A stretch of 35,324 nt of DNA from an uncultured Bacteroidota bacterium (GTDB lineage Bacteria; Bacteroidota; Bacteroidia; Flavobacteriales; Flavobacteriaceae): positions 1 through 35,324 of the forward strand of contig CACLAD010000013.1 in NCBI GenBank assembly GCA_902604715.1, read 5' to 3'. The notes beneath the pieces were generated by a model. That model saw nothing but the letters and a program-made list of their open reading frames with translations. It ran no database searches and was not told the origin of the DNA. Positions 1 through 35,324 of the stretch are shown here, in pieces. Within the stretch, counting starts at the first letter, position 1. Each line of letters begins with the position of its first letter. A program made the position numbers and the translations under genes.

Positions 1-870
1 GATATTGATTAATTGATTGTCATGAACATTAATTTGGGCTCTTAAATTATCTAAATCTTCTAAGAAAACTTCATCATTATTCGTAATCCTTCTTACTTTT
101 AAGTTTTTAGTCAATTCTTTTAAGTTTTCAGGCGTTATTTGCTGTTTAGCGTCACTCCATGCATTATCTGGATCATTATGTGATTCAATCATCAATCCAT
201 CATAATTTAAGTCTAGTGCAGTTTGACATAAATCAAAAATAAGATCTCTTCTCCCTGCTATGTGAGAGGGGTCCAGAATCAATGGCAAATCAGGAAGTCT
301 TCTTTGAAGATCAATAGCAATTTGCCACTCTGGATTATTTCTATATTTTGTTTTTTCATATGTTGAAAATCCTCTATGTATTGCTCCAATATTTTTAATA
401 TTTGAAGAAAAAAATCTTTCAATTGCTCCTAACCATAAGGATAAATCAGGGTTTACAGGGTTTTTAATTAGAACAATTTTTTCAGTACCTCGAAGTGCTT
501 CCGCGATTTCTTGAACAATAAACGGGCTTACAGTTGTCCTGGCTCCAATCCACAAAATATCAATTTCATTTTTAAGTGCTAAGTCAACATGGTTAGCATT
601 AGCAACCTCAGTAGTAGTAAGAATTCCTGTCTCTTTTTTTACTTTTTTCATCCACTGTAATGCTAAGGATCCAATACCTTCAAAATTTCCAGGTCTTGTT
701 CTTGGCTTCCAAATACCTGCTCTATAAACTATTGTATCTGAATCTTTAAGCTGATGGGCAATATCTAAAACTTGATTCTCAGTTTCGGCACTACACGGTC
801 CTGCAATTAAAAGTGGGTGTGAAAGATTCATATCATCCAACCATTTTCTCAAATTTTTACTATTCTTCAT
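1..870 (-). CDS. Bifunctional DAHP synthase (type I-beta) / chorismate mutase, partial (C-terminus beyond window start)
   Basis: My translation of the minus strand from the ATG at 868-870 stays open to base 1, giving 290 codons without a stop. The N-terminal domain is a KDO8P-synthase-like DAHP synthase, which condenses phosphoenolpyruvate and erythrose 4-phosphate in the first shikimate step. Visible motifs are LIAGPCSAE (residues 21-29), YRAGIWKPRTRPG, GART and the metal-binding DPSHIAGRRD. The last visible residues, LRAQINVHDNQLINI, match the first helix of an AroQ-type chorismate mutase, so the gene is the DAHP synthase with C-terminal mutase known from Bacteroidota; roughly 70 residues are missing. 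It starts 3 bases after the tyrA stop, as the last visible gene of the pheA operon. The mutase would supply prephenate to the upstream PheA and TyrA, neither of which carries its own mutase domain. Confidence 0.93.
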   Translation of the reverse strand, partial: MKNSKNLRKWLDDMNLSHPLLIAGPCSAETENQVLDIAHQLKDSDTIVYRAGIWKPRTRPGNFEGIGSLALQWMKKVKKETGILTTTEVANANHVDLALKNEIDILWIGARTTVSPFIVQEIAEALRGTEKIVLIKNPVNPDLSLWLGAIERFFSSNIKNIGAIHRGFSTYEKTKYRNNPEWQIAIDLQRRLPDLPLILDPSHIAGRRDLIFDLCQTALDLNYDGLMIESHNDPDNAWSDAKQQITPENLKELTKNLKVRRITNNDEVFLEDLDNLRAQINVHDNQLINI

Positions 871-873
871 ATT

Positions 874-1728
874 CTAATTTATTCCTTTTAAAATTGTTTT
901 TATATGATTAGTTGACTTTAATTGAGATTCAACTTCATCAAATCTATCTTTTTTAATCAAAGAATTTATATATACTAAATTTTCAATGTAATCATCTAAT
1001 GATTTAATAATATTTTTTTTATTATCCTCAAAAATATCTGTCCACATTTCAGGTGAACTTTTTGCTAATCTAACTGTTGATTCAAAACCACTCCCTGCCA
1101 TATCAAAAATATTCTTTTCATTTTTTTCTTCATCCATCACGGTTTTACCTAACATGAAAGAACTTATATGGGATAAATGTGAAACGTAAGCAATATGCTT
1201 ATCATGAGAATCAGAGTCCATGTAGCCAATTTTCATTTTCATTAAATTAAATATTTTTAGTCCGAGCTCAAGTTTTGATTTATCTGTTTTATGCTTATCA
1301 CATATAATTATATTTTTTCCTTCGAATAAGCCTTCATGAGCAGCCGCGGGTCCTGAGAATTCTGTTCCAGCGATTGGGTGAGTAGCTAGAAAATTTTGAC
1401 GATTAGGATGGTCTTTTACAATTTGGCAAATACTTTTTTTTGTGGAACCAAAATCAATAACTAAGCTGTTATTATTCACAGATTTTAAAACAGTAGGTAG
1501 AATATTTATTATAGATTTAACAGGAACAGAGACTATAATAATATCAGGGTTATTTATTTGACAAAGTGTAGATTTTTCATCAATAATCTCTAACTCAAGT
1601 GCTTTCTCAAGGTGAATTTCTGACTTATCTACTCCAATAATTATTGATTTAGGAAATAATTTTTTTATTTCAATTGCAAAGCTACTGCCGATAAGACCAA
1701 CACCAATAACATAAATTTTCTTTTTCAT
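874..1728 (-). CDS. tyrA: Prephenate dehydrogenase
   Basis: This 284-residue protein converts prephenate to 4-hydroxyphenylpyruvate with reduction of NAD(P), on the tyrosine branch. The N-terminus is a Rossmann fold with GVGLIGSS (residues 9-16). HPIAGTEFSG near residue 117 is the conserved prephenate-binding segment, followed by a helical dimerisation domain with HLSHISS. No ACT or chorismate mutase domain is present; mutase activity is supplied by the fused domain of the next gene. The ATG start overlaps the aminotransferase stop by four bases (ATGA), suggesting translational coupling. I cannot tell NAD from NADP preference by eye. Confidence 0.93.
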   Translation of the reverse strand: MKKKIYVIGVGLIGSSFAIEIKKLFPKSIIIGVDKSEIHLEKALELEIIDEKSTLCQINNPDIIIVSVPVKSIINILPTVLKSVNNNSLVIDFGSTKKSICQIVKDHPNRQNFLATHPIAGTEFSGPAAAHEGLFEGKNIIICDKHKTDKSKLELGLKIFNLMKMKIGYMDSDSHDKHIAYVSHLSHISSFMLGKTVMDEEKNEKNIFDMAGSGFESTVRLAKSSPEMWTDIFEDNKKNIIKSLDDYIENLVYINSLIKKDRFDEVESQLKSTNHIKTILKGIN

Positions 1729-2867
1729 AATCTTGAAATTGCTTTTTTAATATTGGTTTCTGAATTGCATAGTGAAATCCTTACATACCCTTCACCATTT
1801 GATCCAAAAATACTACCAGGCGCAATAAAAATACCTTTTTCATTTAAAAGACTATCCACAAAATCAATAGAGATTTTATTACTTTTAATCTTAGCCCAAA
1901 CAAACATTCCCGATGAAGATTTTGAAAAATCACAATTTAATTTATCGGCTAATTCCCATACTAATTTTCTTCTTTTTGAATATTCAAAATTTAAATTTTT
2001 AAACCAATCCTTTGATTGACTTAATGCTGAGACAGCACCCATTTGTAAAGGAAAAAACATGCCTGAATCAACATTACTTTTTACCTTTAAAATATTTGAA
2101 ATGTATTCAGGATTTGCCACAGCAAACCCTAATCTCCATCCAGCCATATTAAAACTTTTACTCAGAGAATTTAACTCAATACAAATATCTCTCGCTCCGT
2201 TAACATTCATAATACTTAATGGATTATCATTTAAAATGAAACTATATGGATTATCATTTACTATTAAAATATTATTAGACTTCGCAAAATTTATAATTTC
2301 AGAAAAATACTCATGGGGTGCTACTGCTCCTGTTGGCATATGGGGGTAATTAATCCACATTATCTTAACAGTTGATAAATCAATTTTAGTTAATTGCTCC
2401 AGGTCAGGTAACCAGTTATTTTTTTCATTTAAATCATAATATATAATTTCATTTCCAATCAACTTTGTTATTGATGAATATGTTGGATATCCTGGATTTG
2501 GTATTAAGACTTTATCATTTTCAGAAAGAAAAGACATTGAAATATGAAAAATTCCCTCCTTACTTCCAATCAATGGTAAAATTTCAGATTGATAATTTAA
2601 ATCGCAATTATAATGTAACTTATAAAAATTTGATATTTCCTTTCTAAATTTTTCAACTCCGATATAGCTTTGGTATTTATGCGCTCCAGCAACATTTAAC
2701 GAATCTTTTAATTTTTTTATTACCGGAGTTGGAGGAGATAAATCTGGGCTCCCAATTCCAAGGTTGATAATATCTTCTCCAGAGTCAATTAAAGACTTTA
2801 CCTCTCTCAGCTTGGAGGAAAAATAATACTCACTTAGTCCTTCTATTCTTTTTGAAAATTCAATCAT
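1725..2867 (-). CDS. PLP-dependent aminotransferase, class I/II (probably aromatic amino acid)
   Basis: Read from ATG at 2865-2867, the product is 380 residues of the fold-type I aminotransferase family. INLGIGSPDLSPP near the N-terminus, NPGYPTY, the NDNPY segment that binds the cofactor, and SLSKSFNMAGWRLG with the PLP lysine are all visible. Its place between pheA and tyrA suggests it transaminates phenylpyruvate and 4-hydroxyphenylpyruvate, the last step to Phe and Tyr; this is inference from context, since the same family includes aspartate and LL-diaminopimelate aminotransferases. I prefer the start at 2867 over the in-frame ATG at 2888 because homologues begin near the M-I-E motif and the overlap with pheA shrinks to 8 bases. 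Confidence 0.88.
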   Translation of the reverse strand: MIEFSKRIEGLSEYYFSSKLREVKSLIDSGEDIINLGIGSPDLSPPTPVIKKLKDSLNVAGAHKYQSYIGVEKFRKEISNFYKLHYNCDLNYQSEILPLIGSKEGIFHISMSFLSENDKVLIPNPGYPTYSSITKLIGNEIIYYDLNEKNNWLPDLEQLTKIDLSTVKIMWINYPHMPTGAVAPHEYFSEIINFAKSNNILIVNDNPYSFILNDNPLSIMNVNGARDICIELNSLSKSFNMAGWRLGFAVANPEYISNILKVKSNVDSGMFFPLQMGAVSALSQSKDWFKNLNFEYSKRRKLVWELADKLNCDFSKSSSGMFVWAKIKSNKISIDFVDSLLNEKGIFIAPGSIFGSNGEGYVRISLCNSETNIKKAISRL

Positions 2868-3687
2868 CTTTAGAGTTTTTGTATTCACCTAATACTTTAA
2901 AATCTTTAGCCATAATTTCAATTATAGATTTAGCCTTAAAATAATCTTCTAATTTATCAAAAGTGATATCAACAAAAAATGAGTATCTCCACGGAGTTTG
3001 AATCATAGGTATCGATTGAATCTTAGTTAAATTTAACTTACAATCACTTAAAACATTTAAAATAGCTGCCAAGCTTCCCCTTTTATGATCCAATTCAAAT
3101 TTTACTGATGCCTTATTAAAATTTAAGTTTTTAGATGAATCTTTTTTTTGAAGAATAACAAATCTTGTTTGATTCTTTTTTATCGTTTGAATATTAGCAT
3201 TTATAATATCCAGCCCATAAATTTTTGAGGCTAAATCACTTGCAATTGCACCTAAACCCTTTATTTTATTTTCAGAAATTTTCTTTGCTACCTGAGCTGT
3301 ATCCTTATCCTCAATTAAAACAATATCCGCATTATCTTTAAAAAAATCTCTGCATTGAAGAAGAGCCATGGGATGGGACTGAACTTCTTTTATATCTTCA
3401 ATTGATTGACCTTTTAAGGCAATCAAATTATGTGATATTTGAAGATAAAATTCACCTACAATATTTACTCCATATTCATCAATCAATGCATAATTAGGAA
3501 TAATAGATCCAGCAGTAGAATTTTCTATTGCCATGATAGCATAATCTATTTTATCATTAAATAAATTTAAAATCAATTCTTCAAAGGAAAGATATTCAAT
3601 CAAATTAATATTTTCTTCAAAATAGTTGTTTGCAACTATGTGATGAAATGAACCCTTTATTCCCTGTATACCTATATTTTTTTTCAT
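2860..3687 (-). CDS. pheA: Prephenate dehydratase
   Basis: The protein (275 residues from ATG at 3685-3687) decarboxylates and dehydrates prephenate to phenylpyruvate. The catalytic domain carries IENSTAGS, SHPMALLQC and the NQTRFVI segment with the catalytic Thr-Arg-Phe triad. It is followed by an ACT domain from about residue 195 with RGSLAAIL and TKIQSIP. The second ACT motif differs from the ESRP that forms the Phe pocket in better-studied enzymes. There is no chorismate mutase domain. I reject the longer reading from 3717, because it would translate through the terminator palindrome at 3697-3714; the start at 3687 follows the terminator T-run directly. It is the first gene of the four-gene Phe/Tyr operon and is probably controlled by the upstream leader and attenuator. 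Confidence 0.94.
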   Translation of the reverse strand: MKKNIGIQGIKGSFHHIVANNYFEENINLIEYLSFEELILNLFNDKIDYAIMAIENSTAGSIIPNYALIDEYGVNIVGEFYLQISHNLIALKGQSIEDIKEVQSHPMALLQCRDFFKDNADIVLIEDKDTAQVAKKISENKIKGLGAIASDLASKIYGLDIINANIQTIKKNQTRFVILQKKDSSKNLNFNKASVKFELDHKRGSLAAILNVLSDCKLNLTKIQSIPMIQTPWRYSFFVDITFDKLEDYFKAKSIIEIMAKDFKVLGEYKNSKDD

Positions 3688-3714
3688 AAAAAAAAAGTCT
3701 CGAAATTTCGAGAC
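3688..3714 (-). terminator. Intrinsic terminator acting as probable pheA attenuator
   Basis: On the minus strand a perfect 18-base palindrome, GTCTCGAAATTTCGAGAC (3697-3714), is followed at once by nine T residues (3688-3696) and then by the pheA ATG at 3687. A strong hairpin with a T-run directly against a start codon leaves no room for a downstream promoter, so pheA can only be expressed by readthrough. Together with the Phe/Tyr-rich leader peptide just upstream, this is the terminator of an attenuation switch. The alternative, that it simply ends the upstream dehydrogenase transcript, does not explain the leader or the abutting start. Confidence 0.85.
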
Positions 3715-3733
3715 CATAAATAATTTTGATTAG

Positions 3734-3783
3734 TTATATTACAACTGCCTCTACATCCTTTTTAGATAAAAGAAGTAATATAA
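3734..3783 (-). promoter_or_regulatory. Candidate 1:2 pairing of the pheA attenuator
   Basis: A perfect 9-base inverted repeat pairs TTATATTAC (3775-3783, the Leu-Tyr-Tyr codons of the leader) with GTAATATAA (3734-3742, just after the leader stop). A ribosome paused on the Tyr/Phe codons would cover the first arm and free the second, as in classical attenuators. A possible antiterminator is GAGGC at 3747-3751 (overlapping the leader stop) with GTCTC at 3710-3714, the 5' arm of the terminator; it is only five pairs including one G-U. The repeat is seen; the switching order is inference. Confidence 0.5.
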
Positions 3784-3810
3784 GTTAAAGTTGTAGTTAA
3801 AAAATAGCAT
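3751..3810 (-). CDS. Phe/Tyr-rich leader peptide of the pheA operon
   Basis: A 19-codon reading frame runs from ATG at 3808-3810 to TAG at 3751-3753 and encodes MLFFNYNFNLYYFFYLKRM. Five Phe and four Tyr in 19 residues, with YYFFY as a run of five aromatic codons near the 3' end, is far above expectation for a random frame. It lies 37 bases upstream of a perfect-palindrome terminator and directly before pheA, so it is most likely a regulatory leader whose translation senses charged tRNA-Phe and tRNA-Tyr. It has no Shine-Dalgarno but an A-rich run before the ATG, as usual in Bacteroidota. It is too short for routine gene callers. Confidence 0.82.
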   Translation of the reverse strand: MLFFNYNFNLYYFFYLKRM

Positions 3811-3848
3811 TTTTAAATATTGATTGGTCTAATGTAAATAATATTTAT

Positions 3849-3880
3849 TAAAAAAAAGAAAATTATCTAAAGAATATAAT
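3849..3880 (-). terminator. Weak possible terminator after the glyceraldehyde-3-phosphate dehydrogenase gene
   Basis: On the minus strand ATTAT (3876-3880) and ATAAT (3862-3866) could form a five-pair, A/T-only stem across the stop codon, followed by a T-rich run with one C (3850-3861). The stem is weak, so termination here is uncertain; the T-run is the stronger part of the signal. Confidence 0.3.
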
Positions 3881-5459
3881 CTGTAGATACAAAGTTAGAA
3901 TTATCAGAACTTAACAAATCCTTAATTATCTTATTGTTTTCATTATTATCCTTTGAGGCAACAAAAGTACGAATTGAAAATGATCTTAGTGCATCATGAA
4001 CACTTAATGTACTAAATGCAGAATCTTTTCTTCCTGTAAATGGATAAATATCGGGGCCTCGTTGACATGAGCTATTTATGTTGACCCTACAAACTAAATT
4101 CACTAAGGTATCAATTAGGGGTCCTAGCTTCTTTGTTTCCTTTCCAAAAATACTAACCTGTTGTCCATAATTTGATTCTGCCATATCATCAAGAGGTTCA
4201 TTAATATCTTTAAATGAAATTATCGGAATCACTGGTCCAAACTGCTCTTCTTTATAAACACTCATATCTTTAGTAACAGGGTATAAAATAGCTGGAAATA
4301 CATAATTTTCACATTGAATTCCACCTTTTGGATTAACTATCTTAGCGCCCTTCTGTTTTGCATCAGTAATTAGTGATTGAATGTATTCGGGTTTATTCGG
4401 TTCTGGAAGCGGTGTTAGCTTAACGTTGTCCTCCCAAGGATTTCCGTATTTTAGTTCATCAACAGCCTTGGAAAATCTGTTTAGAAATTCATCTCTAATT
4501 TCATCATGGACATAAATTATTTTGAGAGCGGTACATCTTTGTCCGTTGTATGAAAGGGATCCACTTATACATTCCTGAATCGTTAAGCCTAGGTCAGCAT
4601 CTGGTAATATAATCGCTGGGTTTTTTGCCTCAAGACCCAAGACTAATCTTAGTCTATTTTTCTTTGGATGAGATTCTTGCAACGAATTAGCAGATGAACT
4701 GTGTCCTATTAGTGCCAAGACATTTACTTTACCAGATTCCATAATAGGACTTGCTAAAACCCTACCTCTTCCAAACAAAATATTTACTACACCTGGTGGA
4801 AAATGTTTTTTGAAAGCTTCCATTAACGGAGATATTAATAGTACACCGTGTTTGGCTGGCTTAAATATCACTGTATTACCCATAATTAAAGCTGGAATTA
4901 AAAGACAAAATGTCTCATTCAACGGGTAATTATATGGTCCTAAGCAAAGAACTACACCAAGTGGTCCCCTACGAATGTGTGCATTAATACCACTATGTTT
5001 TTGAAATTTTGCAGAATCTCTATCAATTTTCTTGTAAGCTTCAATTGTATCGTATATATAATCTACGGTTCTGTCAAATTCTTTTTGAGAATCAGTATGG
5101 TTTTTTCCAATCTCCCACATTAATAACTTTACAACTATATCTCTTTTCTGCTTCATTTCTTCAACGAAGCTTTCCATTGCATTAATGCGATCAACAACCT
5201 TCATCGTTGGCCATAAACCCTTACCTTTATCAAATGCATTACAAGCAGAGTCTAGCGCCTTAATAGCTTCATCTTTACCCAAACTTGGTATTTCACCAAG
5301 CAAAGTAGGCTTATATTCAGGCGTTGATGAGATTGTAGAATAAACAGATGAAAATTCACCATCCCATTTAACCAAATTTCCATTGATTAGATAGTTATCT
5401 TGCTTTATCTTTTCAGTTATCTCAAACTCTTGCGGTATCTTCTTAAATTTAAATTCCAT
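3867..5459 (-). CDS. gapN: NADP-dependent glyceraldehyde-3-phosphate dehydrogenase (ALDH superfamily)
   Basis: This aldehyde dehydrogenase superfamily protein (530 residues from ATG at 5457-5459) probably oxidises glyceraldehyde 3-phosphate directly to 3-phosphoglycerate, giving NADPH and bypassing ATP formation in glycolysis. Visible active-site features are [10 protein letters not shown] with Asn177, LGLEAKN with the general base Glu277, and NGQRCTALK with the nucleophile Cys309. The whole chain resembles the roughly 530-residue NADP-GAPDH of Flavobacteriaceae, including the N-terminal [10 protein letters not shown] segment. In-frame ATGs at 5489 and 5507 add a tail that homologues lack, so I chose 5459. 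The gene is monocistronic by spacing and divergent from the GT90 gene. A different aldehyde substrate cannot be excluded by eye. Confidence 0.85.
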
Positions 5460-5507
5460 AATAACTAATTTAGCTGCAGCAATTTCCATTCCAAAAAAAT
5501 AAATCAC

Positions 5508-5515
5508 TAAGTTTG
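5508..5515 (+). promoter_or_regulatory. Candidate -7 box for the GT90 gene
   Basis: TAAGTTTG fits the Bacteroidota -7 consensus TAnnTTTG exactly and ends 23 bases before the ATG at 5539. No clear -33 TTG is seen at the usual distance. Confidence 0.45.
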
Positions 5516-5538
5516 AAATTCATTAATTATAATTTTTG

Positions 5539-6519
5539 ATGCTTTCAAGTATTAAACATCGCAACAATAAGCAGAAATATTATTTATTAAATTATTTAAG
5601 TTTATTAATTCCTGATTTTTTCTACAGAAATAATTTAAGGAAGAAATTAAACTCTCTTTCAGATTTTGATTTTGATTATATTAAAAATAGGGTAAACTAT
5701 TACAACAAATTAAACAAAGAAATTAAACTAAATAAGGATAATGAAAGTCTTGATAATTTTAAAATTAAAAACTTCCATAGAACTTATTTTTTTGATACTT
5801 ACCAATACACTAGATTCTTTGAAAAAAGATTAAAGTTAAAAATGCTATTTGGAGATATCACTCATAGCCCAGATGTTCCATCTATTGTAAAAAGTAGACC
5901 GATCAATGAAAATAATCAAAATTCAATTTTGATGAAACTAAACAAAATCAGGCATTTTACATATACAAAAGATTCTAATGAATTTGATCATAAAATAAAT
6001 AAACTAATTGGTAGATCTGCAATAACTGAAAAGCATAAAAAAAGAATTGATTTTTTTAAAATATACTTTAATAATCAGTTATGCGACCTTGGAGCAATAA
6101 ATAAGAATACTCCACACCCAGAATGGCTCAAAAATAAAATATCAATAGAGAATCATTTAAAATATAAATTTATTATGTGTGTGGAGGGTGTTGATGTTGC
6201 TACAAATCTAAAATGGGTAATGTCTTCGAATTCAATTGCTGTGATGCCCAGGCCAAAAATTGAATCTTGGTTTATGGAAAATAGGCTGATTCCGGAAAAG
6301 CATTATATTGAAATAAAGGAAGATTATTCAGATTTAGAAAGTAAAATTAAATATTACATAAAGAATCCTGAAAAATGTAAAAGGATTATCAAAAATGCCA
6401 ATGATTATGTTGTACAATTCAAAAATAAAAGAAGAGAGGACTTAATATCATTGTTGGTTTTAGAAAAATACTTTCATTTCACCGGGCAGCAAGAAAAAAC
6501 TAGTTTTTTGGATTATTAG
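5539..6519 (+). CDS. Glycosyltransferase family 90-like protein (LPS/CAP10 type)
   Basis: The 326-residue product resembles the bacterial GT90/CAP10 proteins (lipopolysaccharide A protein family), which transfer sugars to lipopolysaccharide or other glycans. Visible landmarks are FFDTYQYTRFFE and FGDITHSPDVPSIVKSRPI in the N-terminal half, KINKLIGRS where many homologues have a W-R-G segment, YKFIMCVEGVDVATNLKWVMSSNS (the best conserved part), and SWFMENRLIPEKHYIEIKEDYSDL toward the C-terminus. There is no signal peptide or clear membrane segment. I start at ATG 5539 rather than the TTG just before it. It is the only plus-strand gene between minus-strand metabolic genes, and its last 20 bases overlap the end of ilvA tail to tail. 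The acceptor and sugar are unknown. Confidence 0.78.
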   Translation: MLSSIKHRNNKQKYYLLNYLSLLIPDFFYRNNLRKKLNSLSDFDFDYIKNRVNYYNKLNKEIKLNKDNESLDNFKIKNFHRTYFFDTYQYTRFFEKRLKLKMLFGDITHSPDVPSIVKSRPINENNQNSILMKLNKIRHFTYTKDSNEFDHKINKLIGRSAITEKHKKRIDFFKIYFNNQLCDLGAINKNTPHPEWLKNKISIENHLKYKFIMCVEGVDVATNLKWVMSSNSIAVMPRPKIESWFMENRLIPEKHYIEIKEDYSDLESKIKYYIKNPEKCKRIIKNANDYVVQFKNKRREDLISLLVLEKYFHFTGQQEKTSFLDY

Positions 6520-7507
6520 ATTTCCAAATATCAGCTCTTTTAATTATTTCAGGCATTCTAGAATTATCGTTATTAGCTCCACAAATTATACAACCAATAT
6601 TTTTATTTATGATTTTATGTCTGTAATGTCTTAGTGCAGCACTTGACATTGCACCTGCCGGTTCAGTAATAATATTTTCATACGATTTTAGTTCCAGAAT
6701 AGAATTACAAATTTCATTCTCATCTAAAATTATTAAATCATCTAAAAGTTCTTTACAGTAATCAAAGCTATAATTACCAACTTTTTTAACCGCAACTCCA
6801 TCAACAAAACCATCAATTCTATTTAAAGTAATTAACTTATTTTTATTAATAGATTTAGACATTGATGGGGCTCCTTTAGGCTCAATGCCTATTATTTTTG
6901 TCTTTGGACTCAGTTGTTTGAAAACATTTAATGCACCTGAAATTAATCCACCACCTCCGATTGGAATAAACAGATAATCTAGATGATCTTTAAATTGATT
7001 AATTATTTCTAAAAATAATGTAGCCTGTCCTGCAATTACTTTTTTATCATCAAAAGGGTGAATAAAAGTTTTATCATATTTATCACACTCTTGCATTGCT
7101 TTTTCATAAGCTTGGGTGAAGTTTTCTCCGTACAAAACAACCTCAACATTAGTTTTTCCAAATTTTTTTACTTGTTCAATTTTTTGATTTGGAGTAGTTG
7201 TAGGCATAAACACTTTTCCCTTATAACCTAGGGTGCGACAGCTTACAGCAAAACCTTGAGCATGATTTCCAGCACTAGCACAAACTATTCCATTTATTAC
7301 TTGAGATTGATTTAAAGATGAAATTTTATTAAAAGCACCTCTTATCTTAAATGATCTAACTTTTTGTAAATCTTCCCTTTTAAAAAATATATTAGAATTA
7401 TATTTTTGAGAGTAACTTTCAATTTTCTGGAAAGGAGATTCAATTACTACTGTCTGCAGTATTTGGCTAGCTTTTTTTATTTCATTTAATCCGATAAAAT
7501 TAACCAC
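6500..7507 (-). CDS. ilvA: Threonine deaminase without C-terminal regulatory domain
   Basis: Threonine ammonia-lyase makes 2-oxobutanoate for isoleucine synthesis. The 335-residue chain has KREDLQKVRSFKIRGAFNK with the PLP lysine Lys54, SAGNHAQG, the GGGGLISG phosphate-binding loop and CGANND. The start is GTG at 7505-7507, sharing its G with the TAG stop of ilvC (TAGTG), which implies coupled translation. Flavobacterial IlvA is usually about 420 residues, with an ACT-like regulatory domain beginning right after a RADIWK segment; here the chain stops five residues after RADIWK. The enzyme should thus resemble single-domain TdcB-type deaminases and lack isoleucine feedback inhibition. Its operon position still argues for a biosynthetic role. 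Confidence 0.9.
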   Translation of the reverse strand: MVNFIGLNEIKKASQILQTVVIESPFQKIESYSQKYNSNIFFKREDLQKVRSFKIRGAFNKISSLNQSQVINGIVCASAGNHAQGFAVSCRTLGYKGKVFMPTTTPNQKIEQVKKFGKTNVEVVLYGENFTQAYEKAMQECDKYDKTFIHPFDDKKVIAGQATLFLEIINQFKDHLDYLFIPIGGGGLISGALNVFKQLSPKTKIIGIEPKGAPSMSKSINKNKLITLNRIDGFVDGVAVKKVGNYSFDYCKELLDDLIILDENEICNSILELKSYENIITEPAGAMSSAALRHYRHKIINKNIGCIICGANNDNSRMPEIIKRADIWKSNNPKN

Positions 7508-8976
7508 TAAAATAAATTTTTCATCGATGTCATAGACTTTCTAAGTTCTACTCCAATCTTTTCAATAGGATGATTGTTTATTTCAAAGTTAATTTTTTTA
7601 AGTAAGTCTTTATCAATTTCTTCATTAATATTAGGCTCTATGCCTAAAGAAGATAGGCTTAATTTACTGACATAATTTTTTAATAGGTATTTTGCTTCAT
7701 TTGCAAATAAGTAACATCCATATTCAGCTGTATCAGAAATTATACTATTCATTTCATATAATTTCTTTCTTGCAACTAAATTTGCAATTAAGGGTAATTC
7801 ATGTAAAGATTCATAATATGCTGATTCGCCAATGATACCAGCTTCAACCATTGTTTCAAAAGCTAATTCAACCCCAGATTTTACAAATGCTATCATGGCA
7901 ATTCCTTTTTCAAAATATTCTTGATTAGAAATAGTCTCTTCAGATGAAGGTGTTTTTTCAAATGCTGTCTCGCCAGTCTTCTCCCTCCAATTAAGAAGTT
8001 TTTTATCGTCGTTATTCCAATCTTCCATCATACCTTCTGAAAACTCTCCAGACATTATATCATCCATATGCTTTTTAAATAGAGGCGTCATAAGCTCTTT
8101 GAGTTCTTCTGCAATTCTGTTTGCTTCGATTTTAGAAGTGTCACAAATAGAATTCATCATTTTAGAAATACCTCCGTGCTTTAATGACTCAGTAATAACC
8201 TCCCAACCATTTTGAATTTGTTTTGCAGCATATGTTTTTTCTAGACCCTCGTTAACCATTTTTTCAAATAATAGTATTGATGCAGTCTGAAGTACTCCAC
8301 ATAAAATAGTCTGCTCTCCCATTAAATCACTTTTTACTTCTGCAACGAAAGATGACTCTAGAACACCAGCCCTGTGTGAACCAAGTGAATACGCATATGC
8401 TTTTGCTAAATCTAACCCTTGACTATTGGGATCATTTGCAGAATGTACTGCAATTAATGTTGGCACACCAAAACCTCTTTTAAACTCTTCTCTAACTTCT
8501 GTTCCCGGACATTTTGGGGCTACCATAATTACCGTTATATCTTCTCTAATTTTAATTCCTTCTTCCACTATATTAAAACCATGTGAATATGAAAGAATTG
8601 AATTTTGCTTCATCAAAGGCATGACACTATTGACTACATCTGTGTGGTTTTTATCTGGGGTCAAATTTATAACCAGATCAGCATCCGGAATTAATTCATT
8701 GTAAGTCCCAACTTTGAAATTATTACTAGAAGCATTTATGAATGATTTTCTTTTTGATGTGATTGCACCTTCACGTAAGGCATATGAAATATTTAAACCA
8801 GAATCCCTCATATTCAAACCTTGATTCAAGCCTTGGGTACCACAGCCCACAATCACAATTTCTTTATTTTTTAGGATTTGGTTATCATCATCAAACTCTG
8901 ATAAGTCCATAAATCTACACTTTGACAACTGTGTCTTTTTTTCTGATTCGGTTAGTGAATTAAAATAGTTATTCAT
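7507..8976 (-). CDS. ilvC: Ketol-acid reductoisomerase, class II (long form)
   Basis: At 489 residues this is the long class II enzyme, like that of Escherichia coli. It isomerises and reduces acetolactate or acetohydroxybutyrate with NADPH and Mg2+ in the second common step of Ile/Val synthesis. The nucleotide-binding loop [10 protein letters not shown] is followed by YALREG and KRKSF, basic and Ser residues expected for NADPH preference. [15 protein letters not shown] and the repeated knotted helical domain with [10 protein letters not shown] are also visible. It begins one base after the ilvN stop and overlaps ilvA by one base. Confidence 0.96.
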
Positions 8977-8977
8977 T

Positions 8978-9511
8978 TTAATTATTTTTAAAGTTGGAAA
9001 GTTTTTCTGAAATCATTAATGGAGATTTGGTTATTGCAATTCTTCCTGATCTAACATATTGTAAAATTCCATATTTATTTAATTTTTCATAGAGTTCATC
9101 TAACTCATGTGTTCTACCAGATTTTTCAATCACAAAAAATTCAGGATTTACCGTTACTATTATAGCGTTACTTTCTTTAATTATATTTTGGATCTGTCTG
9201 TCATCAAATAACAATGAAGATTTTATTTTGAATAAGCAGGATTCCTGATAAATTGTTTCCTCGTCTGTATGATAATAAGACTGAATTACTTCAACTTGTC
9301 TATTAATCTGTCCAACGATTTTTTTTATAAATGTCTCAGAAGTTATTACAAGAATTGTCCATCTTTGTACGTTTTCAATCTCTGTCATTGAAGAATTAAA
9401 ACTTTCAATATTTATATGCCTCCTCTGAAAAATTGCTGAGATTCTGTTGAGAAGCCCAACACTATTTTCTGTATAAATTGAAACTGTATATTTTATTAAT
9501 TTATCACTCAT
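8978..9511 (-). CDS. ilvN: Acetolactate synthase small (regulatory) subunit
   Basis: The 177-residue protein has an N-terminal ACT domain ([31 protein letters not shown]) followed by the C-terminal ALS_ss domain. It binds the IlvB catalytic subunit, stimulates it and confers valine feedback inhibition. Gene order directly after ilvB, six bases apart, fits a fixed complex. Length is close to other flavobacterial IlvN. Confidence 0.94.
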
Positions 9512-9517
9512 AAATAA

Positions 9518-11206
9518 TTAATTTAATCTAATTTCTGAAACCGATGACCCCGTAGGTATCATAGGAAATACATTAGCCTCTTTTTCAACAACAACCTCTA
9601 AAAAATAAGGCTCATTAGATTTAATCATTTCCTCTACAGCATCTGCCAAATCCTTTCTTTCAGTAACTCGTCTTGCTTTTAAATAGTATCCCTCAGCAAT
9701 TTTTACAAAATCAGGGTTTACCATTTCAGTTGATGCATATCTTTTATCAAAAAATAATTGCTGCCATTGTCTAACCATACCCAAAAAATCATTATTAAGA
9801 ACAACAATTTTAACAGCGGCTTTAGTTTGAAAAACAGTTCCCAATTCCTGAATTGTCATTTGATAGCCTCCGTCCCCAATAACAGCAACAACTTCCCTCT
9901 CAGGGCAAGCCATTTTAGCTCCGATCGCTGCCGGTAATGCAAATCCCATAGTTCCTAATCCACCTGATGTAATGTTGCTTTTTGATATATTGAAATCAGA
10001 ATATCTACATGCAATCATTTGATGCTGGCCAACATCAGAAACAATAGCAGCATTTCCTTTTGTTTGTAGATTTATTTCTTTAATAACTTCACCCATTGTC
10101 AAACCATCTTTTACAGGATTAAGATCATTATGAATAACTTTTTCATATTCAATTTTATAAAGCTTTTTGAATTCGTTTAACCATTTTTTGTGGGTTTTTT
10201 TGTTAGTGATTTTTAAAATTTCGTTCAAAGATTTTTTAGCGTCACCCAAAACGGCAATATCCACCTTAATATTTTTATTAACCTCTGCTGGATCAATTTC
10301 AAAATGAATGATTTTTGCCTGCTTAGCATATCGATTAATATCTCCGGTGACCCTGTCATCAAATCTCATCCCAATTGCAATTAATACATCACACTCATTC
10401 GTCAGTACATTTGGTGCATAATTTCCATGCATACCCAACATACCCACGTTTAAAGGATGGCTAGTTGGTATGGCTGAAGCTCCAAGAATTGTCCAGGCAG
10501 CTGGAATTCCAGATTTTTCAACAAACTTAACTAACTCATCCTCTGCATTTCCTAAGATTACCCCTTGACCCCACACAATTAGGGGCTTTTTAGCATTGTT
10601 TATTAAATCTGCTGCATTTTTTAAAGCATCAGGGTTTATTTTAGGTTCTGGATTATAACTTCTAATCGCTTCAACCTTTTTGTATGAAAATTCAATTTTA
10701 TCAAATTGAGCGTCTTTTGTAATATCAATTAAAACAGGACCAGGTCTACCACTCTTAGCGATATAAAATGCCTTTGCAAAGATTTCCGGGATTTCGGAAG
10801 CCTTTGTTATTTGATAATTCCATTTCGTAATCGGAGTTGAGATTCCAATTATATCTGTTTCTTGGAACGCATCACTGCCAAGTAGATGTGAACTAACCTG
10901 ACCAGTTATACACACCATTGGAGTGGAATCAATTTGAGCATCTGCCAGTCCAGTTACCAAATTTGTGGCTCCAGGTCCAGATGTGGCTATTGCAACCCCA
11001 ACTCTTCCAGAAATTCTTGCAAATCCTTGTGCAGAATGAGTTGCGCCCTGTTCATGTCTAGTTAATACGTGATGAATCTCATCCTGATATTTATATAATT
11101 CATCATAAACAGGCATAATAGCACCTCCAGGATATCCGTAGATGATGTCTACATTTTCCTCTAATAAGCACTTTATAACAGCCTCACTTCCGCTTATTTT
11201 TGACAT
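9518..11206 (-). CDS. ilvB: Acetolactate synthase large (catalytic) subunit
   Basis: The 562-residue thiamine-diphosphate enzyme joins pyruvate with pyruvate or 2-oxobutanoate. YGYPGGAIMP, RHEQGATHSAQGFAR with the catalytic Glu, the central FAD-type domain, and the C-terminal cofactor motif GDGGYQMTIQELGT ending in NND are all visible, in the family order. It lies between ilvD and ilvN with six-base gaps on each side. Confidence 0.96.
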   Translation of the reverse strand: MSKISGSEAVIKCLLEENVDIIYGYPGGAIMPVYDELYKYQDEIHHVLTRHEQGATHSAQGFARISGRVGVAIATSGPGATNLVTGLADAQIDSTPMVCITGQVSSHLLGSDAFQETDIIGISTPITKWNYQITKASEIPEIFAKAFYIAKSGRPGPVLIDITKDAQFDKIEFSYKKVEAIRSYNPEPKINPDALKNAADLINNAKKPLIVWGQGVILGNAEDELVKFVEKSGIPAAWTILGASAIPTSHPLNVGMLGMHGNYAPNVLTNECDVLIAIGMRFDDRVTGDINRYAKQAKIIHFEIDPAEVNKNIKVDIAVLGDAKKSLNEILKITNKKTHKKWLNEFKKLYKIEYEKVIHNDLNPVKDGLTMGEVIKEINLQTKGNAAIVSDVGQHQMIACRYSDFNISKSNITSGGLGTMGFALPAAIGAKMACPEREVVAVIGDGGYQMTIQELGTVFQTKAAVKIVVLNNDFLGMVRQWQQLFFDKRYASTEMVNPDFVKIAEGYYLKARRVTERKDLADAVEEMIKSNEPYFLEVVVEKEANVFPMIPTGSSVSEIRLN

Positions 11207-11212
11207 ATTATT

Positions 11213-12895
11213 TTAATTAAATTCATCTGTTACACATCCTAAAGAAGCTGAAGAAACCACATTTGCATACTTAAATAGTGATCCTTTGGTAACTTTTAAA
11301 GGTTGTTTTTTCCATTTTTTTCTTCTTCTAATTAATTCATCGTCTGACAAATGTAAAGTAATAATATTTTTTTCAGCATCAATTGAAATTTTATCCCCGT
11401 CCTTAACAATTGCAATATTTCCTCCAACCTGTGCTTCTGGAGTTATATGACCTACAACAAATCCGTGGGTGCCACCTGAAAATCTACCGTCTGTGATTAA
11501 TGCAACATCTTTTCCTAAACCGGCACCCATTATCCCCGCTGTTGGTTTCAACATTTCAGGCATCCCTGGACCACCTTTTGGCCCAACATACCTGATAACA
11601 ACTACATCACCTTTTTTAACTTTACCATTTTTTATACTATGATTTGCTTCTTCCTCTGAATCAAAAACATTTGCAGTTCCACTAAAATGAAGCCCTTCCT
11701 TTCCGGTTATTTTAGCAACACTCCCTTTACTAGCTAAATTTCCATATAATATTCTGATGTGACCACTATTTTTAATCGGACTCTCACAAGGTCTAATTAT
11801 ATCTTGTTGAAAAGTAAGTTCTTCAACTTCATCAAGATTTTCGCTTAAAGTATTTCCTGTTACTGTTAAACAATCACCATGTAAATAGCCTTTTTTCAAG
11901 AGATACTTTAGGACTACAGGAATACCTCCTATATCATGTAAATCTTCCATCAGAAACTTACCACTTGGCTTTAAGTCAGCTATGAATGGAGTTTTCTCGC
12001 TAATTCTTTGAAAATCATCAATTGTAAAATCAATATCAGCAGCTCTAGCTATTGCCAGAAAATGTAAAACAGCATTAGTAGAACCTCCGAGAGCAACTAC
12101 TGTTGTTACTGCATTTTCAATAGATTTTTTATTTATGATGTCTAATGGTTTTAAATCATCTTCAATTAATTTTTTCATTGCCTTTCCGGTCTCACTGGAT
12201 ATAGAATTTCTCATTTTATTATTTGCAGGAATTGAAGAAGAAAATGGCAATGACATACCTAATGCTTCAATTGCAGAGGCCATTGTATTTGCAGTATACA
12301 TTCCTCCACAAGCTCCAGATCCAGGGCAAGATTTTTTTATAATTTCTCTATACTCTTTATTATCAATTGTTCCAGTAACCTTTTCTCCCCATGCTTCGAA
12401 TGCCGAAACAATATCTAATTTTTTATTTTTGTGGCAACCTGAATCAATTGTTCCACCATATAAAAGAATTGACGGTCGATTCAGCCTAATCATTCCCATT
12501 AAAGCACCCGGCATATTCTTATCACAACCAACAACTGTGATCAAACCGTCATAGCTCATGGCTTGTACAACGGTTTCAATAGAATCCGCGATAATATCTC
12601 TAGACGGTAAAGAGTATCTCATTCCTGGGGTTCCCATTGAAATTCCATCACTTACTCCTATTGTATTGAAAATTAATCCTACAAAATCAATAGAATTCAC
12701 CCCATCTTTCACATCAAGGGCTAAATTATTTAAATGCATGTTACAAGGGTTGCCTTCGTATCCAGTACTTGCTATTCCGATTAAAGGCTTATTAAAATCT
12801 TCATCTGTGAATCCAATAGCATATAGCATCGCCTGAGCTGCAGGCTGTGAATTATCCTGAGTTACTACCCTACTATATTTATTTAATTTTTTCAT
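11213..12895 (-). CDS. ilvD: Dihydroxyacid dehydratase
   Basis: This 560-residue iron-sulfur enzyme dehydrates the dihydroxy acids to the 2-oxo acids of Ile and Val. Cluster cysteines are visible in VGCDKNMPG and [17 protein letters not shown], and the C-terminal part has [19 protein letters not shown]. It is the first gene of the ilvD-B-N-C-A block. The ATG at 12893-12895 follows a terminator-like hairpin by only a few bases, so how it is transcribed is unclear. Confidence 0.96.
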
Positions 12896-12898
12896 TTA

Positions 12899-12944
12899 TA
12901 AAAAAAGAAAATTATCTATGAAAATAAATTCACACAGATAATTT
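12899..12944 (-). terminator. Terminator-like hairpin between the outer-membrane barrel gene and ilvD
   Basis: On the minus strand AAATTATCTGTG... pairs with CATAGATAATTT (arms 12933-12944 and 12909-12920; 12 pairs with one G-U, 12-base loop), followed by TTCTTTTTTT. The T-run ends about four bases before the ilvD ATG. It may end the upstream operon, or serve as a conditional terminator for ilv, since no space is left for a promoter downstream. Confidence 0.65.
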
Positions 12945-12951
12945 ACTCTGT

Positions 12952-12970
12952 AAAGAAAAACTTTTTCTTT
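12952..12970. repeat. Short perfect inverted repeat upstream of ilvD
   Basis: Arms AAAGAAAAA (12952-12960) and TTTTTCTTT (12962-12970) surround one C. It lies in the 102-base gap after the barrel gene, upstream of the terminator-like hairpin. On the minus strand, its purine arm could also pair with the T-run of that hairpin. Function unknown. Confidence 0.4.
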
Positions 12971-12997
12971 AACTAAAAAAAGAATTATTGATAAAAT

Positions 12998-15751
12998 TTA
13001 AAGACTGTAAATAAGTCTGATTGTTACAAACCTTGGCTGAATGAAGTATTCATTAGTACTAACAGAAATATTAGATACGTTTGATTGACTTTGAGATTTT
13101 GTGTCTAACAAGTTAGTTGCTCTTAATTCAAACTCCCATTTACTTTCCTTATCTTTTCTGTATGAAATGGCCGCATCAAAAAACTCAAAATCATTAATAA
13201 TTGAGTTTTGATCTTTAAACTTAGTTGTTGAATAATTTGATCTGAAAGTAAATGATTTAAGAATTAGTGCATCAACTTCAACATATGGGCTTTCAGTGAA
13301 GTATTTTGTCTCCAAATCTCCAATATTTGTTTCACTTACTGAATACTTCATACCCGCTTCTATGTTTGGAGCATTCTTAAATAAAGTTCTGATGGAGGCA
13401 TTATAATTTTGAGAGAAAGTTTCACTTAAGCTAGGTCTTGATGTGTCTTGAATAAACTGATTAAATTTAGATAAATTAAAGTTTGTTCCAATAGTTCCTC
13501 TTATTTTTCCAAAAGATCTTTGATATCTTCCATATGCAGATAAATTTTCATCAGCAAAACCTGAGTTAAAAGGGCTGCTTGTAGCTATTACACTTTCGAA
13601 ACTGGTTAAATTTCTTATTTGATCAATTGATTTATTATAATTGATTCCAGCATAAACATTTGTGTAATTAAAAAGATTAAAACTGTTATAATTTAAACTT
13701 ATATTGTGTGAAATAGCATTTTGTAAGTCTTGGGTACCAATAAAAATTGAGTTATAATTATTTAAAACCAATCCTCTTGCAATTTTACTAACATCTGTAA
13801 ATTGAGTTCTCATGGCATAGTTTAACCTAAGCGTCTCACTGTCCTTAAATTGAATAATCATATTAAAATCTGGAAGAAGTTTAAAAAAAGATTTTTTAAA
13901 ATTTAAACTTCCGGCATCAAAAGACTCAGTCTGTGAATTTTCAGAATTATATGAATGAGCTGTAAACCCTGGGCTAATTGTAAACTTACCTGATTTTAAT
14001 CTATAGTGTAATCCCAAATAAACATCATTAAAAACATAGCTTACATCATTAAAATCTAAACCGGTATTTATGGAAGGAGTTGGATTATATGTATTCTCAT
14101 TAGAGTTGGAGAGGAACTGAAAAATATCTGAATCAAATTCTTGTTTACTGTAAATTGTTCCAAAGGTTAAGTTAATATCACTCTTTTTATTTAAAATATT
14201 CCAATAATCAATTTTTGCATCAAGTTGATTTGACCTAACCTTTTTTTCCTGAGCAATATTATAAAAAGGAAGGGAATTATCTAATCCCAATCCAGTAGCA
14301 GTAATTTGATAGTTCTCGTTATTTTCCAAAATAGCATTATAAAAAGGATCTTCATCCTTGATTAAATGTTGGGCTTCTAATGCAAAAATATTTTTTTCAT
14401 TAAGTGTGTAATAATAATTTATGTTTTGATTAATACTATAAGTTTCTGCTTCATCAAGCTGAGTAATAGCTCCGATAACCGATGATAAATAATTTTGGTC
14501 TTGAGTTTCATTTGTTAACCTACCCAATATCTCATACTCAAATTGGTTATTAACATTTGGAATAAATTTTAGTGAAAACTTGCCAATTCCAAGCTCACTA
14601 ACTTGTGAAGTATTTGTTTGAGTGTTTTCGTCAGGGATATTTTCGGTTAAACCAACATACTGAGTACTATTATTTTGTTGTATTTCTGTCTCACTATTTG
14701 TTAAAATTAAAAAAGCAGAATAATCAACTTTTTTATCTGGTGAATAGCTAGAGTTTATTGCTACAAACTCAGTGTTAATATCCTTTGCTCTGTTATTTTG
14801 AAGTTGCAAAAAACTTAAATTATTATTTCCTAGCGAAATATTTGTTCCACTTTTTCCACTTGGTCTGTTAAAACCACCTGAAAAATTCCAATAATCCCTT
14901 CTTGTAAATGCCTGCTCACCAATATTATTTAAATCTCCAATAACATTAATGCTGTAAGTTGGACTGTAGAAGAAAAGCTTTGGCTGAAAGATATGTAGGT
15001 CCAAATTTTGATTTTGGGTGTGGCTAGGTGACTCACCTGCACCTGCTAGAATATCACCAAACCAAAACTTATCTTTACCCTTCTTTAACTTAATGTTAAT
15101 GGCAATATTATCCTGATTGTTTTGAACCGAGCTTAATTGTCCAACCTCTGCATAGTTTTTTAAAATTTGAACTTTATCAACTGCGTTAGAAGGTATATTC
15201 TTTGAAGCAATTTTTGAATCACCATCAAAAAAATCTTTTCCTTCAACCATTACTTTTGATACCGCTTTTCCTTCAACTTCAATCTCTCCATCATCATTTA
15301 TTTCAACACCGGGTAGGTTTTTTAATACATCTTCAAGTTTTCTTTCAGTACCAGTTTTGAATGAATCAGCATCATAAACTAGGGTGTCACCACTTACTAC
15401 AACTGGCATTTCGTATGTTAGCTCAACTGCATCAAGTTGATTATCTTGTCTTAAAGAGAAATTCTTAATAATATCATTTTCTTTAGTATTTAAAGTTTGT
15501 GAAAAAGTAGCCATACCGATGTAGCTAACCTGAAGGTTATATTTACTATTCTTTTTTAAAGATAATTTGTAATCACCCTGATTATCTGACATTGCAAAAG
15601 TTTCAAGAGTATTAGAATCTGAATCAATTAAAATAATATTTGCAAGCTCTAAGGGTGCACCGATACTATCGGTCACCTTACCACTCATCTTTATCTGAGA
15701 AAAACTAATTAAGCTTGAAAGTAAAATAATTAATGTAATATATTTTTTCAC
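12998..15751 (-). CDS. Outer-membrane beta-barrel protein, TonB-receptor-like, with CarboxypepD_reg domain
   Basis: The 917-residue product has a signal peptide (residues 1 to about 19, ending near SFS), a carboxypeptidase-regulatory-like Ig domain (about 20-100, KMSGKVTDSIGAPLELANI), a plug-like region with GTERKLEDVLKNLPGVEI and VMVEGKDFFDGD, and then a long barrel rich in alternating aromatic strands up to the C-terminal RLIYSL. This is the outer membrane beta-barrel family of Bacteroidota, related to TonB-dependent receptors. Such proteins are usually encoded beside GLPGLI proteins, as here. It starts five bases after alkB, so it should be cotranscribed. The substrate is unknown; the context suggests a hydrophobic compound oxidised by AlkB. 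Confidence 0.87.
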   Translation of the reverse strand: MKKYITLIILLSSLISFSQIKMSGKVTDSIGAPLELANIILIDSDSNTLETFAMSDNQGDYKLSLKKNSKYNLQVSYIGMATFSQTLNTKENDIIKNFSLRQDNQLDAVELTYEMPVVVSGDTLVYDADSFKTGTERKLEDVLKNLPGVEINDDGEIEVEGKAVSKVMVEGKDFFDGDSKIASKNIPSNAVDKVQILKNYAEVGQLSSVQNNQDNIAINIKLKKGKDKFWFGDILAGAGESPSHTQNQNLDLHIFQPKLFFYSPTYSINVIGDLNNIGEQAFTRRDYWNFSGGFNRPSGKSGTNISLGNNNLSFLQLQNNRAKDINTEFVAINSSYSPDKKVDYSAFLILTNSETEIQQNNSTQYVGLTENIPDENTQTNTSQVSELGIGKFSLKFIPNVNNQFEYEILGRLTNETQDQNYLSSVIGAITQLDEAETYSINQNINYYYTLNEKNIFALEAQHLIKDEDPFYNAILENNENYQITATGLGLDNSLPFYNIAQEKKVRSNQLDAKIDYWNILNKKSDINLTFGTIYSKQEFDSDIFQFLSNSNENTYNPTPSINTGLDFNDVSYVFNDVYLGLHYRLKSGKFTISPGFTAHSYNSENSQTESFDAGSLNFKKSFFKLLPDFNMIIQFKDSETLRLNYAMRTQFTDVSKIARGLVLNNYNSIFIGTQDLQNAISHNISLNYNSFNLFNYTNVYAGINYNKSIDQIRNLTSFESVIATSSPFNSGFADENLSAYGRYQRSFGKIRGTIGTNFNLSKFNQFIQDTSRPSLSETFSQNYNASIRTLFKNAPNIEAGMKYSVSETNIGDLETKYFTESPYVEVDALILKSFTFRSNYSTTKFKDQNSIINDFEFFDAAISYRKDKESKWEFELRATNLLDTKSQSQSNVSNISVSTNEYFIQPRFVTIRLIYSL

Positions 15752-15756
15752 TTCCT

Positions 15757-16851
15757 CTATTTTTTAAAAGATAGTTCATACATATCCTTGGGAACTCTAG
15801 GATTCATTATTTTAAACCATAAAATTGGTACAAAAGCCAATAAAATACTTGTTGGGTAACCAAAAGGGAGTTGTGGAGAATTGTCTATTGATTTCAAATT
15901 TTGATATTCCGTGTCTGCAATCCTGTGGTGATCACTGTGTCTTGTCAATTCATAAAGTACTATTCTTCCAAATATATGATTAGAGTTCCAAGAGTGTCTT
16001 TCTTGAACCCTTTCATATCTTCCAGATGATAATTTTTTTCTTAAAAGACCATAATGTTCAATGTAATTTACACTTTCAAACATAAGCACAGAAAAAAGAG
16101 CTGCCAATAAACAAAAAGTCAACCCCTTAATACCAAATAAAATAAAAATTAAAAGAATGTATGATAATTGAATTATCAAATACCAAAACATATCATTATA
16201 GACAGAGAAAAAGGATTTATTTTTTCTTGATAACATATTTATTTGAATATCAATGGCGCCAAAGAGTTCACCAATAATTGCACTAATCCAAAATGAATAT
16301 ACAGGTTCGTTATATTTTGCTGTAACAGGATCTTCTTTTGTTGCTACCTTTAAATGATGACCATAATTATGCTCAAGGTAGAAATGCATGTAAAGGGATG
16401 GTATTAATAGAAATTTTCCTAAGATTCTTTCTGGGGTATTCGTTCGATGACATAATTCATGAGCTACGTTAATACCATTTGAGGCCAATACAAGACCGAA
16501 TGAAAGCAATGACCCTAAAAATTCAATGGACATAAATTCAAAAGAGACAATTTTTGTTAAAGAATATATCAGTAGTCCAAATACAATGAGAATATTTAAA
16601 TACAACATTAAATCAAATAGCCAATGAATTCCTTTTTCAGCTCGATGGGTCTCTAACTCATCAATTCCATATCGAGTAAGTAGGAATTCCACGATTGGAA
16701 TTATGACAAATATGTAAAAGGGGGTAGTAAACAACCAATAACCGCCAAGATAAAACCCGATTAAAGCAGTTAAGGGAATTGAATAAGCCATCAGATATTT
16801 AAAGTCTGATAATAGAAAACCGTTGGTTGATTTTAGATCTCTGGCAGACAT
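15757..16851 (-). CDS. alkB: AlkB-type membrane di-iron alkane monooxygenase
   Basis: This 364-residue integral membrane protein carries all the hallmarks of the AlkB/XylM branch of fatty-acid-desaturase-like di-iron enzymes: HELCH (131-135), EHNYGHH (160-166), NYIEHYG (262-268) and RHSDHH (304-309), with hydrophobic helices near residues 20-60, 78-98, 110-130 and 222-260. The family hydroxylates terminal carbons of alkanes or related chains using O2 and electrons from rubredoxin. No rubredoxin or rubredoxin reductase is in the window. The gene lies between a GLPGLI gene (7 bases) and an outer-membrane barrel gene (5 bases), so the three look like one operon. The substrate may be an alkane, but xylene-type or other lipid substrates are possible. 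Confidence 0.9.
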   Translation of the reverse strand: MSARDLKSTNGFLLSDFKYLMAYSIPLTALIGFYLGGYWLFTTPFYIFVIIPIVEFLLTRYGIDELETHRAEKGIHWLFDLMLYLNILIVFGLLIYSLTKIVSFEFMSIEFLGSLLSFGLVLASNGINVAHELCHRTNTPERILGKFLLIPSLYMHFYLEHNYGHHLKVATKEDPVTAKYNEPVYSFWISAIIGELFGAIDIQINMLSRKNKSFFSVYNDMFWYLIIQLSYILLIFILFGIKGLTFCLLAALFSVLMFESVNYIEHYGLLRKKLSSGRYERVQERHSWNSNHIFGRIVLYELTRHSDHHRIADTEYQNLKSIDNSPQLPFGYPTSILLAFVPILWFKIMNPRVPKDMYELSFKK

Positions 16852-16858
16852 ATGATAT

Positions 16859-17692
16859 TTAGTTTTTTCTTATTGATTTAGACCGTCCTCCCCTCCACAT
16901 ATTTCTCATTTCTTTAGTCTTAACTTCAACTATATTTTCAAACTCTGCTCTAGAAACAAATTCCCCTTTTTTTGGCTCAGAAATTTGTATTCTCTTCTCT
17001 GGGTTCATTACAACTTTGGTACATAACATTACAGTGTTATCATTTGTTAATTCTAAAATTAATCCAGGAAGACCTCCGAATTGGGCTGGACCGTGACTCA
17101 CAGGAATTTGAGGGGTATACCACGCGGTTATCATCATATATTCTTCTTCCAAATTTTTAATAGCTGAATCTTTAATTGAATCATTTTGTTTTTCTGATTT
17201 TCTCCACACACTAGTCATGGTTTTTGGCTTAGAGACTTTTGCCGTTGCCTTAAAGCACAGATAATTTCCAATCATCTTTTGTTCTTTTTCCATAACCCAT
17301 TTGATTTTGTCTGGATCATTCGAGATAAGAAACTTTTTTCCCATAAACTCAGTGCTTTGAAGAGATTTTTTTGACACTAAATCTTTATAAACAGGACCTC
17401 CTGAAGAAGCCCACATTCTTCCCCAACCTCTTCCGCCACCACTTCCTGGGGCATCTAATGTTTCCTCTTGCTGGTATATGGATTTGGTCTTATCAAAAGT
17501 AAGGATGTATACAGGTTCTAGAAAAGGCTTCATTCTTTCTTTCATTGCCTTTTTTTGTTCAGCAGACATCCTATCGCCCCAGGATCCAAAATCCATAGAT
17601 GTTTGGGTCTTGTAAAAAGCTTGTCCTTGAAAATCTTGCGAACTAATACTTAAGCTGAAAAAAAAGGTAAGTATGTATAGAATTTTATTCAT
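16859..17692 (-). CDS. GLPGLI family exported protein
   Basis: The 277-residue protein begins with a signal peptide (about residues 1-18, MNKILYILTFFFSLSISSQ) and contains the diagnostic HGPAQFGGLPGLILEL segment near residue 205. The family is restricted largely to Bacteroidota, is exported, and is often encoded next to TonB-like outer-membrane barrels; its biochemical role is not established. A basic, Gly/Trp-rich tail (WRGGRSKSIRKN) and a Gly-rich GSGGGRGWGR stretch near residue 85 are notable. First gene of the putative GLPGLI-alkB-barrel operon. The upstream gap to the divergent gene at 17781 is 88 bases with no exact -7 box; TATATTTA at 17703-17710 is one base off. Confidence 0.88.
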   Translation of the reverse strand: MNKILYILTFFFSLSISSQDFQGQAFYKTQTSMDFGSWGDRMSAEQKKAMKERMKPFLEPVYILTFDKTKSIYQQEETLDAPGSGGGRGWGRMWASSGGPVYKDLVSKKSLQSTEFMGKKFLISNDPDKIKWVMEKEQKMIGNYLCFKATAKVSKPKTMTSVWRKSEKQNDSIKDSAIKNLEEEYMMITAWYTPQIPVSHGPAQFGGLPGLILELTNDNTVMLCTKVVMNPEKRIQISEPKKGEFVSRAEFENIVEVKTKEMRNMWRGGRSKSIRKN

Positions 17693-17780
17693 AATATTTT
17701 TTTAAATATAGGAACTCATGGCATAATTAGCTGTTAATTCACAGTTAAATTAATCATAATATTTTTTGTACATTGATGTT

Positions 17781-18560
17781 ATGAGAGTAAAATTATTGTT
17801 CTTTTTTATTTTTCTCCAATCTTTTCAAGCTCATAATCAAATTAAAATTGAGAAAATAGAAACAATTAGACATGATAATAATTTTATATTAATAAAAATT
17901 GATAATCTAGGGAACAAATATTATTTAAGTGATTATCATCTGTTAAAAAGAAAAGATCTCTTATTTTCTGACTCATCAATGGGTTTAATATCAAAAGTTG
18001 ACTTATATAATCCCTTAAAAATTAAGGTTTGGTTCCAAGATTTTAACAGCCTTATTATCCTTGACAATTTTTTAAATGAAATAACAAGGATTAATTTTAA
18101 TGAAATTCCTTCACTAGGTGAAATTTACGACATATCATCAGCCAACGATAATAGCATATGGGTTTTTGACGAAACGGACATGAAAATAAAAAAATTTGAT
18201 TTTTTTAAGAGACTAATTATTGGGAATATTGAAACTAAAATTGAAGGAGAATTTCTTGACTTTAAAAGTAGTTATAATTATTTGTGGGTTATAACGGACT
18301 TGTATTTTTATAAAATCAATTATAATGGGTCAATTATTTATAAATCCGAAAATAGCAACAGCTTTAATAAAGTAAGGATATTTAAGAATGATGTTATTCT
18401 TGCAAACAATAATAAATTAATCTATTTTAAAAATGATGAGGAATTATTTATTAATATTGAGCATCAAAAATTATTTATAAAAGATTTTTCCGTAATCGAT
18501 GAAACCTTGTATATTTATGACAAGGATTATTTAAACAAATATTTAATTTTAACAAACTAA
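17781..18560 (+). CDS. Conserved exported hypothetical protein, propeller-like
   Basis: Read from ATG 17781, the product is 259 residues with an N-terminal hydrophobic signal (MRVKLLFFFIFLQSFQAHNQ). The rest has short repeated units resembling strands of a beta-propeller, for example LISKVDLYNPLKIKVWFQDFNSLIILDNFLNEI, NDNSIWVFDETDMKIKKFD and SSYNYLWVITDLYFYKINYNGSIIY, each ending in aromatic or Asp-rich turns. I recognise it as a conserved flavobacterial protein of unknown function found next to the deoxynucleoside kinase gene, here one base apart. I assign no activity. A TTG five codons upstream is a less likely start. Confidence 0.75.
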   Translation: MRVKLLFFFIFLQSFQAHNQIKIEKIETIRHDNNFILIKIDNLGNKYYLSDYHLLKRKDLLFSDSSMGLISKVDLYNPLKIKVWFQDFNSLIILDNFLNEITRINFNEIPSLGEIYDISSANDNSIWVFDETDMKIKKFDFFKRLIIGNIETKIEGEFLDFKSSYNYLWVITDLYFYKINYNGSIIYKSENSNSFNKVRIFKNDVILANNNKLIYFKNDEELFINIEHQKLFIKDFSVIDETLYIYDKDYLNKYLILTN

Positions 18561-18561
18561 T

Positions 18562-19167
18562 ATGCATATAGCTATCGCAGGAAATATTGGTGCTGGAAAA
18601 ACCACATTGACTAAATATCTAGCTAAACATTATAAATACAATAAACAATTAGAAGACGTAGTTAAAAATCCATACTTAGACGATTTCTATAATCAAATGG
18701 AAAGATGGAGTTTTAATCTTCAAATATATTTTTTAAACAGCAGATTTAGACAAGTAAAAGAAATCCACAAAAAAAGTAAAAACGTAATTCAGGACAGAAC
18801 TATTTATGAGGATGCTAATATTTTTGCCCCCAATCTGCATGCTATGGGACTTATGACAAATCGTGATTTTGAAAACTACAGGTCACTTTTTGATTTAATG
18901 GAGGAAAATGTGGCTGCACCAGATCTGTTGATATATCTAAGAAGTTCTATTCCAAATTTGGTCTCTCAAATTCACAAAAGAGGGCGTGAATATGAAAATT
19001 CTATAAGTATTGAATATTTAAGTAGATTAAATGAAAGATATGAAGCTTGGATACATAATTATAGTAAAGGGGAATTATTAATTGTAGATATTGATGATTT
19101 AGATTTTGTTGAAAACAAGGACGACCTCAAAAAAATAATTTCACTAATAGATAGAAAAATGAAATAA
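18562..19167 (+). CDS. Deoxynucleoside kinase
   Basis: The 201-residue protein has a Walker A loop, GNIGAGKTT (residues 7-15), and the DRTIYED segment (around residue 75) typical of the dNK/dCK/dGK family, followed by PDLLIYLRSS and KRGREYE, the lid region. It phosphorylates deoxynucleosides in nucleotide salvage; the preferred base cannot be read by eye, though bacterial members are often deoxyadenosine/deoxycytidine or deoxyguanosine kinases. It is translationally linked to the upstream hypothetical gene and converges on hppA across a bidirectional terminator. Confidence 0.9.
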   Translation: MHIAIAGNIGAGKTTLTKYLAKHYKYNKQLEDVVKNPYLDDFYNQMERWSFNLQIYFLNSRFRQVKEIHKKSKNVIQDRTIYEDANIFAPNLHAMGLMTNRDFENYRSLFDLMEENVAAPDLLIYLRSSIPNLVSQIHKRGREYENSISIEYLSRLNERYEAWIHNYSKGELLIVDIDDLDFVENKDDLKKIISLIDRKMK

Positions 19168-19194
19168 AAAAGGGCCCAATTTGAGGCCTTTTTT
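19166..19194. terminator. Bidirectional terminator between the deoxynucleoside kinase gene and hppA
   Basis: AAAAAAGGGCC and GGCCTTTTTT flank an eight-base loop, forming a stem with one bulged G and A/T-runs on both outer sides. It serves two convergent genes that end 33 bases apart. Confidence 0.85.
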
Positions 19195-19200
19195 AGTAGT

Positions 19201-21822
19201 CTATTTGGAATACATATTGATAAAATTAATTTTATCACCATCAAAACGGAAAGATTCCATCCAGCTTTTAGTAATTGATTCACCGTTTGATTCAACAATA
19301 TTTCCTTTATCCCAAAGTAACACCCATTCATCACCATTATCGCCGGTAACTGCGAGATTAACTGCAACGCTATAGTCTTCAATATCAACTTCAGAATATG
19401 TGTCAGATATGTGTTTCATGGCAGATTCCTTACCTTCAATTAATGAGCCATCAGAAAGATTAAAAACAACATCTTCTGAAAGATAATCAGCAACTTTGGT
19501 GTAATCTTTAGCTATTAAATCTCTTACCATAGATTGTACAATTAATATCTTATCCTCATTACCAATTTCAAATGTATCAAGATATGTAGCATCATATATA
19601 TAAGTTACAGATTTATGATCAACATCATGAGTTCCATGACCACCTAATATAGGAGCAATAACCAAACCTATTAAACATGTAAGTTTGATGAGAATGTTCA
19701 TAGATGGTCCCGATGTATCTTTGAAAGGATCTCCAACCGTGTCTCCAGTAACAGATGCCTTGTGTGCATCAGATCCTTTAAATGTCATTTCTCCGTTAAT
19801 TTCAACGCCTGCTTCAAAAGATTTTTTTGCATTGTCCCATGCACCTCCCGCATTGTTTTGAAAAATTGCCCATAAAACTCCACTGACTGTAACCCCAGCC
19901 ATGTATCCACCGAGCATTTCAGCAATTAATTGGTTGTCTAGTCCAAATAACATTGGTAAGACTGTAATAATTATCGGAGTTCCAATTGTTAATATTCCAG
20001 GTAACATCATTTCTTTGAGAGATGCTTTTGTTGAGATGTCAACACATTTATCATATTCAGGCTTCGCCTTTCCCTTCATTATTCCGGGTATCTCTTTAAA
20101 TTGTCTTCTTACTTCATAAACCATTTCCATCGCTGCCTTTCCAACTGCATTCATAGCTAAGGCCGAAAATACCACTGGAACCATGCCTCCAACAAATAAC
20201 ATTGCTAAAACAGGTGCTTTAAATATATTGATACCTTCAATTCCAGTAAATGTGACATAGGCTGCAAATAAAGCCAAAGAAGTTAGAGCTGCAGAAGCAA
20301 TTGCAAAACCTTTTCCAGTAGCTGCTGTGGTATTGCCTACCGAATCTAATATATCTGTTCTTTCCCTCACAATAGGATCTTGTCCACTCATCTCAGCTAC
20401 TCCACCTGCATTGTCAGAAATTGGGCCAAAGGCATCAATTGCTAATTGCATTCCGGTTGTTGCCATCATAGCTGAAGCAGATAAAGCTACTCCGTAAAAA
20501 CCAGCGAAAGCATACGCTGCCCATATTGCAGCTGCAAATAAGATTACTGATCCAAAAGTTGAAATCATACCAGTTGCTAAACCTGCAATAATATTGGTTG
20601 CTGAGCCAGTACTTGATTTTTGAACGATTTCAAGAACAGGTTTTTTACCAAGTCCAGTATAATATTCAGTGATAGCAGAAATTAACCAACCAACGATTAA
20701 ACCGGTTAATGTAGCGTAGAAGACATTAATTGAAGCGATATCTTTTAATCCTTCACCAAAAAACTCCATATTTAATGTTTCAGGAAGCATATATTTAACT
20801 AGGAAAAAACAGGATACTGCAACCAGAAGTATAGATATTCCATTTCCTTTATTCAGAGCACCCATCACTTCGTCCTCCTTTGCATCATTTGAATTTATTT
20901 TTACAAAAAGTGTACCTATTAGGGATATAATAATCCCTAATCCAGCAATTGCCATCGGTAATAAAATTGGTCCAATTCCGCCAAAGTTATCTTCAATCGA
21001 TCCTCCCATATCAATGATAACATAATTTCCAAGTACCATGGCAGCGAGGACAGTTGCCACATACGAACCAAATAAGTCAGCTCCCATTCCAGCAACATCT
21101 CCAACATTATCTCCAACATTATCAGCAATTGTAGCTGGATTTCGTGGATCATCTTCTGGGATTCCAGCTTCAACTTTTCCTACCAAATCAGCACCCACAT
21201 CTGCAGCTTTCGTATAAATACCACCACCAACTCTTGCAAACAAAGCAATTGATTCAGCTCCTAATGAAAATCCAGCTAAAGTTTCTAAAACTATAGTCAT
21301 TGTGTCACTAGCAGATCCGTAATCAGTATCGGCCCATACACCACCCATAAAATGATTAAAAAATATGATAAAGAAAGCTGTTAGGCCTAATACAGCTAAA
21401 CCTGCTACGCCTAATCCCATAACTGTTCCGCCAGCAAATGAAATTTTGAGGGCATCTGGTAATGATGTTTTTGCTGCCTGAGTAGTTCTAACGTTTGTTT
21501 TGGTGGCAATCTTCATTCCTATGTTACCAGCATAGGCAGAGAAAAATGCTCCAAAGATAAATGATACCACTATTAAAATATGAGTTGTAGGCACAATAAA
21601 TGAAATACCTGCGAGAACTGCACTTACGACTAATACAAATACAGATAATAAACGATATTCAGCATTTAAAAACGCTAACGCACCTTCATATATATGATCA
21701 GAAATCTCTTTCATTTTTCCGTCACCAGCATCTTGTTTCATCACCCAAGATCTTCTTATAAAAACATAAGCAAGTCCTAATGCTGACATGATTATTGGCA
21801 TGTAAATCATCATTGAATCCAT
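19201..21822 (-). CDS. hppA: Membrane pyrophosphatase (ion-pumping) with C-terminal NTF2/SnoaL-like domain
   Basis: Residues 1-726 form a complete membrane pyrophosphatase, a 16-helix pump that uses pyrophosphate to move H+ and/or Na+ outward. Substrate motifs [28 protein letters not shown], and DNAGGVAEM are visible. [10 protein letters not shown] has Ala where K+-independent enzymes carry Lys, so it should be K+-dependent; whether it pumps H+, Na+ or both I cannot tell. After the final helix ([16 protein letters not shown]) come about 147 extra residues. These contain a helix-rich start ([29 protein letters not shown]) and beta strands ending [18 protein letters not shown], which look like an NTF2/SnoaL-type fold. 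The pump alone is usually about 700-800 residues; this one is 873. The family topology places the C-terminus outside the cytoplasm, so the extra domain would be periplasmic. Confidence 0.95.
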
Positions 21823-21845
21823 AGTTAATTTTTTTTATTAGTTGG

Positions 21846-21853
21846 CAAAAATA
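21846..21853 (-). promoter_or_regulatory. Candidate -7 box for hppA
   Basis: Minus-strand TATTTTTG matches TAnnTTTG and ends 23 bases before the hppA ATG. A 6-base inverted repeat (AGAGTT/AACTCT, 21861-21883) sits just upstream. Confidence 0.5.
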
Positions 21854-21887
21854 GTGAAATAGAGTTAATTAAGGAAAAACTCTTTGA

Positions 21888-22865
21888 TTATTTGTAGAGT
21901 ACCTTTTTGACCGCTTTTACAACATCTTCACTGTTCGGAAGCCATTCTTTGAGTAAAACAGGAGAATATGGAGCGGGGGTGTCAGCGGTATTAATTTTCT
22001 CTATTGGGGCATCAAGATAATCAAAGGCTTGAGATTGTACTTGGTAGGTGATCTCTGTTGCAACGTTACCAAATGGCCAAGCTTCTTCTAAAATTACAAG
22101 CCTGTTAGTTTTTTTTACAGAATTTAGAATAGCTTCATGATCCATCGGTCTGACAGTTCTAAGGTCAATAATTTCACAAGAAATATTTTCTTTATCCAGT
22201 TCATCTGCTGCCTTATAGGCCTCTTTAATTATTTTACCAAAAGAAACAATTGTAACATCGGAACCTTCTCTTTTTATGTCAGCAATACCAATAGGAATTG
22301 TGTATTCCCCCTGAGGAACCTCACCTTTGTCTCCATACATCTGTTCACTTTCCATAAATATCACCGGATCATCATCACGGATCGCTGATTTTAACAATCC
22401 TTTAGCATCATATGGATTTGAGGGTACGATTACCTTCAACCCCGGGGTATTGGCAAACCAATTTTCAAAAGCTTGAGAATGAGTTGCAGCTAGTTGACCA
22501 GCAGATGCAGTTGGGCCTCTAAAAACAATTGGACAATTGAATTGACCCCCAGACATTTGTCTAATTTTTGCTGCATTATTGATTATTTGATCAATTCCTA
22601 CTAATGAAAAATTAAAAGTCATGTATTCAACGATCGGTCTGTTACCTGTCATTGTTGAACCAATTGCAACACCAGCAAAACCAAGTTCAGAAATTGGGGT
22701 ATCGATAACTCTTTTTGGTCCAAATTCATCAAGCATACCTTTGGATGCTTTGTATGCTCCATTGTACTCGGCAACTTCTTCACCCATCAGAAATATACTT
22801 TCGTCATTTCTCATCTCTTCACTCATTGCTTCACAAACAGCTTCTCTGAATTGAATAGTCCTCAT
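21888..22865 (-). CDS. pdhB: Pyruvate dehydrogenase E1 component, beta subunit
   Basis: The 325-residue protein is the beta chain of the alpha2beta2 E1 that decarboxylates pyruvate with thiamine diphosphate. EEVAEYNGAYKASKGMLDEFG, TPISELGFAGVAIG, MTFNFSLVGIDQIINNAAK and the C-terminal transketolase domain with DLRTVRPMDHE and EEAWPFGNVATEI are as expected. No alpha subunit or E2 gene is adjacent, which is common in Flavobacteriaceae. Other 2-oxo-acid E1 beta chains are similar; the length and wording favour pyruvate. Confidence 0.92.
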   Translation of the reverse strand: MRTIQFREAVCEAMSEEMRNDESIFLMGEEVAEYNGAYKASKGMLDEFGPKRVIDTPISELGFAGVAIGSTMTGNRPIVEYMTFNFSLVGIDQIINNAAKIRQMSGGQFNCPIVFRGPTASAGQLAATHSQAFENWFANTPGLKVIVPSNPYDAKGLLKSAIRDDDPVIFMESEQMYGDKGEVPQGEYTIPIGIADIKREGSDVTIVSFGKIIKEAYKAADELDKENISCEIIDLRTVRPMDHEAILNSVKKTNRLVILEEAWPFGNVATEITYQVQSQAFDYLDAPIEKINTADTPAPYSPVLLKEWLPNSEDVVKAVKKVLYK

Positions 22866-22881
22866 AAAATCTAATTTTTGA

Positions 22882-22889
22882 CAAAAATA
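22882..22889 (-). promoter_or_regulatory. Candidate promoter for pdhB
   Basis: Minus-strand TATTTTTG matches the -7 consensus and ends 16 bases before the pdhB ATG. A TTG lies 23 bases further upstream, at the upper limit of the usual spacing. Confidence 0.5.
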
Positions 22890-22950
22890 GTAAAGCGATT
22901 AAAATTAAACATCAATATGCTAAAATTATTTATTAATTAAAGTTTTTTGT

Positions 22951-22974
22951 CTTTCAAATTAGTAACTTTGAAAG
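22951..22974 (+). promoter_or_regulatory. etfBA -7 box inside a perfect inverted repeat
   Basis: TAACTTTG (22963-22970) matches TAnnTTTG and ends 26 bases before the etfB ATG. It overlaps the right arm of a perfect 8-base inverted repeat, CTTTCAAA/TTTGAAAG, with an 8-base spacer. This could be an operator for a dimeric regulator or chance in A/T-rich DNA. Confidence 0.5.
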
Positions 22975-22996
22975 TGGATTTTAGAATTTATAAAGT

Positions 22997-23743
22997 ATGA
23001 AAATTCTTGTTTGTATAAGTCATGTTCCTGACACTACATCAAAGATCAATTTTTGCGAGAATAATAGTAAGTTTGACAAATCTGGTGTACAGTTTGTAAT
23101 CAATCCAAATGACGAATTTGGATTAACAAGAGCTATTTGGTTTAAGGAAAAAAATAATGCCACAATTGATGTGATTAATGTAGGATTACAGGATACAGAA
23201 TCAACACTTAGAAAAGCACTTGCCATCGGGGCAGATAAGGCTGTAAGAATCAATCACGAACCTAAAGATGGTTTTTCCGTAGCGAAATTTATATCAGATT
23301 ACATTAGTGAAAACAACTACGACCTAATAATTGCTGGTAGAGAATCTATTGATTACAACGGTGGTATGGTTCCTGGAATGATTTCAGCACTTACTAAAAT
23401 AAATTTTATAGACAAATGCATTGCTTTAAATATTTCAGGTAATTCTGTCGAAGCCGCAAGAGAAATTGAGGGTGGTAAAGAAAACATATCAACCCAATTA
23501 CCTCTAATAATTGGTGGCCAAAAAGGTCTAGTCGAAGAGAGTGATTTACGAATTCCCAACATGAGGGGAATTATGATGGCAAGGAAAAAAGAACTAGTTG
23601 TAGTGGAAACTAGTGATGATCCTAGCGCAACTCATTCAAAAAGTTTTGAAAAACCCCAACCAAAAGGAGAAGTTACTCTCGTATCATCCAATGATATTGA
23701 AAAGTTAATTGATTTGCTACATAACGAAGCTAAAGCATTATAA
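22997..23743 (+). CDS. etfB: Electron transfer flavoprotein beta subunit
   Basis: The 248-residue protein (KILVCISHVPDTTSKI start, FVINPNDEFGLTRAIWFKE, ALAIGADKAVRI, AGRESIDYNGGMVPGMIS) is the EtfB chain that binds AMP and carries electrons from acyl-CoA dehydrogenases to the quinone pool. The RKKELVVVE and late hinge segments are present. One base separates it from etfA. Confidence 0.95.
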   Translation: MKILVCISHVPDTTSKINFCENNSKFDKSGVQFVINPNDEFGLTRAIWFKEKNNATIDVINVGLQDTESTLRKALAIGADKAVRINHEPKDGFSVAKFISDYISENNYDLIIAGRESIDYNGGMVPGMISALTKINFIDKCIALNISGNSVEAAREIEGGKENISTQLPLIIGGQKGLVEESDLRIPNMRGIMMARKKELVVVETSDDPSATHSKSFEKPQPKGEVTLVSSNDIEKLIDLLHNEAKAL

Positions 23744-23744
23744 T

Positions 23745-24710
23745 ATGGAAATACTAATTTTTGCAGAAACTGATGGTGAGGGTAATCTTAAAAAAGACGC
23801 CTATGAAATTGCTTCATATGCTTCAGAGATTTCCTTAGAAAATGGGGGTAGTGTTAACGCTTTGTGTTTTAATGCTACCAATGCTGAAAGTTTATCAGAT
23901 TATGGAGTTAATAAAATAATAAACTGTAAAAACGAAGAACTTAAGAATTTTGACCCAAGTAACTATTCAAAATGTATTTCTGAGGTTTTTAACAACAAAG
24001 AATGTAACTTACTTGTACTAAGCTCAAGTTCAAATTCAAAGTACATAGGAGGGATATTATCTGTTTTAACTGATGCAAGTTATGTTACAAATGTAATTTC
24101 AAAGCTCACCAATGGTGAAAAAATGACAGTTGTAAGAAACACCTTTACAAATAAAGCTTTTGAAACTGTAGAAATAATTAAAAACAAAATTATTTTAGCT
24201 ATTTCAAAAAATTCTTATGGTCTAAAAGAAAAACCTGTAAAGTCTGAGATTTCTGAGATAAATTTTAATATTTCTGAATCTAAAAATAAAGTAAAATCAA
24301 TTGACAGAGCAACTAATAAAGTAACAATTGCCGATGCTGATATTGTTGTTTCAGGTGGAAGAGGATTAAAAGGTCCTGAAAATTGGCATCTAGTAGAAAA
24401 CCTTGCTGAAGTTCTAGGTGGTGCTACAGCATGCTCAAAGCCTGTCTCAGATTTAGGCTGGAGACCCCACAGTGAACATGTAGGACAAACTGGTAAGCCT
24501 GTATCCTCAAACTTATATATTGCAATTGGTATTTCTGGAGCAATTCAGCATCTTGCTGGTGTTAATTCATCAAAAGTAAAAGTCGTTATAAATACAGACC
24601 CTGAAGCCCCATTTTTTAAAGCTGCTGATTACGGAATTGTTGGAGACGCTTTTGAAGTTGTGCCAAAATTGATTGATAAATTAAAAGAATTTAAAGCTGT
24701 AAATGACTAA
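23745..24710 (+). CDS. etfA: Electron transfer flavoprotein alpha subunit
   Basis: From ATG 23745 the product is 321 residues. The C-terminal FAD-binding domain is clear: SGGRGLKGPENW, LGGATACSKPVSDLGWRP, HVGQTGKPVSS, GISGAIQHLAG and NTDPEAPFFKAADYGIVGD. It forms the heterodimer with EtfB in the cytoplasm. A longer reading from 23709 would overlap etfB by 35 bases and adds a tail unlike the family, so I reject it. Confidence 0.95.
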   Translation: MEILIFAETDGEGNLKKDAYEIASYASEISLENGGSVNALCFNATNAESLSDYGVNKIINCKNEELKNFDPSNYSKCISEVFNNKECNLLVLSSSSNSKYIGGILSVLTDASYVTNVISKLTNGEKMTVVRNTFTNKAFETVEIIKNKIILAISKNSYGLKEKPVKSEISEINFNISESKNKVKSIDRATNKVTIADADIVVSGGRGLKGPENWHLVENLAEVLGGATACSKPVSDLGWRPHSEHVGQTGKPVSSNLYIAIGISGAIQHLAGVNSSKVKVVINTDPEAPFFKAADYGIVGDAFEVVPKLIDKLKEFKAVND

Positions 24711-24752
24711 TCTTTATTTTTTTAAATTAAAACATAACATTAGATTTACAAT

Positions 24753-25349
24753 ATGAATCTTGTTCAACTGCTAATTAACGGCATTTCCTACAGCCAAACT
24801 CAAAATGGTGCATATGCATTGATTTTAAGTGAATTGGAAGGTGAGAGAAAGTTACCAATAGTAATAGGCACAAATGAGGCACAGTCAATTGCGATTGCTA
24901 TTGAAAAAGAAATTAAACCTCCGAGACCATTGACTCACGATTTATTCAAAAATTTTTGTGTAAGATTTGATATCAAAATAAAACAAGTGATTATCCATAA
25001 ACTGGTCGATGGTGTGTTTTACTCTAGCGTCATTTGTGAAAGAGATGGAATTGAAGAAATAATCGACTCCAGATCTAGTGATGCTATCGCTCTGGCCATA
25101 AGATTTGAAGCTCCAATTTACACTTATGAAAATATTCTTGAAAAAGCAGGGGTTATTATTAAGGTTGAAAAAGAAATTGACGAAAGGTCATTGCTTAAAG
25201 AGTTGTTTTCTGACGAAAACTCAGAAATTGAAAGTAGTGAACTTAAAGAGAAAACAACCAAAGAACTTGAAGAATTATTAAAAATTGCTGTTCAAAATGA
25301 AAATTATGAATCAGCTGCAAAAATCAGGGATGAAATTTCCAATAGATAA
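24753..25349 (+). CDS. Bifunctional nuclease domain (DUF151) protein with C-terminal UVR motif
   Basis: Residues 1 to about 135 form a DUF151/bifunctional nuclease domain, with GAYALILSELEGERKLPIVIGTNEAQSIA and DSRSSDAIALAIRFEAPIYT. Residues about 160-198 form a UvrB/UvrC-type UVR helical pair (LEELLKIAVQNENYESAAKIRDEIS). Members have been reported to cleave DNA or RNA, but the physiological role in bacteria is poorly known, so I give no gene symbol. The end overlaps the nucleoside transporter start by 20 bases. Confidence 0.88.
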   Translation: MNLVQLLINGISYSQTQNGAYALILSELEGERKLPIVIGTNEAQSIAIAIEKEIKPPRPLTHDLFKNFCVRFDIKIKQVIIHKLVDGVFYSSVICERDGIEEIIDSRSSDAIALAIRFEAPIYTYENILEKAGVIIKVEKEIDERSLLKELFSDENSEIESSELKEKTTKELEELLKIAVQNENYESAAKIRDEISNR

Positions 25350-26733
25350 AAAAAAGATACTTTTAACAACCTTATTTTTTATTACTGCAAGCTCCTCTGT
25401 TTTTGCACAAGATCAAAATATTATTCCAAGTAATGGATTTACCCTTGAAGGTTTTCTTAGGGGTCTTTTAGGAATATCGTTTCTAATTTTAACAACTTAT
25501 CTTCTTTCAAATAATAAAAAAGCAATCAATTGGAAAACTGCATCAACTGGTTTAGTCCTTCAATTGATTCTAGCAGTTGGAGTTCTAAAAATTTCTTGGG
25601 TAAAGATGCTATTTGAAGGAGCAGGAAAGGTTTTTGTTAAAATCCTTGATTTTACTATGGAGGGTACCAAATTTTTATTTGGAGATTTAGTTAGTGCAGA
25701 AAATTTTGGGAATGTATTTATTTTCTCAATCTTGCCCACTGTGATTTTCTTTGCAGCACTAACATCCATTCTTTTTTATCTTGGGATAATACAAAAAATT
25801 GTAAGAGTAATGGCTTTACTATTATCAAAACTTCTTGGTGTTTCTGGGCCCGAAAGTCTTAGTGTAGCAGGAAATATTTTTCTTGGTCAAACCGAATCTC
25901 CTCTAATGATTAAAGCATACCTTGAAAAAATGTCAAAATCTGAAATTTTGCTAGTCATGATTGGAGGAATGGCAACAGTTGCAGGTGGTGTTCTGGCTGC
26001 TTACATTGGTTTCCTTGGAGGTGAAGATCCTGAACTTAAGGTCTATTATGCAAAACATCTTTTAACAGCATCTGTGATGGCTGCTCCTGGTGCAATCGTT
26101 ATTTCCAAAATTCTTTACCCAGAAACGGAAAAAATTGATTCAAATATTGAAATTTCTCAAGACAAAATTGGCTCAAATTTTTTAGATGCTATTTCAATTG
26201 GAACGTCGGAAGGATTGAAATTAGCAGCCAACATAGCAGCAATGCTTTTGGTATTTATTGCCTTCATTGCGCTAATTAATTATGTATTAAGTGGCTTTGG
26301 GGAAATAACAAATTTAAATGCTTGGATTAACGAGAAAACAGTATACTCCGAATTATCATTAGAGCTTATATTAGGATATATTTTTGCTCCAGTTATGTGG
26401 TTGATAGGAGTTGCAAAAGAGGATATTACTTTGATGGGGCAACTACTTGGTATAAAATTAGCAGCTAGTGAATTTATTGGATATATTCAATTATCCGATT
26501 TAAAAGATGCAGCCAATGTGATTCACCTAAATTATCAAAAATCAATAATCATAGCTACTTATATGCTTTGCGGTTTTGCAAATTTTGCATCAATTGGAAT
26601 TCAAATAGGAGGAATTGGTTCTATTGAACCTAAACAAAGAAAAAATCTTTCAAAATTTGGATTTAAAGCTTTAATTGGTGGAACTTTGGCATCCCTTTTA
26701 TCAGCAACAATTGCAGGGATGATTATTGGCTAA
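25330..26733 (+). CDS. Concentrative nucleoside transporter (NupC/CNT family)
   Basis: From ATG 25330 the product is 467 residues. It starts with a cleavable-looking signal (KKKILLTTLFFITASSSVFAQ), unusual for NupC in Proteobacteria but normal in Flavobacteriaceae homologues, followed by about ten membrane segments. The CNT core has GPESLSVAGNIFLGQTESPLMIKAYL, GGMATVAGGVLAAYIGF and CGFANFASIGIQIGGIGSIEP, with the expected order of the gate helices. It should import nucleosides with Na+ or H+. The start at 25285 would read through the previous gene in another frame; 25330 fits the signal peptide. The neighbours thyA and folA fit a nucleotide theme. Confidence 0.92.
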   Translation: MKFPIDKKKILLTTLFFITASSSVFAQDQNIIPSNGFTLEGFLRGLLGISFLILTTYLLSNNKKAINWKTASTGLVLQLILAVGVLKISWVKMLFEGAGKVFVKILDFTMEGTKFLFGDLVSAENFGNVFIFSILPTVIFFAALTSILFYLGIIQKIVRVMALLLSKLLGVSGPESLSVAGNIFLGQTESPLMIKAYLEKMSKSEILLVMIGGMATVAGGVLAAYIGFLGGEDPELKVYYAKHLLTASVMAAPGAIVISKILYPETEKIDSNIEISQDKIGSNFLDAISIGTSEGLKLAANIAAMLLVFIAFIALINYVLSGFGEITNLNAWINEKTVYSELSLELILGYIFAPVMWLIGVAKEDITLMGQLLGIKLAASEFIGYIQLSDLKDAANVIHLNYQKSIIIATYMLCGFANFASIGIQIGGIGSIEPKQRKNLSKFGFKALIGGTLASLLSATIAGMIIG

Positions 26734-26749
26734 AAAGTTAATAACTTTT
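26733..26749. repeat. Short inverted repeat after the transporter gene
   Basis: AAAAGTTA and TAACTTTT surround one A in the 71-base gap before thyA. A T-rich stretch (CTTTCTTTTT) follows. It could be a weak terminator; the stem is nearly all A/T, so I hold it lightly. Confidence 0.3.
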
Positions 26750-26804
26750 ACCTTTCTTTTTAATTAAGATTATCACTATTAATTATTTTTACTAACTGGA
26801 TTTT

Positions 26805-27629
26805 ATGAGACAATATTTAGACTTAGTTAAACATGTTCTTGACAATGGAGAACTAAAAGAAGATAGAACCGGAACAGGCACTAAAAGTATTTTTGGCTAT
26901 CAAATGAGATTTGATTTAGATGATGGCTTTCCAATGGTAACAACAAAAAAACTTCATCTTAAATCAATAATTTATGAATTACTGTGGTTTTTAAAAGGGG
27001 ATACAAATATTAAATATCTACAACAAAATGGAGTAAAAATTTGGGATGCTTGGGCAGATTCAAATGGAGATCTTGGTCCTGTTTATGGTTTTCAGTGGAG
27101 AAATTGGAACAATGATGGGATTGATCAAATATCTAATTTAATCAATAATTTAAAAAACAATCCAAGTAGCAGAAGACATCTTATTTCCGCTTGGAATCCA
27201 TCCGTTTTGCCTGATACTTCAAAATCTTTTGAAGCCAATGTTGCTAATGGTAAGGCTGCATTGCCACCTTGTCATGCATTTTTTCAATTTCATGTAATTA
27301 ACGGAAAACTTTCTTGTCAATTGTATCAAAGGAGTGCAGATGTTTTTTTGGGGGTCCCCTTTAACATAGCATCATATTCACTTTTAACCATCATGATTGC
27401 TCAAGTATGTGATTTAAAAGTAGGTAATTTTATTCATGCTTTCGGAGATGCTCATATTTATAGTAATCACTTTGATCAGATGAAGCTACAACTAACTAGA
27501 GAACCTAGAAAGCTGCCAACTCTAAAAGTCAATAGAAAAATTAAAAGTATTTTTGATTTTAAATTTGAAGATTTTATCCTTGAAGATTATAATCCTCATC
27601 CTCACATTAAAGGAAAAGTTGCAGTTTAA
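26805..27629 (+). CDS. thyA: Thymidylate synthase
   Basis: The 274-residue ThyA-type enzyme methylates dUMP using methylenetetrahydrofolate. [11 protein letters not shown] at the N-terminus, [12 protein letters not shown] with the nucleophile Cys156, [17 protein letters not shown] and HIYSNHFDQ are clear. About ten extra residues before the active-site loop ([16 protein letters not shown]) account for the length over the 264 of E. coli. It is followed 8 bases on by folA, which regenerates the tetrahydrofolate it consumes. Confidence 0.97.
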
Positions 27630-27637
27630 TCTTTCTC

Positions 27638-28138
27638 ATGATAAAAAAAACTATAACCATTATTGTTGCTGCAGCGGAAAATGATGCTATCGGAAAAAAT
27701 AACAATCTTATTTGGAGTTTGCCAGATGATCTAAAAAGGTTTAAAAGCCTTACCTCTGGTCATTACATAATAATGGGTAGAAAAACGTTTGATTCATTTC
27801 CCGGATTATTACCCAACAGAAAACATATTGTTATTTCAAAAAAATCTCAAAGCTACTTTCCAGAAGAAGTTATTGTGGCAAATAATTTTGAGGATGCAAT
27901 AAAAGCAACTAATGAGGATGAAAATCCATTTATAATTGGGGGTGGACAAATTTATAATATAGCAATGAAATACAGCGATACTATTGAATTAACAAGGGTG
28001 CATGAAGAGTTTGAAGCTGATACTTTCTTTCCAAAAATTAACGAAGACGAATGGCAATTAGTTAATGAAGAAAAGCATGAAATAGATGAACGCCATAAAT
28101 TTTCATTTACATATAAAACATATTTAAAAATTAGGTAA
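27638..28138 (+). CDS. folA: Dihydrofolate reductase
   Basis: The 166-residue protein shows the DHFR core: AAENDAIGKNNNLIWSLPDDLKRFK with the acidic active-site residue, HYIIMGRKTFDSFP, RKHIVIS, and FIIGGGQIYN for NADPH binding. Its TAA stop overlaps the ATG of fabD (TAATG), so translation is likely coupled. Confidence 0.96.
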   Translation: MIKKTITIIVAAAENDAIGKNNNLIWSLPDDLKRFKSLTSGHYIIMGRKTFDSFPGLLPNRKHIVISKKSQSYFPEEVIVANNFEDAIKATNEDENPFIIGGGQIYNIAMKYSDTIELTRVHEEFEADTFFPKINEDEWQLVNEEKHEIDERHKFSFTYKTYLKIR

Positions 28139-29031
28139 TGAAAGCATATATTTTTCCAGGGCAAGGAGCACAATTTTCAGGAATGGGCAAGGATTTATTT
28201 GAAAATTCAAAGACTGCCCATGAACTTTTTAATAATGCTAACGAAATTTTAGGTTTTAAAATAAGTGATGTGATGTTTAAAGGGTCGGCTGAAGATTTAA
28301 AACAGACCTTGGTAACTCAACCAGCTATTTTTTTACATTCTGTAATATTGGCAATGAGTAAAGAGAATAAAATCTCCCCTGCAATGGTGGCCGGTCATTC
28401 ATTAGGAGAATTCTCGGCTCTGGTTATAAATAAATCCATTTCATTTGAAGACGGACTGAAGTTAGTTTCAATTAGAGCAAATGCAATGCAAAAAGCTTGT
28501 GAAAATAATCCTGGAACTATGGCTGCTGTGTTAGGGCTTGAAGATAAACTTGTTGAAAATGTTTGTAGCGAAGTTAACGGGGTTGTGGTAGCTGCAAATT
28601 ATAATTGTCCAGGCCAATTGGTTATTTCTGGTGAATTAAATGCAATAGAATTAGCATGTGAAAAATTAAAAGAAATTGGAGCCCGACGTGCATTAGTTTT
28701 ACCTGTTGGGGGTGCATTTCATTCCCCGCTTATGGAGGGAGCAAAAAGGGAGCTTGAAAATGCTATAAACGAAACGGTTTTTTCTGATCCAATATGTCCA
28801 ATATATCAAAATGTAAGTGGCCTTCCCTACTCGACAGAAATTGAGATAAAAGAAAATTTAATTTCTCAGCTAACCAATCCGGTTAAGTGGACCCAATCAA
28901 TAACCAAAATGGTTGAAGATGGGGCTAAGGAGTTTATAGAGGTTGGGCCTGGTCGTGTGCTGCAAGGCTTAGTAAGGAAAATTAATGGTGATATAAATTC
29001 AAGTTCATTAAATTTGGGAAATATTGAATAA
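28138..29031 (+). CDS. fabD: Malonyl-CoA:acyl carrier protein transacylase
   Basis: The 297-residue enzyme charges acyl carrier protein with malonate for fatty acid synthesis. The N-terminal FPGQGAQFSGMG, the active-site GHSLGEFSA with Ser88, the catalytic His in GGAFHSPLM near residue 194, and the late QLTNPVKW are visible. The last codons overlap the lspA start by eight bases. Confidence 0.95.
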   Translation: MKAYIFPGQGAQFSGMGKDLFENSKTAHELFNNANEILGFKISDVMFKGSAEDLKQTLVTQPAIFLHSVILAMSKENKISPAMVAGHSLGEFSALVINKSISFEDGLKLVSIRANAMQKACENNPGTMAAVLGLEDKLVENVCSEVNGVVVAANYNCPGQLVISGELNAIELACEKLKEIGARRALVLPVGGAFHSPLMEGAKRELENAINETVFSDPICPIYQNVSGLPYSTEIEIKENLISQLTNPVKWTQSITKMVEDGAKEFIEVGPGRVLQGLVRKINGDINSSSLNLGNIE

Positions 29032-29509
29032 AAGAGAACGTAATTTATTAATTACAACAATAGTCTTTTTAAGTATAACACTAGATCAAATTTCAAAAAT
29101 TTGGGTTAGAAATAATTTTGAAAGTTATGTTGAAAATAGCATTATTGGTGATGTGTTTATTTTAATAAAGGTTGAAAATACGGGTGCATTTTTAGGTATG
29201 GGAAGCGAACTGCCGGAAACACTCAGAATTTTGTTACTAATTGTTTTACCTATAATAGTTTTAATCGGAATAACTGCTTATACTTACATTGACAAGGCTC
29301 TTGACAAAATGTCTATAATTGGATTTTCATTGATAATCGGAGGTGGTATAGGTAATATTTTTGACAGAATTGTATATGGTTCAGTAACCGATTTCTTTTA
29401 TTTGGATTTTTGGGGTATTTTCCAAACTGGTATATTTAACATTGCCGATTTGTTCGTCACAACGGGTATGATTTTAATTTTAATTTCTAGCTTTAAAAAA
29501 AATTCTTAA
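29024..29509 (+). CDS. lspA: Lipoprotein signal peptidase
   Basis: The 161-residue inner-membrane aspartyl protease removes lipoprotein signal peptides. It has four hydrophobic segments and the family motifs DQISK near residue 21, ENTGAFLG, GNIFDRIVYGSVTDF with Asp114 and FNIADLFVT with Asp142 as the catalytic pair. The start is TTG at 29024-29026, overlapping fabD by eight bases; no ATG occurs before the first membrane helix. Confidence 0.93.
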   Translation: MNKRERNLLITTIVFLSITLDQISKIWVRNNFESYVENSIIGDVFILIKVENTGAFLGMGSELPETLRILLLIVLPIIVLIGITAYTYIDKALDKMSIIGFSLIIGGGIGNIFDRIVYGSVTDFFYLDFWGIFQTGIFNIADLFVTTGMILILISSFKKNS

Positions 29510-29555
29510 ATTTTTTAAATAACCACTTATTTCATAAAAATATTGATTTAGGACT

Positions 29556-29574
29556 AATTAATAGAATATTAATT
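29556..29574. repeat. A/T-only inverted repeat between lspA and waaA
   Basis: AATTAATA and TATTAATT flank a GAA loop, followed by TTT. It could be a weak terminator after lspA or chance in A/T-rich DNA. The rest of the 76-base gap holds only the candidate box overlapping the waaA start. Confidence 0.25.
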
Positions 29575-29585
29575 TTTGGTTACTT

Positions 29586-30839
29586 TTGTTTAAAACTGGT
29601 AATATTAATTCTCTATTAATTAAAATATTTGAAGTTGTTCTAAGACTCTGCGCTCCTTTTTCAAAAAAAATTGAAAAAGGTATTAAAGGCAGAAAGAAAA
29701 GTTTTAAAAAACTAAAATCATCATTTAAAAAAGGTGATAATATTGTGCATATTCACTGTGCATCTCATGGGGAATATTTAATGTCTGAAAAATTAATAGC
29801 CCATCTGAAGGGTAAGTTTATCAATTATAAATTTCTCTTGTCATTTATTTCACCCTCTGGATATGAAAACGCTAATTTTGATATCTTTGATTGTGTGATT
29901 TATCTACCTCTTGAATCAAATAAAAATTGTATTGAATTTTATAAAATAATATCACCAAAGGCCACATTTTTTATCAAAAATGAAATATGGCCAAATTTTA
30001 TCAAACACGCAAAAATGAGTGGCTCTAAAGTTTACTCAGCTGGTGGTAATTTCTCATCAAATTATTTAAAAAAAATATTTAAAATAAATTCAGCAATAAA
30101 AGAATTTGATTCAATCTTTGTTTTAAATGAAAATTCAAAAAAAGTAGTTGAACAGATTGGGAATCAAAATGTAATTGTAATTGGCGACTTAAGATATGAT
30201 ACTGTTATCCCAAAATTAAGTAAAGAAGCTGATGAAATTATCAAGGGATATATTGACAACAATAATTGTGTTGTTTTTGGAAGTACATGGAAAGAGGATG
30301 AAAACATAATCTTAAAATACATTGGTGATTACAAAGGAAATACCAAATATATTATAGCTCCACATGAAATATCTAAAAATTCTGAAAGGATTAAAAAATA
30401 TTTGGGAGATAAATCTATTTTATTTTCAAAAATTACTTCAAATACAAATTTGAAAAAATTTTCGTGTTTAATTATTGATAATATAGGTATGCTATCATCA
30501 TTATACTCATACAGTACAATTGCCTATGTTGGAGGAGGAATGGGTACAAAAGGACTGCACAACACATTAGAGCCAGCTTACTTTTCAAAACCCATAATTA
30601 TAGGAAAAAATTACAAAGGATTTGATGAAGCGGAAAAAATGATTAAAAACGGAAATATGATTAGTATTTCAAATTACATTGATTTTACAAATGCACTAGA
30701 GTCAATTATAAATAATAAAAATTTAATAAAAGAAATGTCCGATAAATGCACTAAATTTTTTGACAAAAATAAAGGTGGAGTTAAAATAATTTTAAATAAT
30801 CTAAATGATTATCAAATCAAAAATTTGATTAAATATTAA
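29586..30839 (+). CDS. waaA: 3-deoxy-D-manno-octulosonic acid (Kdo) transferase
   Basis: The roughly 417-residue GT30 family enzyme attaches Kdo to lipid A on the cytoplasmic face of the inner membrane. An N-terminal hydrophobic anchor (SLLIKIFEVVLRLCAPF) precedes HIHCASHGEY with the catalytic Glu, LSFISPSGYE, FFIKNEIWPNF, VFGSTWKEDE and YVGGGMGTKGLHNTLEPAYF, all in GT30 order. There is no ATG near the start; TTG at 29586 is the best choice and ATT at 29568 the other option, with a stop at 29562. The stop codon overlaps the trpA stop on the other strand. Whether it adds one or two Kdo units cannot be read. Confidence 0.88.
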   Translation: MFKTGNINSLLIKIFEVVLRLCAPFSKKIEKGIKGRKKSFKKLKSSFKKGDNIVHIHCASHGEYLMSEKLIAHLKGKFINYKFLLSFISPSGYENANFDIFDCVIYLPLESNKNCIEFYKIISPKATFFIKNEIWPNFIKHAKMSGSKVYSAGGNFSSNYLKKIFKINSAIKEFDSIFVLNENSKKVVEQIGNQNVIVIGDLRYDTVIPKLSKEADEIIKGYIDNNNCVVFGSTWKEDENIILKYIGDYKGNTKYIIAPHEISKNSERIKKYLGDKSILFSKITSNTNLKKFSCLIIDNIGMLSSLYSYSTIAYVGGGMGTKGLHNTLEPAYFSKPIIIGKNYKGFDEAEKMIKNGNMISISNYIDFTNALESIINNKNLIKEMSDKCTKFFDKNKGGVKIILNNLNDYQIKNLIKY

Positions 30840-31606
30840 TTTAAATTTTTAATTTTATCAACAAAAATTTTGATAGAATTGATTCCATTACTTTTAAGAT
30901 ATTTTATAAATGCGCTACCCACAATACAACCCTGTGAATATTTACTGGCAATTGAAAAATTTTCATTATTTGAAATTCCAAAACCAATAATTTTGGGTGT
31001 TGATAGCCTCATCTTTTCTAATCTTCTAAAATAATTTAGACTGTTTTCGTTGAATTTATTTGTAGAGCCAGTTATACTTGATGAGCTTACAACATATATA
31101 AAACCACCACTGTTTTTGTCTATGTAATCGATTCTTTCATCACTAGTTTGTGGAGATATTAAAAATATATTTTGGAGTCGATTTTTTTCAAAGATTAGTT
31201 TATACTTTGAAAGATAAATATCAATTGGCAAATCAGGAATTATCAGTCCATCGATTCCAATTTCATTACATTTTTTACAAAACTCTTCTACACCAAATTG
31301 AAAAATAGGATTAAAATAGCCCATAATTATTAAAGGGACATCCACATGATTTCTTATCCCTTTGAGTTGATCAAATAAAATTTTTGTAGACATTCCATTA
31401 TCTAGAGCAATTTTTGAGCTCATCTGAATAGTCTCTCCATCAGCTAAAGGATCGCTAAAAGGCAGACCAATTTCAATCATATCTGTTCCTGCGGAAACTA
31501 AATTTTTAATAATTTCAGTTGTACTTTTTAAGTGAGGGTATCCAGCAGTAAAATATATTGATAAAATATTATCTTTTTCTTTTAAAGTTTTGTCAATTCT
31601 ATTCAT
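30836..31606 (-). CDS. trpA: Tryptophan synthase alpha subunit
   Basis: The 256-residue alpha chain cleaves indole-3-glycerol phosphate. MIEIGLPFSDPLADGETIQ carries the catalytic Glu45 and Asp56, with IMGYFNPIFQFG and the late GFGISNNENF phosphate loop. Its ATG shares one base with the trpB stop. It is the last gene of the trp operon, ending tail to tail with waaA with no room for a terminator. Confidence 0.96.
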   Translation of the reverse strand: MNRIDKTLKEKDNILSIYFTAGYPHLKSTTEIIKNLVSAGTDMIEIGLPFSDPLADGETIQMSSKIALDNGMSTKILFDQLKGIRNHVDVPLIIMGYFNPIFQFGVEEFCKKCNEIGIDGLIIPDLPIDIYLSKYKLIFEKNRLQNIFLISPQTSDERIDYIDKNSGGFIYVVSSSSITGSTNKFNENSLNYFRRLEKMRLSTPKIIGFGISNNENFSIASKYSQGCIVGSAFIKYLKSNGINSIKIFVDKIKNLN

Positions 31607-32787
31607 TATATATTAAAGTATTTGATATAATTCTCTAGATCTTTCTCACCTCTTCCTGAAAGGTTTAAAACAATTACATCATTTGAATTAAATTTTTTAT
31701 GTTCAAATACAGCTAAAGCATGTGATGTTTCGATGGCTGGGATAATTCCTTCAATTTGTGATAATTGTAATCCTGCCGACATCGCCTCATCATCGTCAAT
31801 TGAAATAAATTCTCCCCTTCCTGTTGTAAATAAGTTTGCATGCATAGGTCCAATTCCAGGATAATCTAATCCAGCTGAAATTGAATAGGGTTCAGTAATT
31901 TGACCATCATTAGTTTGCATAAGTAAGGTCTTACTTCCGTGAATAATTCCAGTTTTACCCAATTTTGTAGTTGCAGCTGATTTTCCAGAATTTACTCCTT
32001 TTCCAGATGCCTCAACACAAATAATTTTCACTCTTTCATCATCCAAATAATCATAAAAGGTTCCAGCTGCATTACTGCCTCCGCCAACACAAGCAATTAA
32101 ATAATCTGGATAATTTCTTCCTTCAACAGCGAGTAGTTGTTCTTTTATCTCCTTTGAAATAATAGACTGAAATCTTGCTACCATGTCAGGAAAAGGATGC
32201 GGTCCAACAACGCTTCCAACAATATAATGAGTATCAATTGGATTGTTAATCCAATCTCTCATAGCTTCATTTGTTGCATCTTTTAAAGTTGAACTTCCAG
32301 ATGTTACAGCAATCACATCAGCTCCTAACATTTTCATTCTTGCAACATTTGGAGCCTGTCTTTTGACGTCAGTAGCACCCATATATACAATGCATTTTAA
32401 ACCCATTAAAGCACAAACTGTAGCTGTAGCAACTCCATGCTGTCCTGCTCCAGTTTCAGCAATAATTCGGGATTTTTTTAATCTTTTTGCAAGAATTATT
32501 TGCCCTATTGTATTATTAATTTTATGTGCTCCTGTGTGATTTAAATCTTCTCTCTTTAAATATATTTTAGCTGAATATTTTTCTGATAAATTTTTTGAAA
32601 AATATAATGGAGATGGTCTACCTACGTAATCTTTGAGTAATTGATTAAACTCTTTTTGAAAGCTATCATCACTAATTATTTTGATATAATTTTCTTTAAG
32701 CTCATCAATATTGTGTAAGAGCATTTCTGGAATATATGCACCTCCAAAATCTCCATAATATCCTTTAGTATTTACATTATAACTCAT
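31606..32787 (-). CDS. trpB: Tryptophan synthase beta subunit
   Basis: The 393-residue PLP enzyme condenses indole with serine. KREDLNHTGAHKINN carries the PLP lysine Lys89, followed by AETGAGQHGVATAT and the ACVGGGSNAAG phosphate loop. The N-terminal FGGAYIPEML is typical of the TrpB1 form that pairs with TrpA. The start overlaps the trpF end by 11 bases. Confidence 0.97.
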   Translation of the reverse strand: MSYNVNTKGYYGDFGGAYIPEMLLHNIDELKENYIKIISDDSFQKEFNQLLKDYVGRPSPLYFSKNLSEKYSAKIYLKREDLNHTGAHKINNTIGQIILAKRLKKSRIIAETGAGQHGVATATVCALMGLKCIVYMGATDVKRQAPNVARMKMLGADVIAVTSGSSTLKDATNEAMRDWINNPIDTHYIVGSVVGPHPFPDMVARFQSIISKEIKEQLLAVEGRNYPDYLIACVGGGSNAAGTFYDYLDDERVKIICVEASGKGVNSGKSAATTKLGKTGIIHGSKTLLMQTNDGQITEPYSISAGLDYPGIGPMHANLFTTGRGEFISIDDDEAMSAGLQLSQIEGIIPAIETSHALAVFEHKKFNSNDVIVLNLSGRGEKDLENYIKYFNI

Positions 32788-33385
32788 TTTTAAAATTTTT
32801 AATTAATTGAAAATCTTTTTTTGCATAGTCAATTTCAAAATGACTATTGATATCAACTCCAAAACAGTTTTTTGAAATTTTAGAATTAAAAAAGTCTTTT
32901 AATTCGTTAATATTATGTAAACCAATTCCACCACTTAAAAAATATGGTTTACTAAATTTATAATTAGTTAAAATTGTCCAATCAAAACAGATGCCATTAC
33001 CTCCAGGAAATTTTCCTTTAGTATCAAAAAGAAAATAATCACATGATATGTAATCTTCAATTAAATTAAAATCAAAATTTTTATCAATTGAAAATGCCTT
33101 TATTATTTTAACATCTCGAATTTTTGATATTAAATCAGGTGTTTCATCTCCATGTAGTTGTACAAAATCTAAATTATGTTTTTTAACAATTAGATTTAAG
33201 TATTCAATTTCAGGATTTACAAAAACACCTACTTTTTTAATATTTTTATTGAGTCTTGGTATTGGTTCATTGTCGAAAAATCTTTTTGAATTCTTATAAA
33301 ATATAAAGCCCATATAATCAGGGTTTAATTTTGAAATTAAACTGATATTATCTTTATATTTCATTCCACAAATCTTTAATTTCAT
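32777..33385 (-). CDS. trpF: Phosphoribosylanthranilate isomerase
   Basis: The 202-residue barrel enzyme has KICGMKYKDNI with the catalytic Cys at the N-terminus, FVQLHGDE, FLFDTKGKFPGGNG with the catalytic Asp, and LSGGIGLHN. It is a separate protein, not fused to TrpC. It overlaps trpC by four bases and trpB by 11. Confidence 0.95.
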   Translation of the reverse strand: MKLKICGMKYKDNISLISKLNPDYMGFIFYKNSKRFFDNEPIPRLNKNIKKVGVFVNPEIEYLNLIVKKHNLDFVQLHGDETPDLISKIRDVKIIKAFSIDKNFDFNLIEDYISCDYFLFDTKGKFPGGNGICFDWTILTNYKFSKPYFLSGGIGLHNINELKDFFNSKISKNCFGVDINSHFEIDYAKKDFQLIKNFKNEL

Positions 33386-34167
33386 ACTTCGATTTTTTTT
33401 ATAAACTCGCTTGCAGTAAATCCAGGATTTATTGTTTTCATAAAATATTCTCCAATTAAAAAACCTTTAAATCCATATTCCCTTAAATCTTTTACAACAT
33501 TATAATTATAAATCCCGCTTTCTGAAATCTTTAAAAAGTCAGCAGGTATTTTCTTTGAAATATTCTTTGAAATATTAATATCAGTTTTAAATATTTTTAG
33601 ATCCCTATTATTAACTCCAATCAAATCTATGTATGGATTTAATACCTTGTCCAATTCATTTTCATTGTGGACCTCAGCTAATACTTCTAAATTCAATTCT
33701 TTGGCTAACTTAGACAGCTTAAAAATTTCTTGTTTGGTTAAGACTGAAGCAATTAATAAGATTACATCAGCACCTAAGGATTTTGATTCTATAATCTGAA
33801 ATTCATCTAAAATAAATTCTTTTCTTAAAATTGGACCTTCAAAAATTTCTCTGGTAATTTTTAAATCATCATTTGTTCCACCAAAGAAATCTAAGTCTGT
33901 TAGAACCGAGATTCCACAAACGCCAGCGTCCTGATATCCTTGAATGACATCTCGTATTTTTAAATTATTGTTAATGATATCTTTTGACGGAGATTTTCTT
34001 TTATGCTCTGCGATTATTCCAGAATTACTTGAAATTAATTTACTTTTTAGTGAAATGGTTTCTTTTTCAAAAAACGAAGTAGACTCTAATTGACTAATAG
34101 AATAATTGTGTTTGAGATAATCAATCTCATTTTTTTTATGTCGTATTATTTTATTTAGAATATTCAT
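33382..34167 (-). CDS. trpC: Indole-3-glycerol phosphate synthase
   Basis: The 261-residue barrel enzyme closes the indole ring. IIAEHKRKSPSKDII with the catalytic Glu and Lys, LRKEFILDEFQI, GVNNRDLKIF, and SESGIYN are all visible. It starts within the trpD stop (ATGA) and ends overlapping trpF. Confidence 0.95.
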   Translation of the reverse strand: MNILNKIIRHKKNEIDYLKHNYSISQLESTSFFEKETISLKSKLISSNSGIIAEHKRKSPSKDIINNNLKIRDVIQGYQDAGVCGISVLTDLDFFGGTNDDLKITREIFEGPILRKEFILDEFQIIESKSLGADVILLIASVLTKQEIFKLSKLAKELNLEVLAEVHNENELDKVLNPYIDLIGVNNRDLKIFKTDINISKNISKKIPADFLKISESGIYNYNVVKDLREYGFKGFLIGEYFMKTINPGFTASEFIKKIEV

Positions 34168-35159
34168 TTACTTAATTCAATTAATGTGTTAAATGATTTA
34201 AGAGCTTTTTTGTTTAGTAAAGAGTCTTTTGCTATTTCAAAAGCATCAGATATTCCTATTTCTTTTACTGTAGATATTGCCAAAGCAGAGTTTGCAAGAA
34301 CTACATTTGTTTGTTCTTTTGTAGCTCTTAAATTTAGAACGTCATGAAAAATTGATGCTGCCTCTTTAACAGTATTGCCACCAAAAATTTTTTTGGATGG
34401 AATAATATCAAAATTAAAATCTTTTGGTTTTATCAAAAACTCATTATTATTTGAAACAACTTTTGTATCTCCAGTAAGAGAAATTTCATCATATCCATCA
34501 AAAGAATGAATAATTGAATATTTAAATCCTTTAGTTGTTTCAAAAACAGACTTATAAAGTCTAAGAATATCTAGCCCGTATACACCAACAAGTTGATTGT
34601 TTGGTCGACAAGGATTTACTAATGGCCCCAAAATATTGAAAAATGTTTTCATTCCTAATGCCTTTCTCACAGGCGCAACATTTTTCATGGCAGGATGAAA
34701 TAGTGGAGCATGTAAAATACATATATTAGCCTTATTTAAACATGTTTTTAAAAAGTCTTCTTTATTTGTAAATTTTACCCCAAGAAATTCTAATACGTTT
34801 GATGAACCGCATGCTGAAGAAACAGAATAATTACCATGTTTTGCAACATGAATTCCAGCACCAGCGGAAACAAAAGACGCCAAAGTTGAAATGTTAAATG
34901 TATTTTTATTGTCACCACCAGTACCACATAAATCAATTGTTTGAAAATCGCTAAAGTCTAATTTTATACATAATTCTAACAACGCATCTCTAAATCCAAT
35001 AAGTTCATTAGTTGATGTTCCTCTTAACATAAAGACAGTCAAAAAAGAAGCAACCTGCTCATTATTATACATTCCATTTGAAATATCGATAAGAATTTCT
35101 TTAGATTCTTTTTTATCTAAATTTTCATGATTTATTAATCTCGTTAAAATTTCTTTCAT
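34164..35159 (-). CDS. trpD: Anthranilate phosphoribosyltransferase
   Basis: The 331-residue protein transfers phosphoribose to anthranilate. DLCGTGGDNKNTFNIST binds the pyrophosphate of PRPP; AKHGNYSVSSACGSSNVLEFLG, KNVAPVRKALGMKTFFNILGPLVNP and GVYGLDIL are diagnostic. It is a stand-alone TrpD, with the amidotransferase TrpG encoded separately one base upstream. Confidence 0.96.
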   Translation of the reverse strand: MKEILTRLINHENLDKKESKEILIDISNGMYNNEQVASFLTVFMLRGTSTNELIGFRDALLELCIKLDFSDFQTIDLCGTGGDNKNTFNISTLASFVSAGAGIHVAKHGNYSVSSACGSSNVLEFLGVKFTNKEDFLKTCLNKANICILHAPLFHPAMKNVAPVRKALGMKTFFNILGPLVNPCRPNNQLVGVYGLDILRLYKSVFETTKGFKYSIIHSFDGYDEISLTGDTKVVSNNNEFLIKPKDFNFDIIPSKKIFGGNTVKEAASIFHDVLNLRATKEQTNVVLANSALAISTVKEIGISDAFEIAKDSLLNKKALKSFNTLIELSK

Positions 35160-35160
35160 T

Positions 35161-35324
35161 TTAATTATTTATCCAGTTTTCTATAATTTTTTTTCCACAC
35201 GGAGTTAAAATAGATTCGGGGTGAAACTGAACCCCTCTCACATCATATTTTGTATGTCTTAATGACATAATCTGATTATTATCATCAACAGATGTTATTT
35301 CTAGATTTTTAGAAATTTTATCAA
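35161..35324 (-). CDS. trpG: Anthranilate synthase glutamine amidotransferase subunit, partial (N-terminus beyond window end)
   Basis: My translation of the minus strand across the window edge gives the last 50-odd residues of a class I glutamine amidotransferase, ending in GVQFHPESILTPCGKKIIENWINN with a TAA at 35161-35163. The HPES motif holds the catalytic His and Glu. One base separates it from trpD. Position first in trpG-D-C-F-B-A supports TrpG over the folate enzyme PabA; trpE should lie just beyond the window. Confidence 0.9.
   Translation of the reverse strand, partial: DKISKNLEITSVDDNNQIMSLRHTKYDVRGVQFHPESILTPCGKKIIENWINN

What the first reader, a model, noticed from the sequence alone, without database searches (positions are those of the whole stretch)
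3688..3810. Phe/Tyr leader peptide and attenuator before pheA
Seen: a 19-codon frame with five Phe and four Tyr codons, including a YYFFY run, followed by a perfect 9-base inverted repeat between the Tyr codons and the post-stop region, then an 18-base palindrome plus nine T residues ending exactly at the pheA ATG. Known: this architecture is ribosome-mediated attenuation as in proteobacterial pheA and trp leaders. Inference: the operon is read through only when Phe/Tyr-tRNA is scarce. I do not recall this leader being described in Bacteroidota, but cannot search.
Basis: partly seen in the sequence, partly recalled or inferred. Interest (0 to 1): 0.8.

Follow-up and report, generated by a model that had tools for sequence, protein, structure and literature searches.

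The report
Phe/Tyr leader-peptide attenuator before pheA
A flavobacterium appears to switch on its phenylalanine and tyrosine genes only when a ribosome stalls on a tiny Phe/Tyr-rich reading frame just upstream, a classic control device that is widespread among its relatives but hardly documented there.

Summary
On the minus strand, 3810-3751 encodes MLFFNYNFNLYYFFYLKRM (5 Phe, 4 Tyr). A 9-base inverted repeat, an 18-base palindrome and T9 follow, ending at the pheA ATG (3687). Ribosome-mediated transcription attenuation is strongly supported by comparison. An aromatic leader plus terminator precedes pheA in 17 of 17 genus loci, 103 of 105 family loci and 20 of 23 class loci. The antiterminator is not the 9-base repeat but a short strand about 11 nt after the last aromatic codon, a copy of the terminator 3' arm. 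It covaries with the terminator 5' arm (363 of 420 standard pairs; maximum of 1000 shuffles 345). In the window it is GAGGC, overlapping the stop codon, and is not significant on its own. Sister leaders match their operons: His before hisG (12 of 12), Trp before trpE (22 of 24). A 2021 Flavobacterium psychrophilum paper already reported clues for leader-peptide attenuation and a conserved 5' element at pheA, so this is a well-documented new member of a known kind. No expression data were available.

The parts
3829..3836 (-). Predicted promoter -7 element TACATTAG (like the Bacteroidota TAnnTTTG, recalled)
   Evidence: TAnnTT[TA]G within 45 nt upstream of the leader in 156 of 215 distinct elements, shuffled mean 13.5
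3858..3862 (-). Doubtful -33 candidate TTTTC
   Evidence: In relatives TTG/TTTG-type words peak at -22/-21 from the -7 element; the window's candidate lies at -26, off that peak
3751..3810 (-). Leader peptide ORF MLFFNYNFNLYYFFYLKRM, 19 codons plus TAG
   Evidence: counterparts in 17 of 17 genus loci
3766..3780 (-). Regulatory codon run Tyr-Tyr-Phe-Phe-Tyr
   Evidence: frame test
3789..3795 (-). Strand 1, 5' side of the predicted protector helix (UACAACU), inside the leader ORF
   Evidence: naked-RNA fold, pairs with 3740-3746; not universal in relatives
3740..3746 (-). 3' side of the predicted protector helix (AGUUGUA)
3775..3783 (-). Left half of the 9-base inverted repeat TTATATTAC
   Evidence: not exactly conserved (L005)
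3734..3742 (-). Right half of the 9-base inverted repeat GTAATATAA
3747..3751 (-). Strand 2 (antiterminator 5' strand) GAGGC, overlapping the stop codon; begins 14 nt after the last Tyr codon
   Evidence: 8.5% of shuffles of the window's own region reach this score; supported by covariation of the homologous columns
3708..3715 (-). Strand 3: terminator 5' arm GGTCTCGA; GUCUC (3710-3714) pairs with strand 2 or strand 4
3696..3703 (-). Strand 4: terminator 3' arm TCGAGACT
3688..3696 (-). T9 tract of the intrinsic terminator, ending at the pheA start codon
2860..3687 (-). pheA, prephenate dehydratase
   Evidence: NCBIfam PRK11898 E 2.6e-55, below that model's curated cut-off
1725..2861 (-). aminotransferase of the LL-DAP/aspartate aminotransferase class
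   Evidence: PRK09276 E 4.5e-121, below cut-off
874..1728 (-). tyrA, prephenate dehydrogenase
   Evidence: NCBIfam PRK08507 356.1 bits, over cut-off 295
1..870 (-). DAHP synthase, cut by the contig end
   Evidence: NCBIfam PRK08673 E 5.4e-55 and TIGR01361 E 5.9e-53, below their cut-offs

Best explanation
A ribosome-mediated transcription attenuator that senses charged tRNA-Phe and tRNA-Tyr and controls the pheA-aminotransferase-tyrA-DAHP synthase operon. Transcription starts shortly upstream of the leader ATG (inferred from a conserved promoter motif). A ribosome starts on the leader without a Shine-Dalgarno sequence. If Phe- and Tyr-tRNA are plentiful it reaches the stop codon, covers strand 2 (GAGGC), and the nascent RNA forms the 3:4 terminator before pheA. 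If either tRNA is scarce the ribosome stalls in the YYFFY run; its leading edge ends before strand 2, which captures strand 3 (GUCUC) before strand 4 is made, so the terminator fails and the operon is transcribed. If the leader is not translated at all, a protector hairpin made from the leader codons sequesters strand 2 and termination is the default in this lineage. Shown: conserved frame, terminator, frame-specific codons, covarying 2:3 pairing, geometry, matching His and Trp leaders. Inferred: translation, stalling, kinetic competition, the physiological response.
For: Conservation: leader plus terminator in 17 of 17 genus, 103 of 105 family (2 genomes counted twice), 10 of 14 order and 20 of 23 class loci; opposite-strand control 0, 2, 0 and 0; block-shuffled none. 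A covariance model finds a match at E 0.01 or better in 98 of 120 family genomes; of 74 hits below E 1e-4 in genomes whose pheA position I had, 73 lie 1-516 nt upstream of pheA on the same strand (some of these are model members). Antiterminator: in 197 of 215 distinct elements at most 5% of shuffles reach the match of strand 2 to its own terminator arm; it starts a median 11 nt after the last aromatic codon. In 71 diverse sequences 363 of 420 cells are standard 2:3 pairs, shuffled mean 332, maximum of 1000 shuffles 345, slid 93-208; two-sided changes 45 against a mean of 18.7. Window fold: P(2:3) 0.00 naked, 0.99 stalled, 0.00 with the ribosome at the stop. Coding: both F and Y in 214 of 215; frame 0 specific. 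Operon-matched leaders: His 12 of 12 hisG loci, Trp 22 of 24 trpE loci; cross-hits 0 and 3 of 215 at pheA, 0 of 12 at hisG, 2 and 0 of 24 at trpE.
Against: No RNA, ribosome or growth data for this organism. With all RNA present the terminator wins even with a stalled ribosome (window P(3:4) 0.97; full fold -13.6 kcal/mol, against -6.0 for the antiterminator fold of the shorter transcript), so the model needs co-transcriptional trapping. The window's own 2:3 helix is 5 bp with one G-U, and 8.5% of shuffles of its region reach its score, so alone it is not significant. Without the position limit, 113 of 153 elements pass the 5% level, not 197 of 215. Counting G-U, the 50 sequences outside the GTCTCG class pair with the consensus arm as well (255 of 294) as with their own (245 of 294); Watson-Crick only, their own is better (219 against 182). 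The protector is not universal: naked P(2:3) averages 0.63 over 212 elements and is 0.91 or more in 3 of 15 genus elements. Some relatives with pheA show no device (L142, L133, L127, L128, L112-L114), and 19 of 23 phylum-level loci are negative. Weaker model hits (1e-4 to 0.01) lie mostly away from pheA.
Confidence: 0.92

Rival explanations
1. The hairpin is just the terminator of the upstream aldehyde dehydrogenase gene (3867-5507) or a stray terminator, and the Phe/Tyr frame is a by-product of AT-rich DNA.
For: 12 of 414 short ATG frames in the window are about as aromatic by a loose measure; the upstream gene is on the same strand and ends 56 nt before the leader.
Against: Conserved next to pheA in most class loci examined, frame-specific codons, a promoter motif between the upstream gene and the leader, and a third strand that covaries with the terminator.
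Confidence: 0.02
2. Translational rather than transcriptional control: the hairpin and T tract abut the pheA start codon, so stalling opens the start site instead of preventing termination.
For: In the window T9 ends exactly at ATG, so the hairpin lies within the initiation region.
Against: In relatives the element ends 1-516 nt before the pheA match (median 25, n 73), with repeat arrays between them in L029 and L216, and the T tract is kept (the detector requires it). It may add to, not replace, termination in this lineage.
Confidence: 0.05
3. A U-rich RNA motif or riboswitch-like element bound by a protein or ligand, with coding only apparent.
For: The leader is U-rich; several elements keep the RNA after the peptide is truncated (L050, L058, L060, L070).
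Against: Aromatic codons are in one frame (7.12 against 1.95 and 2.53 per 9), synonymous codons mix (TTT 771, TTC 343, TAT 611, TAC 168), and the same layout carries His or Trp codons at hisG and trpE. No Rfam family at gathering score in the window. The truncations keep the aromatic run and lose only the part after it.
Confidence: 0.02
4. A regulatory nascent peptide that arrests the ribosome by its sequence, sensing something other than tRNA charging.
For: Part of the peptide is well conserved inside the family (YYNWFYFFFSKRNETLYV type).
Against: The peptide sequence differs widely between genera while aromatic content is kept; the C-terminal conservation overlaps strand 2, and 16 of 215 frames stop before strand 2.
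Confidence: 0.02

Closest known systems
Proteobacterial pheA/pheL attenuator (Rfam RF01859 Phe_leader)
   Same: Phe-rich leader ORF, alternative 2:3 and 3:4 pairing, terminator before pheA (architecture of pheL recalled, not fetched).
   Different: No RF01859 match at gathering score in the window. With E up to 5 in five loci (L001, L019, L030, L083, L094) only L094 matches, 33.9 bits against a gathering score of 55. Here Tyr and often Trp codons are included, Shine-Dalgarno-like words are absent, and the operon covers the Tyr branch and DAHP synthase.
5' element upstream of pheA in Flavobacterium psychrophilum and other Flavobacteriaceae (PMC9723704; passages and section 19 read)
   Same: Same gene and, it seems, same family; the paper states strong clues for leader-peptide attenuation upstream of amino-acid operons and structured elements at pheA and hisG shared with other genera, without Rfam hits.
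   Different: The text read does not say which operons have leader peptides, nor give the leader sequence, pairing strands, covariation or reach beyond the family; its supplements were not available. F. psychrophilum itself was not among the loci examined here.
trp and his leader attenuators
   Same: Same four-strand logic (recalled); leaders with WWW and HHHH runs precede trpE and hisG in relatives.
   Different: Different amino acids and strands; their antiterminators were not analysed here.
Tandem attenuators of the Salmonella mgtCBR leader (PMC3641672, abstract read)
   Same: Two short ORFs in series controlling one operon, as in L140, L155, L158 and L159.
   Different: There the two sense different signals (ATP and proline); here all units carry Phe/Tyr codons.

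Membership tests
Ribosome-mediated (leader-peptide) transcription attenuator | Short ORF rich in codons for the amino acid(s) made by the operon | tested here: met
   9 of 19 codons Phe/Tyr; conserved and frame-specific
Ribosome-mediated (leader-peptide) transcription attenuator | Intrinsic terminator between the leader and the first gene | tested here: met
   3:4 pairs 641 of 710, shuffled maximum 577 (rows were selected for a hairpin, so part of this is by construction)
Ribosome-mediated (leader-peptide) transcription attenuator | Mutually exclusive antiterminator using the terminator 5' arm | tested here: met
   for the group; window GAGGC:GUCUC, P 0.99 when stalled, not significant on its own
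Ribosome-mediated (leader-peptide) transcription attenuator | Geometry: stalled ribosome leaves strand 2 free, ribosome at the stop covers it | tested here: met
   median 11 nt from the last aromatic codon, n 212; masked folding with an assumed 10-nt leading edge
Ribosome-mediated (leader-peptide) transcription attenuator | Protector 1:2 hairpin that restores termination without translation | tested here: inconclusive
   predicted in 12 of 15 distinct genus elements, the window included; not general in the wider set
Ribosome-mediated (leader-peptide) transcription attenuator | Promoter upstream of the leader | tested here: inconclusive
   motif in 156 of 215; no start site measured
Ribosome-mediated (leader-peptide) transcription attenuator | Leader is translated and read-through rises on Phe/Tyr starvation | not testable with these tools
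   needs Ribo-seq, reporters, starvation
Rfam RF01859 Phe_leader | Covariance-model score at or above the gathering score of 55 bits | tested here: not met
   none in the window; of five loci tested with E up to 5 only L094 matches, 33.9 bits
T-box or other Rfam riboswitch | Rfam match at gathering score | tested here: not met
   0 matches in the window

The most novel reading that the evidence does not exclude
Ribosome-mediated attenuation is a general, ancestral mode of amino-acid operon control in the class of this organism (Bacteroidia, name recalled): Phe/Tyr/Trp at pheA, His at hisG, Trp at trpE, working without Shine-Dalgarno sequences. Because it needs a ribosome close behind RNA polymerase, it implies tight transcription-translation coupling in a phylum where, as far as I recall, this is little studied. 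Some lineages stack two or three such units in series, so that read-through requires repeated stalling and the response becomes steeper.
Probability: 0.6. Interest if true: 0.65.

Novelty: new member of a known kind. Interest (0 to 1): 0.5.

Why it matters
A 2010 survey stated that, to its authors' knowledge and leaving aside the ermC leader, leader-peptide systems had been shown only in Proteobacteria and Actinobacteria before they added Firmicutes (PMC2965389, passages read). The comparative evidence here puts an attenuator with a covarying antiterminator across many families of the Flavobacteriaceae class, in a phylum whose mRNAs naturally lack Shine-Dalgarno sequences (PMC6847099, start of the abstract in the listing). 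That makes two things testable: how a ribosome loads promptly on an SD-less leader, and whether ribosome and polymerase are coupled in this phylum. It also gives annotators a ready signature for unannotated leaders at pheA, hisG and trpE.

Tried and rejected
The 9-base inverted repeat as the antiterminator: rejected, because it does not touch the terminator 5' arm and is imperfect in L005.

Swap tests were weak. A median of 20% of other sequences' arms score as well as the own arm, because about half the elements share GTCTCG. Against the consensus arm, counting G-U, the 50 rows outside that class pair as well (255 of 294) as with their own arm (245 of 294); with Watson-Crick pairs only their own arm is better (219 against 182). 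The first, position-free shuffle test gave 113 of 153 at the 5% level; limiting strand 2 to 3-20 nt after the last aromatic codon gave 197 of 215. The column-permutation and slide tests on all 71 rows are clear, but shuffles ignore relatedness.

The tool's own alignment A2 puts strand 2 a base out in some rows, so pairs were counted on a slower MAFFT alignment made in the box, and the count of structure pairs was not used. The 71 rows are those of the 215 elements that differ by more than a set amount and are not over 150 nt.

Missing cases: L029, L112, L127, L130, L133, L142 and L216 were printed and read by eye. L029 and L216 do carry the device, displaced by repeat arrays: the covariance model finds it for L029's genome at G033:C21:149102-149235, and L216 shows a terminator arm at the edge of the stretch. 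L130 has leader, strand 2 and a long-loop terminator missed by the detector. L112 looks as if pheA runs straight on from coding sequence (no gene call made); L113 and L114 were not inspected. L127, L133 and L142 appear to lack it; L128 was seen only as a detector miss.

Covariance model: 89 of 120 family genomes have a hit below E 1e-4 and 9 more only a weaker one. Of 90 places below 1e-4, 73 are at pheA, 1 (G107:C240) is not at the listed pheA, and for 16 I had no pheA position. A second place in G177 has E 1.0e-4 and is not at pheA. Of the 36 places from 1e-4 to 0.01 I can place 3 (G175, G045, G153) next to pheA; E-values are rough. G053 has a hit (1.2e-5) but no pheA match.

His and Trp: 12 of the 14 hisG places were examined (two partial hits of G076 left out) and 24 of the 30 fetched Anth_synt_I_N loci (six weak hits left out); L280 and L295 fail the Trp detector, L280 having a WWW frame without a found terminator.

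Literature: ten searches. In their listings and the passages I read, only PMC9723704 describes Bacteroidota amino-acid leader attenuation; PMC7366714 mentions leader-like short ORFs, and PMC8305728, on his genes in the superphylum, mentions attenuation once and no leader (passages). The library lacks most subscription journals; Lopatovskaya et al. 2010, cited in PMC4833913, could not be read and may cover the phylum. Supplementary tables were not available.

Sampling caveats: family loci are best-scoring hits plus ones I chose from the tables, not a random draw; G183 and G189 entered twice; the 80 named-record loci overlap the unnamed ones. The 215 distinct elements were chosen by the detector, so their 215 of 215 leader rate, and part of the 3:4 pairing, is by construction.

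Full report
What is there. The feature lies on the minus strand. A 19-codon frame, MLFFNYNFNLYYFFYLKRM, runs from 3810 to its TAG at 3753-3751. It has 5 Phe and 4 Tyr codons, with a Tyr-Tyr-Phe-Phe-Tyr run at 3780-3766. The 9-base inverted repeat (3783-3775 and 3742-3734), the 18-base palindrome (3714-3697) and T9 (3696-3688) are as described, and pheA starts at 3687. The downstream genes match prephenate dehydratase, an aminotransferase, prephenate dehydrogenase and a DAHP synthase cut by the contig end (only the prephenate dehydrogenase is over its model's curated cut-off).

Where it comes from. Two loci of the same genus, L015 and L016, have the contig lengths and coordinates of the records NZUH01000027.1 (Flavobacteriaceae bacterium NAT90) and NTKO01000001.1 (Bacteroidetes bacterium MED-G13), so the family is very probably Flavobacteriaceae.

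Is it more than chance? The leader RNA folds better than all 200 dinucleotide shuffles (z -3.16). Aromatic richness alone would not be enough in this AT-rich DNA: 12 of 414 short ATG frames have at least 5 of 9 aromatic codons and 2 have 6. The decisive evidence is comparative.

Conservation. pheA was found in 72 of 100 relatives, 226 of 249 family genomes and 172 of 198 phylum genomes. I examined the upstream DNA of 262 loci; 80 of these are named records, mostly titled Flavobacteriaceae, that overlap the others. A detector required 5 aromatics in 9 codons and an intrinsic terminator within 150 nt. It is positive in 17 of 17 genus loci, 103 of 105 family loci, 79 of 80 named-record loci, 10 of 14 other loci of the order, 20 of 23 of the class and 4 of 23 of the phylum. 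The opposite strand gives 0, 2, 0, 0, 0 and 0, and block-shuffled sequence none. Two of the misses, L029 and L216, carry the device displaced upstream by repeat arrays, and a third, L130, has a terminator with a loop too long for the detector. A covariance model built from 28 family sequences hits 98 of 120 family genomes at E 0.01 or better, 89 of them below 1e-4. Of 74 hits below 1e-4 in genomes whose pheA position I had, 73 lie 1-516 nt upstream of pheA; for 16 further hits I had no position. Weaker hits lie mostly elsewhere. The window's own hit, a model member, is 82.5 bits.

The coding signal. In 215 distinct elements the aromatic core has 7.12 aromatic codons of 9 in frame, against 1.95 and 2.53 in the other frames, with mixed synonymous codons; the core window was chosen for frame 0, which favours that frame. 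Both Phe and Tyr occur in 214 of 215, and Trp in 107. In relatives, hisG is preceded by His-rich leaders with terminators in 12 of 12 loci examined, and trpE by Trp-rich ones in 22 of 24. Cross-hits are few: His leaders at pheA 0 of 215 and Trp leaders 3 of 215; aromatic leaders at hisG 0 of 12 and at trpE 2 of 24. The leader therefore matches what the operon makes.

The antiterminator. A short strand that copies the terminator 3' arm follows the aromatic codons by a median of 11 nt (n 212; range 4-18). In 197 of 215 elements at most 5% of shuffles reach its match to its own terminator 5' arm; without the position limit it was 113 of 153, and for the window 8.5% of shuffles reach it. It takes many forms: CGAGAC with GTCTCG, CGGGACT with AGTCCCG, AGGATT with AATCCT, GAGCGGTC with GACCGCTC, GAGAACTTC with GGAGTTCTC. 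In an alignment of 71 diverse sequences made from sequence alone, 363 of 420 cells form standard pairs. The shuffled mean is 332 and the maximum of 1000 shuffles is 345; slid versions give 93 to 208. Two-sided changes number 45 against a shuffled mean of 18.7 and maximum of 30. The terminator pairs give 641 of 710, shuffled maximum 577, partly by construction since rows were selected for a hairpin. Shuffles ignore relatedness, so they are not strict probabilities. In the window strand 2 is GAGGC (3751-3747), overlapping the stop codon, and pairs with GUCUC (3714-3710).

Geometry and folding. A ribosome with the last aromatic codon in its A site would end about 10 nt downstream (footprint recalled), just before strand 2. 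With that mask the window RNA gives P(2:3) 0.99 before strand 4 is made. Naked RNA gives 0.00, because the protector hairpin holds strand 2. With the ribosome at the stop codon, strand 2 is covered by the mask and P(2:3) is 0.00, while the terminator is 0.95. Over 212 elements the means are 0.63 naked, 0.90 stalled at the last aromatic codon, 0.98 stalled three codons earlier and 0.00 at the stop. Against the model: when all RNA is present the terminator wins even in the stalled state (window P 0.97), so the switch must be kinetic; and the protector is not general (3 of 15 distinct genus elements lack it).

Start signals. A TAnnTT[TA]G motif lies within 45 nt upstream of the leader in 156 of 215 elements (13.5 expected), with a TTG/TTTG-type element peaking at -22/-21 from it. 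Shine-Dalgarno-like words occur in 2 of 215 (5.5 expected). In the window the -7 element is TACATTAG (3836-3829) and no good -33 element is seen, so a transcript would begin between the upstream gene and the leader.

Mechanism. The best reading is ribosome-mediated transcription attenuation on Phe and Tyr supply, as set out in the best explanation. Presence, conservation, codon matching and covariation are shown; translation, stalling and regulation are inferred. In this lineage the T tract touches the pheA start codon, so the hairpin may also lower initiation; relatives have spacers, so that is unlikely to be the main mechanism.

What is known. PMC9723704 (F. psychrophilum; passages and section 19 read) reports strong clues for leader-peptide attenuation upstream of amino-acid operons, and structured 5' elements at pheA and hisG shared with other Flavobacteriaceae genera, without Rfam hits. 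PMC7366714 (passages read) mentions short ORFs reminiscent of leader peptides in Bacteroides thetaiotaomicron. PMC2965389 (passages read) knew no system outside Proteobacteria and Actinobacteria, ermC aside, before adding Firmicutes. PMC4833913 (passages read) treats leader genes broadly; in the passages seen Bacteroidetes are named for a spacing peak. So the kind is known and a hint for this family is in print; I did not find the strand-level anatomy, the covariation, the class-wide reach or the tandem copies in the ten searches made. The window's RNA is not a member of Rfam Phe_leader by score, though it works like one.

Verdict. Interest is moderate: a textbook device in a phylum where it is barely documented, and one that makes transcription-translation coupling without Shine-Dalgarno sequences testable.

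Noticed in passing
L278, L279, L281, L283, L284, L286, L289, L290, L292, L306 (window's genus) and other trpE loci: Trp leader peptides such as MKKLQLNMWWWKHEIFIS with a terminator precede trpE; 22 of 24 trpE loci examined are positive. The window's own assembly shows no trpE match (80.1% complete).
   Followed up: partly
L264-L275 upstream of hisG: His-rich leaders (such as MNLIQTHHHHHTGSQTSQG) with terminators in 12 of 12 hisG loci of relatives examined.
   Followed up: partly
L140 (-512, -341, -204), L158 (-385, -230), L159 (-374, -247), L155 (-423, -270), relative to the end of each stretch: Two or three aromatic leader-terminator units in series before pheA. A script that also asks for a strand-2 match finds at least two units in 3 of 262 loci (L140, L155, L158); a third unit in L140 and a first one in L159 were read by eye.
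   Followed up: partly
L029 (G033) and L216 (Gelidibacter): Arrays of repeats with GGCGGGAT hairpins between the attenuator and pheA; in G033 the element ends 516 nt before pheA.
   Followed up: partly
L050, L058, L060, L070: The leader stop codon has moved to just after the aromatic run while strand 2 and the terminator are kept, suggesting that the C-terminal peptide part is conserved as RNA, not as protein.
   Followed up: partly
window 12909-12944 (-): AT-rich hairpin AAATTATCT...AGATAATTT followed by a T-rich tract just before the frame starting at 12895 (ilvD by my reading, not checked with a tool), without an obvious branched-chain leader ORF.
   Followed up: no
genus g1 genomes G000-G020: hisG not found in any of 21 genomes of the window's genus (all incomplete), which may mean histidine auxotrophy, while pheA is found in 17 of 21.
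   Followed up: no
L127, L128 (G095, G086; genomes of 0.6 Mb): Genomes of about 0.6 Mb in the same order keep pheA but the detector finds no aromatic leader (L127 read by eye).
   Followed up: no
G083:C25:19052-19609: pheA match interrupted by an in-frame TAG in the genome that carries three stacked leaders.
   Followed up: no
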